Below are positions 1 through 64,000 of a DNA stretch of 64,000 nt, in pieces. The stretch lies in contig NZ_FLRH01000004.1 of assembly GCF_900089585.1 (NCBI RefSeq), positions 1,667,001 through 1,731,000 of the forward strand, read 5' to 3'. Origin of the DNA: Micromonospora sediminicola. GTDB lineage: Bacteria > Actinomycetota > Actinomycetes > Mycobacteriales > Micromonosporaceae. Both the position numbers and the translations under genes were made by a program. The notes beneath the pieces are model-generated. The model saw nothing but the letters and a program-made list of their open reading frames with translations, ran no database searches and was not told the DNA's origin. Positions within the stretch are counted from its first letter, which is position 1; each line of letters opens with the position of its first letter.

Positions 1-705
1 GGCGGCGCGCAGTGGTCGGTGCCGGGCACCGGCCAGCCGTGGACCACGTCGGCCACCGCGCCGGCCGACGCGCCCGGCGGGGTGAAGGGCCTGCTCGGCC
101 GCGTGAAGGCGTGGCCGCGCAAGGTCCAGCTCGCCGCCGCGGGCGGTCTGGCCGTGGTGCTGCTGGTGAGCGTGATCGCGCTGACCAGCGGCGGCGACGA
201 CGCTCCCCCGCCGATCGTGGGCGCGCTGCCGTCGACCTCGGCGGCCGCCGCGCCGGAGATGCAGGAGCGGACCGTCAAGGGCGTCACCATCAAGGTGCCC
301 AAGGGCTGGCAGCAGCAGACCGGCGGCCTCTACGTCGACTACGTCGACCCGAACGACGAGGGCCGCAAGGTGCGGGTGATCGCCGAGGAGTGGGGCGGCA
401 CCTCGATCAGCTGGGCCGAGTTCGCCTCGCGGAACCTGAAGAAGAACAGCGCCAAGAGCAAGAACTGCCCCGCGCCCTACACCGAGGTGTCCGTCTCCGA
501 GCAGCCGCTCGCCGGGCAGACCGCGGGCCAGCTCGAATACACCTGCGGTGAGGGCGAGGCCATGCGCCACGGCATCTGGCGGGGCCTGGTCAAGGACGGC
601 AAGGTCTACTCGTTCTACCTCTCCTCCACCGACGCGCGGTTCGCCGAGAGCAAGCCGATCTTCGACGCGATGGTCGGCTCGTTCCAGCTCACGGCGGACA
701 ACTGA
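1..705 (+). CDS. Membrane-anchored hypothetical protein, 5'-truncated by the window edge
   Basis: The reading frame is already open at base 1, so the true start lies outside the window; a GTG at 19 is only an internal possibility. The visible 234 residues begin with a Gly/Pro/Thr-rich cytoplasmic stretch, then a basic segment and one hydrophobic helix (about residues 45-60, GGLAVVLLVSVIAL). An extracytoplasmic domain of about 165 residues follows, with a pair of cysteines (NCPAP and YTCGEG) that could form a disulfide. This layout is common for actinomycete single-pass proteins of unknown function, often near kinases or secretion genes. I do not recognise a specific family. The gene ends 50 bp before the mutase gene on the same strand. 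Confidence 0.75.
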   Translation, partial: GGAQWSVPGTGQPWTTSATAPADAPGGVKGLLGRVKAWPRKVQLAAAGGLAVVLLVSVIALTSGGDDAPPPIVGALPSTSAAAAPEMQERTVKGVTIKVPKGWQQQTGGLYVDYVDPNDEGRKVRVIAEEWGGTSISWAEFASRNLKKNSAKSKNCPAPYTEVSVSEQPLAGQTAGQLEYTCGEGEAMRHGIWRGLVKDGKVYSFYLSSTDARFAESKPIFDAMVGSFQLTADN

Positions 706-754
706 GTCGAGGCCGACGGCCAGTGGTGATCCGTCGCCGTGCTATCAAGAGGCC

Positions 755-2419
755 ATGGCGGCGGACACCACTGACCTTGACGACCTTCGCGCGCGAGCCG
801 AGAGCTGGCTCGCCGACGACCCCGACCCGGCCGACCGGGACGAGCTGCGCGCCGTCCTCGACGGGCTGCCCGGCACCGCCGGCGAGCTGGCCGACCGCTT
901 CGCCGGCCCGCTGACCTTCGGCACCGCCGGCCTGCGCGGCCCGCTGCGCGCCGGGCCGAACGGGATGAACCTCGCCGTGGTCACCCAGGCCGCCGCCGGG
1001 CTCGTCGGCTGGCTCGCCGCCCAGGGCGGCGAGGGCCCGCTGGTGATCGGGTACGACGCCCGACGCGGGTCGCGCGCCTTCGCCGAGCGCACCGCGCAGG
1101 TGGCCACCGGCGCGGGCCGCCCGGCGCTGCTGCTGCCCCGCCCGCTGCCCACGCCCGTGCTGGCGTTCGCGGTCCGGCAGCTCGGCGCGGTCGCCGGCGT
1201 GATGGTCACCGCCAGCCACAACCCGCCGCAGGACAACGGCTACAAGGTCTACCTGGGCGCGCAGCTCGGCGGCGAGCTGGGCGCGGGGGCGCAGATCGTG
1301 CCGCCGGCCGACGCCGGCATCGAGGCGGCCATCCGCGCGGTCGGCCCGCTCGCGCAGGTGCCGCTCGGCCCGGCCGGCCAGGTGCTCGGCGACGACCTGG
1401 TCGCCGCGTACGTGGACCGGGCCGCCGCGGTGGTGGACCCGGCCGGGCCGAGGGACCTGAAGGTCGCGTACACGCCGCTGCACGGGGTGGGTGGCGTGGT
1501 GCTGACCGCCGCGTTCGCCCGGGCCGGCTTCGGCGTGCCCGGCGTGGTGCCGGAGCAGGCCGAGCCGGATCCGGCGTTCCCGACCGTGAGCTTCCCGAAC
1601 CCGGAGGAGCCGGGCGCGGTGGACCTGCTGGTCGCGCTCGCCGACCGCACCGGCGCGGACATCGCCATCGCCAACGACCCGGACGCGGACCGCTGCGCGG
1701 TCGCCGTACGCGACGCCGGGTCCTGGCGGATGCTGCGCGGCGACGAGGTGGGCGCGCTGCTCGCCGACCACCTGATGCGGCGCGGGGTGACCGGCCTCTA
1801 CGCCACCACGATCGTGTCGTCGACGTTGCTGCGGGCCATGGCCGAGGCCCGGGGGCTGCCCTACGACGAGACGCTGACCGGGTTCAAGTGGATCGTCCGG
1901 GCCGGCGGGGGCCGGGAGCCGCTGGTGTACGGCTACGAGGAGGCGCTGGGCTACTGCGTCGCGCCGGGCCACGTCCGGGACAAGGACGGCATCACCGCCG
2001 CGCTGACGGTCGCCGAGCTGGCCGCCGGGCTCAAGGCCCAGGGTCGTACGCTCACCCACCGGCTGGACGAGCTGGCCGCCGAGTTCGGCGTGCACCACAC
2101 CGACCAGCTCTCGGTCCGGGTGGAGGACCTGCGGGTGATCGCGGACTCGATGGCGCGGGTGCGGGCGGCCACCCCGACCGCGCTGCTCGGGCACCCGGTC
2201 CTCGAGGCGACCGACCTGCTCCCCGAGGCGGACGTGGTGATCCTGCGCACCGACGCCGCCCGGGTGGTGATCCGGCCCTCCGGCACCGAGCCGAAGCTCA
2301 AGGCGTACCTGGAGGTGGTGGAGCCGGTGACCGACGGCGACGTCACCGCGGCCCGGCGCCGCGCCCGGGCCGCCGTCACCGAGCTGCGCAACGAGATCGC
2401 CGCCGCCCTCGGCCTCTGA
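755..2419 (+). CDS. Phosphosugar mutase (phosphoglucomutase/phosphomannomutase family, PmmB-like)
   Basis: This 554-residue protein is an alpha-D-phosphohexomutase that moves a phosphate between C1 and C6 (or C5) of a sugar phosphate through a phosphoserine. Visible hallmarks are the active-site serine loop TASHNPPQDNGYK (near residue 155), the magnesium loop NDPDADR (near 309), the sugar-binding GYEEALGY (near 395) and the phosphate-binding RPSGTEPK near the C-terminus. The start is the ATG at 755; a longer open frame upstream overlaps the preceding gene and looks unrelated to the family. Its position next to upp and deoC resembles the mycobacterial pmmB-upp neighbourhood, so phosphopentomutase activity on ribose-1-phosphate or deoxyribose-1-phosphate is plausible but inferred. 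Substrate specificity cannot be read from sequence alone. Confidence 0.93.
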   Translation: MAADTTDLDDLRARAESWLADDPDPADRDELRAVLDGLPGTAGELADRFAGPLTFGTAGLRGPLRAGPNGMNLAVVTQAAAGLVGWLAAQGGEGPLVIGYDARRGSRAFAERTAQVATGAGRPALLLPRPLPTPVLAFAVRQLGAVAGVMVTASHNPPQDNGYKVYLGAQLGGELGAGAQIVPPADAGIEAAIRAVGPLAQVPLGPAGQVLGDDLVAAYVDRAAAVVDPAGPRDLKVAYTPLHGVGGVVLTAAFARAGFGVPGVVPEQAEPDPAFPTVSFPNPEEPGAVDLLVALADRTGADIAIANDPDADRCAVAVRDAGSWRMLRGDEVGALLADHLMRRGVTGLYATTIVSSTLLRAMAEARGLPYDETLTGFKWIVRAGGGREPLVYGYEEALGYCVAPGHVRDKDGITAALTVAELAAGLKAQGRTLTHRLDELAAEFGVHHTDQLSVRVEDLRVIADSMARVRAATPTALLGHPVLEATDLLPEADVVILRTDAARVVIRPSGTEPKLKAYLEVVEPVTDGDVTAARRRARAAVTELRNEIAAALGL

Positions 2420-2425
2420 GATGTA

Positions 2426-2506
2426 AGGAGGGGCCCCTTCTTAACGCCTGGCGTTAACAAGGGGCCCCTCCTCTACCTGAGGCGTTAAAAGGGGGCCCTT
2501 CCTTAC
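2426..2506. repeat. Palindromic GGGGCCCC/GTTAAC intergenic element, one full copy plus a half copy
   Basis: Bases 2426-2448 and 2450-2472 are near-perfect reverse complements (22 of 23 positions), each holding GGGGCCCC followed by TTAACGCC or its complement. A third, degenerate arm (GGCGTTAAAAGGGGGCCC...) runs from about 2481 to 2506 and contains the TAA stop of the convergent GPP34 gene at 2503-2505. The element sits between two convergent genes and can fold into a very strong hairpin, so it probably also ends transcription. Related copies lie at 42977-43022 and 58995-59077. Confidence 0.85.
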
Positions 2507-3186
2507 ACGCTGGGGCGTTTGCCGAGGGCGGCGTCGACGGCCTGGCCGAGGGCGGCGATGACCAGGCTCACCGAGGGACGTACCACGCTGTCGTCCAGGC
2601 TCACCGTGCCGGAGAAACCGGCGCCCGCCGCGATCTCCTCCAGGCGCTTGCCGGCGTCGGTGGCGGCGGCGCCGGTCAGCCCGAGCGCCGGCTCCATCCG
2701 CAGCACCGCGACCAGGGTGGCCAGCGCCGCGGTCCGCTCGTCCGGGAGCTGCCCGCTGGTCAGCGCGTCGGCCAGCCGGCGGCGGATGTCCGCCTCGACC
2801 GAGGCGTCGGCCACCGGGTAGCGGTGCACGTGGATGAAGCCCAGCTCGGTCTCGTCCACGTCGCGGACCACGCCCCGGCCGCAGAGGTCGCCGAGGATCC
2901 GGTCGCGCAGCCCGTGCCGCAGCCGCTGCACCCAGGACGAGGGCGTGTGCGGGGTGTCCGCGGCGATCTTGGCCAGCACCGCGTCCGCGATCGGCTCGCC
3001 GGTCGGCGCGGGGTCGACCACCGCCAGGTTCCCGTCCGCGTACGCGACCCGTCCGGCCAGAGCCAGCTCGACCAGCACCGCGGCGGCCATGCCCAGGTCC
3101 AGGCTGATCCGCGGCATGGTGGCCTTGCCGGTTTCGTCGTCATACGCGAGGAGCAGCAGCTCCTCGGCGAGCGCAACACCAGTCAT
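2503..3186 (-). CDS. GPP34 family phosphoprotein (Golgi phosphoprotein 3-like)
   Basis: The 227-residue protein matches the bacterial GPP34/GOLPH3-like family: an N-terminal LAEELLLLAYDDETGK segment, then a helical repeat-like body ending near SVVRPSVSLVIAALGQAVDAAL. The eukaryotic relative binds phosphatidylinositol-4-phosphate at the Golgi; the bacterial role is unknown. No signal peptide or transmembrane helix is visible, so it is probably cytosolic or membrane-peripheral. It starts at the ATG at 3186 and its stop codon is supplied by the adjoining palindromic repeat. It is separated from upp by a terminator-like hairpin, so it is likely monocistronic. Confidence 0.88.
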   Translation of the reverse strand: MTGVALAEELLLLAYDDETGKATMPRISLDLGMAAAVLVELALAGRVAYADGNLAVVDPAPTGEPIADAVLAKIAADTPHTPSSWVQRLRHGLRDRILGDLCGRGVVRDVDETELGFIHVHRYPVADASVEADIRRRLADALTSGQLPDERTAALATLVAVLRMEPALGLTGAAATDAGKRLEEIAAGAGFSGTVSLDDSVVRPSVSLVIAALGQAVDAALGKRPSV

Positions 3187-3256
3187 GGCCCGGAACGCTA
3201 GCGCCTCCCCGCACCCCCGCGCATCAACTCGCCGGTGCCGCCCGTTTCCTACGGCG

Positions 3257-3286
3257 GAGGGCCCCTCCGAGACGGAATGGGCCCTC
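3257..3286 (-). terminator. Hairpin terminator downstream of upp
   Basis: GAGGGCCC at 3257-3264 pairs perfectly with GGGCCCTC at 3279-3286. A second inner pairing (TCCG with CGGA) leaves a short loop. It lies just 3' of upp on the minus strand and 5' of the GPP34 gene. There is no U-tract, as is usual for actinomycete terminators. Confidence 0.6.
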
Positions 3287-3304
3287 TGCGCGGGTGTCGA
3301 CGGG

Positions 3305-3937
3305 TCAGAAGCGGGGCATGCCGCCGAACTGCCGGTCGCCGGCGTCGCCGAGGCCCGGGACGATGAACATCCGGTCGTTCAGGCCCTCGTCGATCGACGC
3401 GGTGACCAGGCGCAGCGGCAGGCCGGACTGCTCCAGCCGCTGGATGCCGACCGGTGCGGCCAGCACGCAGAGCACGGTGATGTCGGTGCAGCCGCGGTCG
3501 GCGAGCAGCCGGCAGCAGTGCTCCAGCGAGCCGCCGGTGGCCAGCATCGGGTCGAGCACCAGCACCGGCAGGCCGCTCAGGTCCCGGGGCAGCGACTCCA
3601 TGTACGCCCGCGGCTCGTACGTCTCCTCGTCGCGGGCCAGGCCCACGAAGCCCATCGACGACTCGGGCAGCAGGTCGAGCGCGGCGTCGGCCATGCCGAG
3701 GCCGGCCCGCAGCACCGGCACCAGCAGCGGCGGGTTCGCCAGCCGGGTGCCCTCGGTGTCGGTGACCGGGGTCTGGATCGAGTACTTCTCGACCGGGAAG
3801 GAACGCGCGGCCTCGTACACCAGCATGGTGGTGAGTTCGCGCAGCGCGGCCCGGAACGACGCCGAGTCGGTCCGGGCGTCCCGCATGGCGGTCAACCGCG
3901 ACTGGGCGAGCGGATGGTCAATGACGTGTACGTCCAC
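3305..3937 (-). CDS. upp: Uracil phosphoribosyltransferase
   Basis: Upp makes UMP from uracil and PRPP in pyrimidine salvage. The 210-residue protein has the family length. It shows [14 protein letters not shown] (substrate loop), the PRPP-binding signature [12 protein letters not shown] near residue 130, and a C-terminal uracil-binding [12 protein letters not shown]. The start is a GTG at 3937 ([20 protein letters not shown]). It is divergent from deoC, 135 bp away, so the two salvage genes share a control region. Confidence 0.96.
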
Positions 3938-4029
3938 GATCGCTCAACCTACCGGTCCCCGGCCCGGCGCACGGCGGGTGCGGCCCGACCAGCGACGCCG
4001 CTCACGTATGCGCTCACGTCGGGTCCGCC

Positions 4030-4072
4030 GTGACCAAGATCACTCGACTCGCGGGTGCGTACTATTCGGGGC
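4030..4072 (+). promoter_or_regulatory. Probable leaderless promoter and operator-like dyad of deoC
   Basis: A TACTAT at 4060-4065 makes a good -10 hexamer and places transcription initiation at or next to the deoC ATG (4073), so the mRNA may be leaderless. There is indeed no clear ribosome binding site. Upstream, GTGA-N6-TCAC at 4030-4043 is a perfect-armed dyad that could bind a regulator. No convincing -35 box is seen at the right distance. Confidence 0.4.
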
Positions 4073-5032
4073 ATGACGGCGACAGCGACGTCGGCCCGGT
4101 CGGACCTCTCCGAGCTGGGACGATCCGAGACCGCTCTGCGGACCTTCCTGCACGGCCTGCCGGGCGTGGACCAGGTCGGCGCGGAGCAGCGGGCGGCACA
4201 ACTCGGCACCCGATCCATCAAGACCACGGCCAAGGCCGAGGCGATCGACCTGGCGATCCGGATGGTCGACCTGACCACGCTGGAGGGCGCGGACACCCCG
4301 GGCAAGGTGCGGGCGCTCGCGGCCAAGGCGGTGCGGCCCGACCCGTCCGATCCGAGCTGCCCGCACGTCGGCGCGGTCTGCGTCTACCCGTCGATGGTCC
4401 CGCACGTGGCCGAGGTGCTCGCCGGATCCGGCGTGCACCTGGCCAGCGTGGCGACCGCGTTCCCGTCCGGTCAGGCGCCGCTGGAGGTCAAGCTCGCCGA
4501 CACCCGGGCCGCCGTCGCGGCCGGCGCCGACGAGATCGACATGGTGATCAACCGGGGCGCGTTCCTGGCCGGGCGCTACTCCGAGGTCCACGACGAGATC
4601 GTGGCCACCAAGGAGGCGTGCGGGGACGCGCACCTCAAGGTGATCCTGGAGACCGGCGAGCTGGCCACCTACGACAACGTGCGGCGCGCCTCCTGGCTCG
4701 CCATGCTGGCCGGCGGCGACTTCATCAAGACCTCCACCGGCAAGGTCCCGGTCGCGGCCACACTGCCGGTGACCCTGGTGATGCTGGAGGCGGTCCGCGA
4801 CTTCCGCGCCGCCACCGGGCGGCAGGTCGGCGTCAAGCCGGCCGGCGGCATCAAGACCACCAAGGACGCGATCAAGTACCTGGTCATGGTCAACGAGACC
4901 GTCGGCCCGGACTGGCTCGACCCGGACTGGTTCCGCTTCGGCGCGTCCAGCCTGCTCAACGACCTGCTCATGCAGCGCACCAAGCTGACGACCGGCGTCT
5001 ACGCCGGTCCCGACTACTTCACCCTGGACTGA
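4073..5032 (+). CDS. deoC: Deoxyribose-phosphate aldolase
   Basis: DeoC splits 2-deoxyribose-5-phosphate into glyceraldehyde-3-phosphate and acetaldehyde, the last step of deoxynucleoside breakdown. Of its 319 residues, K219 in DFIKTSTGK is the Schiff-base lysine and K255 in VGVKPAGGIKT is the second active-site lysine; D102-equivalent regions (AVCVYPSMV) are also present. The protein is longer than the E. coli enzyme at its N-terminus, as in other actinomycetes. The start chosen is the ATG at 4073, just after the -10-like TACTAT; an in-frame GTG at 4055 would fall upstream of it. The next gene, an aldehyde dehydrogenase, follows after 5 bp, so acetaldehyde from this reaction is its likely substrate. 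Confidence 0.96.
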   Translation: MTATATSARSDLSELGRSETALRTFLHGLPGVDQVGAEQRAAQLGTRSIKTTAKAEAIDLAIRMVDLTTLEGADTPGKVRALAAKAVRPDPSDPSCPHVGAVCVYPSMVPHVAEVLAGSGVHLASVATAFPSGQAPLEVKLADTRAAVAAGADEIDMVINRGAFLAGRYSEVHDEIVATKEACGDAHLKVILETGELATYDNVRRASWLAMLAGGDFIKTSTGKVPVAATLPVTLVMLEAVRDFRAATGRQVGVKPAGGIKTTKDAIKYLVMVNETVGPDWLDPDWFRFGASSLLNDLLMQRTKLTTGVYAGPDYFTLD

Positions 5033-5037
5033 ACGCG

Positions 5038-6468
5038 ATGTTCGAATACGCACCCGCCCCCGAGTCCCGCTCGGTGGTGGACATCAAGCCCTCGTACGGG
5101 CTGTTCGTCGACGGCGCGTTCGTCGACCCCACCGACGGCGGCAGCTTCAAGTCGGTCAACCCGGCCTCCGAGGAGGTCCTGGCCGAGATCGCCGAGGCCG
5201 GCAACGAGGACGTGGACCGCGCGGTCCGCGCCGCGCGCCAGGCGTACGAGAAGGTGTGGGGCCCGATGCCGGGCCGGGACCGGGCCAAGTACCTGTTCCG
5301 GATCGCCCGGATCATCCAGGAGCGCTCCCGCGAGCTGGCCGTGCTGGAGTCGCTGGACAACGGCAAGCCGATCAAGGAGTCCCGCGACGTCGACCTCCCG
5401 CTGGTCGCCGCGCACTTCTTCTACTACGCCGGCTGGGCGGACAAGCTGCCCTACGCCGGCTTCGGCCCCGACCCGAAGCCGCTCGGCGTGGCCGCGCAGG
5501 TCATCCCGTGGAACTTCCCGCTGCTCATGCTGGCCTGGAAGATCGCCCCGGCGCTGGCCGCCGGCAACACGGTGGTGCTCAAGCCGGCCGAGACCACCCC
5601 GCTGACCGCGCTGCTGTTCGCCGAGATCTGCCAGCAGGCCGACCTGCCGGCCGGCGTGGTCAACATCGTCACCGGCGCCGGCGACACCGGCCGCGCGCTG
5701 GTCGAGCACCCGGGCGTGGACAAGGTCGCGTTCACCGGCTCCACCGACGTGGGCAAGGCCATCGCCCGCGCGGTCGCCGGCACCCGCAAGAAGCTCACCC
5801 TGGAGCTGGGCGGCAAGGCCGCCAACATCGTCTTCGACGACGCCCCGATCGACCAGGCGGTCGAGGGGATCGTCAACGGCATCTTCTTCAACCAGGGGCA
5901 CGTCTGCTGCGCCGGGTCCCGGCTGCTGGTCCAGGAGTCGGTCGCCGACCAGGTGCTGGAGTCGCTCAAGCGCCGGATGGCCCAGCTGCGGGTCGGTGAC
6001 CCGCTGGACAAGAACACCGACATCGGCGCGATCAACTCGGCCGCCCAGCTGGCGAAGATCCGCGAGCTGTCCGAGATCGGCGCCGCCGAGGGGGCGGAGC
6101 GCTGGTCGCCGCCGTGCGAGCTGCCCGAGCGCGGCTTCTGGTTCGCGCCGACCATCTTCACCGGGGTCACCCAGGCGCACCGGATCGCCCGCGAGGAGAT
6201 CTTCGGCCCGGTGCTGTCCGTGCTCACCTTCCGCACCCCGGCGGAGGCCGTCGAGAAGGCCAACAACACGCCGTACGGGCTGTCGGCCGGCATCTGGACC
6301 GACAAGGGTTCCCGGATCCTGTGGACCGCCGACCGGCTGCGCGCCGGCGTGGTCTGGGCCAACACGTTCAACAAGTTCGACCCGACCTCGCCGTTCGGCG
6401 GCTACAAGGAGTCGGGTTACGGTCGCGAGGGCGGCCGGCACGGGCTGGAGGGGTACCTCAATGTCTGA
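5038..6468 (+). CDS. Aldehyde dehydrogenase, catalytically complete
   Basis: NAD(P)-dependent oxidation of an aldehyde to the acid is expected. The 476 residues carry the Rossmann motif FTGSTDVGK, the general-base glutamate E256 in TLELGGK, and the nucleophile C290 in NQGHVCCAGSR. The C-terminal EIFGPVLSVL and PFGGYKESGYGREGG are also typical. It sits 5 bp after deoC and its last codons overlap the start of a second ALDH-like gene. Co-transcription with deoC suggests acetaldehyde or a deoxyribose-derived aldehyde as substrate, which is an inference from context. Confidence 0.95.
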   Translation: MFEYAPAPESRSVVDIKPSYGLFVDGAFVDPTDGGSFKSVNPASEEVLAEIAEAGNEDVDRAVRAARQAYEKVWGPMPGRDRAKYLFRIARIIQERSRELAVLESLDNGKPIKESRDVDLPLVAAHFFYYAGWADKLPYAGFGPDPKPLGVAAQVIPWNFPLLMLAWKIAPALAAGNTVVLKPAETTPLTALLFAEICQQADLPAGVVNIVTGAGDTGRALVEHPGVDKVAFTGSTDVGKAIARAVAGTRKKLTLELGGKAANIVFDDAPIDQAVEGIVNGIFFNQGHVCCAGSRLLVQESVADQVLESLKRRMAQLRVGDPLDKNTDIGAINSAAQLAKIRELSEIGAAEGAERWSPPCELPERGFWFAPTIFTGVTQAHRIAREEIFGPVLSVLTFRTPAEAVEKANNTPYGLSAGIWTDKGSRILWTADRLRAGVVWANTFNKFDPTSPFGGYKESGYGREGGRHGLEGYLNV

Positions 6469-7285
6469 GCGGGTCGCGGTACGCAAGACGTACAAGCTCT
6501 TCATCGGCGGGAAGTTCCCGCGCAGCGAGTCGGGACGGTCGTATCTCGTGCAGGACTCCAACGTGTCGCTGGCCTCCCGCAAGGACGCCCGGGACGCCGT
6601 CGTCGCCGCGCGCGCCGCGGTGAAGGGCTGGGCCGGGGCGACCGCGTACAACCGGGGTCAGATCCTCTACCGGGTGGCCGAGATGCTGGAGGGCCGGCGC
6701 GACCAGTTCGTCGCGCTCGGCGCCCCGGCCGACGAGGTCGACGCCGCGATCGACCGCTGGGTCTGGTACGCCGGCTGGTCGGACAAGCTCCCCCAGGTCT
6801 ACGGCGGCGCGAACCCGGTCGCCGGCCCGTACTTCAACCTGTCCGCGCCGGAGCCGACGGGCGTGGTGGCCGCGGTGGCCCCCGAGGCCCCGGCGTTGCT
6901 CGGTCTGGTCAGTGTGATCGCCCCGGCGATCGTCACCGGCAACACGGTGGTGGTGGCCGCCTCCCCGGCGGCGCCGCTGGCGGCGGTGACCCTGGCCGAG
7001 GTGCTGGCCACCTCCGACCTGCCCGGCGGCGTGGTCAACATCCTGACCGGCCGGCTCGCCGAGACGGTGCCGACGCTGGCCGCGCACATGGACGTCAACG
7101 CCGTCGACCTGACCGGTGTCGCCGACGCCGAGCTGGCGGCGGAGCTGGAGGTCAAGGCCGCGGAGAACCTCAAGCGGGTGCTCCGGCCGGCCCCGGCGGA
7201 CCACGACTGGCACGCCGATCCGGGTCTGACCCGGATGACCACGCTGCTGGAGACCAAGACCGTCTGGCACCCGAAGGGCGTCTGA
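6461..7285 (+). CDS. Truncated ALDH-like protein lacking the catalytic domain
   Basis: The 274-residue product aligns with the NAD-binding half of aldehyde dehydrogenases. It has KLFIGGKF at the start, YAGWSDKLP (shared with its neighbour's YAGWADKLP), a degenerate EAPALL in place of PWNFPL, and GNTVVVAASP. It then stops before any catalytic Cys or Glu and ends in a short unique tail (TTLLETKTVWHPKGV). The reading frame is intact and actinomycete-like in codon use, so it does not look like simple decay. Its ATG at 6461 overlaps the upstream ALDH stop by 8 bp, which implies translational coupling and perhaps a heteromeric complex. The arrangement recalls ALDH16-type proteins, where a second ALDH domain has lost its catalytic cysteine; that comparison is inference. 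Confidence 0.85.
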   Translation: MSERVAVRKTYKLFIGGKFPRSESGRSYLVQDSNVSLASRKDARDAVVAARAAVKGWAGATAYNRGQILYRVAEMLEGRRDQFVALGAPADEVDAAIDRWVWYAGWSDKLPQVYGGANPVAGPYFNLSAPEPTGVVAAVAPEAPALLGLVSVIAPAIVTGNTVVVAASPAAPLAAVTLAEVLATSDLPGGVVNILTGRLAETVPTLAAHMDVNAVDLTGVADAELAAELEVKAAENLKRVLRPAPADHDWHADPGLTRMTTLLETKTVWHPKGV

Positions 7286-7321
7286 CCCCGGCGCTCCGAC
7301 CCGCCCTCGATCCCGCCGCAA

Positions 7322-7417
7322 GATCCACACCAGCTCGCCGAGATGGCCGCATCCCGCCCGGCGGGACAGCACCACTTCGCCGACCTGGTGTGGATCGCGC
7401 GGTGAGATCAACACCAG
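7322..7417. repeat. Inverted and direct GATCCACACCAG repeat
   Basis: GATCCACACCAG at 7322-7333 is matched by its exact complement at 7385-7396. A third, 11-of-12 copy (GATCAACACCAG) follows at 7406-7417 in direct orientation. Flanking bases (CTCGCCGAGATGGCC and relatives) are also partly conserved between copies. It lies 3' of the ALDH operon and may act as its terminator. No gene is visible between 7286 and 7477. Confidence 0.75.
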
Positions 7418-7477
7418 CTCCCCGAGGTGGCCGGGTCCCGCCCCGGTGCGGAGGCCCCTGGGCAGATGCCCGGTGTC

Positions 7478-7494
7478 TACTACCGGAGGTAGGA
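7478..7494 (+). promoter_or_regulatory. BlaI-type operator overlapping the ribosome binding site
   Basis: TACTAC-N5-GTAGGA is an 11-of-12 inverted repeat closely resembling the TACTAC...GTAGTA operators of BlaI/MecI repressors. The GGAGG ribosome binding site (7485-7489) for the GTG start at 7502 lies inside it. This fits autorepression of the blaI-M56 unit. Confidence 0.6.
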
Positions 7495-7501
7495 TTGGTG
7501 G

Positions 7502-8005
7502 GTGACTCGGCTGGGGGACCTTGAGCGTGCGGTGATGGACGTGCTGTGGGACTCGGTCCCGGGCACGTCGGACGGCGTGACCGTGCGCGAGGTCGCCGAC
7601 GCCCTCGACGGGCGGGAACTGGCCTACACCACGGTGATGACCGTGCTCGACCGGCTCGCCGGAAAGGGCATGGTGCAGCGCGAGCGGGAGGGGCGGGCCT
7701 GGCGCTACCGGCCGGCCGCCACCCGTGAGGCGCACATCGCCCAGCTCATGCTCGACGCCCTCGACCTGGGCGGCAGCCGGGACGCGGCGCTGGTGCGCTT
7801 CGCCCGCTCGGTCACCGGCACGGAGGCGGACGTGCTCCGCGCCGCCCTCGCCGCCGAGGCGGGACTCACCGACCCGGATCGAGCCGCCGGAGCCGGGCGC
7901 ACCGAGCCGGACCGGGCCGCCGGAGCCAGGCGCGCCGGGCTGACCGACCGCGTCGAGGATCCGCGGCCCGCCGGGCCGGCGCTCGACGAGGCGACGGACC
8001 GGTAG
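7502..8005 (+). CDS. BlaI/MecI/CopY family transcriptional repressor
   Basis: The 167-residue protein begins with a winged helix typical of BlaI (LGDLERAVMDVLWDS, then VREVADAL and AYTTVMTVLDRLAGKGMVQRE). This is followed by a dimerisation region (AHIAQLMLDALDLG...RFARSVTGTEADVLRAAL). The C-terminal 40 residues are an extra Ala/Gly/Arg-rich tail with a repeated DPDRAAGAGR-like unit. It starts at a GTG with GGAGG 12 bp upstream. Only 10 bp separate it from the M56 metalloprotease, the usual partner that inactivates such repressors after sensing a signal. Confidence 0.93.
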   Translation: MTRLGDLERAVMDVLWDSVPGTSDGVTVREVADALDGRELAYTTVMTVLDRLAGKGMVQREREGRAWRYRPAATREAHIAQLMLDALDLGGSRDAALVRFARSVTGTEADVLRAALAAEAGLTDPDRAAGAGRTEPDRAAGARRAGLTDRVEDPRPAGPALDEATDR

Positions 8006-8015
8006 GGCCGCCGCC

Positions 8016-8921
8016 GTGGCGTACGCCGTGCACTTCGCCGCGACCATCCTGGCCTGCTGGCTGACCGCGCAGGTCCTCGCCGCCGCGCGCTGGACGTGGC
8101 GCGCGCCCCGGGTGGCGATCGTCTGCTGGCAGGCGGTCGGGTTGGCGCTCGGGCTCTCCGCGATGGGGCTGCCGATGGCGGTCGGTCTCGCCGCGTACGA
8201 CCGGCCGACCGGCGGCGCGCTGCTGGCGCTCGCCGACGACCTGGCCCACGGCACGCTGCCGGCCGGTGTGGGCGCGGCGCATCTCAGCCTGGTCGGGGTC
8301 GGTTTCGGCATCGGTGCGGTGCTGCTCACCACGACCGTGCGCAGCGTGCACGGCGCGGTGCGGGCGCAGCGCCGGCACCGGGAGCTGCTCACCCTGGTCG
8401 CCCGGCGCGACCCGACGATTCCCGGCGCGCTGGTGCTCGACCACCCGAGCGCGGCGGCCTACTGCCTGCCCGGGGTGAAGCCCCGGGTGGTGGTGAGCGC
8501 CGGCACGGTCAGTCTGCTCGACCCGGCGGAGCTGGCGGCGGTGCTGACCCACGAGCGGGCACACGCCCAGGAGCGGCACGATCTGGTGCTGCTGCCGTTC
8601 ACCGCGCTCTGCCGGGCGCTGCCCTGGTTCCGCTGGGTGCGCGACGCGCACGAGCGGGTGGCGCTGCTGGTCGAGATGCGCGCCGACGACAAGGCTCGCG
8701 AGCTGCACGCGGAGGAGCCGCTGGCCGGCGCGCTGCGCCGGTTCGCCGCCGCCGGGCACCGGGTCACGCCGGCCGGCACGCTCGGTCTGGGCGACCGTGA
8801 CCTCGACGTACGGGTGCAGCGGCTGCTGGTCGCGGACCGCCCGCCGCGGGTGCTCGGCGCGACGGCGCTGGCCGTCGCCGGCACGCTGGTGTTCCTGCCG
8901 GTCTCCCTCTTCCTGAGCTGA
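8016..8921 (+). CDS. M56 family membrane metalloprotease (BlaR1-like, without penicillin-binding domain)
   Basis: The 301-residue protein has several N-terminal hydrophobic helices (AVHFAATILACWLTAQVLAA; LGLSAMGLPMAVGLAAY; FGIGAVLLTTTV). A cytoplasm-facing zinc protease domain follows, with the HExxH motif HERAH (in LTHERAHAQERHD), and the chain ends in a final helix. It lacks the extracellular beta-lactam sensor of true BlaR1, as do most actinomycete homologues. It is co-directional with blaI and is probably its anti-repressor protease. The signal sensed is unknown; the next operon encodes cytochrome bd. Confidence 0.9.
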   Translation: MAYAVHFAATILACWLTAQVLAAARWTWRAPRVAIVCWQAVGLALGLSAMGLPMAVGLAAYDRPTGGALLALADDLAHGTLPAGVGAAHLSLVGVGFGIGAVLLTTTVRSVHGAVRAQRRHRELLTLVARRDPTIPGALVLDHPSAAAYCLPGVKPRVVVSAGTVSLLDPAELAAVLTHERAHAQERHDLVLLPFTALCRALPWFRWVRDAHERVALLVEMRADDKARELHAEEPLAGALRRFAAAGHRVTPAGTLGLGDRDLDVRVQRLLVADRPPRVLGATALAVAGTLVFLPVSLFLS

Positions 8922-8964
8922 GGCGTCCCCTACGGGGCTTCTCCGGGTGCCGCGCGCCTTATAG

Positions 8965-8992
8965 GTAGGCAAGCTACGTGTAGGGTTCCTAC
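8965..8992 (+). promoter_or_regulatory. Tandem GTAG-N5-CTAC dyads upstream of cydA
   Basis: Two inverted repeats, GTAG-N5-CTAC at 8965-8977 and GTAG-N5-CTAC at 8980-8992, lie 33-60 bp before the cydA start. They use the same TAC/GTA half-sites as the BlaI-type operator at 7478. They could be a regulatory target of the adjacent repressor. No Rex-type site is evident. Confidence 0.5.
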
Positions 8993-9024
8993 GACAAGCG
9001 AGCCAACCCGTGGGAGACGCGACC

Positions 9025-10272
9025 ATGGACCCCCTGCTCCTCGCCCGCCTGCAGTTCGCCACCACCACCTCGATCCACTTCCTGTTCGTGGTGGTCACGC
9101 TCGGCCTGGTCACCCTCCTGGTCGGGCTGCAGACGGCCGGACACCTGACCGGCAAGCCGGTGTACGAGCGACTGACCCGGTTCTGGGGCCAGCTCTACGT
9201 GATCAACTACGTGCTCGGCATCGCCACCGGGATCGTGATGGAGTTCCAGTTCGGGCTGAACTGGAGCGGGCTGTCGCGGTACGTGGGCAACGTGTTCGGC
9301 GCGCCGCTGGCCATCGAGACGCTCGTCGCGTTCTTCCTGGAGTCCACGTTCCTCGGCATGTGGATCTTCGGGTGGCACCGGCTCCGGCGCGGCGTGCACC
9401 TGGCGCTGCTCTGGGGCGTGGCGCTCACCGCGTACGCCTCGGCGTTCTGGATCATGGTGGCGAACGCCTGGCTCCAGAACCCGGTCGGCTACGAGGTCCG
9501 CGACGGCGTCGCCCACCTCACCGACTTCGGCGCACTGCTCACCAACCCCACGTTCGGCATGGCGTTCGGCCACGTCGTCTCGGCCGGCCTGGTCACCGGC
9601 GGCCTGCTGATGGCCGCGGTCAGCGCCTGGCACCTGCTCCGGCGTACCCCCGACTTCGCGCTCTTCCGCACCTCGCTGCGGATCGGCCTGGTCACCGCGG
9701 CGCTCGCGGTGACCGCTCTCCAGGGCTTCGGCTTCGCCCAGTTCGGCCCGGTCGGGCAGGTCCAGCCCACCAAGTTCGGCGGCGGGCCGGCCCGGGACGC
9801 GACGGTGGCCGACTGGACCGCCCGGTTCGGTCCCGGCGACTGGGACCCGCCGGTGCTGTCCAGCGTCGGGCTCGGCTTCATGATCCTGATCGGCTTCGCC
9901 CTGGGCTGCGTCTGGCTCCTGCTGCCGCTGCTCTGGCGCGACTGGATCATCCGGCTGCGGTTCCCGCTCTGGTTGGTCCTGCTCGGCCTGCCGCTGCCCT
10001 TCGTCGCCGTGCTGCTCGGCTGGATCGCCCGCGAGGTGGGCCGCCAGCCCTGGGTGGCGTACGGGCTGCTGCCCACCGCCCAGGCCGTCTCGCCGGTGTC
10101 GCCCGGGCTCATGCTCACCTCGCTGATCGGCTTCAGCCTGCTGCTCGGCACGCTCGCGGTCACCAACTGGACGCTGATGGCCCGGCACGCCGCCCGGGGC
10201 GCGCTCGACCCCGCCCTGGGCCGCCCGCCCGCGCCCGACACCGACCCCGACCACCAGCCCGTGTTCGCCTGA
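9025..10272 (+). CDS. cydA: Cytochrome bd ubiquinol/menaquinol oxidase subunit I
   Basis: CydA carries the haems of the high-affinity terminal oxidase in the plasma membrane. The 415 residues contain the N-terminal LLARLQFATTTSIHFLFVV with the haem-ligand His, the TGIVMEFQFGLNW helix, FFLESTFLGMWIFGW (haem b595 region), and multiple further helices. The length indicates the short Q-loop form typical of Gram-positives. The start is the ATG at 9025, preceded by GGGAG at 9012-9016; an upstream GTG at 9010 would put the ribosome binding site inside the gene. cydB, cydD and cydC follow as one operon. Confidence 0.96.
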   Translation: MDPLLLARLQFATTTSIHFLFVVVTLGLVTLLVGLQTAGHLTGKPVYERLTRFWGQLYVINYVLGIATGIVMEFQFGLNWSGLSRYVGNVFGAPLAIETLVAFFLESTFLGMWIFGWHRLRRGVHLALLWGVALTAYASAFWIMVANAWLQNPVGYEVRDGVAHLTDFGALLTNPTFGMAFGHVVSAGLVTGGLLMAAVSAWHLLRRTPDFALFRTSLRIGLVTAALAVTALQGFGFAQFGPVGQVQPTKFGGGPARDATVADWTARFGPGDWDPPVLSSVGLGFMILIGFALGCVWLLLPLLWRDWIIRLRFPLWLVLLGLPLPFVAVLLGWIAREVGRQPWVAYGLLPTAQAVSPVSPGLMLTSLIGFSLLLGTLAVTNWTLMARHAARGALDPALGRPPAPDTDPDHQPVFA

Positions 10273-10282
10273 GGAGCCCGCC

Positions 10283-11290
10283 GTGGAACTCGCCTGGTAC
10301 GCCCTGCTCGGCCTCTTCTTCGCCACCTACCTGGTGCTCGGCGGCTACGACTACGGCGTCGGCCTGCTGCTCGCCCGGCGCGCGGACCAGGCCGCCCGCC
10401 GGGCGACGCTCACCGCCGTGGGGCCGTTCTTCCTCGGCAACGAGGTCTGGCTGGTCGCCGCCGTCGGCATCCTGTTCGGCGCCTTCCCCACGCTGGAGGG
10501 CGAGCTGCTCTCCGGCTTCTACCCGGCGGTGCTCGGCGCGCTGGCCGGCGTCGTGCTGGTGACCGCCGGGGTGCAGCTGCGTAGCCGGTCGGTCGCCGGC
10601 TCCGCCCGCGCCGGCTGGGACCGGGTCGTGGTGGTCGGCAGCGTGCTGGCCGCGCTCGGCTGGGGTGCCCTGCTCGGCGGGCTGCTCCAGGGGGTGCCGC
10701 TCACCGCCGACGGGCACGTGGCCGGCGCCGGCCACCTCGTCACCCCGTTCGTGGCCGCCGCCGCGCTCACCGTGCTGGCGCTGGTCGCGCTGCACGGTGC
10801 GACCTTCCTCACGCTCCGGCTGCCGGCCGCCGACGCGCCGGCGCTCGCCCGGGTCGCCCGCGGCCTGGTGCCCGCCGCGCTCACCGCGGTCGCCACGGCC
10901 ACCGTCCTGGGGCTGCTCTCCGACCGGGTACGCGCCGCCGTGGGGCGGCCGGCGGTCGCCGTACTCCTGCCGTTGGCGCTGGTGGCGGCACTGCTGGTGG
11001 CCCGCGCGGCGCTGCGCCGGGGCCGCGCCGGGGTGGCCTTCGCAGCGACCGCGACGGCGCTGGCGCTCCCGGCGCCCCTGGTCGGGGCCGCGCTCTGGCC
11101 CCGGATCCTGGTCTCCACGACGGACCCGGCGGCCTCGCTCGCGGTCGCCGACGCGGCGGCGAGCCGCCCGACGCTGGCGCTGCTGGGCTGGCTGGTGCTG
11201 CCGCTCGTGCCGGCCCTACTAGGCTTTCAGGCGATGTGCTGGTGGGTGTTCCGAGGACGGACCGACGGCCGGGCACCGGTGTACTGGTGA
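10283..11290 (+). CDS. cydB: Cytochrome bd oxidase subunit II
   Basis: The 335-residue membrane protein pairs with CydA. It begins with AWYALLGLFFATYLVLGGYDYGVGLL, the conserved first helix of CydB, and has FFLGNEVWLVAAVGILFGAFP and about eight further helices. The GTG start is 10 bp after cydA. Its stop TGA overlaps the GTG start of cydD (GTGA), which indicates coupled translation. Confidence 0.95.
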   Translation: MELAWYALLGLFFATYLVLGGYDYGVGLLLARRADQAARRATLTAVGPFFLGNEVWLVAAVGILFGAFPTLEGELLSGFYPAVLGALAGVVLVTAGVQLRSRSVAGSARAGWDRVVVVGSVLAALGWGALLGGLLQGVPLTADGHVAGAGHLVTPFVAAAALTVLALVALHGATFLTLRLPAADAPALARVARGLVPAALTAVATATVLGLLSDRVRAAVGRPAVAVLLPLALVAALLVARAALRRGRAGVAFAATATALALPAPLVGAALWPRILVSTTDPAASLAVADAAASRPTLALLGWLVLPLVPALLGFQAMCWWVFRGRTDGRAPVYW

Positions 11291-12969
11291 ACCGCCGCCC
11301 GTTCGACCCGCGTCTGCTGCGTCGGGTCCCCGCGGCCCGGCGCGACCTCGCCGTGCTCGCGGTGCTGGGCGGGCTGACCGCGCTGCTGGTGGTGGCCCAG
11401 GCCACCGCCCTGGCCACGCTGCTGGCGACCGCGATCGACGGGCGGCTGCACCGGCCGGCGCTGGCGTGGTTCGTGGCGGCGGTGGCCGCCCGGGCGCTGG
11501 TGAGCTGGGCCCAGGGCACGGTGGCGGCGCGGGCCGCGGCCACGGTCAAGGCGGCGCTGCGCGCGGACCTGCTGCGCGCGGTCGGCCGGCACGGCCCCAC
11601 CTGGGTCGCCGGCCGGCGGGCCGGGCAACTGGCCACCCTGGCCGGGCGAGGGCTGGACGCGCTCGACCCCTACTTCACCGGCTACCTGCCGCAGCTGGTG
11701 CTGAGCGTGACGGTGCCGGCGGCGGTGCTGGCCCGGATCGTGTTCGCGGACTGGAGCTCGGCGCTGATCATCGTGCTCACCATCCCGCTCATCCCGATCT
11801 TCGGGGCGCTGCTCGGCTGGCAGGCGCAGGCCGCCACCGAGCGGCAGTGGCGGCGGCTGTCGCTGCTCGGCGGGCACTTCCTGGACATGGTGGCCGGGCT
11901 GCCCACGCTGCGCGCGTTCGGCCGGGCCCGGGCCCAGGTCGACGTGGTGCGCCGGATGGCCGACGGCCACCGCCAGGCCACCATGAAGACGCTGCGCATC
12001 GCGTTCCTGTCCGCGCTGGTGCTGGAGCTGGTCGCCACGCTCTCCGTCGCGCTGGTCGCGGTGCCGGTCGGCATCCGGCTGCTCGGCGGCGGGATCACAC
12101 TCTCCACCGCGCTGCTCGTGCTGCTGCTCACCCCGGAGGCGTACCTGCCGTTGCGGGCGGCCGGCAGCCGGTTCCACGCCAGCATGGAGGGGCTCACCGC
12201 GCTGGACGAGGCGCTCACGCTCTCCGCGACCGACGCGCCGATCGAACCCACCGCCGCCGGGCGCGCGGCCCCGGACGGCCGCGGCGAGATCCGCTTCGAG
12301 GGCGTGACCGTCGCGTACGACCGGACGACCGCGCTGCGCGACGTCACGCTGACCATCCGGCCCGGCGACCGGGTGGCCGTCATCGGGCCCAGCGGCGCGG
12401 GCAAGAGCACGCTGCTCAACCTGCTGCTCGGCTTCGTCCGCCCGACCAGCGGGCGGATCACCGTCGACGGCGCCGACCTGGCCGAGGTCGACCCGGACGC
12501 GTGGCGCCGCGAGCTGGCCTGGGTGCCGCAGCGGGCCCACCTGTTCGCCGGTTCGCTGGCCGACAACATCCGGCTCGGCGCGCCGGACACCCCGGACGAC
12601 GTGCTGGCCGCCGCGGTGACCGACGCGGCGCTGGACGAGGTGGTCGACGCGCTGCCCGACGGGCTCGACACCCGGCTCGGCGAGCGCGGCCACGGCCTGT
12701 CCAGCGGGCAGCGGCAACGCGTGGCGCTGGCCCGGGCGTTCCTCCGCGACGCGCCTCTGGTGCTGCTCGACGAACCGACCGCCCGGCTGGACAGCGCCAG
12801 CGAGGCGGTGGTCCTGAGCGCCACCCGGCGGCTGGTCGCCGGCCGGACCGCGCTGCTGGTCGCGCACCGGCCCGCACTGCTGGCCGACGCCGACCGGATC
12901 CTGCGCGTCGAGGACGGCCGGGTCACCGAACTCCGCCCGACGACCACCGGCCCGGCGGTGACCCGGTGA
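11287..12969 (+). CDS. cydD: Thiol reductant ABC exporter subunit CydD
   Basis: CydD is one half of the heterodimeric CydDC exporter (glutathione/cysteine in E. coli) needed to assemble cytochrome bd. The 560 residues show a six-helix transmembrane domain (from about residue 20 to 310), then an ATPase domain. The latter has Walker A GPSGAGKST, the Q-loop WVPQRAHLFAG, signature LSSGQRQR and Walker B LVLLDEP. The GTG start at 11287 overlaps the cydB stop; an earlier in-frame start would lie within cydB. Confidence 0.93.
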   Translation: MNRRPFDPRLLRRVPAARRDLAVLAVLGGLTALLVVAQATALATLLATAIDGRLHRPALAWFVAAVAARALVSWAQGTVAARAAATVKAALRADLLRAVGRHGPTWVAGRRAGQLATLAGRGLDALDPYFTGYLPQLVLSVTVPAAVLARIVFADWSSALIIVLTIPLIPIFGALLGWQAQAATERQWRRLSLLGGHFLDMVAGLPTLRAFGRARAQVDVVRRMADGHRQATMKTLRIAFLSALVLELVATLSVALVAVPVGIRLLGGGITLSTALLVLLLTPEAYLPLRAAGSRFHASMEGLTALDEALTLSATDAPIEPTAAGRAAPDGRGEIRFEGVTVAYDRTTALRDVTLTIRPGDRVAVIGPSGAGKSTLLNLLLGFVRPTSGRITVDGADLAEVDPDAWRRELAWVPQRAHLFAGSLADNIRLGAPDTPDDVLAAAVTDAALDEVVDALPDGLDTRLGERGHGLSSGQRQRVALARAFLRDAPLVLLDEPTARLDSASEAVVLSATRRLVAGRTALLVAHRPALLADADRILRVEDGRVTELRPTTTGPAVTR

Positions 12970-14861
12970 GCGCCGGCGACGGCGTGACGCCGGTGGGGCG
13001 CGTGCCCGCCGGGCCGACCTCGGTCCCGGCGGAGCCGTCCGGGGCGCCGGAACCGCCGGCGCCCACCCGCCCGGACGCCGAGCGGGTCGTGCTGCGTCTG
13101 GCCCGGCCCTACCTGGGCCGCCTGCTCGGGGCCGGGCTGCTCGCCGCGGCGACCGAGTTCGCCGGGCTCGCGCTCATGGCGACCGCGACCTGGCTGCTGA
13201 TGAGCGCCGCCGGCCGGCCGCCGCTGGACCGGCTGACCGTGGCCATCGTCGCGGTGCGGGCGCTCGCGGTCGGCCGGGGCGTGTTCCGCTACACCGAACG
13301 GCTCGCCGGGCACGACGCCGTGCTGCGCATGATCACCGACGTCCGGGCCCGGGTCTTCGCCGCGCTCGCCGCCCGGCGCGAGGGCACCGACCGGCGCACC
13401 GGTGACGCGCTGAGCCGGCTGGTCTCCGACGTGGAGGCGGCCCAGGACCTGCTGCTGCGCGTGCTCGTGCCGGGATCGGCGGCGGCCCTGGTCGGCCTGC
13501 TCGCGGTCGGGGGCGCGGCACTCATCTCGCCGCCGGCCGCCGGCGTGCTCGCGGTGGGCCTGCTGGTCGCCGGCGTGGCACTGCCCGCGCTGGCCACCCG
13601 GCTCACCCGCCGGGCCGCCGACGAGGTGGCCCCGCTACGCGGCGCGCTCGCGGTCGACGCGGTCGACCTCACCCACGGCGCCGCCGACCTGGCCGCCTTC
13701 GGCGCGACCGACGCCGCCCTGGCCGCCGCCGAGGGGCGGGCCGGGCGACTGGCCCGGCTGGAGCGCCGGCTCGCCGCCGTCGGCTTCGCGGTGGACGCGA
13801 CCGGCGTGCTGGTGGGCGGCCTCACCGCCGCCGCGGTGGTGGTCGTGGCGCTGCGCGCGGGCGTGGGCGGGGTGCTGGTCGGCGTCCTCGCCGTCGGCAC
13901 GCTGGCCGCCGTCGAGGTGGCGCTCGCCCTGGTCGCGGCGGCCCGGCAACGCACCCAGCTCCGGGCCGGGCTGGCCCGCGTCGCCGACCTGCTCACCGAA
14001 CCGGCCGCGACGGAACCGGTCGGCGTCACGGGACCGGTCGGCGTCACGGGACCGGTCGGCGTCACGGAACCGGTCGGCGCGGCGGGGCCCGTCACCGGCG
14101 GCCACGACGTGCGGTTCGAGGACGTGACGATCCGCTACCGGGCCGGAGCCGCACCGGCCCTGGCCGGGTTCGACCTCGACCTGCCGGCCGGTTGCCGGGT
14201 GGCCGTGGTCGGCCCGAGCGGCGCCGGCAAGAGCACGCTGGCCGCCGCGCTCACCGGCGCGGTACGCCCCGCCGCCGGCCGGGTCACCGTCGGCGGCGTA
14301 CCGGTGTCCGAGCACCCGGCCGACCGGCTTCCCCGGATCGTCGGCGGCCTGCTCGCCGAGGCGTACGTCTTCCACGCGACGGTGCGGGAGAACCTGCTTC
14401 TCGGCCGCCCCGACGCCGGCGAGGCGGACCTGACCGACGCGGCCCGCGCCGCCGGGCTGCTCGACTGGGTACGCGACCAACCCGAGGGCTGGGACACCGT
14501 GGTCGGCGAGCAGGGCGGGCAGCTCTCCGGCGGCCAGCGGCAGCGGCTGGCGCTGGCCCGGGCGCTGCTGGCCGCGCCACCGGTGCTGGTGCTCGACGAG
14601 CCGACCGAGGGGCTCGACCCGGCGGCGGCCGACGCGGTGCTCGACTCCGCGCTGGCCGCCACCCCCGCCGGGCACTCGGTGCTGCTGATCAGCCACCGGC
14701 TCAGTGGCCTGGCCGGGTTGGACGAGATCCTGGTGCTGGAGGGTGGCCGGGTGGTGCAGCGCGGCCGGCACGAGGAATTGGTGGCGCGCCCGGGCTGGTA
14801 CCGGGAGCAGTGGCTGCGCCAGGAGGCGGCCGAGCGCGGCTACCTCGCGCTCGCCCCCTGA
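12966..14861 (+). CDS. cydC: Thiol reductant ABC exporter subunit CydC
   Basis: This is the partner half-transporter of CydD, 631 residues. A Pro-rich N-terminal extension of about 40 residues precedes the transmembrane domain (YLGRLLGAGLLAAATEFAGLALMATATWLLMSAA and later helices). The ATPase carries GPSGAGKST, signature LSGGQRQR and Walker B VLVLDEPTEG. The linker before the ATPase domain holds an in-frame repeat of the hexapeptide GPVGVT (DNA 14012-14079). It starts at a GTG overlapping the cydD stop by 4 bp, and closes the operon. Confidence 0.93.
   Translation: MSAGDGVTPVGRVPAGPTSVPAEPSGAPEPPAPTRPDAERVVLRLARPYLGRLLGAGLLAAATEFAGLALMATATWLLMSAAGRPPLDRLTVAIVAVRALAVGRGVFRYTERLAGHDAVLRMITDVRARVFAALAARREGTDRRTGDALSRLVSDVEAAQDLLLRVLVPGSAAALVGLLAVGGAALISPPAAGVLAVGLLVAGVALPALATRLTRRAADEVAPLRGALAVDAVDLTHGAADLAAFGATDAALAAAEGRAGRLARLERRLAAVGFAVDATGVLVGGLTAAAVVVVALRAGVGGVLVGVLAVGTLAAVEVALALVAAARQRTQLRAGLARVADLLTEPAATEPVGVTGPVGVTGPVGVTEPVGAAGPVTGGHDVRFEDVTIRYRAGAAPALAGFDLDLPAGCRVAVVGPSGAGKSTLAAALTGAVRPAAGRVTVGGVPVSEHPADRLPRIVGGLLAEAYVFHATVRENLLLGRPDAGEADLTDAARAAGLLDWVRDQPEGWDTVVGEQGGQLSGGQRQRLALARALLAAPPVLVLDEPTEGLDPAAADAVLDSALAATPAGHSVLLISHRLSGLAGLDEILVLEGGRVVQRGRHEELVARPGWYREQWLRQEAAERGYLALAP
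14012..14079 (+). repeat. 18-bp tandem repeat inside cydC (about 3.8 copies)
   Basis: Units of GGRACCGGTCGGCGTCAC begin at 14012, 14030, 14048 and 14066, the last incomplete. Each encodes G/E-PVGVT in the linker between the membrane and ATPase domains. The copies are almost identical at the DNA level, so the array is probably recent and length-variable. Confidence 0.85.
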
Positions 14862-14917
14862 CGCGTTCCGGGGTTTTCCCCGACGCCACCCGCGCCCGCC
14901 GGTGGCAGGCTGGTGCC

Positions 14918-15607
14918 ATGCGGGTGGATCAGGGGGCAGGGGTCGAGGGCCGGCTGCGCGAGTTGTCCGGGCGGCTGCACGGGCCGACCCGGCTCAAGGC
15001 CGACCTGCTGACCGAGGCGCGGCACGCGCTGGAGGACGCCGTCGAGGCGTACCGGGAGGGGGGTCTGCCGCGGGCGGAGGCCGAGCGGCGGGCGGTGGCC
15101 GAGTTCGGCAGCGCCGCCCAGCTCGTGCCCGGCTACCAGGCCGAGCTGGCCGCCGGGGCGCTGCGCGGGTTGGCCCTGCGCACGCTGGCGGTGGCGGTGG
15201 TGCTCATGTCCGCCGGCGACCTGACCTGGCGGGGGTCGAGCTGGAGCGCCGGGCCCCGGCCGCCGTCGGGCTACCTGCTGCTCTCCGCCGCGTTGAACGG
15301 CATCTGGGCGGTGGTCGCCGGGCTGGCCCTGCTGGGGCTGCTGCTCGGCGCGCTGGCCGCCCGGCGGGGCTCGCCGCGGCTGGTCCGGTCGGCCCGCGCG
15401 GTCGGCTTCGGGCTGACCGGTGGGCTGCTGCTCGGCGCGCTCGCCGGGGGCGCCCTGTTCGGCTGGTCGGTGCGCCTCTGGGACGCCGCGCTGACCTGGC
15501 CCCCGATGATCGTCGGCGCGGTGGTGGTCTCGGCCGCCTGGTTCGCCCTGGCCCGGGCGGCGCGGTGGTGGCTGCTCAGCAACCGCGTCCCGCGGCCGGC
15601 CGGGTGA
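14918..15607 (+). CDS. Permease prefix domain 1-containing membrane protein
   Basis: The 229-residue protein begins with a soluble 'permease prefix domain': VEGRLRELSGRLHGPTR, LLTEARHALEDAVEAYREGGLPRAEAERRAVAEFGS. Four predicted transmembrane helices follow between about residues 85 and 220. Such proteins usually accompany PadR regulators and ABC-2 permeases, but the function is unknown. Here the PadR gene lies 6 bp away in convergent orientation. The start is the ATG at 14918; it begins 56 bp after cydC, with a small GGGG-TTTT-CCCC hairpin between. Confidence 0.85.
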   Translation: MRVDQGAGVEGRLRELSGRLHGPTRLKADLLTEARHALEDAVEAYREGGLPRAEAERRAVAEFGSAAQLVPGYQAELAAGALRGLALRTLAVAVVLMSAGDLTWRGSSWSAGPRPPSGYLLLSAALNGIWAVVAGLALLGLLLGALAARRGSPRLVRSARAVGFGLTGGLLLGALAGGALFGWSVRLWDAALTWPPMIVGAVVVSAAWFALARAARWWLLSNRVPRPAG

Positions 15608-15613
15608 CCCCGG

Positions 15614-15955
15614 TCAGGCCGGCGCGGTCGGCGGCTCGTCGGCGCCGAGGAACCGGCCGACGGTGGCGCTGAACTCGCGCCAGCCCGCGCGTTCCCCGGC
15701 GAGCGCCCGGCCGCCCGCATCGGTGAGCTGGTAGGTGCGTCGTTCCCGGCCGTTGACGGTGCTCCACGTGCTGTCCACCAGCCCGGCCCGCTCCAGTCGG
15801 CGCAGCGCCGGATAGATCGTGCCGGTGGGCAGGTCGAGGGTGCCTCCGCTGCGGGCCCGCAGCGCCTCGATGATCGCGTAGCCGTGCAGGGAGCCCCGCT
15901 CCAGCACGGCCAGCAGCAGCGCGTCCAGGTGTCCGTGCAGCGCCTGCGCCTTCAT
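15614..15955 (-). CDS. PadR family transcriptional regulator
   Basis: The 113 residues form a PadR winged helix: HGHLDALLLAVLERGSLHGYAIIEAL, GTIYPALRRLERAGLV, then a beta wing with GRERRTYQLTDAGG. The C-terminus is short, so it belongs to the compact subfamily. It lies tail-to-tail with the permease-prefix protein (6 bp gap). The pair probably acts together even though they are not co-transcribed, since the two families are usually neighbours. Confidence 0.92.
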   Translation of the reverse strand: MKAQALHGHLDALLLAVLERGSLHGYAIIEALRARSGGTLDLPTGTIYPALRRLERAGLVDSTWSTVNGRERRTYQLTDAGGRALAGERAGWREFSATVGRFLGADEPPTAPA

Positions 15956-16101
15956 GTGTAGCGAGCCTACTTGTCAGGCGCGCGGGACGCCACCGGGGTG
16001 CGGCTCCCGGTCGGAACCGGTCGCCCACTAGGGTATGTGCGCAGAGTCACTCGGCGGCGCGACGCCGTCGGGTGGGCAACCGAACGCACACGGAGGTCAG
16101 C

Positions 16102-17061
16102 GTGGCCCGCCAGTCGCCCCAACGGCCCGACGCCGACGAGCCCGAGCTCGACGAGACCGACGCGTCGGCCGCAGCAGACGAGGTCGAGGTCGACCGCCCG
16201 GCGGCGGACCGCACGCTCTGGGACGAGGTGCGGATCGACCCGGTGGAGATCGCCCTTCCCGCCGGCACCGGCTTCACGCTCCGGGCCTACCGGACGGCGC
16301 GCGAGCTGACCCCGACCGACGTCGCCGAGCGCGACGAGGACGACCCGTTCCTGGCCCGCCGTCAGGTCGTCGAGACCGAGGAGGACGAGGAGGTGGTGAT
16401 CCTCGACGAGGAGTTCGCCGCCCTCTCCGCCGAGAAGGACGACGAGGACGAGGAGAAGGACGGCGGCCGCGCCGGGGGACGTCGCCGGGGCAAGACCGGC
16501 GACGCCGGGGCCGAGACGGACGACGACGAGGCCGAGGAGGCCGAGGCCGAGGACGACGAGGACGACGCGGGCGACGAGGAGGTGCCGGTCTTCCTCAGCC
16601 ACAAGGGCCGGCTGCTGCTGTTCAAGACCCCCGAGTCGCTTGTCACTTTCATCCGTTCCGGTGCGCCCAACGACCTGTCCCAACTGGACAGCTGGAATGA
16701 ACTGTCCGAACGGCTGGAACCGGCCGACATCGCCCCGCTGGACGAGGACACCTACGAACTCGACCTGGTGGTGGAGAACCTTCGCGGCGGTCACGACGCC
16801 TGGGATCCCGCGCTGCTGATCGAAGCCGGTGAGATCGCCCGTGACCTGTCGTACGCCCTGCGGCTACCGGCCGTGCTCGACATGCTCTCCGCCGGCTCCA
16901 GCCTGGACGATCTGGACGAGGCGCTGCGCGCTTCTGTCAATGGCGGAATCGGTGGTTTCCTGGGTCGGCGCCGGCTGAAGAAAATCGGGGCACAAACCGC
17001 AAGTTTGGGTTGGCGCACCATTGTCGGCAAGATCTCTGCTGTTGTGGACTGGCGCGACTGA
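16102..17061 (+). CDS. Acidic protein of unknown function (actinomycete-conserved type)
   Basis: The 319-residue protein starts at a GTG with GGAGG 6 bp upstream (16092-16096). The N-terminal half is extremely rich in Asp/Glu, with a near-continuous acidic run at about residues 95-170 interrupted by a basic AGGRRRGK patch. The C-terminal half is folded-looking (VPVFLSHKGRLLLFKTPESLVTFIRSG..., DTYELDLVVENLRGG). It ends in a basic LGRRRLKKIG segment and VGKISAVVDWRD. Homologues are sometimes labelled DNA primase, but I see no zinc finger or TOPRIM motif that would support that. It precedes the IS110-like gene by 64 bp on the same strand and may be co-transcribed. Confidence 0.8.
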   Translation: MARQSPQRPDADEPELDETDASAAADEVEVDRPAADRTLWDEVRIDPVEIALPAGTGFTLRAYRTARELTPTDVAERDEDDPFLARRQVVETEEDEEVVILDEEFAALSAEKDDEDEEKDGGRAGGRRRGKTGDAGAETDDDEAEEAEAEDDEDDAGDEEVPVFLSHKGRLLLFKTPESLVTFIRSGAPNDLSQLDSWNELSERLEPADIAPLDEDTYELDLVVENLRGGHDAWDPALLIEAGEIARDLSYALRLPAVLDMLSAGSSLDDLDEALRASVNGGIGGFLGRRRLKKIGAQTASLGWRTIVGKISAVVDWRD

Positions 17062-17125
17062 CCCGGAGCGGGGAGCATCAGTCTCTGGCAGAACAAGACC
17101 TGTGTCCCGGGAGGAGGACGACGCC

Positions 17126-19516
17126 GTGGCGCTCGTGCGCGTGTACTGCGGTCTGGCCTCGGCAGATCCGGCCGACCGAACGGCTTCGGCCGGAACGACG
17201 CTGACGTCCGCTGTGGTCGACGACGCAGGCCGTCTGCTGCACGTCTGTGAGATCGGTGACGAGCCCGCCGGCTACGCCCGGCTGGTCGCGCTGCTGGTGG
17301 AGCGGTCCGGTGGGCCGAGTGGGGTGGCGATCGCCGCCGACTCCGACGACCACACCGTCACCTCGCTGCTCAGTGCCGCCGGCCGGCCGCTGGCGATCGC
17401 CGACGACGACTCGGTCGACGACTTCGCCGAGCGCTTCGCCGACGACGACTCCCTCGAGGAGATGCAGTCCTCCCCGGTCGAGCGCCGGGCGGTCGGGCTG
17501 GCCCGGGCCCTGCAGGCGGGCGCGCTGTCCGCGGTGACCCTCCCGGCGCCGCGCGACCTCGCCGGCTACAAGCAGGTTCTGGCCGCGCACGCGGCACTGG
17601 CCAGCGGGCGGCACTCGGCCGCGGTGACGCTGCGCGAGGTCCTCCGCGAGCTCTATCCGGCGGCGCTGCGCGCGTACCCGGATCCCGCCGAGCCGGTCGC
17701 CCTGGCCGTGCTCGACGCGCTGCCCGAGCCGGGCATGCTGACCGGCGCGTCCGGTCGCGGCCGCGACGCCGGCGTGGCCGCCGACGCGGTGACTGCGCAG
17801 CTGGCCGCCGACGGCCTGGCCGACGCCGACCGGATCGACGAGGCCGTGACCGCGCTGCGCGTCGCCATCTCCGAGACGCCCCGGCGGGCCACTGTCAACC
17901 GATCGCTCACCGCCGCCGTCGCCGAGACGGTGCGACAGGCCGTCGCGTCGGTCCGGGCCTGCGACGCCGGCTGCGACGCGCTGGTGGGTGCGCTGGCCGA
18001 GCGGGCCGCCCCCGCGCCGGTGGCCGGCCGCCGGGCCGCCGCCCGCCGGGGCGAGCAGGTGGACGAACTGACCCCGACCGTGTCGACCGGGCTGCGTCCG
18101 GTGCGCCCGGCCGAACCTGAGCCGACCGTCGAGCACGCCCTCCGGCGGGTCCGCCCCGAGCCGGCCCCCGACACCGTCGAGCCGGGTGGTCGCCGAGCCC
18201 GCCCCGAGCCCGTACCCGGTGGCCGGCGCAGCCGCCCGGAGCCCGTCTCCGGTCCGGCCGCACCGCCGTCGCCCCGACCGCTCGGCCCGCCGCCGGTCGC
18301 GCCCGCGCCGGTGGCTCCGCCGCCGGTCGCACCGACCCCGGTCGCCCCGGCGGCGGCGCTGGGTCGGCCGATGTCGGCTCCCCCGAGCCGCCCCGAGCCG
18401 ACCGGCGCACCCCTGCCGTCGCGGGTGGACGGTCCGACGAACCGACCGATCTCCGCTCCGCCCCCGCCGCCGCCCGGCATCACGCCGATCGCCCCGTCCC
18501 AGCGCGGCGCCGTGCCGCCCGCCGACGCCGGCGAGCCGTTCCGCCCGACGCTGACCACCGCCGCGATCAACAAGGCGCGGGCCGAGCGCCAGCGCACGGT
18601 GATCCCGCCGCGCCCCAAGACCAACCAGGAGCCGCCGACCGGCGGGTTCAGCGCCACCGACCTGAGCGTTCCGGTGCCGAGCCCGCGCCCCTCCGCGCCG
18701 GAACCCGCCCCGCCGGGCTCCCGCGCCAACTGGCCGCTGGTCAACACTGGCGACGACCAGAACGACCGGGAGCGGGAGGCACCCGCCTACCCGTACGGGC
18801 GGAGCGTGGACGCGCCGAGCGACCCGGGACGGGTCACCCCGCCGTGGCTCGCCGACGACCTGCCCCAGGAGCCGCCGATGCTGCGCCTGGTGGAGCCGCC
18901 GCCGCTCGCCGACCGGGCGCTGCGCAACGAGCTGGACCAGCCGACCGACCCGGGCCTCGACACGCCCCCGCTGCGGCTGGTCGACCCGGCCGACGCCGCG
19001 CGTCGGGCACCCCGCGCCGAGCTGCCCCCGCCGTTGGAGCGGCGTCCCGCGCCCAAGGAGCACCGGCCGCCGCCGGTGTCGGACGAGGGCGACGGTGACC
19101 TGCTGATCTTCGCGCAGGCCAAGTCGGCCTGGTTCGTCGGGCACGGCGACGAGGCGGACCTGGAGTGGTCGAGCACCGCGGACACCGGGTGGCAGGCCGC
19201 CGAGCAGGCCGCCCGCCCGTCGGTGGGCTCGGAGACCAAGGCGGGCCTGCCGAAGCGGGTCCCCCAGGCCAACCTGGTGCCGGGCTCGCCGCTGCGCGAG
19301 GAGCGTCCACTGCGGATCGTCCGCAACGCGGCCAGCCTCGCCGAGAACACCACGGGCTACTTCCGGGGTTGGCGTCGCGGTCAGGAGATCGGTGGCTTCG
19401 CGGTCGGCGGTCGGCCGGGCCGCGAGGCGGCCGGCGGCTGGGACTTCAGCCGGGACACCGGCGACCGCGACGACGAGCGGGAATACGAATACCGCTCAGC
19501 GGGATACCGGTCCTGA
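17126..19516 (+). CDS. IS110-transposase-like protein with Pro-rich tail and conservon-type C-terminal module
   Basis: The 796-residue protein starts at the GTG at 17126, 9 bp after GGAGGAGG; an in-frame GTG at 17102 lies before that site. Residues 1-200 resemble the N-terminal RuvC-like domain of IS110 transposases: a strand-turn VRVYCGLASADP, VVDDAGRLLHVCEIGDEPAGYARLVALL, GVAIAADSDDHTVTSLLSAAGRPLAIAD, then the helix ERRAVGLARALQAGAL and an LRELYPAALRAYPDP segment. The Asp normally found in the first strand of IS110 enzymes is not evident, no terminal repeats flank the gene, and the second transposase domain is missing. Thus it looks domesticated. Residues from about 300 to 650 are Pro/Arg-rich and probably disordered. 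The last 130 residues share SAWF, DTGWQAA and GLPKRVPQANLVPGS with the kinase encoded at 22453-26100. Confidence 0.75.
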   Translation: MALVRVYCGLASADPADRTASAGTTLTSAVVDDAGRLLHVCEIGDEPAGYARLVALLVERSGGPSGVAIAADSDDHTVTSLLSAAGRPLAIADDDSVDDFAERFADDDSLEEMQSSPVERRAVGLARALQAGALSAVTLPAPRDLAGYKQVLAAHAALASGRHSAAVTLREVLRELYPAALRAYPDPAEPVALAVLDALPEPGMLTGASGRGRDAGVAADAVTAQLAADGLADADRIDEAVTALRVAISETPRRATVNRSLTAAVAETVRQAVASVRACDAGCDALVGALAERAAPAPVAGRRAAARRGEQVDELTPTVSTGLRPVRPAEPEPTVEHALRRVRPEPAPDTVEPGGRRARPEPVPGGRRSRPEPVSGPAAPPSPRPLGPPPVAPAPVAPPPVAPTPVAPAAALGRPMSAPPSRPEPTGAPLPSRVDGPTNRPISAPPPPPPGITPIAPSQRGAVPPADAGEPFRPTLTTAAINKARAERQRTVIPPRPKTNQEPPTGGFSATDLSVPVPSPRPSAPEPAPPGSRANWPLVNTGDDQNDREREAPAYPYGRSVDAPSDPGRVTPPWLADDLPQEPPMLRLVEPPPLADRALRNELDQPTDPGLDTPPLRLVDPADAARRAPRAELPPPLERRPAPKEHRPPPVSDEGDGDLLIFAQAKSAWFVGHGDEADLEWSSTADTGWQAAEQAARPSVGSETKAGLPKRVPQANLVPGSPLREERPLRIVRNAASLAENTTGYFRGWRRGQEIGGFAVGGRPGREAAGGWDFSRDTGDRDDEREYEYRSAGYRS

Positions 19517-19638
19517 CCACCACGCCTCGGCGTGTTCCTACCCACACCCGGACGATTTGACGCCGGGTCCGGCCGGCCGGGAACATACCCGGCGGACCAG
19601 CGGCGGCGCCTGTTCGCCGGGGTGGGAAGGCGACTCCA

Positions 19639-20859
19639 TTGGCGACACCGGCATTCGACTCCACCGTGCTCACCCGTCGGGGCGTTCTCGCCGCCGCGGC
19701 CGGCAGCCTGCTGCTGGCCGGCTGCGGGCCGCAGGGGCAGCGCCCGGGTGACGGCGGGACCAGCAGCGCACCGGGCGACCAGGACCTGTTCGTCGGCGCG
19801 AGCCTGGAGCTGAGCGGACGCGGCGCGACGCTCGGCGTGTTCCAACGCCGGGCGCTGGAGATCACGGCGGAGTCGCTGAACCGGACCGGCATCCAGGTCG
19901 GCACCCTGCTCCGGTCGATCCGGTTGGACATCCGGGACAACGGCGGCAGCCCGGAGGTCGCCGCCCGACAGGCCGCCGAGCTGACGCGCGCCGGAGCGCA
20001 GGCACTGGTCGGTGGCGTTCTCGGTGAGACCGCCGCGGCCCTCGCGGCGGCGGCCCAGCGGCTCAAGACGCCCTACCTGTCCCTGGGCTACGGGGACCGC
20101 ATCGTGCTCCCGCTCCAGGAGCGTACGTTCAGCTTCAAGCTCACCCCGGACGGCACCGACATGGCCCGCCGGCTGGCGGACCTGCTCGAATCACAGCGGA
20201 TCCGCCGGGTGGTCCTGCTCGCGGCGGACGGACCCCACGGCGACTCGGGCGTGCGGGCGGTGCGGGACGCGCTCGACAACAGCAGGGTGGACCTGGTCCG
20301 GACGGTACGGCTGCCGGAGACCGGACGGAACTTCCGGTCCGCCGCCGAGCGCGCCGCCGCCGGCGAGCCGGACGGGGTCATCGTCTGGGGCACCGCGCCC
20401 GACTCCGGTGACGCGGCGCGGGAGCTGCGGCGCGCCGGTCACCGCGGCCCGCTCTTCTTCGACGCCGGGGCGGTCGCCGACGACACCGTGAGCGGCGCCA
20501 ACGCGACAGCGGTGGAGGGGGCGTACGCCGTGCACCCGGCGTGCCTGGGCGGCTCCCCCCTGACCGCCACCAGCACCGCGCAGGTGGCCCGCCAGGACTT
20601 CGACCGGCGTTACACCCAGCGGCACGGCACCTCGGTCGCCTTCGCCCCGTACGCGTCGGACGCGCTCCAGCTCCTGGCCGCGTCGGCGCGGAAGGCGACG
20701 AGCCTCGACCGGGGCCGGTTGCGGGCGTTCCTCCAGACCCAGATGGCCGAGGGCATCGCCGGCGGCTACGCCTTCACCGAGGGCCGGCACGGTGGCATGG
20801 AGGCCGACTCGCTCGGCGTCTACCTGGTCTCCCAGGGCAGCTGGACCCGGTACGCCTGA
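19639..20859 (+). CDS. Branched-chain amino acid-type substrate-binding lipoprotein
   Basis: The 406-residue protein belongs to the periplasmic binding protein family of Leu/Ile/Val or amide receptors. Its N-terminus contains a twin-arginine TRRGVLAAAAGSLLL followed by the lipobox LAGC, so it should be exported by Tat and lipid-anchored outside the membrane. The body has the expected LELSGRGATLG start, DNGGSPEVAARQAAEL and a hinge-type fold. No permease or ATPase genes are adjacent, so it may be a sensor component rather than a transporter part. The start is a TTG at 19639 with GGGAAGG upstream. It converges on the conservon. Confidence 0.88.
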   Translation: MATPAFDSTVLTRRGVLAAAAGSLLLAGCGPQGQRPGDGGTSSAPGDQDLFVGASLELSGRGATLGVFQRRALEITAESLNRTGIQVGTLLRSIRLDIRDNGGSPEVAARQAAELTRAGAQALVGGVLGETAAALAAAAQRLKTPYLSLGYGDRIVLPLQERTFSFKLTPDGTDMARRLADLLESQRIRRVVLLAADGPHGDSGVRAVRDALDNSRVDLVRTVRLPETGRNFRSAAERAAAGEPDGVIVWGTAPDSGDAARELRRAGHRGPLFFDAGAVADDTVSGANATAVEGAYAVHPACLGGSPLTATSTAQVARQDFDRRYTQRHGTSVAFAPYASDALQLLAASARKATSLDRGRLRAFLQTQMAEGIAGGYAFTEGRHGGMEADSLGVYLVSQGSWTRYA

Positions 20860-20866
20860 CCGTCGT

Positions 20867-20896
20867 CCGGTGACCGTCCCGCGGGGCGGTCACCGG
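20867..20896 (+). terminator. Hairpin after the binding-protein gene
   Basis: CCGGTGACCG at 20867-20876 pairs perfectly with CGGTCACCGG at 20887-20896, with further CCC/GGG pairing in the loop. It begins 7 bp after the stop codon of the substrate-binding protein. No U-tract is present. Confidence 0.7.
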
Positions 20897-20929
20897 GCGA
20901 CCGCGTACCGCATTCGACCACGGACGGCA

Positions 20930-20966
20930 GGAAGCGCCCGGTGGCCCATGGCCGCCGGGCGCTTCC
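20930..20966 (-). terminator. Hairpin terminator of the cvn operon
   Basis: GGAAGCGCCCGG at 20930-20941 and CCGGGCGCTTCC at 20955-20966 form a perfect 12-bp stem. It lies 10 bp beyond the cvnD stop on the minus strand, and back to back with the terminator of the convergent gene. Confidence 0.75.
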
Positions 20967-20975
20967 GCGTGTCGG

Positions 20976-21590
20976 TCAGGCGGGCGCGACGGCCCGCGAG
21001 CGCCGCATGGTGAGCACGTACTCGACCAGCGAGATCAGCACGTGCTTCGTCGACTCCCGGTTACGGGCGTCGCACGGCACCACCGGCACGTCGCGGGAGA
21101 TCGCGAGCGCGTCCCGCACGTCCTGCGGATCGTGGTACTGCATGCCGTCGAAGCAGTTGATGGCGATCAGGTACGGCAACCGCCGGTGCTCGAAGAAGTC
21201 GATCGCGGCGAAGCAGTCGGCGAGTCGACGGGTGTCGACCAGCACCACCGCGCCGATCGCGCCCCGGACCAACTCGTCCCACATGAACCAGAACCGCGTC
21301 TGACCCGGCGTACCGAAGAGGTACAGGATCAGGTCACGGTCGATCGAGATACGACCGAAGTCCATCGCCACCGTGGTCGTCGTCTTGCCCGGCACCTGCC
21401 GGGTGTCGTCGACGCCCACGCCGGCGGAGGTCATGATCGCCTCGGTGGTCAGCGGCGTGATCTCCGAGACCGAACCGACCAGCGTCGTCTTGCCGACGCC
21501 GAATCCACCGGCGATAACGATCTTCGCCGACGTCACGCGCCCGCTCGGGACCGGCGGCCGGTGCGACATGTCAGAGCCTGCGAAGTCCAC
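20976..21590 (-). CDS. cvnD: Conservon small GTPase (CvnD, MglA-like)
   Basis: This 204-residue Ras-like GTPase belongs to the multi-gene signalling complex found throughout actinomycetes. The P-loop GGFGVGKT is at residues 28-35, followed by SEITPLTTEAIMTSAG and the switch-like ILYLFGTPGQTRFWFMWDEL. The base-recognition region AINCFDG stands where NKxD is expected, as is typical for this family. I chose the GTG at 21590 because the resulting MDFAGSD start matches the family; an ATG at 21569 would leave 1 bp to cvnC. As written, it overlaps the end of cvnC by 20 bp. It is the last gene of cvnABCD. Confidence 0.93.
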   Translation of the reverse strand: MDFAGSDMSHRPPVPSGRVTSAKIVIAGGFGVGKTTLVGSVSEITPLTTEAIMTSAGVGVDDTRQVPGKTTTTVAMDFGRISIDRDLILYLFGTPGQTRFWFMWDELVRGAIGAVVLVDTRRLADCFAAIDFFEHRRLPYLIAINCFDGMQYHDPQDVRDALAISRDVPVVPCDARNRESTKHVLISLVEYVLTMRRSRAVAPA

Positions 21591-21951
21591 TCAGCACCCT
21601 CTCCAGCAGTTCAGTGCCCACCGCGTCGTCAGAGTCGTCCAGAATGGTCGGCTCGTGGACCGCGACCAGGCCGTCCGTCGCCATGTCGGCGATGAGCACC
21701 CGGGCCACGCCGAGCGGAAGCTGCATCCGCGCCGCGATCTCGGCAAGCGACTGCACGCGTCCGTCACACAACGCGGCTATGTACTGGTGTTCACGACCGT
21801 GGCCACCACCATTGCCAGTGGCAACCGCTCGGCCGCGCACCGTCGTCTCGACGAGCGCCTCCAGGGCGATGTCGAGCCGGGGACGGGTACGACCACGGGT
21901 AACGGCGTACGGCCGGACCAACGCTCCCGTCGGCTCGTCACGATCCGCCAT
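21571..21951 (-). CDS. cvnC: DUF742 protein (CvnC)
   Basis: The 126-residue protein has the DUF742 core: GALVRPYAVTRGRT, then a winged-helix-like SLAEIAARMQLPLGVARVLIADMATDGLVAVHEP. In conservons this protein bridges the kinase/roadblock complex and the GTPase. The ATG at 21951 is preceded by GGGAGGTGA 8 bp away, which decides the start over an upstream in-frame GTG at 21981. The gap to cvnB is 100 bp. Confidence 0.93.
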   Translation of the reverse strand: MADRDEPTGALVRPYAVTRGRTRPRLDIALEALVETTVRGRAVATGNGGGHGREHQYIAALCDGRVQSLAEIAARMQLPLGVARVLIADMATDGLVAVHEPTILDDSDDAVGTELLERVLSGLRRL

Positions 21952-22051
21952 GTCGCCGCTCACCTCCCTCGCACCCGGCACCGGCTCGCCCCGGTGGCAT
22001 CCGTCGCTGTCGTAGTTGTTCCCGCTCCTGACCCACCGGCCAGCGCGTCAT

Positions 22052-22456
22052 TCAGCCCATCATCCCCACAGCCGTACGCGGCTGCGGCGTCAGGGCGTCG
22101 CCCACCCGGTCCACGAGCAGGGCCATCTCGTACCCGACCTGACCAACGTCGCAGCTGCGCGCCGCGAGCACCGCGAACGACGAGCCGTCCGAGATGGACA
22201 TCAGGAACAGGAAGCCGTTGTCCATCTCGACGACTGTCTGCAGCACCGCTCCGCCCTCGAAGCAGCGCGCCGCGCCCTGGGTCAGGCTGACCAGGCCGGA
22301 CGCGATCGCCGCGAGCTGGTCGGCGCGGTCCCGCGGGAGGTCACGGGACGAGGCGAGAAGCAGGCCGTCGGCCGAGACCGCGACCGCGTGCGCCACACCG
22401 GGCACCCGGTCGGCGAAGTTGGCGAGCAGCCATCCGAGATCCTGCGTAGTAGTCAT
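22052..22456 (-). CDS. cvnB: Roadblock/LC7 domain protein (CvnB)
   Basis: The 134-residue protein is a classical roadblock domain: [56 protein letters not shown], and [22 protein letters not shown]. Such proteins act as non-catalytic regulators or scaffolds of small GTPases, here presumably CvnD. Its ATG overlaps the cvnA stop (ATGA), so the two are translationally coupled. Confidence 0.95.
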
Positions 22457-25400
22457 CCTTGTTGCTCCTTCTGCCCGCTCCCGGCCACCGGGCCTGAGCC
22501 AGACTGCGAGGACTGCTGCCCGCCCGGAGTGCCCTCCGGGCCGGTCGTGTTGCTGTCGGTCGTGTTCCGCCCCCGCTGCACGCCCCGATGGTAGGCCGAG
22601 AGCAGACCGCGGACACCCTCCGGCGTCCGCCGCTGCGACGACGGCGACGGCTTGTCGATGCTGCCCGGCACGAGCTGCGCCATCGGCGTCCGCTTCGGCA
22701 GACCCTTCTGCGTGGTCTCCTCCACCGGCACCTCGGTGGCGGCCGAGGCGGCCCGCCAACCGTCGTCGGCCGCGGTCTGCCACGGCGAGGGCTGCTGCGG
22801 CGACGCCGGCTGCCGGGTGGGCAGCCCACCGGCGTACGCCGGACGGGCGTTGCCGTTCGCCGTGCCGTTGTCACGCGGGGCTCCGCCGGCCGTCGGAGTG
22901 TGTGCCATCGGTGTGTTACCTGTCGTTGCGGGTGTGGTCTGCGGCACGGCCCGGCCGGCGGTGTCCACCTTGGCGAACTGCTGGGTCGCGGCGCCGTTGG
23001 CCGGCCCGGCCGGGGCCGCCGCCTCCTCGTTGGGCCCGGGCCGGCGGGTGCGGAACCAGGCCGACTCGAGCTCCCGGAAGATCGGCAGCTCCATCGTCTC
23101 GTCCGCGTACCGCTGACGGTTGCCGGGCTGCTGCGGCGCGGCCTGGCGCGGTGCGGGGGCCGACGCCGGTTGGGCGGCCGCCGGCTGAGGGGCCGCCGGC
23201 GGGGTGGCGGGCTGCTGCGGCGCCATCGACGGCGTCTCCGTACGCGGGACCCGCGGCAACTCCGTGGTCATGTCCATGCCGGCGGGCAGCCGCTCCGGCA
23301 TGGCGGGGGCCGGCGCCGGGGTCGCCGGGGCGACCGGCGGCCAGACCGGCGGGGCGCCCACGTGCGGAGCGGACGTCGACGGGACCGGACGCGACGGCAA
23401 CTGGTCGGTCGGCGGGGCGGAGACCGGGTAGCCCGCGGTCGGCTGGCCGGAGACCGGCGCGGCCGAGACGGGGTGACCCGAGACCGGGTAGCCGGAGACC
23501 GGCGCGGCCGACACCGGACGGCCCTGGTACGGGTCGCCGGAGACCGGGTGACCGGAGACCGGAGCGGCCGAGACGGGACGGCCCGGGTACGGGTTGTTCG
23601 CGTACGGGTTGCCCGAGACCGGCGCGCCGGAGACCGGCGGCAGCGGCGGGGCCGACACCGGTGGGACCGGCGGGGCCGACACCGGCGGCGGGTTGTAGGG
23701 CCGCGCCTCCGGGCTGCTGGGCAGCTGCCGCGGGATGGCCGGCTGCTGACCGGTCGTGGCCGGGTCGCCCTCGGCCGGGTTGCGCCGCTGGGGCAGCGGG
23801 TCGACCGGCTGGCCGTTGGCGGCCCGCGGGGCGTAGCCGTCGCCGCCACCGGCGTTGGCGCCGGTGAGGTCGGACCAGGCCGGCATGGCACGACCGCCGC
23901 CGGCGTTGGCCGGGGTGCCGGAGCCGTTGCGGTGGCCCGGGTCGAAGGAACGCCCGCCGAGCGTGACCTGGTTGCCGGAGGCGCCGGGGTGCGGCGCGGG
24001 GGGCGGGGTGTGCGGGCCGTTGCCGAGCGCGGCCAGGGCGCCGAAGGCCGGCGTGGGGCCGCCCTGCTGCGGGCCGGCGGCGGGCAGCGCCGGGGCCGGC
24101 ATCCCACGACCGGCGAGGGCGCGCGGCACCAGGACCGAGGTGGGCATCGTGACGTCGGCGACGGTGCCTCGGTCGGCGGCGGGCCGCAGCTCGACCTTGA
24201 CGCCGTGCCGGGACGCCAGCCGGGCGACCACGACCAGGCCCATCATCCGGGAGACCGCCACGTCCACCTGCGGCGGCGTGGCGAGCCGCTCGTTCAGGTC
24301 GCGCAGCTGCTCGGAGCTGATCCCGATGCCGCGGTCCTCCACGTAGAGCGAGGCGCGGTCGCCGACCCGACGGGCCTCGACCATGACGCTCGAGTCCGGC
24401 GGCGAGAAGGCGGTGGCGTTGTCGAACAGCTCGGCGACCAGGTGCACCAGGTCGTTGACCGCGTGCGCGGCGACCTCGATGTCGCGGTCGATGACCCCGA
24501 ACTCGATCCGGGTGTAGTGCTCGACCTCGGACTGGGCGGCGCGGAGCACGTCGATCAGGGCGGCCGGCTCGCGCTGCACACGGGTGGAGTCCGCACCGGC
24601 GAGGACCAGCAGGTTCTCGTCGTTGCGGCGCATCCGGGTGGCCAGGTGGTCGAGCTGGAACAGCTCGGCCAGCCGGTCCGGGTCCTCTTCGCCGCGCTCC
24701 AGCCGGTCGAGGTGGCCGATCAGCCGGTCGACCAGGATCTGCGAGCGGCGGGACAGGTTGACGAACATGGTCGCGACGGAGGCGCGCAGGGCGGCCTGCT
24801 CGGCCGCGGTGCGGACCGCCTCCAGGTGGACGGCGTTGAACGCCTCGGTCACCTGACCGAACTCGTCCTTGCTGCGGACCGGCAGCGGTTCGGCGATCTG
24901 GTTGGCCAGCTGCACCGGGGAGAGCTGACCGGTCACCTGCGGGTCGCGCAGCCGGGCCACCGCCTGCGGCAGGCCGTACTGGGCCACCGAGAGGGCACCC
25001 TGACGCAGGTCGCGCAGCGAGCGGGCCATCGACCGGGCGACCAGGTAGGCGAAGAGGATGGCCAGCAGCAGCATGGTGAGCAGCAGGCCGGTCTCGAGGA
25101 ACACCTGGCGCTGCGTGTCCGACCGCAGCTCGTCGGCCTGCCGGACCACGTTGCCGTCGAGCCGGGACTCGACCGTGCGGATCAGCTTGGCGTTGCCGAC
25201 CATCGCCTGGTCCCACTGGTCCGGCCCGAACGGCGCGTTCTTCATCGAGCCGCTGTTGTTCGCCGACATGAAGCCGGTGAGGTTGTCGGCCTTACGCAGG
25301 TCGGGTCCCTCGACCGTCTGGTCGAAGAACTCGGCGTCGGCCGGGGTGGCCACCGACCGGAACGTCGCGAGGGCCTGCGCCTGGGCGGTGCCGCTGGCGA

Positions 25401-26100
25401 TGAACTGCTCGCGCAGCGCGGGGCTGTACTGCCCCTGGGTGAGTGCCTGGTGCACGACCACCCGGCGCTGGGCCAGGTATTCCTTCTGCCGGGCGACCGC
25501 GGCGGCGGCGCGCATCCGGTCGCTCAGGTCGTTGTCACCGGCGAGCTGGGTGGCCGAGTCACGGATCGAGAGCAGATCGTTGATCAGGCGCTCGTACGCC
25601 TTCTCCGCCTCGTCGATCTTGAGCTTGCCGTTCAGCACCTGGCTGCGGGTGGCCGGCAGGTCCTTGAGCTGGTCGTCGATCTCGTCCAGCCGGGCCTCGA
25701 AGTTGCGCGGCAGGTCGTCGATCTCGCCCCGCTGGCGCAGGTAGGGGCCCTTGGCCTGGTCCACCCGCTGGTTGGCCCGGTTGTAGGCCTCCTGGTACTG
25801 CGCCCGGGTCTGGAGTTCCTTCGCTCCGAGGAAGAGCACCGAACCGACCCGCTCGTCCTGCATCGTGTCGGCCAGGTCACCCGAGTAGCCGATCAGGCTG
25901 GCGAGGTCGCCGGCCCGGTTGGCATTGTTGAGCGTCTCCAGGTGGTCGACCAGACCGCTGGTGCCCACCACGACCGTGGCGATGGTCGGCACGATCATGA
26001 TCAGACCGAGCTTGGACCAGATCGGCATGTCGCGCAGCCGACTCGCCGGCCGGCGCAGCCGCGACAGGAAGGAGCCCGCCGTCGTTGGCCGTTTGCTCAC
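22453..26100 (-). CDS. cvnA: Nitrate/nitrite-sensor-domain histidine kinase-like protein (CvnA)
   Basis: This large membrane protein has 1215 residues. A first transmembrane helix (28-50) and a second (336-356) bracket a helical extracytoplasmic NIT-type sensor domain (about 51-330). A HAMP segment (to about 430), a dimerisation region with H485 in [10 protein letters not shown], and an HATPase domain (545-655; N-box [14 protein letters not shown]-box VEDRGIGIS) follow. Residues 660-1215 are Pro/Ala-rich and probably disordered, including [13 protein letters not shown] repeats at about 807-895. The far C-terminus holds islands of conservation: [13 protein letters not shown] (1004-1016), [10 protein letters not shown] (1112-1121) and [15 protein letters not shown] (1133-1147). 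It heads the cvn operon. The sensed ligand is unknown. Confidence 0.95.
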
Positions 26101-26292
26101 GTCACCGCCCTCGCAAAACCGCGTCCGACGTCACCTGAGGGCAACGCCGAGCGACCGACCCGGCGGGTCGGACCTCCGAGATTCCATCACGCCGCCTCCC
26201 AAAGAGAAAGCCCAGGTTGTCCCTCGCCGGAGGTGTGATGAGATGTTGATGCAATTTGATAGCAATCCGTCTGGCCGGAGTCACTGAAGGTA

Positions 26293-26898
26293 ATGGAACA
26301 CCCGCATCGCGTCGTCCTGCTCGCCGGGCCCTCCGGCTCGGGAAAGTCGTACATAGCCCAGCGAACCGGACTTCCGGTGCTGTGTCTGGACGACTTCTAC
26401 AAGGACGGCGATGACCCTACGTGTCCACGCCGAAACGGACAGGTGGACTGGGAGTCCCCCTTGTCCTGGGACGCGGACACGGCGGTGGAAACCATTGCCC
26501 GACTGGCCCGGGAGGGCAAGGCCGAAGTGCCGGTTTATGCGATCGGCGCGGACCGGCGGGTGGCCACCCGGCCATTCGACGTCGACGGATCGCCAATTTT
26601 CGTCGCCGAAGGGATCTTCGCCGCCGAGATCGTCGCCGAGTGCCGGCGCCGGGGGCTGCTCGCCGGGGCGTACGCGCTGCGGCGCCCGCGAGGCGCGACC
26701 TTCCTGCGCCGGCTCGCCCGCGATCTCGCCGAGCAGCGCAAAGCCCCCCGCGTGCTGGTCCGGCGCGGGATCACGCTGCTGCGGACCGAGCCGGCCGTGC
26801 TGCGCCGGCAGACCGGCCTGGGCGCCGAGGCCGCCCGCGCCCGGCAGGTGCTGCGCGGGGTGGCCGCCCTGCTCGCCGGCCACCCGCGCCGCCGGTGA
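26293..26898 (+). CDS. udk: Uridine kinase-like P-loop kinase
   Basis: The 201-residue protein has the P-loop LAGPSGSGKSYIA, the DDFYKDGDDPT substrate loop and QVDWESPLSWD, all typical of uridine kinases. FVAEGIFAAEIV lies at the second aspartate/glutamate position. It should phosphorylate uridine or cytidine with ATP in the cytosol. It is divergent from cvnA and convergent with add; its TGA stop directly abuts the TCA of add's stop (TGATCA). Its nearby salvage partners are add, upp, deoA and cdd. Confidence 0.88.
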   Translation: MEHPHRVVLLAGPSGSGKSYIAQRTGLPVLCLDDFYKDGDDPTCPRRNGQVDWESPLSWDADTAVETIARLAREGKAEVPVYAIGADRRVATRPFDVDGSPIFVAEGIFAAEIVAECRRRGLLAGAYALRRPRGATFLRRLARDLAEQRKAPRVLVRRGITLLRTEPAVLRRQTGLGAEAARARQVLRGVAALLAGHPRRR

Positions 26899-27975
26899 TC
26901 AGCCGATCAGCTTGGCGTACGCCGGCTTGATCACCTCGTCGATGATCCGCAGCCGCTCGTCGAACGGGATGAACGCGCTCTTCATCGCGTTGATGGTGAA
27001 CCACTGGAGTTCCTTCCAGCCGTAGCCGAAGGCGTCCACCAGCAGCGCCATCTCCCGCGACATCGAGGTGCCGCTCATCAGCCGGTTGTCGGTGTTCACC
27101 GTCACCCGGAAGCGCAGGTCGCGCAGCAGCCCGATCGGGTGGTCGGCGATCGACGCCGCCGCACCGGTCTGCACGTTCGACGACGGGCACAGCTCCAGCG
27201 GGATCCGCTTGTCCCGCACGTACGCCGCCAGCCGGCCCAGCACCGGCGGGTTGCCGGGGGTGATGTCGTCCACGATGCGCACGCCGTGGCCCAGCCGGTC
27301 CGCCCCGCACCACTGGATCGCCTGCCAGATCGACGGCAGGCCGAACGCCTCGCCGGCGTGGATGGTGAAGTGGAAGTTCTCCCGCTGGAGGTACTCGAAC
27401 GCGTCCAGGTGCCGGGTGGGCGGGAAGCCGGCCTCGGCGCCGGCGATGTCGAAGCCGACCACCCCGGTGTCGCGGTGCCGCACCGCCAGCTCGGCGATCT
27501 CCTGCGAGCGGGCCGCGTGCCGCATCGCGGTGAGCAGCGTGCCGATCCGGATCGGCGTGCCCGCCTCGGCGGCCAGCGCGCTGCCCTCCCGGAACCCGGT
27601 GACCACCGCGTCGACCACCTCGTCGAGGGTGAGGTTCTGCTCCAGGTGCTGCTCGGGCGCGAACCGCACCTCGGCGTAGACGACGCCGTCGGCGGCCAGG
27701 TCCAGCGCGCACTCCCGGGCGACCCGACGCAGCGCGGGCGCGGTCTGCATGACCGCGACGGTGTGTGCGAACGTCTCCAGGTAGCGCTCCAGCGAGCCGG
27801 AGTTCGCCGCCTCGGAGAACCAGCGTCCCAGCGCCTCCGGGTCGGTGGTGGGCAGTTCGTGGCCGGCCTCGGCGGCCAGCTCGACGATCGTCGCGGGCCG
27901 CAGGCCGCCGTCGAGGTGATCGTGCAGCAGCGCCTTGGGGACCTTGACGATGTCCTCGTACGAGATTGCGACCAT
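26899..27975 (-). CDS. add: Adenosine deaminase
   Basis: Add converts adenosine to inosine (and deoxyadenosine to deoxyinosine). The 358 residues show the zinc ligands [10 protein letters not shown] at the N-terminus, the catalytic region [12 protein letters not shown] (His and Glu), and a later [19 protein letters not shown] is also characteristic. It is cytosolic. The ATG at 27975 begins [17 protein letters not shown], as in mycobacterial homologues. It is convergent with the uridine kinase and separated from the F420-type oxidoreductase by 47 bp. Confidence 0.96.
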
Positions 27976-28022
27976 GCTCAGACCCTAGTCACCGGCGGTG
28001 CCGGTCCGGCACCGGACCGGCT

Positions 28023-28989
<967 letters not shown>

Positions 28990-29002
<13 letters not shown>

Positions 29003-29616
29003 GGTGGGGTCACTCCTGTCGGGATGGCGGCCGGGGCCGGCACGGTGAGTCGGGGAACGAGCCAGGCGACGATCGGACCGATGCCGACCGCGTAGAGCAG
29101 GGTGCCGGGACCGACGGCCCCGCCGAGCAGCCAACCGACCGCCAGCACGGTCACCTCGATCAGGGTGCGTACCGGGCCGAGCGGGAGGCCGCGGGCGGCC
29201 AGGCCGGTCATCAGCCCGTCGCGCGGACCGGGACCGAGGCGGGCGCCCAGGTAGAGCGCGGTGGCGAGACCGTTGAGCAGGATGCCCGCGACCAGCAGCC
29301 CGATCCGACCGGCGAGCGGGTCGAGCGGGGGGACCAGGGCCAGCGTCGCGTCGAGGGCCAGCCCGACCAGGGCGACGTTCGCCACCGTGCCGATGCCGGG
29401 GCGCTGCCGCAACGGGATCCACAGCAGCAGCACCAGCAGCGCCACGCCGTTGACCAGCAGGCCCATCGGCAGGCCGGTGCGGGCGGCGAGGCCCTGGTGC
29501 AGCACGTCCCAGGACGCGAGGCCGAGGTCGGCGCGGACCATCAGCGCGACGCTGACGCCGAACAGGGTCAGGCCGGCGAGCAGCCGGACCACCCGGGCCG
29601 ACATTTTCGTTGACAT
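28990..29616 (-). CDS. YczE/YitT-type integral membrane protein
   Basis: The 208-residue protein has five to six hydrophobic helices. It carries the family hallmarks ALMVRADLGLASWDVLHQGLA, NGLATALYLGARLGPGPRDGLMTGLA and RTLIEVTVLAVGWLLGG. The function is unknown; Bacillus YczE is needed for antibiotic production. The ATG at 29616 sits 7 bp after a TAGGTT -10 hexamer, so the message is probably leaderless. A TGACATGTCA palindrome covers this start codon. It is divergent from a MarR regulator, which probably controls it. Confidence 0.88.
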
Positions 29617-29666
29617 GTCATCAACCTAGGCGGCATGTTGGTGACATGTCAACCAACCGTTAGGAT
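29609..29666. promoter_or_regulatory. Divergent leaderless promoters with two TGACATGTCA-type operators
   Basis: For the minus-strand gene: -35 TTGACA (29652-29647), 18-bp spacer, -10 TAGGTT (29628-29623), then 6 bp to the ATG. For the plus-strand marR gene: -35 TTGGTG (29638-29643), 17-bp spacer, -10 TAGGAT (29661-29666), then 6 bp to the ATG. TGACATGTCA occurs at 29611-29620 over the first start codon and at 29642-29651 over both -35 boxes. The geometry predicts that one regulator represses both genes. Confidence 0.75.
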
Positions 29667-29672
29667 CGGGGC

Positions 29673-30170
29673 ATGGACGAACCGCGCTGGCTCGACGAGC
29701 GGGAGGACCGCGCGTGGCGGGGCTACCGGCGGATGCGCCGGCTGCTCGACCTGGAGCTGGCCCGTGAGCTGATGCAGGACGCCGGCCTCTCCGAGCCGGA
29801 CTACGACGTGCTGAGCGACCTCTCCGAGACCCCCGACCAGCGGATGCGGCTCAGCGAGCTGGCCGACCGGATGCTCTGGTCCCGCAGCCGGCTCTCCCAC
29901 CACATCTCCCGGATGCAGCAACGCGGCCTGGTCGTCCGGGAGGAGTGCGCCACCGACGGGCGCGGCTCGGTGGTGACCCTCACCCCGGCCGGCCGGCGGG
30001 CCGTCGAGGCCGCCGCGCCGGGGCACGTGGCCGCCGTCCGCCGCCACCTGATCGACCTGCTCACCCCGGCCGAGCTGGCGGCGCTCGGCACACTCAGCCA
30101 GCGGGTGGTCGACCGTCTCGCCGGCCGACCCGGCGACGGCGCCGGTCGACGCGCGGAAGCGGCGGGCTGA
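29673..30170 (+). CDS. MarR family transcriptional regulator
   Basis: The 165-residue protein is a typical MarR winged helix: ELMQDAGLSEPDYDVLSDLSETPDQRMRLSELADRMLWSRSRLSHHISRMQQRGLVVREE, with the wing DGRGSVVTLTPAGR. It is predicted to bind the TGACATGTCA palindromes just upstream and so regulate itself and the divergent YczE operon. Only 3 bp separate it from the rRNA methyltransferase gene, so both are likely controlled together, and an antibiotic-like effector would make sense. That effector is inferred, not shown. Confidence 0.93.
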   Translation: MDEPRWLDEREDRAWRGYRRMRRLLDLELARELMQDAGLSEPDYDVLSDLSETPDQRMRLSELADRMLWSRSRLSHHISRMQQRGLVVREECATDGRGSVVTLTPAGRRAVEAAAPGHVAAVRRHLIDLLTPAELAALGTLSQRVVDRLAGRPGDGAGRRAEAAG

Positions 30171-30173
30171 GCC

Positions 30174-31025
30174 GTGGACCACCGGATCCTGGGCCGGCTG
30201 CGCTGCCCGGTCTGCGCCGAGCCGCTGGCCGAGGCCACCGCCGGCACCACCCGCGCGCTGCGTTGCCCGCGCGGGCACAGCTTCGACACCGCCCGGCAGG
30301 GCTACGTCAACCTGCTCGCCGGCCGCACCCCGCACAGCGGGGACAGCGCCGACATGGTCTCCGCCCGGTCCGACTTCCTCGCCGCCGGGCACTACGACAC
30401 CGTCGCCACCGCGCTGGCCTCCGTCGCGACGCGCGTCGCGCCCGACGACCCGTACCCCCTGGTGGTGGACGCCGGCGCGGGGACCGGCCACTACCTCGCG
30501 GCGGTGCTGGCGGCGCTGCCGGACGCCCACGGCCTGGCGCTGGACGTCTCCAAGCCGGCGCTGCGCCGCGCGGCCCGGGCCCATCCGCGCGCGGCCGCCG
30601 CGTTGGCCGACACCTGGCAGCGGCTACCGCTGGCCGACCGGTCCGTGGCCGTGCTGCTGAACGTCTTCGCGCCGCGCAACGGTCCGGAGTTCCACCGGGT
30701 GCTCGACCCGGCCGGAGCGCTGCTGGTGGTCACCCCCGCCGTCGACCACCTGGCCGAGCTGGTCGACGCGCTCGACCTGCTCCGGGTGGACCCCGACAAG
30801 GCCGACCGGGTGGCCGGCAGCCTGGCCGGCCACTTCGCCGAGGAATCCGTCACCGAGCACCGGGCCCGGCTGACGCTGACCCGCGCCGAGGTCACCACGC
30901 TGGTGGGGATGGGACCCAGCGCCTGGCACGCCGACCCGGGACGGCTCGCCGCCCGGGTCGCCGGGCTGCCCGAGCCGGCGCCGGTCACGCTCGCCGTCCG
31001 GCTGGGCGTGCACCGGCCGCGCTGA
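30174..31025 (+). CDS. 23S rRNA (guanine-N1)-methyltransferase, RlmA/TlrB-like
   Basis: The 283-residue protein starts with a zinc-ribbon CPVC...CPRGHSFD (residues about 11-40), followed by ARQGYVNLLAG and HSGDSADMVSARSDFL, which are hallmarks of RlmA(I)/RlmA(II). A SAM-binding motif DAGAGTGHYL and VLLNVFAPRNGPEFHRVL come next. RlmA(I) methylates G745 and RlmA(II)/TlrB G748 of 23S rRNA; Micromonospora producers carry such enzymes for macrolide self-protection. Which guanine is modified here cannot be told from sequence. It starts at a GTG 3 bp after the marR stop. Confidence 0.9.
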   Translation: MDHRILGRLRCPVCAEPLAEATAGTTRALRCPRGHSFDTARQGYVNLLAGRTPHSGDSADMVSARSDFLAAGHYDTVATALASVATRVAPDDPYPLVVDAGAGTGHYLAAVLAALPDAHGLALDVSKPALRRAARAHPRAAAALADTWQRLPLADRSVAVLLNVFAPRNGPEFHRVLDPAGALLVVTPAVDHLAELVDALDLLRVDPDKADRVAGSLAGHFAEESVTEHRARLTLTRAEVTTLVGMGPSAWHADPGRLAARVAGLPEPAPVTLAVRLGVHRPR

Positions 31026-31070
31026 CGCGACCCTCGACCTGATCCGCGTCCTGGTCGCCCCTGGACAGCG

Positions 31071-31142
31071 CGTGGCGGGCCCGGCCGAGAGCCGAGCCCG
31101 CCACGTCGGTTGCCGCGAGCCGTCGGGCCGCCGAGGCGGCCC
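31071..31142 (+). terminator. Terminator hairpins between the methyltransferase and secreted-protein genes
   Basis: CGTGGCGGGC at 31071-31080 and GCCCGCCACG at 31096-31105 make a perfect 10-bp stem. A second palindrome, GGGCCGCC-GA-GGCGGCCC, lies at 31125-31142. The two serve convergent genes ending at 31025 (+) and 31149 (-). Confidence 0.65.
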
Positions 31143-31148
31143 GCCGGG

Positions 31149-31478
31149 TCAGACGAGGTCGAGACCGCCCGAGGAGAAGGTCTCGCCGCTCGCGGGGCAG
31201 TAGGCGTACGACGCCTGTCCGCTGCTCGCCGACTTCCACGAGCCGTAGCCGTTGGTGTAGTAGTAGTCGCCGGCCGCGCCGTAGTAGTGCCGGCACGTGA
31301 TCCTGGCCCGGTACTGGCCGGTGCCGCCGTGGCACACCGCGACGATGGAGGTCGCCGTGTACTTCGCCCAGGAACAGTTGGTGGGGGTGGCGAGCGCCGG
31401 CGCCGCGGTGGCGACCACCGCACCCGTCGACAGAGCCGCCGCGGCGAAAAGGCCAGCAGTCAATTTACGAATACGCAT
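31149..31478 (-). CDS. Small secreted four-cysteine protein A
   Basis: The 109-residue precursor has a clear signal peptide (MRIRKLTAGLFAAAALSTG, cleavage probably after APALA). The mature part is about 80 residues with four cysteines in NCSWAKY, VCHGG, TCRHYY and YCPASG, so two disulfides are likely. It is rich in Tyr, Ser and Gly. GGAGG stands 5 bp before the ATG. The product upstream in the same orientation (31534-31869) is a clear paralogue with all four cysteines in the same order. I recognise no known domain; a role in the cell envelope or in inter-microbial interaction is only a guess. Confidence 0.85.
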   Translation of the reverse strand: MRIRKLTAGLFAAAALSTGAVVATAAPALATPTNCSWAKYTATSIVAVCHGGTGQYRARITCRHYYGAAGDYYYTNGYGSWKSASSGQASYAYCPASGETFSSGGLDLV

Positions 31479-31533
31479 TACTACCTCCGAATTTCCCGAC
31501 AGAAACGCCCATCAGAATGTGCAGCGGCATTCG

Positions 31534-31869
31534 TCAGGAAATCTGGATGCCATCCGACTTGTAGTAGGAGTAGACACCATTCACCGTGGGGCAGTACGAG
31601 TACGAGGGCGAGCCGGACCCGGCGGCCTTCCACGGGCCGTACCCGTTGACGTACCGGGTCGCACCCTCGTACGGCGAGTACTGGCAGGAGACGACCGAGC
31701 GGAAGTTGCCGGTCCCGCTGTTGCAGATGGCGACCGCCGCGCTGGCGCTGTACTTGGCGTGCGAGCAACTCTGCGGCGTGGCCGCCGCAGGGCTCGCGCT
31801 CACCGCGACCAGGCCACCGGCAATTGCCACGCCCGCGACCGCGGACATGGTGATTCGACGCAGCTTCAT
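31534..31869 (-). CDS. Small secreted four-cysteine protein B (paralogue of A)
   Basis: The 111-residue precursor has a signal peptide ending near ASPAAA, followed by TPQSCSHAKYSASAAVAIC, GTGNFRSVVSC and SYSYCPTVNG. The four Cys positions, CS-x-AKY, GTG, NGYG-x-WK and YCP match protein A, so they arose by tandem duplication. A GGGGAGG ribosome binding site precedes the ATG. It is probably the first gene of a two-gene unit, 55 bp ahead of A. A possible promoter with TTGTGC and GATACT boxes (31958-31931, minus strand) lies upstream. The coding DNA is visibly less GC-rich than neighbouring genes. Confidence 0.85.
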   Translation of the reverse strand: MKLRRITMSAVAGVAIAGGLVAVSASPAAATPQSCSHAKYSASAAVAICNSGTGNFRSVVSCQYSPYEGATRYVNGYGPWKAAGSGSPSYSYCPTVNGVYSYYKSDGIQIS

Positions 31870-32133
31870 GTTCCTCCCCGTCTTTCAGAACAGCTGCGGG
31901 AAAATATCCCCCGCGCTTGACTGGCGAAACAGTATCAGCCGCTGTCGATCACGCACAAGTACTTGAGAAGCCACCCTCCGACACTCACTCGGAGTAATGT
32001 CCAGGCGGGGACCATCGACGCTAACGCTCGTTTGGCAGCCCGACCGGCCGGCCCGACAATTGACCGCGATCAGATACGCCGGCGGCGCGGCCGGCGGGGC
32101 GGGAAAGCGCGAGAACCACCGTGTCGCGGCGGT

Positions 32134-32814
32134 TCAGGTGGAGAGGTCGACCTCTTCCCAGCCCGGCGGCTCCTCGTGGTACGGCCCGCGCAGCACCACG
32201 GCCCACTCCAACGCCCACCGGCGCTGGCCGATCGCGTTGGCGTCCACCAGCCCGGGCAGCGCCCGGCCGGCCCGCTCGGTCTCCAGGTAGGCCCAGTCCA
32301 GGCAGTAGTGCAGGTCGAGCAGCGCCGCCGCGTCGGCGGGATGTTGCGGTGCGGCCAGGATCCGGGCCTGCCACTGCGGGAACGTCTCCCCGGTGACCAG
32401 GTTCGGCATCCGTTCGACCAACCGTTCGTCGACCGGCACGGTCGGGTCCAGCTGTTTGGTCAGGCCGAGCACCCAGGCCAGCGAGAAGAGCGCGTCGTGG
32501 TGCAGCACGAACGACCGGTGGTCGCCCCGGCCGCCCATCACGAACTGCCACTCCGGCGGCGTCAGCATCTCGACCAGGTGCGAGTCGAGCAGCCAGCTCA
32601 TCGCCGCCTGCGCGGGCATGCCGAAGCAGCGGGCCAGGATCAGATGCAGCACCGCGATCCGGGCCTCGATCTCCGGGGTCGGGCGCAGCTCGATCTCGTC
32701 GCCCGGCTCCCACACCAGCGGGAACTGCGGCGGCGGCAGCGGAAGACCCAGCCGGGACAGCTCGTCGAGGCTCGCCTCGCGGACGGCCCGAGGATCGGGA
32801 GCGGATACGCGCAA
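32134..32814 (-). CDS. DUF4272 domain-containing protein
   Basis: The 226-residue soluble protein carries the DUF4272 core: REASLDELSRLGLPLPP near the start, EIEARIAVLHLILARC, LSFAWVLG-like LFSLAWVLGLTKQLDPTV, and the C-terminal LLDLHYCLDWAYLETERAGRALPGLVDANAIGQRRWALEW. The function is unknown. It is predicted to start at a TTG at 32814 with AGGGA 8 bp before. It follows deoA on the same strand after a strong hairpin, so it is probably expressed separately. The region 31870-32133 upstream of the secreted-protein genes holds only their promoter. Confidence 0.85.
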   Translation of the reverse strand: MRVSAPDPRAVREASLDELSRLGLPLPPPQFPLVWEPGDEIELRPTPEIEARIAVLHLILARCFGMPAQAAMSWLLDSHLVEMLTPPEWQFVMGGRGDHRSFVLHHDALFSLAWVLGLTKQLDPTVPVDERLVERMPNLVTGETFPQWQARILAAPQHPADAAALLDLHYCLDWAYLETERAGRALPGLVDANAIGQRRWALEWAVVLRGPYHEEPPGWEEVDLST

Positions 32815-32883
32815 CGGTCAGTCCCTGTCTGGTCGCCCCGGCTCGCCGCCGGTCGGTCCCCCTGGCCTGGGAGGATAGCGGCT

Positions 32884-32918
32884 CCGGCCGGGCCGGCACC
32901 ATGGCCGGCCCGAGCCGG
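32884..32918 (-). terminator. Hairpin terminator of deoA
   Basis: CGGGCCGG and CCGGCCCG form an 8-bp stem around 32889-32912, extended by CCGGC/GCCGG with one bulged base, across 32884-32918. It is 6 bp beyond the deoA stop on the minus strand. Confidence 0.65.
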
Positions 32919-32924
32919 AACCCG

Positions 32925-34205
32925 TCAACCGATCCGGTCGATGACCAGCGGCGTGACGGCCGGCGCCTCGGCCGCCACCCGGATCGCCCCACGCGCCTCG
33001 GCCAGCGCCGCCGGGATCCGCTCGGCGTGCTCGGCGCGCAGCTCGAACAGCGGGTCACCGACCCGCACGCGATCGCCGGGGCGCTTGTGCAGGACCACGC
33101 CCGCCGGCACGCTCACCGGGTCCTCCTTGCGGGCCCGGCCGGCGCCGAGCCGCCAGGCGGCCACCCCGATGGCGTACGCGTCGACCTCGGCCACCCAGCC
33201 GTCCTCGGCCGCGGTGACGACCTCGACCTCCGGCGCGGTCGGCATCGGGGCGTCCGGGTCGCCGCCCTGCGCCCGGATCATCGTCCGCCAGGCGTCCATC
33301 GCCCGGCCGTCCCGCAGCGCGGCGGCCGGGTCGGCGTCCGGCAGGCCCGCGGCGTCGAGCATCTCCCGGGCCAGCGCCAGCGTCAGCTCCACCACGTCGG
33401 CCGGGCCGCCGCCGGCGAGCACCTCCACCGACTCGGTCACCTCGACCGCGTTGCCGACCGTCAGGCCGAGCGGGGTGGACATGTCGGTGAGCAGGGCGAC
33501 CGTGCGCACCCCGTGCGCCCCACCCAGCTCGACCATGGTGCGGGCCAGCTCGCGGGCGTCGTCGACGTTCTTCATGAAGGCGCCGGAGCCGACCTTCACG
33601 TCGAGCACCAGCGCGCCGGTCCCCTCCGCGATCTTCTTGCTCATGATCGAGCTGGCGATGAGCGGGATCGCCTCGACGGTGCCGGTGACGTCGCGCAGCG
33701 CGTACAGCTTGCGGTCGGCCGGCGCGAGCCCGTCACCGGCCGCGCAGATCACCGCGCCGACGTCGCGGAGCTGGGCGATGAACTCGTCGTTGCCCAGCGC
33801 CGCCCGCCAACCCGGGATCGACTCCAGCTTGTCCAGCGTGCCGCCGGTGTGACCGAGCCCCCGGCCGGACAGCTGCGGGACGGCCGCGCCGCACGCGGCG
33901 ACCAGAGGGGTCAGCGGCAGGGTGATCTTGTCGCCGACGCCGCCGGTGGAGTGCTTGTCCACGGTCGGCCGGGCCACCGACGACAGGTCCAGCCGCTCGC
34001 CGCTGGCGATCATGGCAGCGGTCCACCGGGCGATCTCCGGGCCGGTCATGCCGCGCAGCAGGATCGCCATGGCCAGCGCCGACATCTGCTCGTCGGCCAC
34101 CAACCCCTTGGTGTACGCGTCGACCACCCAGTCGATCTGCCCGTCGCTCAGCACACCCCCGTCCCGCTTCGCCCGGATGACGTCAACCGCCGTAAAAGCA
34201 CTCAC
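32925..34205 (-). CDS. deoA: Thymidine phosphorylase
   Basis: DeoA cleaves thymidine or deoxyuridine with phosphate to the base and deoxyribose-1-phosphate. The 426 residues show DVIRAKRDGGVLSDGQIDWVVDAYTKG, the signature VDKHSTGGVGDKITLPLTPL (near residue 84), SGRGLGHTGGTLDKLE, and DVKVGSGAFMK. I chose the GTG at 34205 (VSAFTAVDVI), which matches family N-termini; the longer open frame upstream overlaps a terminator hairpin. It is the last gene downstream of cdd on the same strand, 142 bp away, with a strong hairpin between. Confidence 0.95.
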   Translation of the reverse strand: MSAFTAVDVIRAKRDGGVLSDGQIDWVVDAYTKGLVADEQMSALAMAILLRGMTGPEIARWTAAMIASGERLDLSSVARPTVDKHSTGGVGDKITLPLTPLVAACGAAVPQLSGRGLGHTGGTLDKLESIPGWRAALGNDEFIAQLRDVGAVICAAGDGLAPADRKLYALRDVTGTVEAIPLIASSIMSKKIAEGTGALVLDVKVGSGAFMKNVDDARELARTMVELGGAHGVRTVALLTDMSTPLGLTVGNAVEVTESVEVLAGGGPADVVELTLALAREMLDAAGLPDADPAAALRDGRAMDAWRTMIRAQGGDPDAPMPTAPEVEVVTAAEDGWVAEVDAYAIGVAAWRLGAGRARKEDPVSVPAGVVLHKRPGDRVRVGDPLFELRAEHAERIPAALAEARGAIRVAAEAPAVTPLVIDRIG

Positions 34206-34268
34206 CTTTGAGTTCCCATCAATAGATCGACAACGCCGGCCGCATTCTCCGCGCACGGTGCCCACGTC

Positions 34269-34342
34269 GGGCCTGGGCCGACCGTGCCCGGCGGAGGGAT
34301 CAAGCCTGACCGCCCGGAGCCGGGCGCGGTCGGCCCAGGCCC
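34269..34342 (-). terminator. Long hairpin between cdd and deoA
   Basis: Bases 34269-34284 and 34327-34342 form a perfect 16-bp stem (GGGCCTGGGCCGACCG with its complement). Inner TGCCCGGC/GCCGGGCG pairing follows. It begins 5 bp after the cdd stop and may terminate or attenuate reading into deoA. Confidence 0.7.
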
Positions 34343-34347
34343 CAACC

Positions 34348-35049
34348 TCAACCCCAGCGAACCGGGATCTCCGACGGCGGCTCGCCCTCACCGGCCCAGA
34401 AGATCGTGCCCGAGGCGTCCACCACGACCACCCGCGGCGTCCGCGCCAGCCCCCACTCGATGGCCCCGGTCGGGTCCTCCCAGGTCGGGCCCTCCTCCAG
34501 CACACCGGTCTCGGCACCCTCGGCGTCCCCGGCCGACCGCTCCCAGTAGGTCGTCCAGACCTGCTGCCCGCCGGACAGGTCGGGGTGCACGAACACCGTC
34601 CCCCGGCCGCGCCAGGCGGCCAGCCGGTCCGGCACCACGGGCACCGGATGCTCGCCGGTCACCGCCTCGATGTCGGCCACGTCGAAGGCGTGCGGGAGCA
34701 GCTCCGCCATCCGCAGCGGCCCGCTCTTCGCCTCGATCAGGCACTCCGGCCCGCCCTGTTCCCAGAGCAGCTGCCGGCACCGGCCGCACGGCATCAGCGG
34801 CTCACCGGTCGCGTCGACGCAGGACAGCGCCACGATCCGACCGCCGCCGGTGGCGTGCAGCGAGGAGACGACGCCGCACTCGGCGCAGAGCGTCACGCCG
34901 TAGCCGGCGTTCTCCACGTTGCAGCCCACCACGACCCGGCCGTCGTCGACCAGGGCGGCGGCCCCGACGGGGAACTTCGAGTAGGGCACGTAGGCGTGCC
35001 GCATCACCTCGGTGGCGGCGGCCCGCAGCCGCTCCCAGTCGATCTCCAT
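34348..35049 (-). CDS. cdd: Cytidine deaminase with an extra C-terminal domain
   Basis: The first 130 residues are a normal cytidine deaminase: YVPYSKFPVGAAALVDDGRVVVGCNVENAGYG, then the zinc motif CAEC (in VTLCAECGVV, with the catalytic Glu) and PCGRCRQ. The family usually ends here, but this protein continues for about 100 residues to a total of 233. The extension reads GRGTVFVHPDLSGG, a Glu-rich loop, GPTWEDPTGAIEWGLARTPRVVVVDASGTIFWAGEG. The start is the ATG at 35049 with GGGAG 5 bp upstream; an ATG at 35061 is the alternative. It belongs to the nucleoside salvage block together with the ABC importer and deoA. Confidence 0.92.
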   Translation of the reverse strand: MEIDWERLRAAATEVMRHAYVPYSKFPVGAAALVDDGRVVVGCNVENAGYGVTLCAECGVVSSLHATGGGRIVALSCVDATGEPLMPCGRCRQLLWEQGGPECLIEAKSGPLRMAELLPHAFDVADIEAVTGEHPVPVVPDRLAAWRGRGTVFVHPDLSGGQQVWTTYWERSAGDAEGAETGVLEEGPTWEDPTGAIEWGLARTPRVVVVDASGTIFWAGEGEPPSEIPVRWG

Positions 35050-35108
35050 CACGACTCCCATTCTGCCCAATCCACGCCGATCGGTCACCGGCGCGGCCGG
35101 AGACGACG

Positions 35109-35136
35109 GTGCCCGGCGGGTCCTCCCGCCGGGCAC
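35109..35136 (-). terminator. Terminator of the nucleoside ABC importer operon
   Basis: GTGCCCGGCGGG at 35109-35120 and CCCGCCGGGCAC at 35125-35136 form a perfect 12-bp stem with a 4-base TCCT loop. It lies 17 bp past the stop of the second permease and before cdd. Confidence 0.8.
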
Positions 35137-35152
35137 GTCGCGTCGCGGAGGC

Positions 35153-36433
35153 TCAGCCCTTGATGTACGGCTTGCCGTCGGCGGCCGGCGCCCGGACCTT
35201 GCCGACCAGCCCGGCCACCGCCAGGATCGTCGCCAGGTAGGGCAGCATCGCCAGGAACTGGCTCGGGATGCTGCTGCCGATCGCGCCCAGATAGGTGGCG
35301 AGCTGGTCGGCGAAGCCGAAGAACAGCGCCGCCAACAGGGCACCCGTCGGACTCCACCGGCCGAAGATGAGCGCGGCCAGGGCGATGAAGCCCTTACCGC
35401 CGATCATGTTCTTGGTGAACGAGTAGAGCGCCAGCGTGTACGACGCCCCACCGACACCGGCCACCAGACCGGCCATGATCACGTTGCGGTAGCGCAGCCG
35501 CAGCACCTTCACGCCCAGCGTGTCGGCGGCGGTCGGGTGCTCACCCACCGACCGGGTCCGCAGACCCCACCGGGTGCGGAACAGGGCCAGGTGGATGACC
35601 AGCACCAGCAGCAGGCCGAGGTAGAGGAAGATGTTGCCCCGGAACAGCGCCGGACCGATCAGCGGGATGTCCTTCAGCAACGGGATCTCCCAGTTGCTGA
35701 AGCGCGGCGCGCTGTTGTACCTCGCCGCGTCGGGCTGCATCAGCCGCTCGTAGAGGAAGCCGGTGATGCCGACCGCCAGCAGGTTCAGCACGATGCCCAT
35801 GACCACCTGGTCGACCAGGTAGCGGATGGCGAACACGGCCAGCAGCAGCGAGATGAACGCGCCGCCGATCGCGGCGGCCACCAGGCCGACCCAGACGTTG
35901 CCGGAGATGCTGCCGAACAGCGCGCCGGAGAAGGCGCCCATCAGCAGTTGGCCCTCGATCGCCACGTTGACCACGCCGGAACGCTCGCAGAGCACACCGG
36001 CCAGCGCGCCGAAGATCAGCGGCAACGCCAGGATGAACGTGCCCCGGACGACGTTGACCAGCGGCATGAAGTTGCGGCCCTCGGGGGCGGCGGAGACCTG
36101 CCAGCAGAGGAAGCTGAGCACGAAGGCGACCAGGCCGGCGCCGAGCAGCAGCGTGAACCAGCGCCTGGGCACGCCGGCCAGCAGGGCCGCGCCGGCCGCC
36201 GCGGCGATGACGCCGAACAGGATCGCGCCGATCGTGCCGTTGATCTCCAGGGCGGCACCGCCCTCGGTCTCGCTGAGCGTGAAGCGGGCCTGCTGGTCGG
36301 TGGCGAGCGCGCCGAACAGCACGGCCGCGAGCACACCCAGCGCCAGCAGGACGGCCCCGGCCTTGCGGGTACGCGTCCAGAAACCCTCGTCGACCGCGGT
36401 TACGGCGACCTCGGGGACAGCGGTGGTGGACAT
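35153..36433 (-). CDS. Nucleoside ABC transporter permease, subunit 2 (BMP-type importer)
   Basis: The 426-residue inner-membrane protein belongs to the branched-chain-type permease family used with BMP lipoproteins (like NupQ/RnsC). It has about ten helices, with the recognisable ERSGVVNVAIEGQLLMGAFSGALFG and VDQVVMGIVLNLLAVGITGFLYE, then RSVGEHPTAADTLGVKVLRLRYRNVIMAGLVAGVGGA. The N-terminus has an extra cytoplasmic stretch and helix. The ATG at 36433 begins 2 bp after the stop of the other permease. It acts with the ATPase and binding protein upstream to import nucleosides. Confidence 0.92.
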   Translation of the reverse strand: MSTTAVPEVAVTAVDEGFWTRTRKAGAVLLALGVLAAVLFGALATDQQARFTLSETEGGAALEINGTIGAILFGVIAAAAGAALLAGVPRRWFTLLLGAGLVAFVLSFLCWQVSAAPEGRNFMPLVNVVRGTFILALPLIFGALAGVLCERSGVVNVAIEGQLLMGAFSGALFGSISGNVWVGLVAAAIGGAFISLLLAVFAIRYLVDQVVMGIVLNLLAVGITGFLYERLMQPDAARYNSAPRFSNWEIPLLKDIPLIGPALFRGNIFLYLGLLLVLVIHLALFRTRWGLRTRSVGEHPTAADTLGVKVLRLRYRNVIMAGLVAGVGGASYTLALYSFTKNMIGGKGFIALAALIFGRWSPTGALLAALFFGFADQLATYLGAIGSSIPSQFLAMLPYLATILAVAGLVGKVRAPAADGKPYIKG

Positions 36434-36435
36434 GC

Positions 36436-37794
36436 TCACCAGCCCTTCGCGAGGCTCGTCTGCAGCCGGGCGGCGCGGGCCGCCCGGAGCTGGAAGATCG
36501 CCTTCACCAGGGCGGGCGCGGCGATGAAGATGACGATGAGCGCCTGGAGCACGGTGACCAGCTCCAGCGAGATCCCCGAGTACGACTGCATCCGGTTGCC
36601 GCCGGCCTGGAGCGCGCCGAACAGCAGCGCGGCCAGCAGCACGCCCCACGGCTTCACGCGGCCGAGCAGGGCGACCAGGATGCCGTCGAAGCCGATCTGC
36701 GCGATCACCAGCGGGGTCAACGCGTTGGCGGTGGAGCCGAGCACCATGTTCGAGCCACCGAGGCCGGCGAGCAGACCCGCGGTCGCCATCACCAGCACGT
36801 ACGTCTTGGTCACGCTGATGCCGGCGGTCCGGGCCGCGTCCGGGTTCTCGCCCACCGCGCGTAGCTCGAAGCCGAGCGTGGAGCGGTTGAGCAGCCAGGC
36901 GATGAACCAGGTGGCCAGCACCGCGAGCAGGATGCCGGCGTGCACCCGCAGGTTGTCGCCGAGCAGCCGGGGCAGCTGCGCGGAGGAGTCGACCGGCTTG
37001 CTGATCGCGTCCGCGCGGTCGGGGTTCTGCACCCCGTTCTGGACGATGATCCAGGACAGGAAGTAGATCGCCACGTAGTTGAGCATGATCGTGTTGATCA
37101 CCTCGTGGGCGCCGGCGCGGGCCTTGAGGATGCCCGGGATGAAGCCCCAGAGGGCGCCGCCGAGCGCACCGGCGATCAGCGCCACCAGCAGGTGCACGCC
37201 GGGCGGCAGCGGCAACGCGAAGCCGGCGACGGCGGCCAGGATCACGCCGATGGTGGCCTGGCCCTGGGCGCCGATGTTGAACAGACCGCCACGGAACGCC
37301 AGCGCCACCGACAGGCCGGTGAAGACCAGCGGCGCGGTGTAGGTCAGCGTCTCCGAGATCGGGCCCATGACGGCGGTGAAGCCGACCGCGTCCGGGTCGA
37401 AGATCGCGCCCTTGAACAGGTTCGCGTACGCCTCGCTGACCACGGTCCAGCTGGCGTTCAACGCGTCCGCCGGGCGGGCGGTGATGTAGCTGTAGGTGGC
37501 CAGCACCTCCGGGTCGGAGACGATGATCAGCACGGCGCCGACCAGCATGGCCAGCACCACCGCGAGCACCGTCACGGTGACCGTGTTCGCCGCCCAGAGG
37601 TTGTCCAGGAAGAGCCTGCCCAGGCTGGGCCGGGGCTCCCCGGCCGGTGGCTGCTTCGGCGCGGCGGCGGGCACCGGACGCTCGGTGTCGCCGGCCGGCA
37701 CGGTCGGCGTCGCCCGGGCCTCGCTGCGCGCCTCCTGCGCCTCGGTCGCCGGCTCCTTGTCCGGGGAGCCCGAGACCGGATTCGGGTTCGTCAT
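36436..37794 (-). CDS. Nucleoside ABC transporter permease, subunit 1
   Basis: The 452-residue permease pairs with the next gene. An N-terminal Pro/Glu/Ala-rich cytoplasmic tail of about 60 residues precedes helices starting with [59 protein letters not shown] and [20 protein letters not shown] are typical of the NupP/RnsB group, as is [35 protein letters not shown]. The ATG overlaps the end of the ATPase gene by 4 bp. Confidence 0.92.
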
Positions 37795-39344
37795 GCCTCG
37801 TCCTCGTTGGCAGGGCTGTCAGCGGTCGGGGTGGCGGTGTCGGGCGTGATGCCGGCCATCAGCAGGCCGATCTCCTCGCGCGGGGTGTCCGGGCCGACGA
37901 TGCCGATGATCCGACCGCGGTACATCACCGCGATCCGGTCGGCCAGGCCGATCACCTCGTCCAGCTCGCTGGAGACCACCATGACCGCGGTGCCGACGTC
38001 CCGCTCGCGGATCACCCGGCTGTGGATGAACTCGATCGAGCCGACGTCCACGCCCCGGGTGGGCTGCGCGGCGATGAAGAGCTTCAGCGGCCGGGACAGC
38101 TCCCGGGCCACGATCACCTTCTGCTGGTTGCCGCCGGAGAGCGTGCCGACGGCCGCGTCGGCCGACGAGGTACGGATGTCGAACTGCTCGATCCGCTCCT
38201 TCGCCGACTTGCCGATGGCGTCCGGCTTCAGCGACAGGCCCTTGCCGAACGGCGGCCGGTCGTAGATGTCCAGCACCAGGTTCTCCGCCACGGAGAACTC
38301 CTTGACCAGGCCGTCGACGCTGCGGTCCTCCGGCACGTAGCCGACGCCGGCACGGAGCACCTTCTTGGTCGACCAGCCGTTCACCGCCTCGCCGTCGAGG
38401 CTGATCGTGCCGGCGAGCGTGGGACGCAGGCCCATGATCGCCTCGATCAGTTCGGTCTGGCCGTTGCCCTGCACGCCAGCGACGCCGAGCACCTCACCGG
38501 CGCGCACGGTCAGGTCGACGCCGTCGACGGCGCGTACCTGCCGGTCGTCGTCGACGACCAGGCCGGCGATCTCCAGGATCGGCTTGCCGGGTTCGGCGGG
38601 CTTCTTGTCCACGGTCAGCCGGACGCTGCGGCCCACCATCAGCGCGGCCAGCTCGTCCCGGCTGGCGCTCGGCTCGGCGGTGCCCACGGTCCTGCCGCGC
38701 CGGATCACGGTGATCCGGTCGGCGATCGCCTTGACCTCGCCCAGCTTGTGCGTGATGAACACGATCGACTTGCCGGCGGCCTTGAGCGACCGCATGACCG
38801 TGAGCAGCTCCTCGGTCTCCTGCGGCGTCAGCACGGCCGTGGGCTCGTCGAGGATCAGCAGGTCGACGTCCCGGGTGAGCGCCTTGACGATCTCCACCCG
38901 CTGCTGGATGCCGACCGGGAGGTCCTCGATCACCGCGTCCGGGTCGACCCGGAGGTTGTAGCGCTCGGAGACCTCGGCGACCTCGCGCCGGGCGCGCCGG
39001 CGGTCCAGGATGCCGGCGAACGGCCCCCGGACCTGCTCGGCGCCGAGCATGACGTTCTCGGCCACGGTGAAGACCGGCACCAGCATGAAGTGCTGGTGCA
39101 CCATGCCGATCCCGGCGGCGATCGCGTCCGACGGACCCTTCAGCTTCAGCGGCTTGCCGTCGACCAGGATCTCGCCCTCGTCGGGCTGGTAGAGCCCGTA
39201 GAGCACGTTCATCAGGGTCGACTTGCCGGCGCCGTTCTCGCCGAGCAGGGCGTGGATCTCTCCAGGCTCCACCGTGAGGTCGATGTGGTCGTTGGCGACC
39301 AGATCACCGAACCGTTTGGTGATGCCGCGCAGTTCGAGTCTCAG
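37791..39344 (-). CDS. Nucleoside ABC transporter ATP-binding protein (two ABC domains), probable CTG start
   Basis: The protein has two nucleotide-binding domains fused, as in RnsA/NupO. The first has Walker [10 protein letters not shown], signature LPVGIQQR (degenerate) and Walker [11 protein letters not shown]. The second has [10 protein letters not shown], signature TLSGGNQQK and [10 protein letters not shown]. The visible ATG/GTG possibilities start too late: a GTG at 39272 would remove the first beta-strand and the aromatic-loop region. In frame upstream, GGAGG (39354-39350) is followed after 5 bp by CTG at 39344, giving [15 protein letters not shown], a proper ABC N-terminus. I therefore assign a CTG start (517 residues). 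Confidence 0.9.
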
Positions 39345-39499
39345 CGCAACCTCCTGGAGTGCGAGCGATGGTGCAGCGTAGCCACTGCCGCGCCGCCACC
39401 GCGCCGGGTGGGGGTGTGGGGGATCAAGGTGACCGGCCGCCCCGAGGCGCGGGGTGCGGACCCCGTGCGCCGGGACGGCCGGATCGTCAGTGCTGGTGC

Positions 39500-39543
39500 C
39501 CGCCGGCCCCCGCCGTCGATGATCTCACCGCGGCGGCCGGCGG
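39500..39543 (-). terminator. Possible terminator/attenuator between bmp and the ATPase gene
   Basis: CCGCCGGCC at 39500-39508 pairs with GGCCGGCGG at 39535-39543, with some inner CCG/CGG pairing. It begins 6 bp after the binding-protein stop. In transporter operons such a structure often keeps binding-protein mRNA more abundant than that of the membrane parts. Confidence 0.5.
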
Positions 39544-39548
39544 AGCGG

Positions 39549-40637
39549 TCACTTGGTCGGCTGGGCCTTCGAGGTGACCGTGATGGTGCCGGCGGAGATG
39601 TCCGCCTTGAGCTTGTCGACCTCGGCCTTCAGGTCCGCCGGGACCTTGCTGTCGAAGTCGTGGTACGGCGCGATGGAGACGCCGGTGTTGGCCAGCGTGC
39701 CCACGAAGCCCGGCTTGGCCTGCAGCTTCTCGCCACCGGCGGCCTTCAGCACGGCCTCCTTGACGGCCTCCGGGATGTTCTTGACGACCGTGGTGAGGAT
39801 CGCCGAGCAGTCCGGGGTGCTCTCGCAGCCGTCGATGTCCACCCAGACGACCGAGTACTTGCCGCCCGAGGACTTCGCCGCGGCGGTGGTGCCGAGACCG
39901 GCGCCGCCGGCGACCGGCATGACGATGTCGGCGCCCTGGGCCACCAGCGCGTCGGACACCTTCTTGCCCTCGTCCTGCTTCTCGAAGGAGTTCGCGAAGG
40001 AACCCTTCTGAGCGGCCTTGTCCCAGCCCAGGACCTGGACGTTCTTGCTCTTGGCCTTGTTGTAGTACGCCACGCCGTCGGCGAAGCCGTCCATGAAGAT
40101 GGTGACCGGCGGGATCGGCTGGCCGCCGTAGGTGCCCACCTTGCCGGTCTTGCTCATCCCGGCGGCGAGGTAGCCGGCCTGGAACGCGGCCTGCGCGGTG
40201 TCGAACTGCATCGGGTAGATGTTGTCCAGACCCGGGTTGGCGTCCACGATCGCGAACTGCTGGTTCGGGTTCGCCTCGGCGGCCTTCTTGGTGGCGTCCG
40301 ACATCAGGCCACCGACGGCCAGGATGAAGTCGCACTTCTGGTTGACGAAGCCGGTCAGGTTGACCTCGTAGTCCTGCTCAGCCTTCGACTGGACGTTCTT
40401 GATGTCGATGCTGTCGTTCTCCTTCTTCGCCTCCTGGAGGCCCTTCCAGGCCGAGGTGTTGAAGGACTTGTCGTCGATGCCACCGACGTCGGTCACCATG
40501 CAGGCGCTGAACTTCTTGCCACCGGTGCCGCCGGCGTTCTTGTCGTCGTCCGGAGCCTCACCACACGCGGCGGCGCCCAGCACGAGGCCACCCGCCACGA
40601 CGGCGGAGGCGATCCGCATCCCACGCACAGAGCGCAA
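39549..40637 (-). CDS. BMP family nucleoside-binding lipoprotein
   Basis: The 362-residue lipoprotein is of the PnrA/BmpA family, which captures purine and pyrimidine nucleosides outside the membrane. A short signal peptide ends in the lipobox LGAAAC. The mature part has FSACMVTDVGGIDDKSFNTSAWKGLQEA (family signature), FILAVGGLMSDATKKAAEANP, YLAAGMSKTGKVGTYGG and DGFADGVAYYN. A TTG at 40637 is the start, with AAGGAGA 4 bp upstream; the longer frame to 40823 contains no signal-like N-terminus. It is the first gene of the importer operon. Confidence 0.93.
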   Translation of the reverse strand: MRSVRGMRIASAVVAGGLVLGAAACGEAPDDDKNAGGTGGKKFSACMVTDVGGIDDKSFNTSAWKGLQEAKKENDSIDIKNVQSKAEQDYEVNLTGFVNQKCDFILAVGGLMSDATKKAAEANPNQQFAIVDANPGLDNIYPMQFDTAQAAFQAGYLAAGMSKTGKVGTYGGQPIPPVTIFMDGFADGVAYYNKAKSKNVQVLGWDKAAQKGSFANSFEKQDEGKKVSDALVAQGADIVMPVAGGAGLGTTAAAKSSGGKYSVVWVDIDGCESTPDCSAILTTVVKNIPEAVKEAVLKAAGGEKLQAKPGFVGTLANTGVSIAPYHDFDSKVPADLKAEVDKLKADISAGTITVTSKAQPTK

Positions 40638-40787
40638 GACGTCTCCTTCCCATTGCCCACCGCGTCGTGCGCGGTGCGCAGCCCTTGCGCCGGCCTGCGG
40701 TGTGCCGCCGGCGTCCCACGTTACGGACGGGAGCGTACGCCCGCGCCCACCCACCGGCCGACAATCGTGCACGACTGTTGAGCGTCC

Positions 40788-40803
40788 GTTACCCCGGTGT
40801 AAC
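40788..40803 (-). promoter_or_regulatory. GTTAC-N6-GTAAC palindrome upstream of the BMP gene
   Basis: GTTACCCCGGTGTAAC is a 14-of-16 palindrome located about 150 bp before the BMP lipoprotein start, inside the 259-bp gap to the next gene. It may be an operator for nucleoside-responsive control. No regulator gene is adjacent. Nothing else is seen in this gap. Confidence 0.35.
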
Positions 40804-40896
40804 CCTTGGGTGGGGCAGATCACTTCTCGTGCTGACAGACCTGATGGGCGGTGTCGCGAACGTCCGTTTCCGGCGCCTCCCCGACCTCCCGGCGAA

Positions 40897-41247
40897 CTAC
40901 CGCCAGAAGACCGCGACCGCCGCGTTGACCAGCGTCAACCCGATGATCGCAAGGAAGTGCCCACGGTTCACGGACTCCCGCTTACGGGAGAAGAAGACCA
41001 TGACGAAGATGAGCAGCGCGAGCACCAACTTGGTAACAAGCTTCGCGGGGGCGGGCTCGTCCCCGTCGCGCAGCGGGGCGGACAGTCCGAGACCGGTCAG
41101 GATCTGGATCACCGCCCCCCACAGCATCGCGGCGTTGATCCGCAGTCGGCCGGTGACGTACTGGGCGATCCCGCCGCCGAGCAGCAGCGCGAAGCCGATC
41201 AGATGGACGTAGAGAAGGATCAGACGAAGAGCTTCCACGCCGGCCAT
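40897..41247 (-). CDS. Small four-helix integral membrane protein, unknown function
   Basis: The 116-residue protein has four hydrophobic helices: LRLILLYVHLIGFALLLGG, AAMLWGAVIQILTGLGL, KLVTKLVLALLIFVMVFF and GHFLAIIGLTLVNAAVAVFW. Short polar loops separate them, one of them PLRDGDEP. The pattern fits a family of small actinomycete membrane proteins annotated only as integral membrane proteins. It has no catalytic motif that I recognise. It lies 47 bp downstream of the ABC-2-like gene on the same strand and could be co-transcribed with it. Confidence 0.8.
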   Translation of the reverse strand: MAGVEALRLILLYVHLIGFALLLGGGIAQYVTGRLRINAAMLWGAVIQILTGLGLSAPLRDGDEPAPAKLVTKLVLALLIFVMVFFSRKRESVNRGHFLAIIGLTLVNAAVAVFWR

Positions 41248-41294
41248 CCTCCCCCATCAACGACGCTTTGTAGTAGGGGCCCGCCGAGGTGCCG

Positions 41295-42284
41295 TCATAC
41301 CGTGACCTCGGCTCGGGCCGGGCGCGACACCGGCGCCTCGCCGAGCCCGCCGGACCGTCGGCCGATCAGCACGAGCGCCAGCCCGACCAGCGCGTATCCG
41401 GCCAGCACGGCCAGCGACCGACCGGCCCCCGCGCCGTCGAAGAAGGCCGCCGACCGCAGCAGCGTGCCGCCGGCGCCGACCGGCAGGAACTGACCGACCG
41501 TCCCCCACGGCTGCGGCAGCAGCTCGGGCGCGGCGGCGACCGCCGAGAGCGGGTTGCCGACCAGGAAGACCAGCAGCGCGCCGAGCCCGATCCCGGCGCG
41601 GCCGAGCAACGCGCCCAGCCCGGCCACCGTGCCGGCGGCGGCGAGCGAGAACAGCCCGATCGCGCCGGCCTCCCGCCACGGGTCGCCGTCGACGAGACCG
41701 AGCCAGCCGTGCAGCACCGCGACGCCGACGCCGCCGGCGACCACCGCGTACCCGATCAGGCCGGCGAACCGCGCGACGCGACCGGCGACCAGCAGCGTGA
41801 GCAGCGCGCCGGCCAGCATGCCGGTGAGCGCCAGCGGCAGGAAGCCGGCGGCGAACCCGGCGCCGCGCGGGTCGTCCGGGTCGGCCGGCACGACGGGCGT
41901 CACCGGCACCGGGCTGCCGCCGGAGAGCTGGCCGGCGGCCTCGGTGAGCAGGGCGGCCACGGTGGGGCTGGCGGCCGGCGCGGTGTGCAGCGCGACGCCG
42001 TCCGGGCCGGCCACGAACGCGGCGTACACCTCGCGGCCCCGCAGGGCCCGGTCGGCGGCCGCCGCGTCCGGGAGCGTGGTGACCGCGAAGCCGCCGGGCC
42101 GGGCGGCGGCTAGCCGGGCGGCCAGCTCCGCGGCGGCCGGCGGCCCGGCCACCGCGACCGGCAGGTCGCGCGGCGCGAGGTGCGCGGCCGGCGCCGCGAA
42201 CAGGGGTACGAGCAGCGCCTGCGCGACCACCGTCAGGCCGACCAGCAGCGCGGCGAGGGACCAGGGCGAGCGGGACCGGAGCAT
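41295..42284 (-). CDS. ABC-2/YhgE-like membrane protein
   Basis: The 329-residue protein has one N-terminal helix (PWSLAALLVGLTVVAQALLVPLF), then an extracytoplasmic domain of about 120 residues. Six C-terminal helices follow, from FLPLALTGMLAGALLTLLVA to LAVLAGYALVGLALVLIG. This topology matches YhgE/Pip-like or ABC-2-type permeases, often export components, although no ATPase is adjacent. GGGAG precedes the ATG by 6 bp. It is divergent from a tetR gene and its promoter holds an AACGAA-TG-TTCGTT operator, so TetR very probably represses it. Confidence 0.85.
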   Translation of the reverse strand: MLRSRSPWSLAALLVGLTVVAQALLVPLFAAPAAHLAPRDLPVAVAGPPAAAELAARLAAARPGGFAVTTLPDAAAADRALRGREVYAAFVAGPDGVALHTAPAASPTVAALLTEAAGQLSGGSPVPVTPVVPADPDDPRGAGFAAGFLPLALTGMLAGALLTLLVAGRVARFAGLIGYAVVAGGVGVAVLHGWLGLVDGDPWREAGAIGLFSLAAAGTVAGLGALLGRAGIGLGALLVFLVGNPLSAVAAAPELLPQPWGTVGQFLPVGAGGTLLRSAAFFDGAGAGRSLAVLAGYALVGLALVLIGRRSGGLGEAPVSRPARAEVTV

Positions 42285-42298
42285 CGGCGTCTCCCTAA

Positions 42299-42374
42299 AA
42301 CGAATGTTCGTTCTCTTGAACCGAGCGTGCGCCTCCGCGCGGCCTTCGTCAAGAACGAACGTTCGCTTTAGAAT
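42299..42374. promoter_or_regulatory. Paired TetR operators and leaderless tetR promoter
   Basis: AACGAATGTTCGTT (42299-42312) lies over the promoter of the minus-strand membrane gene, and AACGAACGTTCGCT (42354-42367) lies over that of tetR. Both are inverted repeats with arms AACGAA/TTCGYT. A -10 TAGAAT at 42369-42374 is 7 bp ahead of the GTG at 42382, suggesting a leaderless tetR message. Confidence 0.75.
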
Positions 42375-42381
42375 GTGGGAC

Positions 42382-42969
42382 GTGCCACGAGTTTCCGAGC
42401 AGCACCTCGCCGCCCGCCGTCAGCAGATCCTCGACGCGGCCCGGCGGTGCTTCGTGCGCGACGGCTTCCACCACACCTCGATGCAGGACGTGATCAGGGA
42501 GGCCGGGCTCTCGGTCGGCGCCGTCTACCGCTACTTCCCGAGCAAGAACGACCTGATCACGGCCATCGCCCAGGCGGTGGTCGGCACCGCGGACGCGACC
42601 TTCGCCGAGCTGTCCGCGGCCGACCCGCCGCTGCCGCTGACCGGGGTGCTGGAGCGGGCCCTCACCTTCGTCGACACCCAGCTCGGCCCGGACGGGGTGC
42701 TGCCGCTGGCGTTGCAGGTGTGGAGCGAGGCGCAGCGGGACCCGGTGCTGGCGGAATTCGTCGCGGCCACCTACACCCGACTGCGGGCCCACTTCGTCGC
42801 CGCCGCCAGGCGGGCGCGCGACGCCGGCGAGCTGCCCCCCGACGCGGATCCGGAGGCGGTCGGCGCGGCCCTCTTCGGCCTGGTCCCCGGCTACTTCACC
42901 CAGCGCATCCTGACCGGCTCCCCCGACCGCGCCACCTACCTCACCGGCGCCCGAGCCCTCCTGCGCTGA
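42382..42969 (+). CDS. TetR/AcrR family transcriptional repressor
   Basis: The 195-residue protein starts with a helix-turn-helix domain: AARRQQILDAARRCFVRDGFHHTSMQDVIREAGLSVGAVYRYFPSKNDLI. An all-helical ligand-binding domain with VWSEAQRDPVLAEFVAATYTRLRAHF follows. The start is set at the GTG at 42382 because it follows a -10 box at leaderless spacing; an ATG at 42373 would begin inside that box. It is divergent from an ABC-2-like membrane gene and is likely its repressor. The inducer is unknown. Confidence 0.93.
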   Translation: MPRVSEQHLAARRQQILDAARRCFVRDGFHHTSMQDVIREAGLSVGAVYRYFPSKNDLITAIAQAVVGTADATFAELSAADPPLPLTGVLERALTFVDTQLGPDGVLPLALQVWSEAQRDPVLAEFVAATYTRLRAHFVAAARRARDAGELPPDADPEAVGAALFGLVPGYFTQRILTGSPDRATYLTGARALLR

Positions 42970-42976
42970 GGTGTTG

Positions 42977-43022
42977 GGAGGGGCCCCTTGTTATGCAGAA
43001 TGCGTTAACAGGGGGCCCCTCC
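42977..43022. repeat. Palindromic GGGGCCCC/GTTAAC element, second copy
   Basis: GGAGGGGCCCCTTGTTA at 42977-42993 and its near complement (one mismatch) at 43005-43022 flank an 11-base loop. The copy lies between the stops of tetR and the convergent GH13 gene, 7 and 2 bp away. It can form a bidirectional terminator-like hairpin. Confidence 0.8.
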
Positions 43023-43024
43023 TT

Positions 43025-44833
43025 TCACAGACGCCAGAGCTGGAAGGTGGGGCCGTCCGCCGGCAGCGTCACCGTGCCGTCGGCGGACGGGCGCAGCGCC
43101 GCCGCGCCGCCGTAGACGTTGTCGGCGGCGGGCAGGCCGGTCAGGCGGACCGGGGCGCCGGGGGCGCGGCGGGCCAGGGCCAGCACCGTGCCGGTCGGCG
43201 CCTCGCGCAGGAACACCAGCGTGTCCGCGTCCGCGTGCACCCAGCGCAGGCCGCCGTGCCGCAGCGCCGGCTCGTCGCGGCGCAGCGCCAGCAACGACCG
43301 GTACGCGTCGAACGTGCGCCGGTCCCAGCTCTCCGGCCGGTGCCACGGCATCGGGGTCCGCGAGCCCTCCCCGTTGGTGCCGGTCAGCCCCAGCTCGTCC
43401 CCGGCGAACACCACCGGCGTGCCGGGCATGGTGGCGAGCAGGCCGGCGGCCACCTCCTGCCGGGCCGCGTCACCGACCACGGTGCGGATCCGGGCCGAGT
43501 CGTGCGAGCCGAGCAGCTGCCACGAGTGGGTGTACGACCGCCACGACACCAGCGACCGGTAGGTGTTCATGGTCGCCAGGACCGCGCCCGCGTCCCGCCG
43601 CCGCACCCCGCCCGGGGTGCCGAGGAAGTTCGGCACCGGGTCGTCGCCCGCGCGCAGCCAGGACCACACCGGGTCGGTGAAGCCGACGTAGTTCATCGTT
43701 CCGTGCCAGCCGTCCCGGTCCAGGTCACCGGTGTGGTCGTGGCCGTGCTCGGCGAGCAGCAACGCGTCCGCCCGGGTCTCGGCGACCACCTCACGCAGCA
43801 GCCGCGCCACCTCGTGTGTGTAGGCGTCGGCGCCCCGCCGGCCGGTCATGTTCGCCACGTCCACCCGCCAGCCGTCCAGCCCGTACGGCGGGCGCAGCCA
43901 GCGGCGCAGCAGCGAGTCCTCGGCGGTGGCGAACCGGCGGCGCAGCTCCGCGCTGCCCCAGTTGAGCTTCGGCAGCGACTTGACCCCGTTCCAGGACTCG
44001 TAGTCCTGTCCGGGCAGGTCGAAGTAGTACAGGTCGCGTTCGGGCGCGTGCACGTCGGAGACGGCGGCGGTGAACCAGTCGTGGGCGTCGCCGGTGTGGT
44101 TGCTGGTGATGTCGCCGAGCAGCCGCCAGCCCCGGGCGTGCACCGCGTCGGCGAGCCGGGCCAGCGCGGCGTCGCCGCCGAGCAGCGGGTCGACCGTGTC
44201 GAAGCTGGACGCGTCGTACCGGTGGTTGGAGCGGGCCGGGAAGACCGGGGTGAGGTAGACCGTGTTGACGCCGAGCCGGTCCAGGTGGTCCAGGCGTTCG
44301 GTGATCCCGTCGAGGTCGCCGCCGTAGAACTGGCGGGGCGTCTCCGGGCCACGGCCGATCACCGGGGTGTCCCAGTCGCACGGGATGGCCCAGTCCGGCG
44401 CGGTCCGGGTGTCGGCGGCGGCGGAGCGGGCGAACCGGTCCGGGAAGATCTGGTAGATCACCGCGTCCCGGGCCCAGGCCGGCGGCGGCGCGTAGCTGAC
44501 CAGCTTGAAGTCGCCGTGGTCCGGCACGTCGTGGGCGGCCGTGCCGGCCGCGTTCAGCCAATGGGCACCGCGGTCGCCGTCGAGCAGGAAGCGGTAGTTG
44601 CTGACCGGGTTGCGGACCTCGACGTCGGCCCGCCACCACACGTCACCGTTCTCGGTGCGGTCGACCACCGCCTCGGCGAAGTGCGGCTCGCCGTCGCCGG
44701 TGGTGCGCAGGTGCACCTGGCGGACGCCGGCGCCGGCGGGCACCCGGACGAAGACGGGAACGGTCTGCCCGAGCGCGGGCTCCTGCTCCGGGACGTAGGT
44801 GGCGGACCCGTCGTGGTGCGGTTGCAGGGACAT
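43025..44833 (-). CDS. GH13 neopullulanase/cyclomaltodextrinase-like alpha-glycosidase
   Basis: The 602 residues comprise an N-terminal beta-sandwich of the CBM34 type (1-115), an (alpha/beta)8 barrel from VIYQIFPDRFAR, and a C-terminal beta-domain. Catalytic residues are visible as D325 (DGWRVDVANM), E362 (LLAEHGHD) and D445 (LLGSHDSAR). Also present is FYGGDLDGITERLDHLDRLGVNTVYLTPVF. No signal peptide is seen, so it should act in the cytosol on imported maltodextrins or cyclodextrins. It is 142 bp downstream of malG with a strong hairpin between, so it may be expressed at a lower level than the transporter. Confidence 0.93.
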   Translation of the reverse strand: MSLQPHHDGSATYVPEQEPALGQTVPVFVRVPAGAGVRQVHLRTTGDGEPHFAEAVVDRTENGDVWWRADVEVRNPVSNYRFLLDGDRGAHWLNAAGTAAHDVPDHGDFKLVSYAPPPAWARDAVIYQIFPDRFARSAAADTRTAPDWAIPCDWDTPVIGRGPETPRQFYGGDLDGITERLDHLDRLGVNTVYLTPVFPARSNHRYDASSFDTVDPLLGGDAALARLADAVHARGWRLLGDITSNHTGDAHDWFTAAVSDVHAPERDLYYFDLPGQDYESWNGVKSLPKLNWGSAELRRRFATAEDSLLRRWLRPPYGLDGWRVDVANMTGRRGADAYTHEVARLLREVVAETRADALLLAEHGHDHTGDLDRDGWHGTMNYVGFTDPVWSWLRAGDDPVPNFLGTPGGVRRRDAGAVLATMNTYRSLVSWRSYTHSWQLLGSHDSARIRTVVGDAARQEVAAGLLATMPGTPVVFAGDELGLTGTNGEGSRTPMPWHRPESWDRRTFDAYRSLLALRRDEPALRHGGLRWVHADADTLVFLREAPTGTVLALARRAPGAPVRLTGLPAADNVYGGAAALRPSADGTVTLPADGPTFQLWRL

Positions 44834-44870
44834 GGTGGTGCCTTTCGCGTCGTACCGACAGGGAGTGGGG

Positions 44871-44917
44871 CGGGCACCCGCCGCGGTCGGTGTGACCCGA
44901 CCGCGGCGGTCCGCCCG
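44871..44917 (-). terminator. Hairpin between malG and the GH13 gene
   Basis: CCGCCGCGGTCGG at 44878-44890 and CCGACCGCGGCGG at 44897-44909 make a perfect 13-bp stem with a 6-base loop. CGGGC/GCCCG outer pairing extends it to 44871-44917. It could partially terminate the malEFG message before the GH13 gene. Confidence 0.65.
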
Positions 44918-44975
44918 AGAACCGCTCCGGTGTACGCCGACACGACGCCCTTGCCGCAGCGTGAGCCGAGGAGGC

Positions 44976-45875
44976 TCAGCCCTTGACGGCTCCGGAGGTG
45001 AGGCCGGAGACGATGTAGCGCTGGAGCAGTTGGAACACCAGCACCGTCGGGATCGCGGTGAGCAGCGTGCCCGCCGCGAAGATCCCGAAGTTGTTGTTGC
45101 GTTCGCCCGCCACCAGGCCGTACATGCCGACCGCGAGGGTCTTCGACTCGGTGTTGGTGAGGAACACGTTGGCGATGATGAACTCGTTGATCGACCCGAT
45201 GAACGCGAGCAGGCCGGTCACCGCCAGGATCGGCGCCACCAGCGGCAGCATGATCCGGAAGAAGACCTGCACGTGCGAGGCGCCGTCCATGGTCGCGGAC
45301 TCGTCCAGCTCCTTCGGCAGCGTGTCGAAGAAGCCCTTCATCAGCCAGGTGTTCGCCCCCAGCGCGCCACCCATGTAGAGCAGGAACAGGCCCCACGGGG
45401 TGTTGAAGCCGATCGCCGGGTACAGGTCGGTGACCGTGGTGAAGATCAGGAAGATCGCCACGATGGCCAGGAACTGCGGGAACATCTGGATCAGCAGCAG
45501 CGTGAGCAGGCCGACCCGGCGCCCGGCGAACCGCATCCGGGAGAACGCGTACGCGGCCAGCGCCGACAGGAAGATCGACGCGAAGCTGGCCACGCCCGCC
45601 AGCAGCAGCGAGTTGAGGAACCAGTGGCCGAACGCGGTGCGGTCGAACAGGTTGGTGAAGTTCTCCAGCGACGCCCCGGTCGGCAGCAGCTCGGTGGAGG
45701 AGAGCGTGCCGAGCGGGTTGAGCGCCGCCGAGATCACGAACAGGATCGGGAAGAGGCTGAACACGACCGCCAGCACCCCGACCAGGTGCCGCCAGCCCAC
45801 CTGGGCGAACCACCGGCTGCGCGCCCGGCCGGCCGCGTTGCGGTTGGCCACCGGGGTTTCCGCGATGCTGGTCAC
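44976..45875 (-). CDS. malG: Maltose/maltodextrin ABC transporter permease MalG
   Basis: The 299-residue inner-membrane permease has six helices, starting with GWRHLVGVLAVVFSLFPILFVI. The EAA loop is ELDESATMDGASHVQVFFRIMLPLVAPILAV, which contacts the ATPase. The C-terminus ends in RYIVSGLTSGAVKG, the usual MalG ending. The GTG start overlaps the malF stop (GTGA). No MsiK-type ATPase gene is present here; in actinomycetes it is encoded elsewhere. Confidence 0.95.
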   Translation of the reverse strand: MTSIAETPVANRNAAGRARSRWFAQVGWRHLVGVLAVVFSLFPILFVISAALNPLGTLSSTELLPTGASLENFTNLFDRTAFGHWFLNSLLLAGVASFASIFLSALAAYAFSRMRFAGRRVGLLTLLLIQMFPQFLAIVAIFLIFTTVTDLYPAIGFNTPWGLFLLYMGGALGANTWLMKGFFDTLPKELDESATMDGASHVQVFFRIMLPLVAPILAVTGLLAFIGSINEFIIANVFLTNTESKTLAVGMYGLVAGERNNNFGIFAAGTLLTAIPTVLVFQLLQRYIVSGLTSGAVKG

Positions 45876-47515
45876 GAGTACACCTCCTCCTGCTTGCGGG
45901 TGCGCCGGAAGCTGATCGCCGACACCGTCGCCACGATCGCGAAGATGAAGATCGACACGGTGGCGGCCAGGCCGAACTCGGCGCCCTGCGCGCCGAACGC
46001 CAACCGGTAGGTGTAGGTGATCAGCAGGTCGGTGGCGCCGTTGCGCGGGTTGTCCGGCGCGAACGGCCCACCCTCGGTGGTGAACAGGATCGCGTTGACG
46101 TTGTTGAAGTTGTACGCGAACGACGCGATCAGCAGCGGCGAGAGCGCCACCAGCAGCAGCGGCAGGGTGACCGCCCGGAACGACTGCCAGGGCGTCGCCC
46201 CGTCGACCGAGGTGGCCTCGGTCAGCTCCCGCGGGATGGCCTGCAACGCGCCGGTGGCGACCAGGAACATGTACGGGTAGCCGAGCCAGAGCTGCACCAG
46301 CAGCACCGCGATCCGGGCCGACCAGGAGCCGCCGAACCAGTCGACGTCCAGCCCGAACAGGTTGTTGACCAGGCCGAAGTCGGTGTTGAACATGTCCCGC
46401 CAGACCAGCAGCATCGCGAACGACGGCATCGCGTACGGGAGGATCAGCAGCACCCGGTAGAAGTTCGTGCCCTTCATCCGGGGCGAGTGCAGGGCGAGCG
46501 CGATGGCCATGCCGAGCAGGAAGGTGAGGCCGGTGGAGCCGATCGCGAACGCGAAGTTCCAGGCCAGGGTGCCGAAGAACGGCTTGGAGATGTTCGGGTC
46601 GGTGAGCACGGCGCTGAAGTTCTTCAGCCCGACGTTCACCTTCCAGCCCTGGGTGAGCCGCTCGCCGTCGGCGGCGACGAAGGAGCCGACCTTCTCGTCC
46701 GCGCTCCAGGTCTTGCCGGTCTCGCTGTCCTTGACGCAGTCGCAGCCGGCGTCGTACGCCCGGGCCGCCTTGCCCTCGTAGGCCCGGGTGAGGCCGTTGG
46801 AGCGGATGGCGCCGCCGTCGGTGGGGACGATCAGCGCGGTGATCGCGTCGCTGCGGCCGCTGGCCTGGCCGATGTTCAGCACGGTGTAGCCGTCGGCGGC
46901 GGTGACCTTGCCGCTGAGGCTGCTGACCGTGACGTCACCGGCGTCGAGCTTGCGCAGCCCGCCCGCGTCCCCGGCGAAGACCTCCTTGGTCTTCGGGTCG
47001 CTGAGCAGGAACACCAGGGGGCCGGTGGCCGGGTCGCCCTTGGTGGCGATGCTGAGGTTGTACTCGGTCGAGCCGGGGACCTGCTTCACCGAGGAGGTCT
47101 GGATGGCGACGATCGCGTCGTCCTTGCTGCCCCGGTGGCCGTCGCCGAAGTTCGTGAACGCGGTGCTCGCGGTGTAGAGCACCGGGAAGACCTGGAAGGC
47201 GATCAGGAAGAGCGTGCCGGGGACCAGGTACTTGGCCGGGATGTGCCGGCGGCTCAGGTAGAGGTAGAACAGGCCGGCGGTGGTGACCGCCAGGACACCC
47301 AGCCCGATCCACTGTTCGGCCTCGATGAGCGGGAACGCCGCCCAGATCGCGATCCCGGCCACCAGGCCGAGCAGGACCACCTTGACGACGAGGCCGGTCG
47401 CGGTGATCGGCGCGTGGTTCCGCGCGGTACGGGACGTGCGCGGGAGCCCGGGGCGGGCGGGCTCCCGGCCCGGGGTCTGCGTGGCAGACCCCGGGCCGGA
47501 CAGCGGCGCGCTCAT
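45872..47515 (-). CDS. malF: Maltose/maltodextrin ABC transporter permease MalF with large extracytoplasmic loop
   Basis: The 547-residue permease has two N-terminal helices (40-60, 68-88), a third at 95-118, and then a large extracytoplasmic domain at about 119-310. This is equivalent to the P2 loop of E. coli MalF, which caps MalE. It includes a CDC motif (residues 258-260). The core permease follows, with ELTEATSVDGATPWQSFRAVTLPLLLVA as its EAA loop. The ATG at 47515 shares one base with the TAA stop of malE (TAATG). The protein works with MalG and an unlinked ATPase. Confidence 0.94.
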   Translation of the reverse strand: MSAPLSGPGSATQTPGREPARPGLPRTSRTARNHAPITATGLVVKVVLLGLVAGIAIWAAFPLIEAEQWIGLGVLAVTTAGLFYLYLSRRHIPAKYLVPGTLFLIAFQVFPVLYTASTAFTNFGDGHRGSKDDAIVAIQTSSVKQVPGSTEYNLSIATKGDPATGPLVFLLSDPKTKEVFAGDAGGLRKLDAGDVTVSSLSGKVTAADGYTVLNIGQASGRSDAITALIVPTDGGAIRSNGLTRAYEGKAARAYDAGCDCVKDSETGKTWSADEKVGSFVAADGERLTQGWKVNVGLKNFSAVLTDPNISKPFFGTLAWNFAFAIGSTGLTFLLGMAIALALHSPRMKGTNFYRVLLILPYAMPSFAMLLVWRDMFNTDFGLVNNLFGLDVDWFGGSWSARIAVLLVQLWLGYPYMFLVATGALQAIPRELTEATSVDGATPWQSFRAVTLPLLLVALSPLLIASFAYNFNNVNAILFTTEGGPFAPDNPRNGATDLLITYTYRLAFGAQGAEFGLAATVSIFIFAIVATVSAISFRRTRKQEEVYS

Positions 47516-48768
47516 TACTTGATCTGACCCTGGATGGTCTTGCCAGCGGCCGTGATCGTCTTGGCCGGGTCGGCGCCACCGATGATGGCGGCCTCCGCCT
47601 TGCCGAACGGGTCCCAGATCGCGGCCATGGCCGGGATCGCCGGGAGCACCTGGCCGTTCTTGCCGGCCTCGGAGAACTTGGCCAGGTCGGCGTCCTCGCC
47701 CTTGACCTGGTCGAAGGCGGCGGTCAGCGCCGGCGGGCGCGGCTCGGCCTTGTACAGCGCGACGGCCAGCTCGGGCTTGGTCACGTAGTTGGTGACGAAC
47801 TCCTGGGCCAGGGCCTTGTTCTTGCCCTTGGCGGCCACGTAGAACGCCTGGACGCCCACGAACGGCTGGGCCTCCTTGCCACCGGCGAAGCCGGGGACCG
47901 GGGAGATGTCGTACTTGATGCCGGCCTTCTTGGCGTCGGCCACGGCCCACGGGCCGGAGACCAGGAAGGCGCACTTCTTGCCGGTGAAGGTGGCGATCGA
48001 GTTCTCGCCGGTGATGGAGCGCTTAAGCGCGCCGTCGCCCTTCTCACCGAGCTTCGCGATCTTCTGGAAGGCCGCGATCGACTCCGGCTTGCCCACGCCC
48101 AGGTCCTTCGGGTCGTAGTCGCCGTTGGCGGCGGTGCCGAACAGGTAGCCGCCACCCGAGGTGTACAGCGGGTAGATGTGGTACGCGTCGCCGTTCTGGC
48201 CGGACTGGAGGCAGAGGATCTCGCTGGCCTTCTTCTCCGCCTTGAGCTTCTTGCCGGTGGCGACCAGGTCCTCGATCGTCTTCGGCGCCTCGGGGGCCAG
48301 CTCGGTGTTGCGGAGCAGGGCCACGTTCTCGGTGGCGTAGGGCACGCCGTAGAGCTGGCCGTTGAACGTGACGGCCTTGATGGCGGTCTCGTTGAAGCCG
48401 CTCTTCTGCTCGGCCGGCAGCTGCACCGGGTCGATGGCACCGTTCTGGACCATGTTGCCGATCCAGTCGTGCGCGCCGACCACGACGTCCGGGCCGCTGC
48501 CCTGCTGGGAGGCGGTGACGAAGTTGGTCTGCAGGTCCTTGGAGACGGCCTGGACCTCGACGGTCACGCCGTTCTCCTTGCCGAACTCCTCGGCGAAGGG
48601 CTTGAGGGCGGCGGTGCGCTTGTCGTCGGCCCAGATGACCAGCTTGCCGCCGGTCGCCTTGTCGGCGGACTTCTCGGCGGCCGGCTTGTCGCTGCCGCTG
48701 TCACCACAGCCGGACGCGGCGAGCGCCAGGCCGAGGACGGCGACCACACCCGCGGTACGGATGCGCAT
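47515..48768 (-). CDS. malE: Maltose/maltodextrin-binding lipoprotein MalE
   Basis: The 417-residue lipoprotein has the signal peptide MRIRTAGVVAVLGLALAASGC with the lipobox cysteine at residue 21. The mature part matches MalE: KLVIWADDKRTAALKPFAEEFGKENGV, GPDVVVGAHDWIGNMVQNG, YGVPYATENVALLRNTEL and NKALAQEFVTNYV. The ATG at 48768 is 5 bp after AGGAG; an in-frame ATG at 48786 precedes that site. It heads the malEFG operon, divergent from the LacI-family repressor. Confidence 0.95.
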   Translation of the reverse strand: MRIRTAGVVAVLGLALAASGCGDSGSDKPAAEKSADKATGGKLVIWADDKRTAALKPFAEEFGKENGVTVEVQAVSKDLQTNFVTASQQGSGPDVVVGAHDWIGNMVQNGAIDPVQLPAEQKSGFNETAIKAVTFNGQLYGVPYATENVALLRNTELAPEAPKTIEDLVATGKKLKAEKKASEILCLQSGQNGDAYHIYPLYTSGGGYLFGTAANGDYDPKDLGVGKPESIAAFQKIAKLGEKGDGALKRSITGENSIATFTGKKCAFLVSGPWAVADAKKAGIKYDISPVPGFAGGKEAQPFVGVQAFYVAAKGKNKALAQEFVTNYVTKPELAVALYKAEPRPPALTAAFDQVKGEDADLAKFSEAGKNGQVLPAIPAMAAIWDPFGKAEAAIIGGADPAKTITAAGKTIQGQIK

Positions 48769-48892
48769 CGGTACTCCTGTCGTCATGGTGGCCCGCCGGG
48801 GGAAGGGCGACCACCAGTGGAAACCTCTGAAAGTTCTTGCTGACCGGCGCGGGGGTGCTGCGCCGCTGCTCTCGCATGTTGCGGGGACGTTA

Positions 48893-48945
48893 GCAAGAGG
48901 TTGCAGAGAATGGAAGGGCTTGCAGAAGTGTACGCAAGACTTTGC
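48893..48945. promoter_or_regulatory. GCAA-N4-TTGC and CTTGC...GCAAG operators between malE and its repressor
   Basis: Three related dyads occur: GCAAGAGGTTGC (48893-48904), CTTGC-N10-GCAAG (48919-48938) and GCAAGACTTTGC (48934-48945). They resemble the CTTGCAG/GCAAG motifs controlled by MalR-type repressors in Streptomyces starch genes. Their position fits joint control of malE and the repressor gene. Confidence 0.65.
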
Positions 48946-48965
48946 CGTTGAGCTAAAGTGCCGCC

Positions 48966-50036
48966 ATGCGCGCTCGACTGTCCGACATCGCCCAACAGGC
49001 CGAAGTCAGCGAGGCCACGGTGTCGCGGGTGCTCAACGACCGCCCCGGAGTGGCCCCGGAGACCCGGCAGGCCGTCCTCACCGCCCTCGACGTGCTCGGC
49101 TACGAGCGACCGGCCCGGCTGCGCAAGCGCAGCGCCGGGCTGGTCGGCCTGGTCGTGCCCGAGCTGGACAACCCGATCTTCCCGGCGTTCGCCCAGATCA
49201 TCGAGTCCGCCCTCGCCCCGACCGGCTACACGCCGGTGCTCTGCACCCAGACCCCCGGCGGCGTCCGCGAGGACGAGTACGTCGAGATGCTGCTGGACCG
49301 CCAGGTATCGGGCATCGTCTTCGTCTCCGGCCTGCACGCCGACACGGCCGCGGACCACGACCGCTACCGCACCCTGCTCGCCCGGCCGCTGCCGATCGTC
49401 ATGATCAACGGCTACGCCCCCGGCATCCCCGCGCCCTTCGTCTCCTGCGACGACCGGGAGTCCGCCGAACTCGCCGTCGCCCACCTGGTGGCGCTCGGGC
49501 ACCGGCGGATCGGCCTGATCACCGGCCCGGACCGGTTCGTCCCGGTGCAGCGCAAGGTCGCCGGCTACAAGGCGGCGATGGGGCGCCTCACCGACATCTC
49601 CGACGAGGACCTGACCGAGCTGACCGAACTGTCCCTGTTCGGTGTGGAGGGCGGCGAGGCCGCCGCCGGCCGGCTGATCGAGCGCGGCGCCACCGGACTG
49701 GTCTGCGGCTCCGACCTGATGGCGCTCGGCGCGATCCGGGCGGCCCGCCAGCGCGGCCTGTCCGTGCCCGAGGACATCTCCGTGGTCGGGTACGACGACT
49801 CCCCGCTGATGGCGTTCACCGACCCGCCGCTGACCACCGTGCGCCAGCCGGTCGCCGCCATGGCGGTCGCGGCGGTACGGGCGCTGGTCGACGAGATCAA
49901 CGGCCACCCCTCCCCCAACTCCGAGTACCTGTTCCGCCCCGAGCTGGTGGTACGCGGCTCCACCGCGGTGACCCGCCCCGCGACCGCCCCCAAACGCCAG
50001 CGCCCCGCCCCCACCTCCCTGGCCGTCCCCGCCTGA
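48966..50036 (+). CDS. malR: LacI family maltose regulon repressor (MalR-like)
   Basis: The 356-residue protein has an N-terminal helix-turn-helix with hinge (RLSDIAQQAEVSEATVSRVLNDRPGVAPETRQAVLTALDVLGYERPARLRKR). A periplasmic-binding-like effector domain follows (LVGLVVPELDNPIFPAFAQIIE, GHRRIGLITGPDRFVPVQRKVAGYKAA, DISVVGYDDSPLMAFTDPPLTTVRQP). Location between malE and an alpha-glucosidase, with GCAAG/CTTGC operators at both, makes it the maltose repressor. The ATG at 48966 is the start. Confidence 0.92.
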   Translation: MRARLSDIAQQAEVSEATVSRVLNDRPGVAPETRQAVLTALDVLGYERPARLRKRSAGLVGLVVPELDNPIFPAFAQIIESALAPTGYTPVLCTQTPGGVREDEYVEMLLDRQVSGIVFVSGLHADTAADHDRYRTLLARPLPIVMINGYAPGIPAPFVSCDDRESAELAVAHLVALGHRRIGLITGPDRFVPVQRKVAGYKAAMGRLTDISDEDLTELTELSLFGVEGGEAAAGRLIERGATGLVCGSDLMALGAIRAARQRGLSVPEDISVVGYDDSPLMAFTDPPLTTVRQPVAAMAVAAVRALVDEINGHPSPNSEYLFRPELVVRGSTAVTRPATAPKRQRPAPTSLAVPA

Positions 50037-50046
50037 CCACCCCGTC

Positions 50047-50113
50047 GATCTTGCAGTTTCGGCCCCGACAGAAGGGGTGAAAGCCGCGAGTCACGGGCCG
50101 CAACTGCAAGATC
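50047..50113. repeat. Inverted GATCTTGCAGTT repeat after malR
   Basis: GATCTTGCAGTTTCGGCCC at 50047-50065 and its near complement (18 of 19) at 50095-50113 flank a 29-base spacer. It begins 10 bp past the malR stop and could terminate it. The arms resemble in style the GATCCACACCAG element at 7322. No gene is seen in 50037-50302. Confidence 0.7.
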
Positions 50114-50213
50114 GCGGGTGCGCTCGGGGGCGGCGCTCTGCGCGGGGTGTCCCGGGATGCGGGACGGGGGTGGAAGCGTGATCCTCCTGGCGGGGAGGTG
50201 ATCGGTGTCATTT

Positions 50214-50240
50214 CTTGCGCAAGGAATGCTTGACTCTTGC
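50214..50240 (+). promoter_or_regulatory. MalR-type operator at the alpha-glucosidase promoter
   Basis: CTTGCGCAAG (50214-50223) is a perfect palindrome. It is followed by GCTTGAC and CTTGCAG half-sites to about 50242, and TTGACT at 50230-50235 may be a -35 box. The same GCAAG/CTTGC half-sites occur in front of malE, so one repressor probably controls both. Confidence 0.6.
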
Positions 50241-50302
50241 AGAGCTGGCGCGGCATCCTGCTCAGACACCCTGCGCCACCACAGAACGGGAATCGACATC
50301 CG

Positions 50303-51937
50303 ATGACCTCTGCCCCCACCCCCACGCCGCTGGCCGCCGACGACGACTGGTGGCGGTCCGCGGTCGTCTACCAGGTCTACGTCCGCAGCTTCGCCGACGC
50401 GAACTCCGACGGTGTCGGTGACCTCCAGGGCATCCGGCAGCGCCTGCCCTACCTGCGTGACCTCGGCGTGGACGCGCTCTGGCTGACCCCCTTCTACACC
50501 TCGCCGCAGGTCGACGCCGGCTACGACGTGTCCGACTACCGGGACGTGGATCCGCTCTTCGGCAACCTGACCGACTTCGACGAGATGATCACCGACGCGC
50601 ACGCCCTGGGCCTGCGGATCATCGTCGACCTGGTGCCCAACCACACCTCCAGCGCGCACCCGTGGTTCGCCGCGGCGCTCGCCGCCGGTCCGGGCTCGCC
50701 GGAGCGCGAGCGCTACCTGTTCGCCGACGGCAAGGGCGAGCAGGGCGAGCTGCCCCCGAACGACTGGGAGAGCATCTTCGGCGGCCCGGCGTGGACCCGG
50801 GTGGTCGACGGCCAGTGGTACCTGCACCTGTTCGACCCGGCCCAGCCCGACCTGAACTGGCGCCACCCCGAGGTGCGGGCCGAGTTCGAGGACGTCCTGC
50901 GCTTCTGGCTGGACCGCGGCGTGGACGGCTTCCGGATCGACGTGGCGCACGGGATGATCAAGGCCGAGGGCCTGCCGGACGTCGGCTTCAACTCGATGAC
51001 CACCGGCCAGCGCCAGTCGGAGCTGCTCGGCAAGGGCCGGCTGCCCTACTTCGACCAGGACGAGGTGCACGACATCTACCGCGCCTGGCGGCCCATCCTG
51101 GACAGCTACCCCGGCGGTCGGATGGCGGTCGCCGAGGCCTGGGCCGAGACCCCGCAGCGGCTGGCCCGCTACATCGGCCCGGACGAGCTGCACCAGGCGT
51201 TCAGCTTCGACTTCCTCGACGCCACCTGGTCGGCCGACTCGTTCCGCAAGGTGATCGACACCGCGCTCGCCGAGTCGACGATCGTCGGCGCGCCCACCAC
51301 CTGGGTGCTCTCCAACCACGACCGGCAGCGCCACGTCACCCGGTACGGCGACGGCGAGGTCGGCCTGCGCCGCGCCCGCGCCGCCGCGCTGCTGATGTTC
51401 GCGCTGCCCGGCTGCGCCTACGTCTACCAGGGCGAGGAGCTGGGCCTGCCGGAGGTGCTGGACCTCCCCGACGAGCTGCGCCAGGACCCGGCGTTCCGGC
51501 GCACCGGGGAGAGCCGCGACGGCTGCCGGGTGCCGATCCCGTGGAGCGGCGAGCTGGCCCCGTACGGCTTCGGGCCGGACGGCAGCGAGCTGAGCTGGCT
51601 GCCGGCGCCGGCGACCTGGCGGTCCCTCTCGGTGGCCGCGCAGACCGGCACGCCCTCCTCGACGCTGGAGCTCTACCGGGCCGCGCTGCGGATCCGCGGT
51701 GCGCACCCGGCGCTGGCCGGCCTCGGTGGCATCACCTGGCTGGAGACCGAGCCCGGCGTGCTGGCGTTCCGCCGCACCGCCGGGGACACCGAGCTGACCT
51801 GCGTGGTCAACATCAGCGGCGCCGACGTGACGGTGACCGGCTTCGGCCGGCCGCTCGTCGCCAGCGCCGATCTCACCGAGCAGGGCGACGGGCACGTCCT
51901 GCCGGTGGACGCAGCTGCGTGGTTCGAACGGCGCTGA
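50303..51937 (+). CDS. aglA: GH13 alpha-glucosidase (oligo-1,6-glucosidase/AglA type)
   Basis: The 544-residue cytosolic enzyme frees glucose from malto- or isomalto-oligosaccharides. The barrel begins WWRSAVVYQVYVRSFADANSDGVGDLQGI. Catalytic residues are D213 (DGFRIDVAHG), E278 (AVAEAWAE) and D340 (LSNHDRQRH). IVDLVPNHTS is the conserved GH13 region I. The ATG at 50303 gives a normal N-terminus; the frame is open upstream to 50237 but that part covers the promoter. MalR-type operator motifs lie 60-90 bp before the start. Confidence 0.93.
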   Translation: MTSAPTPTPLAADDDWWRSAVVYQVYVRSFADANSDGVGDLQGIRQRLPYLRDLGVDALWLTPFYTSPQVDAGYDVSDYRDVDPLFGNLTDFDEMITDAHALGLRIIVDLVPNHTSSAHPWFAAALAAGPGSPERERYLFADGKGEQGELPPNDWESIFGGPAWTRVVDGQWYLHLFDPAQPDLNWRHPEVRAEFEDVLRFWLDRGVDGFRIDVAHGMIKAEGLPDVGFNSMTTGQRQSELLGKGRLPYFDQDEVHDIYRAWRPILDSYPGGRMAVAEAWAETPQRLARYIGPDELHQAFSFDFLDATWSADSFRKVIDTALAESTIVGAPTTWVLSNHDRQRHVTRYGDGEVGLRRARAAALLMFALPGCAYVYQGEELGLPEVLDLPDELRQDPAFRRTGESRDGCRVPIPWSGELAPYGFGPDGSELSWLPAPATWRSLSVAAQTGTPSSTLELYRAALRIRGAHPALAGLGGITWLETEPGVLAFRRTAGDTELTCVVNISGADVTVTGFGRPLVASADLTEQGDGHVLPVDAAAWFERR

Positions 51938-52030
51938 GCCGGGTAACCCGCCAACGACCTGGTCGTCCGTTGTGCTCCGCGCCGACGGGCGGCTGGGCTG
52001 CCGACCCCTTGTGGTGGGGGGTGAGGTGGT

Positions 52031-52066
52031 ACCGGCCCCTCGGGAGTCCGCTCCCGGGGGGCCGGT
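52031..52066. terminator. Strong bidirectional hairpin after the alpha-glucosidase gene
   Basis: ACCGGCCCC (52031-52039) with GGGGCCGGT (52058-52066), plus CGGGAG/CTCCCG inside, give a 16-bp stem with one mismatch and a 4-base loop. It lies between convergent stops at 51937 and 52088. Confidence 0.8.
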
Positions 52067-52087
52067 GTCCATCGGGGACCCTCGTCG

Positions 52088-52519
52088 TCAGCCGCCCTTG
52101 GCGGTGAGCAGCGCGGCGATCCGGGCGAACCCGGCGCGCACCTCGTCGGAGTCCGGCGGGTTGGCCGGCTCCGGCTCCGGCCGGCGCTCGGCGGCCAGTT
52201 CCAGCTCCTCGTCGATGACGTCCTCGAAGTCACCGTAGAGATCCGCCTGGTCGGCCTGGGCCGCCTCGTCCGCGGCGGCGATCTGCGCGGCGGCGATCTC
52301 GCCCCGGATCTCCTCCGGCGTCAGCGCCGGCAGCAGCGGCTCCACCACCGCCATCAGCTGCTCCTCGGCCACCACGGCCTCGGCCAGCGCGAGCGCGTGC
52401 GGCCGCTCGTACGGCCCGCAGACCACCGGCTCCCACTCGTCCTCCGGCCCGAGCGGGGCGAACGTGATGATCCACGGCAGGCCCAGCATCGGGGAGTCGT
52501 CCGGCAGGTCCAGTGTCAC
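52088..52519 (-). CDS. Acidic hypothetical protein
   Basis: I do not recognise this family. From the GTG at 52519 (or 52531) the product is about 143 residues. An N-terminal beta-like part reads VTLDLPDDSPMLGLPWIITFAPLGPEDEWEPVVCGPYERPHALALAEAVVAEEQL. A helical, Glu/Ala-rich C-terminal half follows. It contains no signal peptide or membrane segment. It follows the GntR gene on the same strand after about 85 bp. The stop is 21 bp from a strong hairpin. The codon bias agrees with real coding sequence. Confidence 0.7.
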   Translation of the reverse strand: MTLDLPDDSPMLGLPWIITFAPLGPEDEWEPVVCGPYERPHALALAEAVVAEEQLMAVVEPLLPALTPEEIRGEIAAAQIAAADEAAQADQADLYGDFEDVIDEELELAAERRPEPEPANPPDSDEVRAGFARIAALLTAKGG

Positions 52520-52604
52520 GAGTGCGCCCACCGGCCCATCATCGTCGTTGCCCGCACGACCGGGGAGCGCAATCCCCCGACTCTCCCCGCTCAGGCGACC
52601 GCTC

Positions 52605-52979
52605 TCAGCCACGCGTACCGGCGTCCAGCGCCGCACGGACCAGGGCGAGCGCCCGCTCCGGCGGGACGCCCAGGCGACGCGCCTCGGCGGCGTAGTCCGC
52701 GGCGGCACGGTGCAGCCGGTCGGTGGCGTCGTCCCGCCCCGGGGCCACCACGGTGCCGTGCCGACCCCGGGTCTCGACCAGGCCGGCGGCCTCCAGCTCC
52801 CGGTAGGCCCGGGCCACGGTGTTCACCGCCAGCCCCAGGTCCGCGGCGAGCTGCCGGACCGCGGGCAGCCGGGTGCCCACCGCCAGGCGCCCGTCCCCCA
52901 CCATCGCCGCGAGCTGCGCGCGCACCTGCTCGTACGGAGGGGTGGCCGACCCGGCGTCGATCCGTATCCGGGCGCTCAT
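52605..52979 (-). CDS. GntR family (YtrA-type) transcriptional regulator
   Basis: The 124-residue protein consists of a GntR winged helix: PPYEQVRAQLAAMVGDGRLAVGTRLPAVRQLAADLGLAVNTVARAYRELEAAGLVETRGRHGTVV. A short C-terminal helical tail follows, as in the YtrA subfamily that usually controls membrane transporters. Its ATG overlaps the stop of the YihY gene (ATGA), so it is translated together with that membrane protein. Its target may be the same operon. Confidence 0.92.
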   Translation of the reverse strand: MSARIRIDAGSATPPYEQVRAQLAAMVGDGRLAVGTRLPAVRQLAADLGLAVNTVARAYRELEAAGLVETRGRHGTVVAPGRDDATDRLHRAAADYAAEARRLGVPPERALALVRAALDAGTRG

Positions 52980-53917
52980 CCGCCGCCTCCGGGGGTGCCC
53001 GGGTCGGTCTCCTCGTCGAGCACGTCGGCCTCCACGTCCACCTCCCGCGCCCCGCCCTCGGCCAGGTCGACCACCCGGCCGTAGCGGCTGGTGGCGGCGA
53101 GCGCGGCGCCGAAGAGCACCAGTTGGTTGAGCAGGTAGAGGTAGAGCAGCAGCCCCACGGCGGTCGCCACCACCGTGTACGCCGGGTTCCGCTCGGTGCG
53201 GACCACGTAGTAGCGCCCCACGGTGTTGAGCAGCGTGATCCCGACCGCGACGGTCAGCACCGCCGGGCGCAGCCGCCGCCGGCTCATCCGCAGCCGGGGC
53301 ACGGCGAGCAGCAGCGCGGCGGCGAGCACGGCGTTGACCAGCACGCTCAGCACCGCGCTGACCGTGGTCAGGCCCACCGAGCCGGTGCTGCGCAGCAGGA
53401 ACCGCAGCAGCGACTCCAGCGCGTCGACGGCGGCGACCGAGACGAAGAGCAGCACGAAGACCGCGACCAGCACGCCCAGGTCGACCAGCCGGCGCACCAC
53501 CAGGTTGCCGGGCTGCTGGTTGAAGCCGTACATCAGGCGCTGCGAGGAACGGATCGCCTCCACCCAGCCGATGCCGGTGAAGACCAGGATGACCAGGCCG
53601 ACCACGCCGACGGTGTTGCTGCTCTCGGAGATCTGGGCCGGGTCGAGGAAGGGCAGGTTGTCCCGCAGGAAGTCGGCCGCCGCGCGGCTGACCTCCTCGT
53701 TGTCCCGCAGCACCGCGCCGAAGATCCAGTACGCGACCAGGGCGAGCGCGAACACGGCGAAGAACCCGTAGTAGGCGATGGCGGCGGCGAGCCGGCCGGC
53801 CATCAGGTCGGCGTAGAGCGTCCCGGCCAGCCAGAGGTGGTCGAAGACCGACGAGCGACCACGAGCCGCGTCGATACGGCGCCCGATGGCCGTCTCGATC
53901 CGGCCGAAGACGTTCAC
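52976..53917 (-). CDS. YihY/BrkB family inner-membrane protein
   Basis: The 313-residue protein has six helices. It shows the family hallmarks LAAAIAYYGFFAVFALALVAYWIFG, NTVGVVGLVILVFTGIGWVEAIRSSQRLMYGF, LLFVSVAAVDALE and YTVVATAVGLLLYLYLLNQLVLFGAALAA. The C-terminus is an acidic tail (REVDVEADVLDEETDPG). The family is sometimes labelled ribonuclease BN, which is not correct for it; its role is unknown. The GTG at 53917 is the start. In mycobacteria a similar gene neighbours trpS, as it does here. Confidence 0.9.
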   Translation of the reverse strand: MNVFGRIETAIGRRIDAARGRSSVFDHLWLAGTLYADLMAGRLAAAIAYYGFFAVFALALVAYWIFGAVLRDNEEVSRAAADFLRDNLPFLDPAQISESSNTVGVVGLVILVFTGIGWVEAIRSSQRLMYGFNQQPGNLVVRRLVDLGVLVAVFVLLFVSVAAVDALESLLRFLLRSTGSVGLTTVSAVLSVLVNAVLAAALLLAVPRLRMSRRRLRPAVLTVAVGITLLNTVGRYYVVRTERNPAYTVVATAVGLLLYLYLLNQLVLFGAALAATSRYGRVVDLAEGGAREVDVEADVLDEETDPGTPGGGG

Positions 53918-53973
53918 TCCGTCATCCTCGCCGATCCCCGCTCCCGGCGGAGGCGGCCCGGCCGGCCGAGTGC

Positions 53974-54561
53974 TCAGCGCGGGCCGCCGAGCCGGAAGTC
54001 GCGGCGGGGCTGCCACCGGGTCGCCCCGCTGTGCGAGAAGAGCGTGAACGCGTCCACCTCGAACAGCGCGGAGAAGTCGGCCAGGTCCTCGTACGCCTTG
54101 TCCAGCACCTCGGGCGGCACGTCCTGGGCCACCGTCACGTGCGGGTGGTAGGGGAAGCGCGCTTCCCGGCGCAGTTCGGGGGCGGAGTTGATGGCGGCGG
54201 CGAGCAGCTCGCACTCGCTGATCCCGGCGGCCACCGCCACGAACACCACCTGGGTGACCGGGCGGAACGTGCCGGTGCCGCGCAGGTGCAGGGTGAACGG
54301 CAGGTGCGTGGCCGCCACCCGGGCCAGGTGCTCCTCGACGGCCGGCAGCGCGCGTACCGGGATCTCGGTGGGGCCGAGAAGGGTGACGTGCGCGGGGACC
54401 GCCTGCGGGTCGCCGGCGGAGATCCGGCGGCGGGTGAGCTGCCCGCCCCACGGTTCGGGGACGTCGACCGCGATCCCGATCTGGATCGTGTCGCCGCCGT
54501 CCCGCGCCGCGTCACCGCCCGCCACGTTGCGCGCCGTCCCTCCGGCCACCGACTGCGTCAC
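53974..54561 (-). CDS. 2'-5' RNA ligase/cyclic phosphodiesterase family protein
   Basis: The 195-residue protein has the two HxT motifs of the 2H phosphoesterase superfamily: HVTLLGPT near residue 78 and HVTVAQDV near 150. It probably hydrolyses 2',3'-cyclic or 2'-5' phosphodiester bonds in RNA or nucleotides, although the true substrate is unknown. The first 20 residues are low-complexity, so the real start could be an internal GTG rather than the one at 54561. It lies 19 bp downstream of trpS on the same strand. Confidence 0.88.
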   Translation of the reverse strand: MTQSVAGGTARNVAGGDAARDGGDTIQIGIAVDVPEPWGGQLTRRRISAGDPQAVPAHVTLLGPTEIPVRALPAVEEHLARVAATHLPFTLHLRGTGTFRPVTQVVFVAVAAGISECELLAAAINSAPELRREARFPYHPHVTVAQDVPPEVLDKAYEDLADFSALFEVDAFTLFSHSGATRWQPRRDFRLGGPR

Positions 54562-54580
54562 TCCCGCCCCGCCCGGGCCG

Positions 54581-55639
<1,059 letters not shown>

Positions 55640-56656
55640 TCATGACGGGCCGGCGGGTCGGGCGGGTACGGCCGGCGGCGGGCCGCTGACCTCGCGCCGG
55701 GGCTCGGGCAGCCGCGCCGCGGAGACCACCAGGCGGGACACCCGTCGGCCGTCGAGCGCCAGCACCCGCAGCAGCCAGCCCTCCGGATCGGCCGGTCCCG
55801 ATCCGTCGACCGGGTCGACGGCCACCGGCACCTCGTCGCCGGCCACCGGCAGCCGGCCCAGCGCGGCCATCACGTAGCCGCCGACCGTCTCGTACGGGCC
55901 GGCGGGCAACGGCACCCCGGTGCGCTCGGCGAAGTCGGTCAGGTTGAGCCGACCGTCGACCACGGCGGGCAGACCGGCGGGCTCGGCGTCGGGCGGCCCG
56001 TGGCCCTCGTCGTGGATCTCCCCGACCAGTTCCTCGACCAGGTCCTCGCAGGTCACGATGCCGGCGGTGCCGCCGTACTCGTCGACCACCACGGCCAGGT
56101 GGTGGCCCTCGCGGCGCATCTCGGTCAGCGCCGCGAGCACCCGTTTGCTGTCCGGCAGCCGCTTGACCTCACGGGTCAGCTCGCCGACGGTGACCCGGGC
56201 GTCCGGGCCCGGGCGCAGCAGCACGTCGCGCAGGTGCACCAAGCCGACCACGTCGTCGTGGGTGCCGTCGACCACGGGGTAGCGGGTGTGCGGGTCGTCG
56301 CGGACCAGCCGCTGCGCCGCGGCCACGGGCAGGCCGGCGGCGAGGAAGACCACCTCGGTGCGGGGCACCATCACCTCGCGGACCAGCCGCGCGCCGGCCA
56401 CCAGCACCTCGTCGATGATCCGCCGCTCGTCCGGGTCGAGCAGCGTGTTCGCCGCGACCAGGTCGCGCAGCTCCGCCTCGCTGATCCGCTCGCGGCCGGC
56501 GGTGGGGCTCGCCCCGAGCAGGTCGGTGACCAGGCGGGTGGCGCCGTCGGCGGCGCGGACCACGAGGCGGGCCACGGTCCGGGCGAGCGGGCCGGGTTCG
56601 CGCCGGGGCCGCCCCGGCGGTCGCCGCCGAGGCCCGGGACCACCTGCCTCCCGCAT
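55640..56656 (-). CDS. CorC/HlyC-type CBS-pair protein (no DUF21 membrane domain)
   Basis: The 338-residue protein has a basic Pro/Arg-rich N-terminus, then ERISEAELRDLVAANTLLDPDERRIIDEVLVAGARLVREVMVPRTEVVFLAAG. A CBS pair with TRYPVVDGTHDDVVGLVHLRDVLL and LAVVVDEYGGTAGIVTCEDLVEELVGEI follows, and then a CorC_HlyC domain. The transmembrane DUF21/CNNM domain common in this family is absent, so it is the shorter CorC form linked with magnesium/cobalt efflux. It ends 34 bp before the trpS start. Confidence 0.9.
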   Translation of the reverse strand: MREAGGPGPRRRPPGRPRREPGPLARTVARLVVRAADGATRLVTDLLGASPTAGRERISEAELRDLVAANTLLDPDERRIIDEVLVAGARLVREVMVPRTEVVFLAAGLPVAAAQRLVRDDPHTRYPVVDGTHDDVVGLVHLRDVLLRPGPDARVTVGELTREVKRLPDSKRVLAALTEMRREGHHLAVVVDEYGGTAGIVTCEDLVEELVGEIHDEGHGPPDAEPAGLPAVVDGRLNLTDFAERTGVPLPAGPYETVGGYVMAALGRLPVAGDEVPVAVDPVDGSGPADPEGWLLRVLALDGRRVSRLVVSAARLPEPRREVSGPPPAVPARPAGPS

Positions 56657-56833
56657 GACAAGGATGGTAGACAGCGGACACCGTCCGCCCGCCCGAATGT
56701 TCGGATCTGTTCAACCCTGATGGATTGTGATGGAATGGAGGGAGGCTCACTCGACAGCGGTGGCACAGCCGTCGGCCGTAGGGTGATCACGGACGGCCGA
56801 CGCGGAACGCGGCCAGGCAGAGGAGGACCTCAC

Positions 56834-57817
56834 GTGAAACTGCTCGTCACCGGCGGCGCCGGCTACATCGGCAGCGTGGTGACCCGGATGCTGCTCGACC
56901 ACGGCCACCAGGTGACCGTGCTGGACGACCTGCGCACCGGCCACCGCGAGGCGCTCGCCCCCGAGGCGACGCACGTCGAGCTGTCGGTGCACGAGGCCGC
57001 CCGGGTGCTCACCCCCGACGCCGGGTTCGACGGCGTGCTGCACTTCGCCGCCCTGATCGCCGCCGGCGAGTCGATGATCAAGCCGGAGCTCTACTGGCAC
57101 ACCAACACCGTCGGCTCACTCGCCCTGATCGACGCGGTCCGCGCCGCCCGGGTGCCCCGGATGGTGTTCTCCTCCACCGCCGCCGTCTACGGCAACCCCA
57201 CCGAGCTGCCCATCCCGGAAACCGCCGTCAAGGCCCCCACCAACACCTACGGCGCGACGAAACTGGCCGTCGACATGGCGCTGACCTCCGAAGCGGTCGC
57301 GCACGACCTGGGCGCCGTCTCGCTGCGCTACTTCAACGTCGCCGGGGCCTACCTGCACGACGGGCTCGCCATCGGCGAACGGCACGAACCGGAGACGCAC
57401 CTCATCCCGATCGCCCTCGACGTGGCCGCCGGCCGCCGGGAGAAGCTCCAACTCTTCGGCGACGACTACCCCACCGTCGACGGCACCTGCGTGCGCGACT
57501 ACATCCACGTCGAGGACCTGGCCCGCGCCCACCTGCTCGCCCTCGACGCGGCCACCCCGGGCCGGCACCGGATCTACAACCTGGGCAACGGCAACGGCTT
57601 CACCAACCGGCAGGTCGTCGACGTGGTCCGCGAGGTCACCGGCCACCCCGTGCCGGTCGAGGTGGCGCCGCGCCGCGAAGGCGACCCCGCCGAACTGGTC
57701 GCGTCGTCCGCCCTGGCCCGCGACGAACTCGGGTGGACGCCGGCGAAGCCGACGCTGCACGACATGGTCGGCGACGCCTGGGCGTTCTACCGCGAGCACG
57801 TCGGTCGGCCCGCGTGA
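56834..57817 (+). CDS. galE: UDP-glucose 4-epimerase
   Basis: GalE interconverts UDP-galactose and UDP-glucose in the Leloir pathway. The 327-residue short-chain dehydrogenase-type protein has the NAD-binding GGAGYIGS at residues 7-14, FSSTAAVYGNP with the catalytic Ser, and YGATKLAVDM with the Tyr-x3-Lys. It starts at a GTG with AGGAGG 7 bp upstream. The stop overlaps the GTG of galK by 4 bp, so the two are coupled. The intergenic region 56657-56833 holds its promoter, but I could not define the boxes. Confidence 0.96.
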   Translation: MKLLVTGGAGYIGSVVTRMLLDHGHQVTVLDDLRTGHREALAPEATHVELSVHEAARVLTPDAGFDGVLHFAALIAAGESMIKPELYWHTNTVGSLALIDAVRAARVPRMVFSSTAAVYGNPTELPIPETAVKAPTNTYGATKLAVDMALTSEAVAHDLGAVSLRYFNVAGAYLHDGLAIGERHEPETHLIPIALDVAAGRREKLQLFGDDYPTVDGTCVRDYIHVEDLARAHLLALDAATPGRHRIYNLGNGNGFTNRQVVDVVREVTGHPVPVEVAPRREGDPAELVASSALARDELGWTPAKPTLHDMVGDAWAFYREHVGRPA

Positions 57818-58998
57818 GCCCCGCGAGCGTGGGTGACGGTCGCCGCGGCGACGTCACCGACCGCGCCACCGCCGGCTTCCGGCAGCGGTACGGCGCCGAG
57901 CCGGCGGGCCGCTGGGCGGCTCCCGGGCGGGTCAACCTGATCGGCGAGCACACCGACTACAACGACGGCTTCGTGCTGCCCTTCGCGCTGCCGCTGCGTA
58001 CCGTGGTCGCCGCGGCGCCCGGGCCGGACCGGCGCTGGACGGTCTGGTCGGAGCTGGACGACGAGCCGGTGGAGTTCGGGGCCGAGGAGGCCGACGACCC
58101 CGGCCGGGTCGACGGCTGGGCCGCCTACGTGGCCGGGGTGGTGTGGGCGCTGCGCGCCGCCGGCCTCGACGTCCCCGGCGCGCGCCTCGCCATCGCCTCC
58201 GACGTCCCGGTCGGCTCCGGGCTCTCCTCGTCGGCCGCGATCGAGTCGGCCGTGCTGGCCGCCCTGGTCGACCTCGGCGCGCTGGACCTGCCCGCCGAGC
58301 GCTGGCCCCGGCTCGCCCAGCGGGCCGAGAACGACTACGTCGGCGCGCCCACCGGGATCATGGACCAGTCCGCGGTGATCCGGGGTCGGGAGGGGCACGC
58401 GCTCTTCCTCGACTGCCGCACCGAGGAGGTCGAGCAGATCCCGTTCGACCCGGCCGCGGCCGGGCTGGCCGTGCTGGTCGTGGACAGCCGCGCCCCGCAC
58501 CGGCACGCCGACGGCGAGTACGCCGCCCGGCGCAAGAGCTGCGAGCGGGCCGCCGCGACGCTCGGCGTGGCCGCCCTGCGCGACGTACCCACCGCCGACC
58601 TCGACACGGCGCTGGCCCGCCTCGACGACGACGAGACCCGCCGCCGGGTCCGGCACGTGGTCACCGAGGACCAGCGGGTGCTCGACACGGTCGCGTTGCT
58701 GCGCGCCGGCCGGGTCCGCGAGATCGGCCCGCTGCTGACCGCGTCGCACGCCTCGATGCGCTACGACTTCGAGATCACCGTGCCGGAGGTCGACACCGCG
58801 GTCGAGGCGGCGCTCGCCGCCGGCGCCCACGGCGCGCGGATGACCGGCGGCGGGTTCGGCGGCTGCGTGCTCGCCCTGGTCGACGCGGACGCCGCCGACA
58901 CGGTGGCCGACGCGGTGGCCGCCGCGTACGCCGAGCGCGGCTTCGCCGCCCCCGGCACGCTCACCGTCCAGCCCGCCGGCGGCGCGACCCGCTTGTAA
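57814..58998 (+). CDS. galK: Galactokinase
   Basis: GalK phosphorylates galactose to galactose-1-phosphate. The 394 residues carry the GHMP-kinase motifs APGRVNLIGEHTDYNDGFVLP, VPVGSGLSSSAAIE and GARMTGGGFGGCVLAL, together with TGIMDQSAVI. The GTG start overlaps galE. Its TAA stop is formed by the outer edge of the adjoining palindromic element. No galT gene is visible next to it in this window. Confidence 0.96.
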   Translation: MSPASVGDGRRGDVTDRATAGFRQRYGAEPAGRWAAPGRVNLIGEHTDYNDGFVLPFALPLRTVVAAAPGPDRRWTVWSELDDEPVEFGAEEADDPGRVDGWAAYVAGVVWALRAAGLDVPGARLAIASDVPVGSGLSSSAAIESAVLAALVDLGALDLPAERWPRLAQRAENDYVGAPTGIMDQSAVIRGREGHALFLDCRTEEVEQIPFDPAAAGLAVLVVDSRAPHRHADGEYAARRKSCERAAATLGVAALRDVPTADLDTALARLDDDETRRRVRHVVTEDQRVLDTVALLRAGRVREIGPLLTASHASMRYDFEITVPEVDTAVEAALAAGAHGARMTGGGFGGCVLALVDADAADTVADAVAAAYAERGFAAPGTLTVQPAGGATRL

Positions 58999-59077
58999 GG
59001 AAGGGCCCCCTATTAACGCCTGCGGTAGAGGAAGGGCCCCTTGTTAACACTCACTGTTAACAAGGGGCCCTTCCTTA
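58995..59077. repeat. Palindromic GGGGCCCC/GTTAAC element, third copy plus a half copy
   Basis: GGAAGGGCCCCTTGTTAACA at 59030-59049 is repeated as an exact complement at 59055-59074, a perfect 20-bp inverted repeat with a 5-base loop. A degenerate half copy (TAAGGAAGGGCCCCC...TTAACGCC) precedes it from 58996 and contributes galK's stop codon. It separates convergent galK and cysN. Confidence 0.9.
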
Positions 59078-59085
59078 CGCCAGGG

Positions 59086-60390
59086 TCAGCCGGCTTCGAC
59101 GATCATGCCCGCGCCGACCGTCCGGTTGGTGGCCTCGTCGATGATGACGAACCCGCCGGTGGTGCGGTTGCGCCGGTACTCGTCGGCGAGCAGCGGGACG
59201 GTGGTACGCAGCCGCACCCGGCCGATCTCGTTGAGCTTCAGCTCGCCGGCCGACTCGTCCCGGTGCAGCGAGTTGACGTCCAACCGGTAGTGCAGCTCCC
59301 GCACGATCGTCCGCGCCGTACGGGTGGTGTGCTTGATCGCGTACCTGCCGCCGACCTGCAACGGCCGGCTCTCGTCCATCCAGCAGACCATCGCCTCGAT
59401 GTCCTGCGCGACCATCGGCGCGTTGTTCGGCCGGCAGATCATGTCACCGCGGGAGATGTCGATCTCGTCAGTCAGCCGAACCGTCACCGACATCGGCGGG
59501 AACGCCTCGTCCACCGGCCCGTCGGCGGTCTCCACCGCGGCGATGCGGCTGGTGAAGCCCGACGGCAGCACCATCACCTCGTCGCCCGGCTTGAGCACGC
59601 CCGAGGCCACCTGGCCGGCGTAGCCCCGGTAGTCGGTGACGGTGGTGGACTGCGGCCGGATCACGTACTGCACCGGGAACCGCACGTCGACCAGGTTGCG
59701 GTCGGAGGCGATGTGCACCCGCTCCAGGTGGTGCAGCAGCGACGGACCCTCGTACCACTGCATGTTCTCGGAGCGGGAGACGATGTTGTCGCCGCGCAGC
59801 GCGGAGATCGGCACCACGGTCAGGTCCGGCACGTCGAGCTTCGCGGCGAACGCGGTGAACTCGTCGGCGATCCGCTCGAAGACCTCCTGCGACCAGTCGA
59901 CCAGGTCCATCTTGTTCACGCACAGGACCAGGTGCGGCACCCGCAGCAGCGAACAGAGGAAGGCATGCCGGCGGGACTGCTCCACCAGGCCCTTGCGCGC
60001 GTCCACCAGGATCAGCGCCAGATCGGCGGTGGAGGCGCCGGTGACCATGTTCCGGGTGTACTGGATGTGCCCGGGGGTGTCGGCGATGATGAACTTCCGC
60101 CGCGGGGTGGCGAAGTAGCGGTACGCCACGTCGATGGTGATGCCCTGCTCCCGCTCGGCGCGCAGGCCGTCGGTGAGCAGCGCCAGGTTGGTGTATTCGT
60201 CGCCCCGCGCGGCGCTGACCGCCTCGACCGCGGCGAGCTGGTCGCTGAAGAGCGACTTGGTGTCGTACAGCAGCCGGCCGATCAGGGTCGACTTGCCGTC
60301 GTCGACGCTGCCGGCGGTGGCGAACCGCAGCAGGTCCATCGGCCGGGCCGACGCGTCGGCCTCGGCCGGCGCCACAGTCTCGACGCTCAT
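59086..60390 (-). CDS. cysN: Sulfate adenylyltransferase subunit 1 (GTPase)
   Basis: CysN is the GTPase that drives APS formation from sulfate and ATP with CysD. The 434 residues show the G1 motif GSVDDGKST, AEREQGITIDVAYRYF, DTPGH and NKMD. The length lacks a fused CysC APS-kinase domain, so APS kinase must be encoded elsewhere if used. The ATG at 60390 overlaps the cysD stop by one base. It is the last gene of the cysDN unit. Confidence 0.95.
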   Translation of the reverse strand: MSVETVAPAEADASARPMDLLRFATAGSVDDGKSTLIGRLLYDTKSLFSDQLAAVEAVSAARGDEYTNLALLTDGLRAEREQGITIDVAYRYFATPRRKFIIADTPGHIQYTRNMVTGASTADLALILVDARKGLVEQSRRHAFLCSLLRVPHLVLCVNKMDLVDWSQEVFERIADEFTAFAAKLDVPDLTVVPISALRGDNIVSRSENMQWYEGPSLLHHLERVHIASDRNLVDVRFPVQYVIRPQSTTVTDYRGYAGQVASGVLKPGDEVMVLPSGFTSRIAAVETADGPVDEAFPPMSVTVRLTDEIDISRGDMICRPNNAPMVAQDIEAMVCWMDESRPLQVGGRYAIKHTTRTARTIVRELHYRLDVNSLHRDESAGELKLNEIGRVRLRTTVPLLADEYRRNRTTGGFVIIDEATNRTVGAGMIVEAG

Positions 60391-61301
60391 CAGAAGTAGC
60401 CCTCTCGCTTGCGGTCCTCCATGGCGGCCTCGCTGACCCGGTCGTCGCCGCGGGTCGCGCCGCGCTCGGTGATCCGGGTGGCGGCCACCTCCTCGATCAC
60501 CTTCTCCACCGTGTCGGCGTCCGAGCGGACCGCCGCGGTGCAGGAGGCGTCGCCCACGGTCCGGTACCGCACCTGGGCCTTGAACGGCTGCTCACCGGCG
60601 CGGGCCCGGAAGAACTCGTTGACCGCGTAGAACATGCCGTCGCGCTCGATCACCTCGCGCTCGTGCGCGTAGTAGATCGACGGCAGCGGGATCCGCTCCC
60701 GCGCGATGTAGTGCCAGACGTCCAGCTCGGTCCAGTTGGACAGCGGGAACACCCGGATCGACTCACCGGGGTGGTGCCGGCCGTTGTAGAGCGACCACAG
60801 CTCCGGGCGCTGGTTCTTCGGGTCCCACTGGCCGAACTCGTCGCGGAAGCTGAACACCCGCTCCTTGGCCCGGGCCTTCTCCTCGTCCCGCCGGGCGCCG
60901 CCGAAGAGCGCGTCGAACCGGTGCTTCTCCACCGCGTCGAGCAGCACCGGGGTCTGGATACGGTTGCGCATGCCGTCGGCCGACTCGCGGACCATGCCCT
61001 TGTTCAGGGCCTCCGGCACGCTGGCCACGATGAGCTGCAGGCCCAGCTCGGCCACCCGCTGGTCGCGGTAGTCGAGCACCTCGGGGAAGTTGTGCCCGGT
61101 GTCCACGTGCATCACCGGGAACGGGATGTTGGCCGGCGCGAACGCCTTCTGGGCCAACCGGAGCATCACGATCGAGTCCTTGCCGCCGGAGAAGAGCAGC
61201 ACCGGCCGCTCCATCTCGGCGACGACCTCGCGCATCACGAAGATGCTCTCCGCCTCGAGCGCGTCGAGGTGCGACACCTGGTACGCGGCGGGGGACGTCA
61301 T
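60390..61301 (-). CDS. cysD: Sulfate adenylyltransferase subunit 2
   Basis: CysD is the PP-loop nucleotidyltransferase of the sulfate-activation complex. The 303 residues show LFSGGKDSIVMLRLAQKAFAP (PP-loop), PVMHVDTGHNFPEVLDYRD, FDALFGGARRDEEKARAKERVFSFRDEFGQWDP and FPLSNWTELDVWHYI. The ATG at 61301 gives a normal N-terminus; an upstream in-frame start at 61331 adds only a basic stretch. A GACC-N5-GGTC dyad lies at 61344-61356 in the leader. Confidence 0.95.
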   Translation of the reverse strand: MTSPAAYQVSHLDALEAESIFVMREVVAEMERPVLLFSGGKDSIVMLRLAQKAFAPANIPFPVMHVDTGHNFPEVLDYRDQRVAELGLQLIVASVPEALNKGMVRESADGMRNRIQTPVLLDAVEKHRFDALFGGARRDEEKARAKERVFSFRDEFGQWDPKNQRPELWSLYNGRHHPGESIRVFPLSNWTELDVWHYIARERIPLPSIYYAHEREVIERDGMFYAVNEFFRARAGEQPFKAQVRYRTVGDASCTAAVRSDADTVEKVIEEVAATRITERGATRGDDRVSEAAMEDRKREGYF

Positions 61302-61381
61302 GACACGAACTCGATTCGCTCGGATCCGCACATCGGGATTCCAGACCTTTCCGGTCGGAGTCGTGAAGAAGATTGCTCAGG

Positions 61382-62215
61382 TTACCCGGAATGCCGCTGC
61401 AGCGCTGCAAGCAACCGACCCGCGAGATCCTTGCGGCAGACCAGCAGATCGGGTAGGCGAGGGTCGGCCCCGTTGTATTCCAGCGCAGAACCGTCGATCC
61501 GGGAAGCATGCAATCCGGTGGCCGTCGCCACAGCGACCGGAGCGGCCGAGTCCCACTCGTACTGACCGCCCGCGTGGATGTACGCGTCGACCTCGCCGGT
61601 CACCACGGCGGCGATCTTCGCGCCCGCCGAGCCCATCGGGACCAGATGAGCGCCGACGTCCTCTGCCAGATCGGTCAGGAAAACCGGCGGACGGCTACGA
61701 CTGGCCGCCAACCGGATGGTCCGCGCGCCGGCCGCCGTGGCCGCCTCCAACCGCATCGGCGGGTACGCCGGCGGGTAGTCGGTGCCCAGCACCCGGTGCT
61801 GCGCCGGCAGTCCCACCGCCCCCGCCACCAGACCGTGCGGCGAGGGCGCGTGCCGCGACCAGAGCGCCACGTGCACCGCCCAGTCCGCGCGCCCGTCCTC
61901 GGCGTACTCCCGGGTGCCGTCCAGCGGGTCGACGATCCACACCCGGTCCGCGGTCAGCCGGGGCATCGCCTCGTCGCTCACCTCGGCGGTCCAGGCCAGC
62001 CGCGACCCCTCGTCCTCCTCCGACAGCACCGCGTCCGCCGGGCGCCACCGCGCCAGCTCGGTACGGATCAGGTCGTGCGAGATCTTGTCCCCGGCGGACC
62101 GCAACGCCCCGGCGTCGGCGAAGCCCATCTCCGCGCGCAGGGCCATCAGCGCCTGCCCGGCCCGCGACGCGAGCCAACGCGCGAACGCGCCGTCGATCAT
62201 CGGAGGACTGCCCAT
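61382..62215 (-). CDS. cysQ: 3'(2'),5'-bisphosphate nucleotidase (CysQ-like)
   Basis: The 277-residue protein is an inositol-monophosphatase-fold phosphatase expected to recycle PAP from sulfate assimilation. Magnesium-binding motifs are visible as SEEDEG, WIVDPLDGTREYAEDG and WDSAAPVAVA. Proximity to cysDN (80 bp upstream of cysD on the same strand) supports the CysQ call over inositol phosphatase. The actinobacterial enzyme can have both activities. Confidence 0.9.
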   Translation of the reverse strand: MGSPPMIDGAFARWLASRAGQALMALRAEMGFADAGALRSAGDKISHDLIRTELARWRPADAVLSEEDEGSRLAWTAEVSDEAMPRLTADRVWIVDPLDGTREYAEDGRADWAVHVALWSRHAPSPHGLVAGAVGLPAQHRVLGTDYPPAYPPMRLEAATAAGARTIRLAASRSRPPVFLTDLAEDVGAHLVPMGSAGAKIAAVVTGEVDAYIHAGGQYEWDSAAPVAVATATGLHASRIDGSALEYNGADPRLPDLLVCRKDLAGRLLAALQRHSG

Positions 62216-62220
62216 GGTGT

Positions 62221-62253
62221 CTTCGCTCCCGTCGCTGCCTTCGCTCCCGTCGC
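62221..62253 (-). repeat. Short tandem repeat in the cysQ leader
   Basis: CTTCGCTCCCGTCGC occurs twice, at 62221-62235 and 62239-62253, an 18-bp period. It lies immediately before the cysQ start (62215, minus strand), between cysQ and pth. It could affect cysQ expression, but no function is known. Confidence 0.6.
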
Positions 62254-62290
62254 AAAGGCGCAGACTACCGGCCGGCGAGCGACCTGCCGG

Positions 62291-62881
62291 TCAACCCCCG
62301 TGGTACAGGTTCTGCGTCGGCTCCACACCCTTGGTGACCACCGACTCCACCACGTCCGCCGCGCGGTCCACCAGGAACTCCAGCTCCTTGCGCTCCGCGG
62401 CGGAGAAGTCCGACAGCACGTAGTCCGCCGGATCCTGCCGGCCGGGCGGACGACCGATCCCGAACCGCACCCGGACATAGTCCTTCGTGCCGAGCGACTT
62501 CGACATCGACCGCAGCCCGTTGTGGCCGCCCTCGCCCCCGCCGCACTTGACCCGCACCTGCCCGTACGGGATGTCCAGCTCGTCGTGCACCGCGATCACC
62601 CGGGCCGGCGGGATCTTGTGAAACTGGGCCAGCCCGGCCACCGGGCCGCCGGAGAGGTTCATGTAGGTCAACGGCTTCAGCAGCACCAGCTTCGGGCCGC
62701 CGAACCCCAGCCGTCCCTCGGCCGCCTCCGCCACCGCCCGCTTGTGCCGGCCGAACTTCGCGCCCACCCGGGCGGCCAGCAGGTCGGCCACCATGAAGCC
62801 GACGTTGTGCCGGTTGGCCGCGTACTCCCGACCCGGGTTGCCCAGGCCGACCACCAGCCACGGCCCCGCCTCGTCCGTCAC
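62291..62881 (-). CDS. pth: Peptidyl-tRNA hydrolase
   Basis: Pth frees tRNA from peptidyl-tRNAs that fall off the ribosome. The 196 residues start [22 protein letters not shown], containing the catalytic H25, with [14 protein letters not shown] and [28 protein letters not shown] further on. The gene is downstream of rplY on the same strand, a common actinobacterial order, but separated by a hairpin. Confidence 0.96.
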
Positions 62882-62926
62882 GCCACGTCCCTTCCGCTCT
62901 TCCCCACGACCCGCCTGGCGATACGC

Positions 62927-62961
62927 CGACAGGCGCCCCCGGGAACCGGGGACGCCTGTCG
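62927..62961 (-). terminator. Terminator hairpin downstream of rplY
   Basis: Bases 62927-62942 and 62946-62961 pair over 16 bp with one mismatch (arms CGACAGGCG...CGCCTGTCG). The loop is 3 bases. It begins 17 bp past the rplY stop. Confidence 0.75.
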
Positions 62962-62978
62962 CACAGCCTGCGGGCCGA

Positions 62979-63671
62979 TCAGGCCTCGGTCTTCGGCTCC
63001 TCGGCAGCCGGCTCGCCCTCGGCCGGGGTGCCCTCTTCGCCCTCGGCGGTCTCCTCGCCGACCTCGGCCTCGGCCTCGGACTCGGCGACCTCGACCTCGG
63101 GGAGGGTGGCCTCGAGCTGCTCGGCGGTCGGGGCGGCGGTCACCGAGGCGACAGCGGTCTCCTCGTCGGTGGCCAGCTCCACGCCCGAGGGCAGCTCGAC
63201 GTCGGCGGCGGTGATCGTGGTGCCCGGCTCGGCGCCCTCGATCGACGCCTCCAGGTGGTCCGGCACCTTGGTGGCGTCGGCGGTCACCGACAGGGTGTCG
63301 TGGTCGTGCACGATCAGGGTGTCCTTCGCGGCCTCGCCGGTCAGCTGGACCGGGACCTCGACGGTGACCTTCTCGCCGCGCCGGACCAGCAGCAGGTCCA
63401 CGTGCTCGAAGGTGTCCTTGATCGGGTCACGCTGGATCGCCTTCGGCAGCGCCAGCACCTGGGTGCCGTCGCTCACCTCGATCGCGAAGAGCTGGTTCGC
63501 GCCGCCCTTGCGGATCGCGGCGGCGAAGTCACGCGCCGGCAACGCGATGTGCTTGGGCTTCTCGCCGTGGCCGTACAGCACGGCGGGCACCTTGCCGGCC
63601 CGGCGGGTACGACGGGCACCACCCTTGCCGAACTCGGTACGGGGCTCGGCGCTGATCTTTACCTCGGACAC
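62979..63671 (-). CDS. rplY: 50S ribosomal protein L25 (CTC family)
   Basis: The 230-residue protein binds 5S rRNA. It starts [44 protein letters not shown], then has [26 protein letters not shown]-terminal domain ends in an acidic tail of repeated Glu/Ala ([21 protein letters not shown]). The long C-terminal extension defines the CTC subfamily. The GTG at 63671 with AGGAG upstream is the start. Confidence 0.96.
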
Positions 63672-63915
63672 GGGGAAACTCCTGATGCTTCGCTGCGGCG
63701 GCTTGTCGTCTGGCGGTGCTGGGCGAGGGGCTCGCTGGGGCTCAAGGTCATGAACGACCGCCCGGAGCACCGCGTCGATGACGGCGCCTCCGTGCGGTGC
63801 TTGTCAGCAGCCCGCCGGGCACCCTCGCCGTGGCAACCGCACCAGTCTACCCGAGCGGATTCCGGGCTTTCCGGCAGTCCCCCATATCACCGCGCCGGCC
63901 GGCGCGCAGGGCAAC

Positions 63916-63949
63916 GGCCCGGCCGCCGGACCACGCCGGCGACCGGGCC
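63916..63949 (-). terminator. Hairpin after the C-terminal end of the prs-like gene
   Basis: Bases 63916-63929 and 63936-63949 pair over 14 bp with one mismatch (GGCCCGG...CCGGGCC ends), leaving a 6-base loop. It lies 5 bp past the stop at 63955. The remaining gap 63672-63915 presumably holds the rplY promoter, but I could not define its boxes. Confidence 0.65.
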
Positions 63950-63954
63950 CACCA

Positions 63955-64000
63955 TCAGCTCAGGCCACCGAACAGGGTGGTCACCGAACCGTCGTCGAAG
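63955..64000 (-). CDS. prs: C-terminal end of a probable ribose-phosphate pyrophosphokinase (partial)
   Basis: Only the last 14 codons are inside the window, reading FDDGSVTTLFGGLS and a TGA stop. This ending is very close to the EDGSVTSLF-type ending of actinobacterial Prs, and prs commonly precedes rplY and pth in this phylum. The identification therefore rests on a short tail plus gene order. Confidence 0.6.
   Translation of the reverse strand, partial: FDDGSVTTLFGGLS

Follow-up and report, generated by a model that had tools for sequence, protein, structure and literature searches.

The window, as we call the whole stretch of 64,000 nucleotides of Micromonospora sediminicola DNA that was analyzed, contains a gene in which an IS110-like domain is joined, through a proline-rich linker, to a segment that is also found in the C-terminal region of the CvnA kinase encoded by the neighboring conservon (Table 1). 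This fusion gene follows a SatS-like gene and precedes a periplasmic-binding-type gene on the same strand, after which come cvnD, cvnC, cvnB, and cvnA on the opposite strand; the names cvnC and cvnD are presumed from position. The SatS-like gene product scores 43 bits against the NCBIfam family SatS, far under its cut-off of 700; it may be an export chaperone-like protein that cooperates with the fusion protein. The periplasmic-binding-type gene was considered as a member of the unit and rejected, since among the Micromonospora-type loci just 29 of 55 have it and among the wider loci 10 of 40. It lies between the fusion gene and the conservon in some lineages only, and it might supply the adjoining NIT-domain kinase.

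Table 1. Features of the fusion gene, the conservon, and their neighbors in the window.
Feature	Position	Strand	Remarks
SatS-like gene	16072..17061	+	constant upstream neighbor of the fusion gene
IS110-like/CvnA-tail fusion gene	17126..19516	+	796 aa, GTG start
Fusion gene, N-terminal domain (aa 1-290)	17126..17995	+	IS110 DEDD/RuvC-like domain plus helical region, tetrad incomplete
Fusion gene, proline-rich linker (aa 291 to ~655)	17996..19090	+	
Fusion gene, shared tail module (aa 658-754)	19097..19387	+	
Fusion gene, C-terminal extension (aa 755-796)	19388..19513	+	
Periplasmic-binding-type gene	19639..20859	+	Peripla_BP_6, lipobox-like start
cvnD	20976..21590	-	small GTPase, name by position
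cvnC	21571..21981	-	name by position
cvnB	22052..22456	-	roadblock protein, 4-base overlap of its ATG with the end of cvnA (stop codon)
cvnA	22453..26100	-	NIT-HAMP-HATPase sensor kinase, 1215 aa
CvnA tail module (aa 1005-1179, core aa 1107-1179)	about 22564..23088	-	

The fusion protein of the window gives no match at E ≤ 1 in Pfam or NCBIfam, and at the same threshold Pfam finds in it neither the NIT, HAMP, and HATPase domains that CvnA has nor a P450 or GAF domain. Its first 200 residues are about 30% identical to IS110/IS117 transposases in tblastn searches. PF01548 is matched by 7 of 12 family members at E ≤ 1 (best, 0.0011), and one orthologue (L190) reaches 39 bits against the DEDD_Tnp_IS110 family of Pfam, whose cut-off is 29; four other orthologues scanned gave no match to that family, and the score of L190 against NCBIfam transpos_IS110 is 32 bits, far under the cut-off of 140. 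An alignment of IS117, an IS110 transposase of Rhodococcus, and 27 family members shows that no family member has the complete DEDD tetrad at the positions of the IS110 catalytic residues. All 26 members with a letter at the first D have another residue there (the gap in L200 comes from trimming), the position of the E is occupied by D in 23 members and by E in one, and the third and fourth D are kept in two and three, respectively. Neither the window protein nor any of five orthologues scanned gave a Pfam match (E ≤ 1) to the C-terminal transposase domain, and the alignable part ends before that domain. The AlphaFold model of the N-terminal domain is of moderate quality (pLDDT 60, pTM 0.52), and a fold search of the PDB with it gave no match at E ≤ 0.001; the two best, both weak, are Spt6 (E 0.041) and ISCro4, an IS110 recombinase (E 0.045), and lower ones include other RNase H-like folds and some unrelated folds. 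A profile search of the sequences of solved structures with the same domain gave no match at E ≤ 10. These data support the conclusion that the front half is derived from IS110 and is no longer a complete transposase. The IS110 ancestry, along with the weak resemblance of the fold to an IS110 recombinase and to RNase H-like proteins, would suit the idea that the fusion protein is an output of the conservon and not an input. In this view the IS110-derived domain remains bound to DNA or RNA and the tail brings the roadblock/GTPase complex to that place, which would let the conservon exert its effect at the nucleoid. The far divergence of the domain in deep lineages, where its profile scores are 33-67 bits in six loci, argues against this idea, which we regard as quite unlikely.

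The segments that the preliminary description had reported as shared by the two proteins were all found in both, in the order described. In the fusion protein they are DLLIF (658), SAWF (667), DTGWQAA (686), GLPKRVPQANLVPGS (707), and GYFRGWRRGQ (744), and in CvnA they are LPIF (1005), SAWF (1013), DDGWRAA (1112), the GLPKR-type stretch (1133), and the last segment (1168), with about 95 residues between SAWF and the D.GW box in CvnA versus 15 in the fusion protein. Residues 681-754 of the fusion protein and 1107-1179 of CvnA are 39% identical, with an E value of 2e-9 in blastp with low-complexity masking. The next pieces of the two proteins give E values of 1.6 or worse in the same search. The two modules align with a local score of 127, and none of 5000 shuffles exceeds 65. 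Long proline-rich regions in both proteins do inflate unmasked full-length scores and could have favored a similarity by chance or low complexity, which had been named beforehand as the result that would speak against the module, but the masked E value and the shuffles contradict that possibility and led to its rejection; together with its companion, a decaying insertion sequence that happens to stand beside a conservon, we consider it barely credible. The last segment, which had been called basic and amphipathic, is basic, and its amphipathicity is weakly borne out, as 3-10% of random permutations of its residues also attain its hydrophobic moments of 0.39-0.58. The best-conserved part of the tail is the GLPKR.P.A.LVPG stretch, not the helix; 22 of the 80 rows, which are short, were left out of this conservation profile, and alignment A1 took 33 of 57 full-length sequences. 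These properties bear on the possibility that the tail is a localization signal for the membrane surface, pole, or septum, common to conservon receptors and having no specific conservon partner. Such a role would agree with the basic last segment and with the nature of CvnA as a membrane kinase with NIT and HAMP domains, but it is at odds with the position of the conservation peak and the weak amphipathicity, leaves unexplained the linkage with a second roadblock gene described below, and seems to us quite improbable.

Searches for further bearers of the tail, a module defined in the present analysis and not a published family criterion, led mainly to CvnA kinases. The genome of the window (6.9 Mb) holds four matches at E ≤ 0.001, namely three CvnA-type kinases, one of which is the neighboring CvnA, and the fusion protein, which is the only full-score match; the two further kinases match the CvnA kinase profile. 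An even sample of the class, 394 genomes with ten first-look candidates scored per genome, gave a tail match in 160 genomes and in 39 of 137 genera. Among the matches listed, both genomes of the window's genus scored ~295 bits and the others 65.3 bits or less, and those two alone have the strong fused form. Among the other bearers in the class sample, the best 28 (L093-L120) include 27 in which the kinase profile shares the frame of the tail; the remaining one (L119) is cut at the locus edge within an open frame of 1285 aa. In seven unusually short tail frames (L220-L226), the kinase profile lies in the tail's frame in one and in an overlapping frame in four, and two are at a contig end; a roadblock gene adjoins the tail match in all seven. 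Counting some loci twice, 290 tail-bearing frames comprise 147 with the N-terminal domain, 121 with the kinase profile, and 22 with neither, and these 22 stem from truncated loci, the ends of contigs, or genes broken across two frames. A tblastn search of a plasmid collection with the module matched six records, among them a chromosome-sized Nonomuraea record with a CvnA-type kinase that has the whole module and a Rhodococcus record with an ATP-binding protein gene followed by a roadblock gene. The SAWF segment was scored in 22 of 110 CvnA proteins, a count that does not denote true absence from the others because only the 60 residues before the core were inspected. The tail sits downstream of the ATPase domain of CvnA in the aligned proteins. 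These surveys support the view that CvnA kinases, including those of other orders, have the module as a conserved tail, and among the bearers examined it is restricted to CvnA kinases and the fusion protein. In nine loci (L042, L050, L057, L072, L215, L221, L222, L225, and L226), three of which belong to one other family (f20), the CvnA kinase domain and the tail are in two overlapping frames, which reflect either genuine frameshifts or faulty assembly of the GC-rich linker.

The 15 fusion tails are set apart by one branch (97/98) in a tree of 33 tails, in agreement with a single fusion event. The kinase tails nearest to them (89/90) are that of a second CvnA of the window genome (L086) and that of genome G411 (L228), not that of the neighboring CvnA, and this origin should be taken as a lead because the tails are short. 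The tail of the second CvnA as seen in L089 (8960-11422, minus strand; G000:C4 near 470 kb) has IFAQ..HWF directly before the W..D..W core; being among the kinase tails nearest the fusion tails (89/90), it is a possible source of the fused piece.

The fusion gene is conserved, as is its surrounding, across the family. The 79 loci that match the fusion protein bear the labels Micromonospora, Plantactinospora, Verrucosispora, or Micromonosporaceae, and where the flank of these Micromonospora-type loci is long enough, the SatS-like gene is found upstream (77 of 77), and on the downstream side a conservon faces the fusion gene tail to tail (55 of 55). An even sample of the family (220 genomes, 44 genera) gave some tail match in 219 genomes and, judged by score (best E of each genome < 1e-18, the best kinase tail in the class scan being 2.3e-17 among the matches listed), the fused form in 216. 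The four exceptions are G395, G411, and G430, which have kinase tails only and of which G395 and G430 are assemblies of about 800 contigs, and G555, which had no tail match in the family scan. In 40 wider loci from 36 genera, the N-terminal domain and the tail occur together in all 40, within a single open frame in 39; the SatS-like gene adjoins the fusion gene in 39, and a convergent conservon lies within the fetched stretch in 35. In L215 (6928-9849, minus strand), one in-frame stop parts the IS110-like half from the linker and tail, and it could mark either a natural split gene or a sequence error. The lack of co-occurrence in other genomes that the preliminary description had named as telling against it is contradicted by the presence of the fused form, judged by score, in 216 of the 220 genomes sampled from the family, and its proposal that a transposase-derived protein is tied to the conservon is borne out by synteny throughout the family (55/55 and 35/40). 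With neighbors as constant as these (77/77, 55/55, 39/40, and 35/40), no signs of mobility in the form of varied sites or several copies were found. Purifying selection acts on the fusion gene, the median dN/dS over 32 pairs being 0.134 for the N-terminal domain, 0.345 for the linker, 0.106 for the tail, and 0.045 for the C-terminal extension. The near-constant presence by score, this selection, and the fixed neighborhood contradict a decaying insertion sequence, which was rejected.

In 14 of the 40 wider loci (L189-L202), all deep-branching, the next gene on the same strand after the fusion gene encodes a second roadblock protein, CvnB2, distinct from the conservon's own CvnB. The five of these that were tested all match Robl_LC7 of Pfam with 47-62 bits against a cut-off of 23, and the 14 CvnB2 proteins form one side of a 100/100 branch against 52 other CvnBs in a tree with a midpoint root only. 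The start of CvnB2 overlaps the stop of the fusion gene by four bases in eight of the 14 loci, just as the window's cvnB does with cvnA; in four more the distance is at most four bases, and the remaining two gaps are 30 bases, perhaps with a mis-set start, and 118 bases. All five wider loci that have no adjoining convergent conservon have CvnB2. No second roadblock gene was found within the 55 Micromonospora-type loci that have a roadblock gene, nor within the window. In a tree of the fusion proteins with a transposase outgroup, a branch nested among the CvnB2-bearing rows separates off the 33 rows that have no CvnB2, and one loss would therefore be the simplest history, with modest support from that branch (73/60, 75% of bootstrap trees; long branches flagged). 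The C-terminal extension (AVGGRPGRE..GWDF type), which has the lowest dN/dS of the fusion protein, comes after the tail in each of the 26 loci that lack CvnB2 (20 identified by pattern and six by eye) and in L189, and is missing from the other 13 CvnB2-bearing loci within L189-L219. This extension might substitute for some role of CvnB2.

The preliminary description had proposed that the module is a portable docking or scaffolding tail, perhaps for CvnB, CvnC, or CvnD. The portable nature agrees with a module of CvnA kinases in other orders that has been placed on an unrelated domain, the linked CvnB2 gene favors CvnB among the three candidates, and the docking itself is what we infer. Because a roadblock gene follows the tail-bearing kinases in the cases examined and also the fusion gene of the deep lineages, the economical reading is that the tail is a site that holds a roadblock protein. 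The explanation we favor, to which we give roughly even chances, is therefore that a domesticated, transposase-dead IS110 N-terminal domain, a proline-rich linker, and a CvnA-type tail make up a kinase-less substitute for CvnA, in which the tail serves to dock on a roadblock protein. The partner would be the fusion gene's own CvnB2 in the deep lineages and probably the neighboring CvnB in Micromonospora, and whatever the RuvC-like domain binds would thereby act on the GTPase switch CvnD. CvnA9 has been reported to interact with CvnB9 and CvnC9 (PMC8510531, PMC9739842). The reported interaction of CvnA9 with CvnC9 as well (PMC8510531) counts against the explanation. The main weakness of the explanation is that the clade of the window lost CvnB2 yet retains the tail, which means that the partner has changed or is not a roadblock protein. 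In addition, the AlphaFold model of the full-length fusion protein is too poor to be of use (mean pLDDT 44, pTM 0.27) and shows the tail as low-confidence helices only, and the single loss of CvnB2 is, as mentioned, modestly supported.

A different role for the tail would be that of a regulatory peptide that binds or inhibits the catalytic domains or the dimer of CvnA, so that the fusion protein modulates CvnA in trans, somewhat like CvnF8 and CvnA8. CvnF8 is reported to stimulate CvnA8 (PMC13343842), the tail sits behind the ATPase domain in the aligned CvnA proteins, and the Micromonospora gene adjoins the cvnA operon in the absence of CvnB2. We think this explanation unlikely, as it accounts neither for the dedicated roadblock gene of the deep lineages nor for the five loci that keep the pair of fusion gene and CvnB2 apart from any adjoining convergent conservon. 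Docking on a roadblock protein might also be extended with the assumption that the RuvC-like domain has kept an ability to bind nucleic acid, perhaps what is left of a guide RNA, and sets CvnD through the CvnA tail and the dedicated roadblock protein as a kinase-free receptor. That extension is unlikely in our estimation; if true, a nucleic-acid-binding domain of a transposase would be the sensor of a bacterial G-protein pathway, a kind of receptor not found in the cited papers.

Comparison with known systems clarifies what is distinct in the fusion protein. It shares with CvnA kinases the C-terminal module after a proline-rich linker and, in deep lineages, the order of a tail-bearing gene followed by a roadblock gene, often with the four-base overlap, but it has an IS110-derived domain in place of NIT, HAMP, and HATPase. 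With IS110/IS117 transposases it shares the N-terminal DEDD domain over some 200 residues, whereas its tetrad is incomplete in 27 of 27 members, the C-terminal transposase domain is missing, and the locus is fixed and vertically kept. The conservon accessory proteins described so far are CvnE, a P450, and CvnF, a GAF protein (PMC13343842). The fusion gene resembles theirs in lying beside a conservon as a proposed extra input, but it is convergent to the cvn operon and not inside it, and its product combines the tail of the kinase with another domain. CvnB2 is a Robl_LC7 protein, as are the GAPs CvnB and MfpD, the latter presented as a roadblock GAP (PMC13015309), but it belongs to a separate clade, and its gene is paired with that of a transposase-derived protein and not with a kinase gene. 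Neither "transposase" nor "C-terminal" occurs in the main text of PMC13343842 or PMC8510531, and no published account of a conservon-linked transposase relic with a roadblock protein was found in searches of a full-text collection drawn mostly from outside the subscription journals. The linked CvnB2 gene beside the fusion gene is new here.

The working of CvnA kinases with their partners has been called "largely unexplored" (PMC13343842). A tail of ~75-100 residues that, along with a roadblock gene, has moved to an unrelated domain stands out as a strong candidate for the place at which the receptor passes its signal to the GTPase module. Present in almost all sampled members of this family of soil bacteria and accompanied by its own CvnB2 in the older branches, the fusion gene therefore looks like an unrecognized extra input to the G-protein switch. 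It would be a transposase relic that was recruited into signaling and has been retained by almost all sampled genomes of a large family of antibiotic producers.
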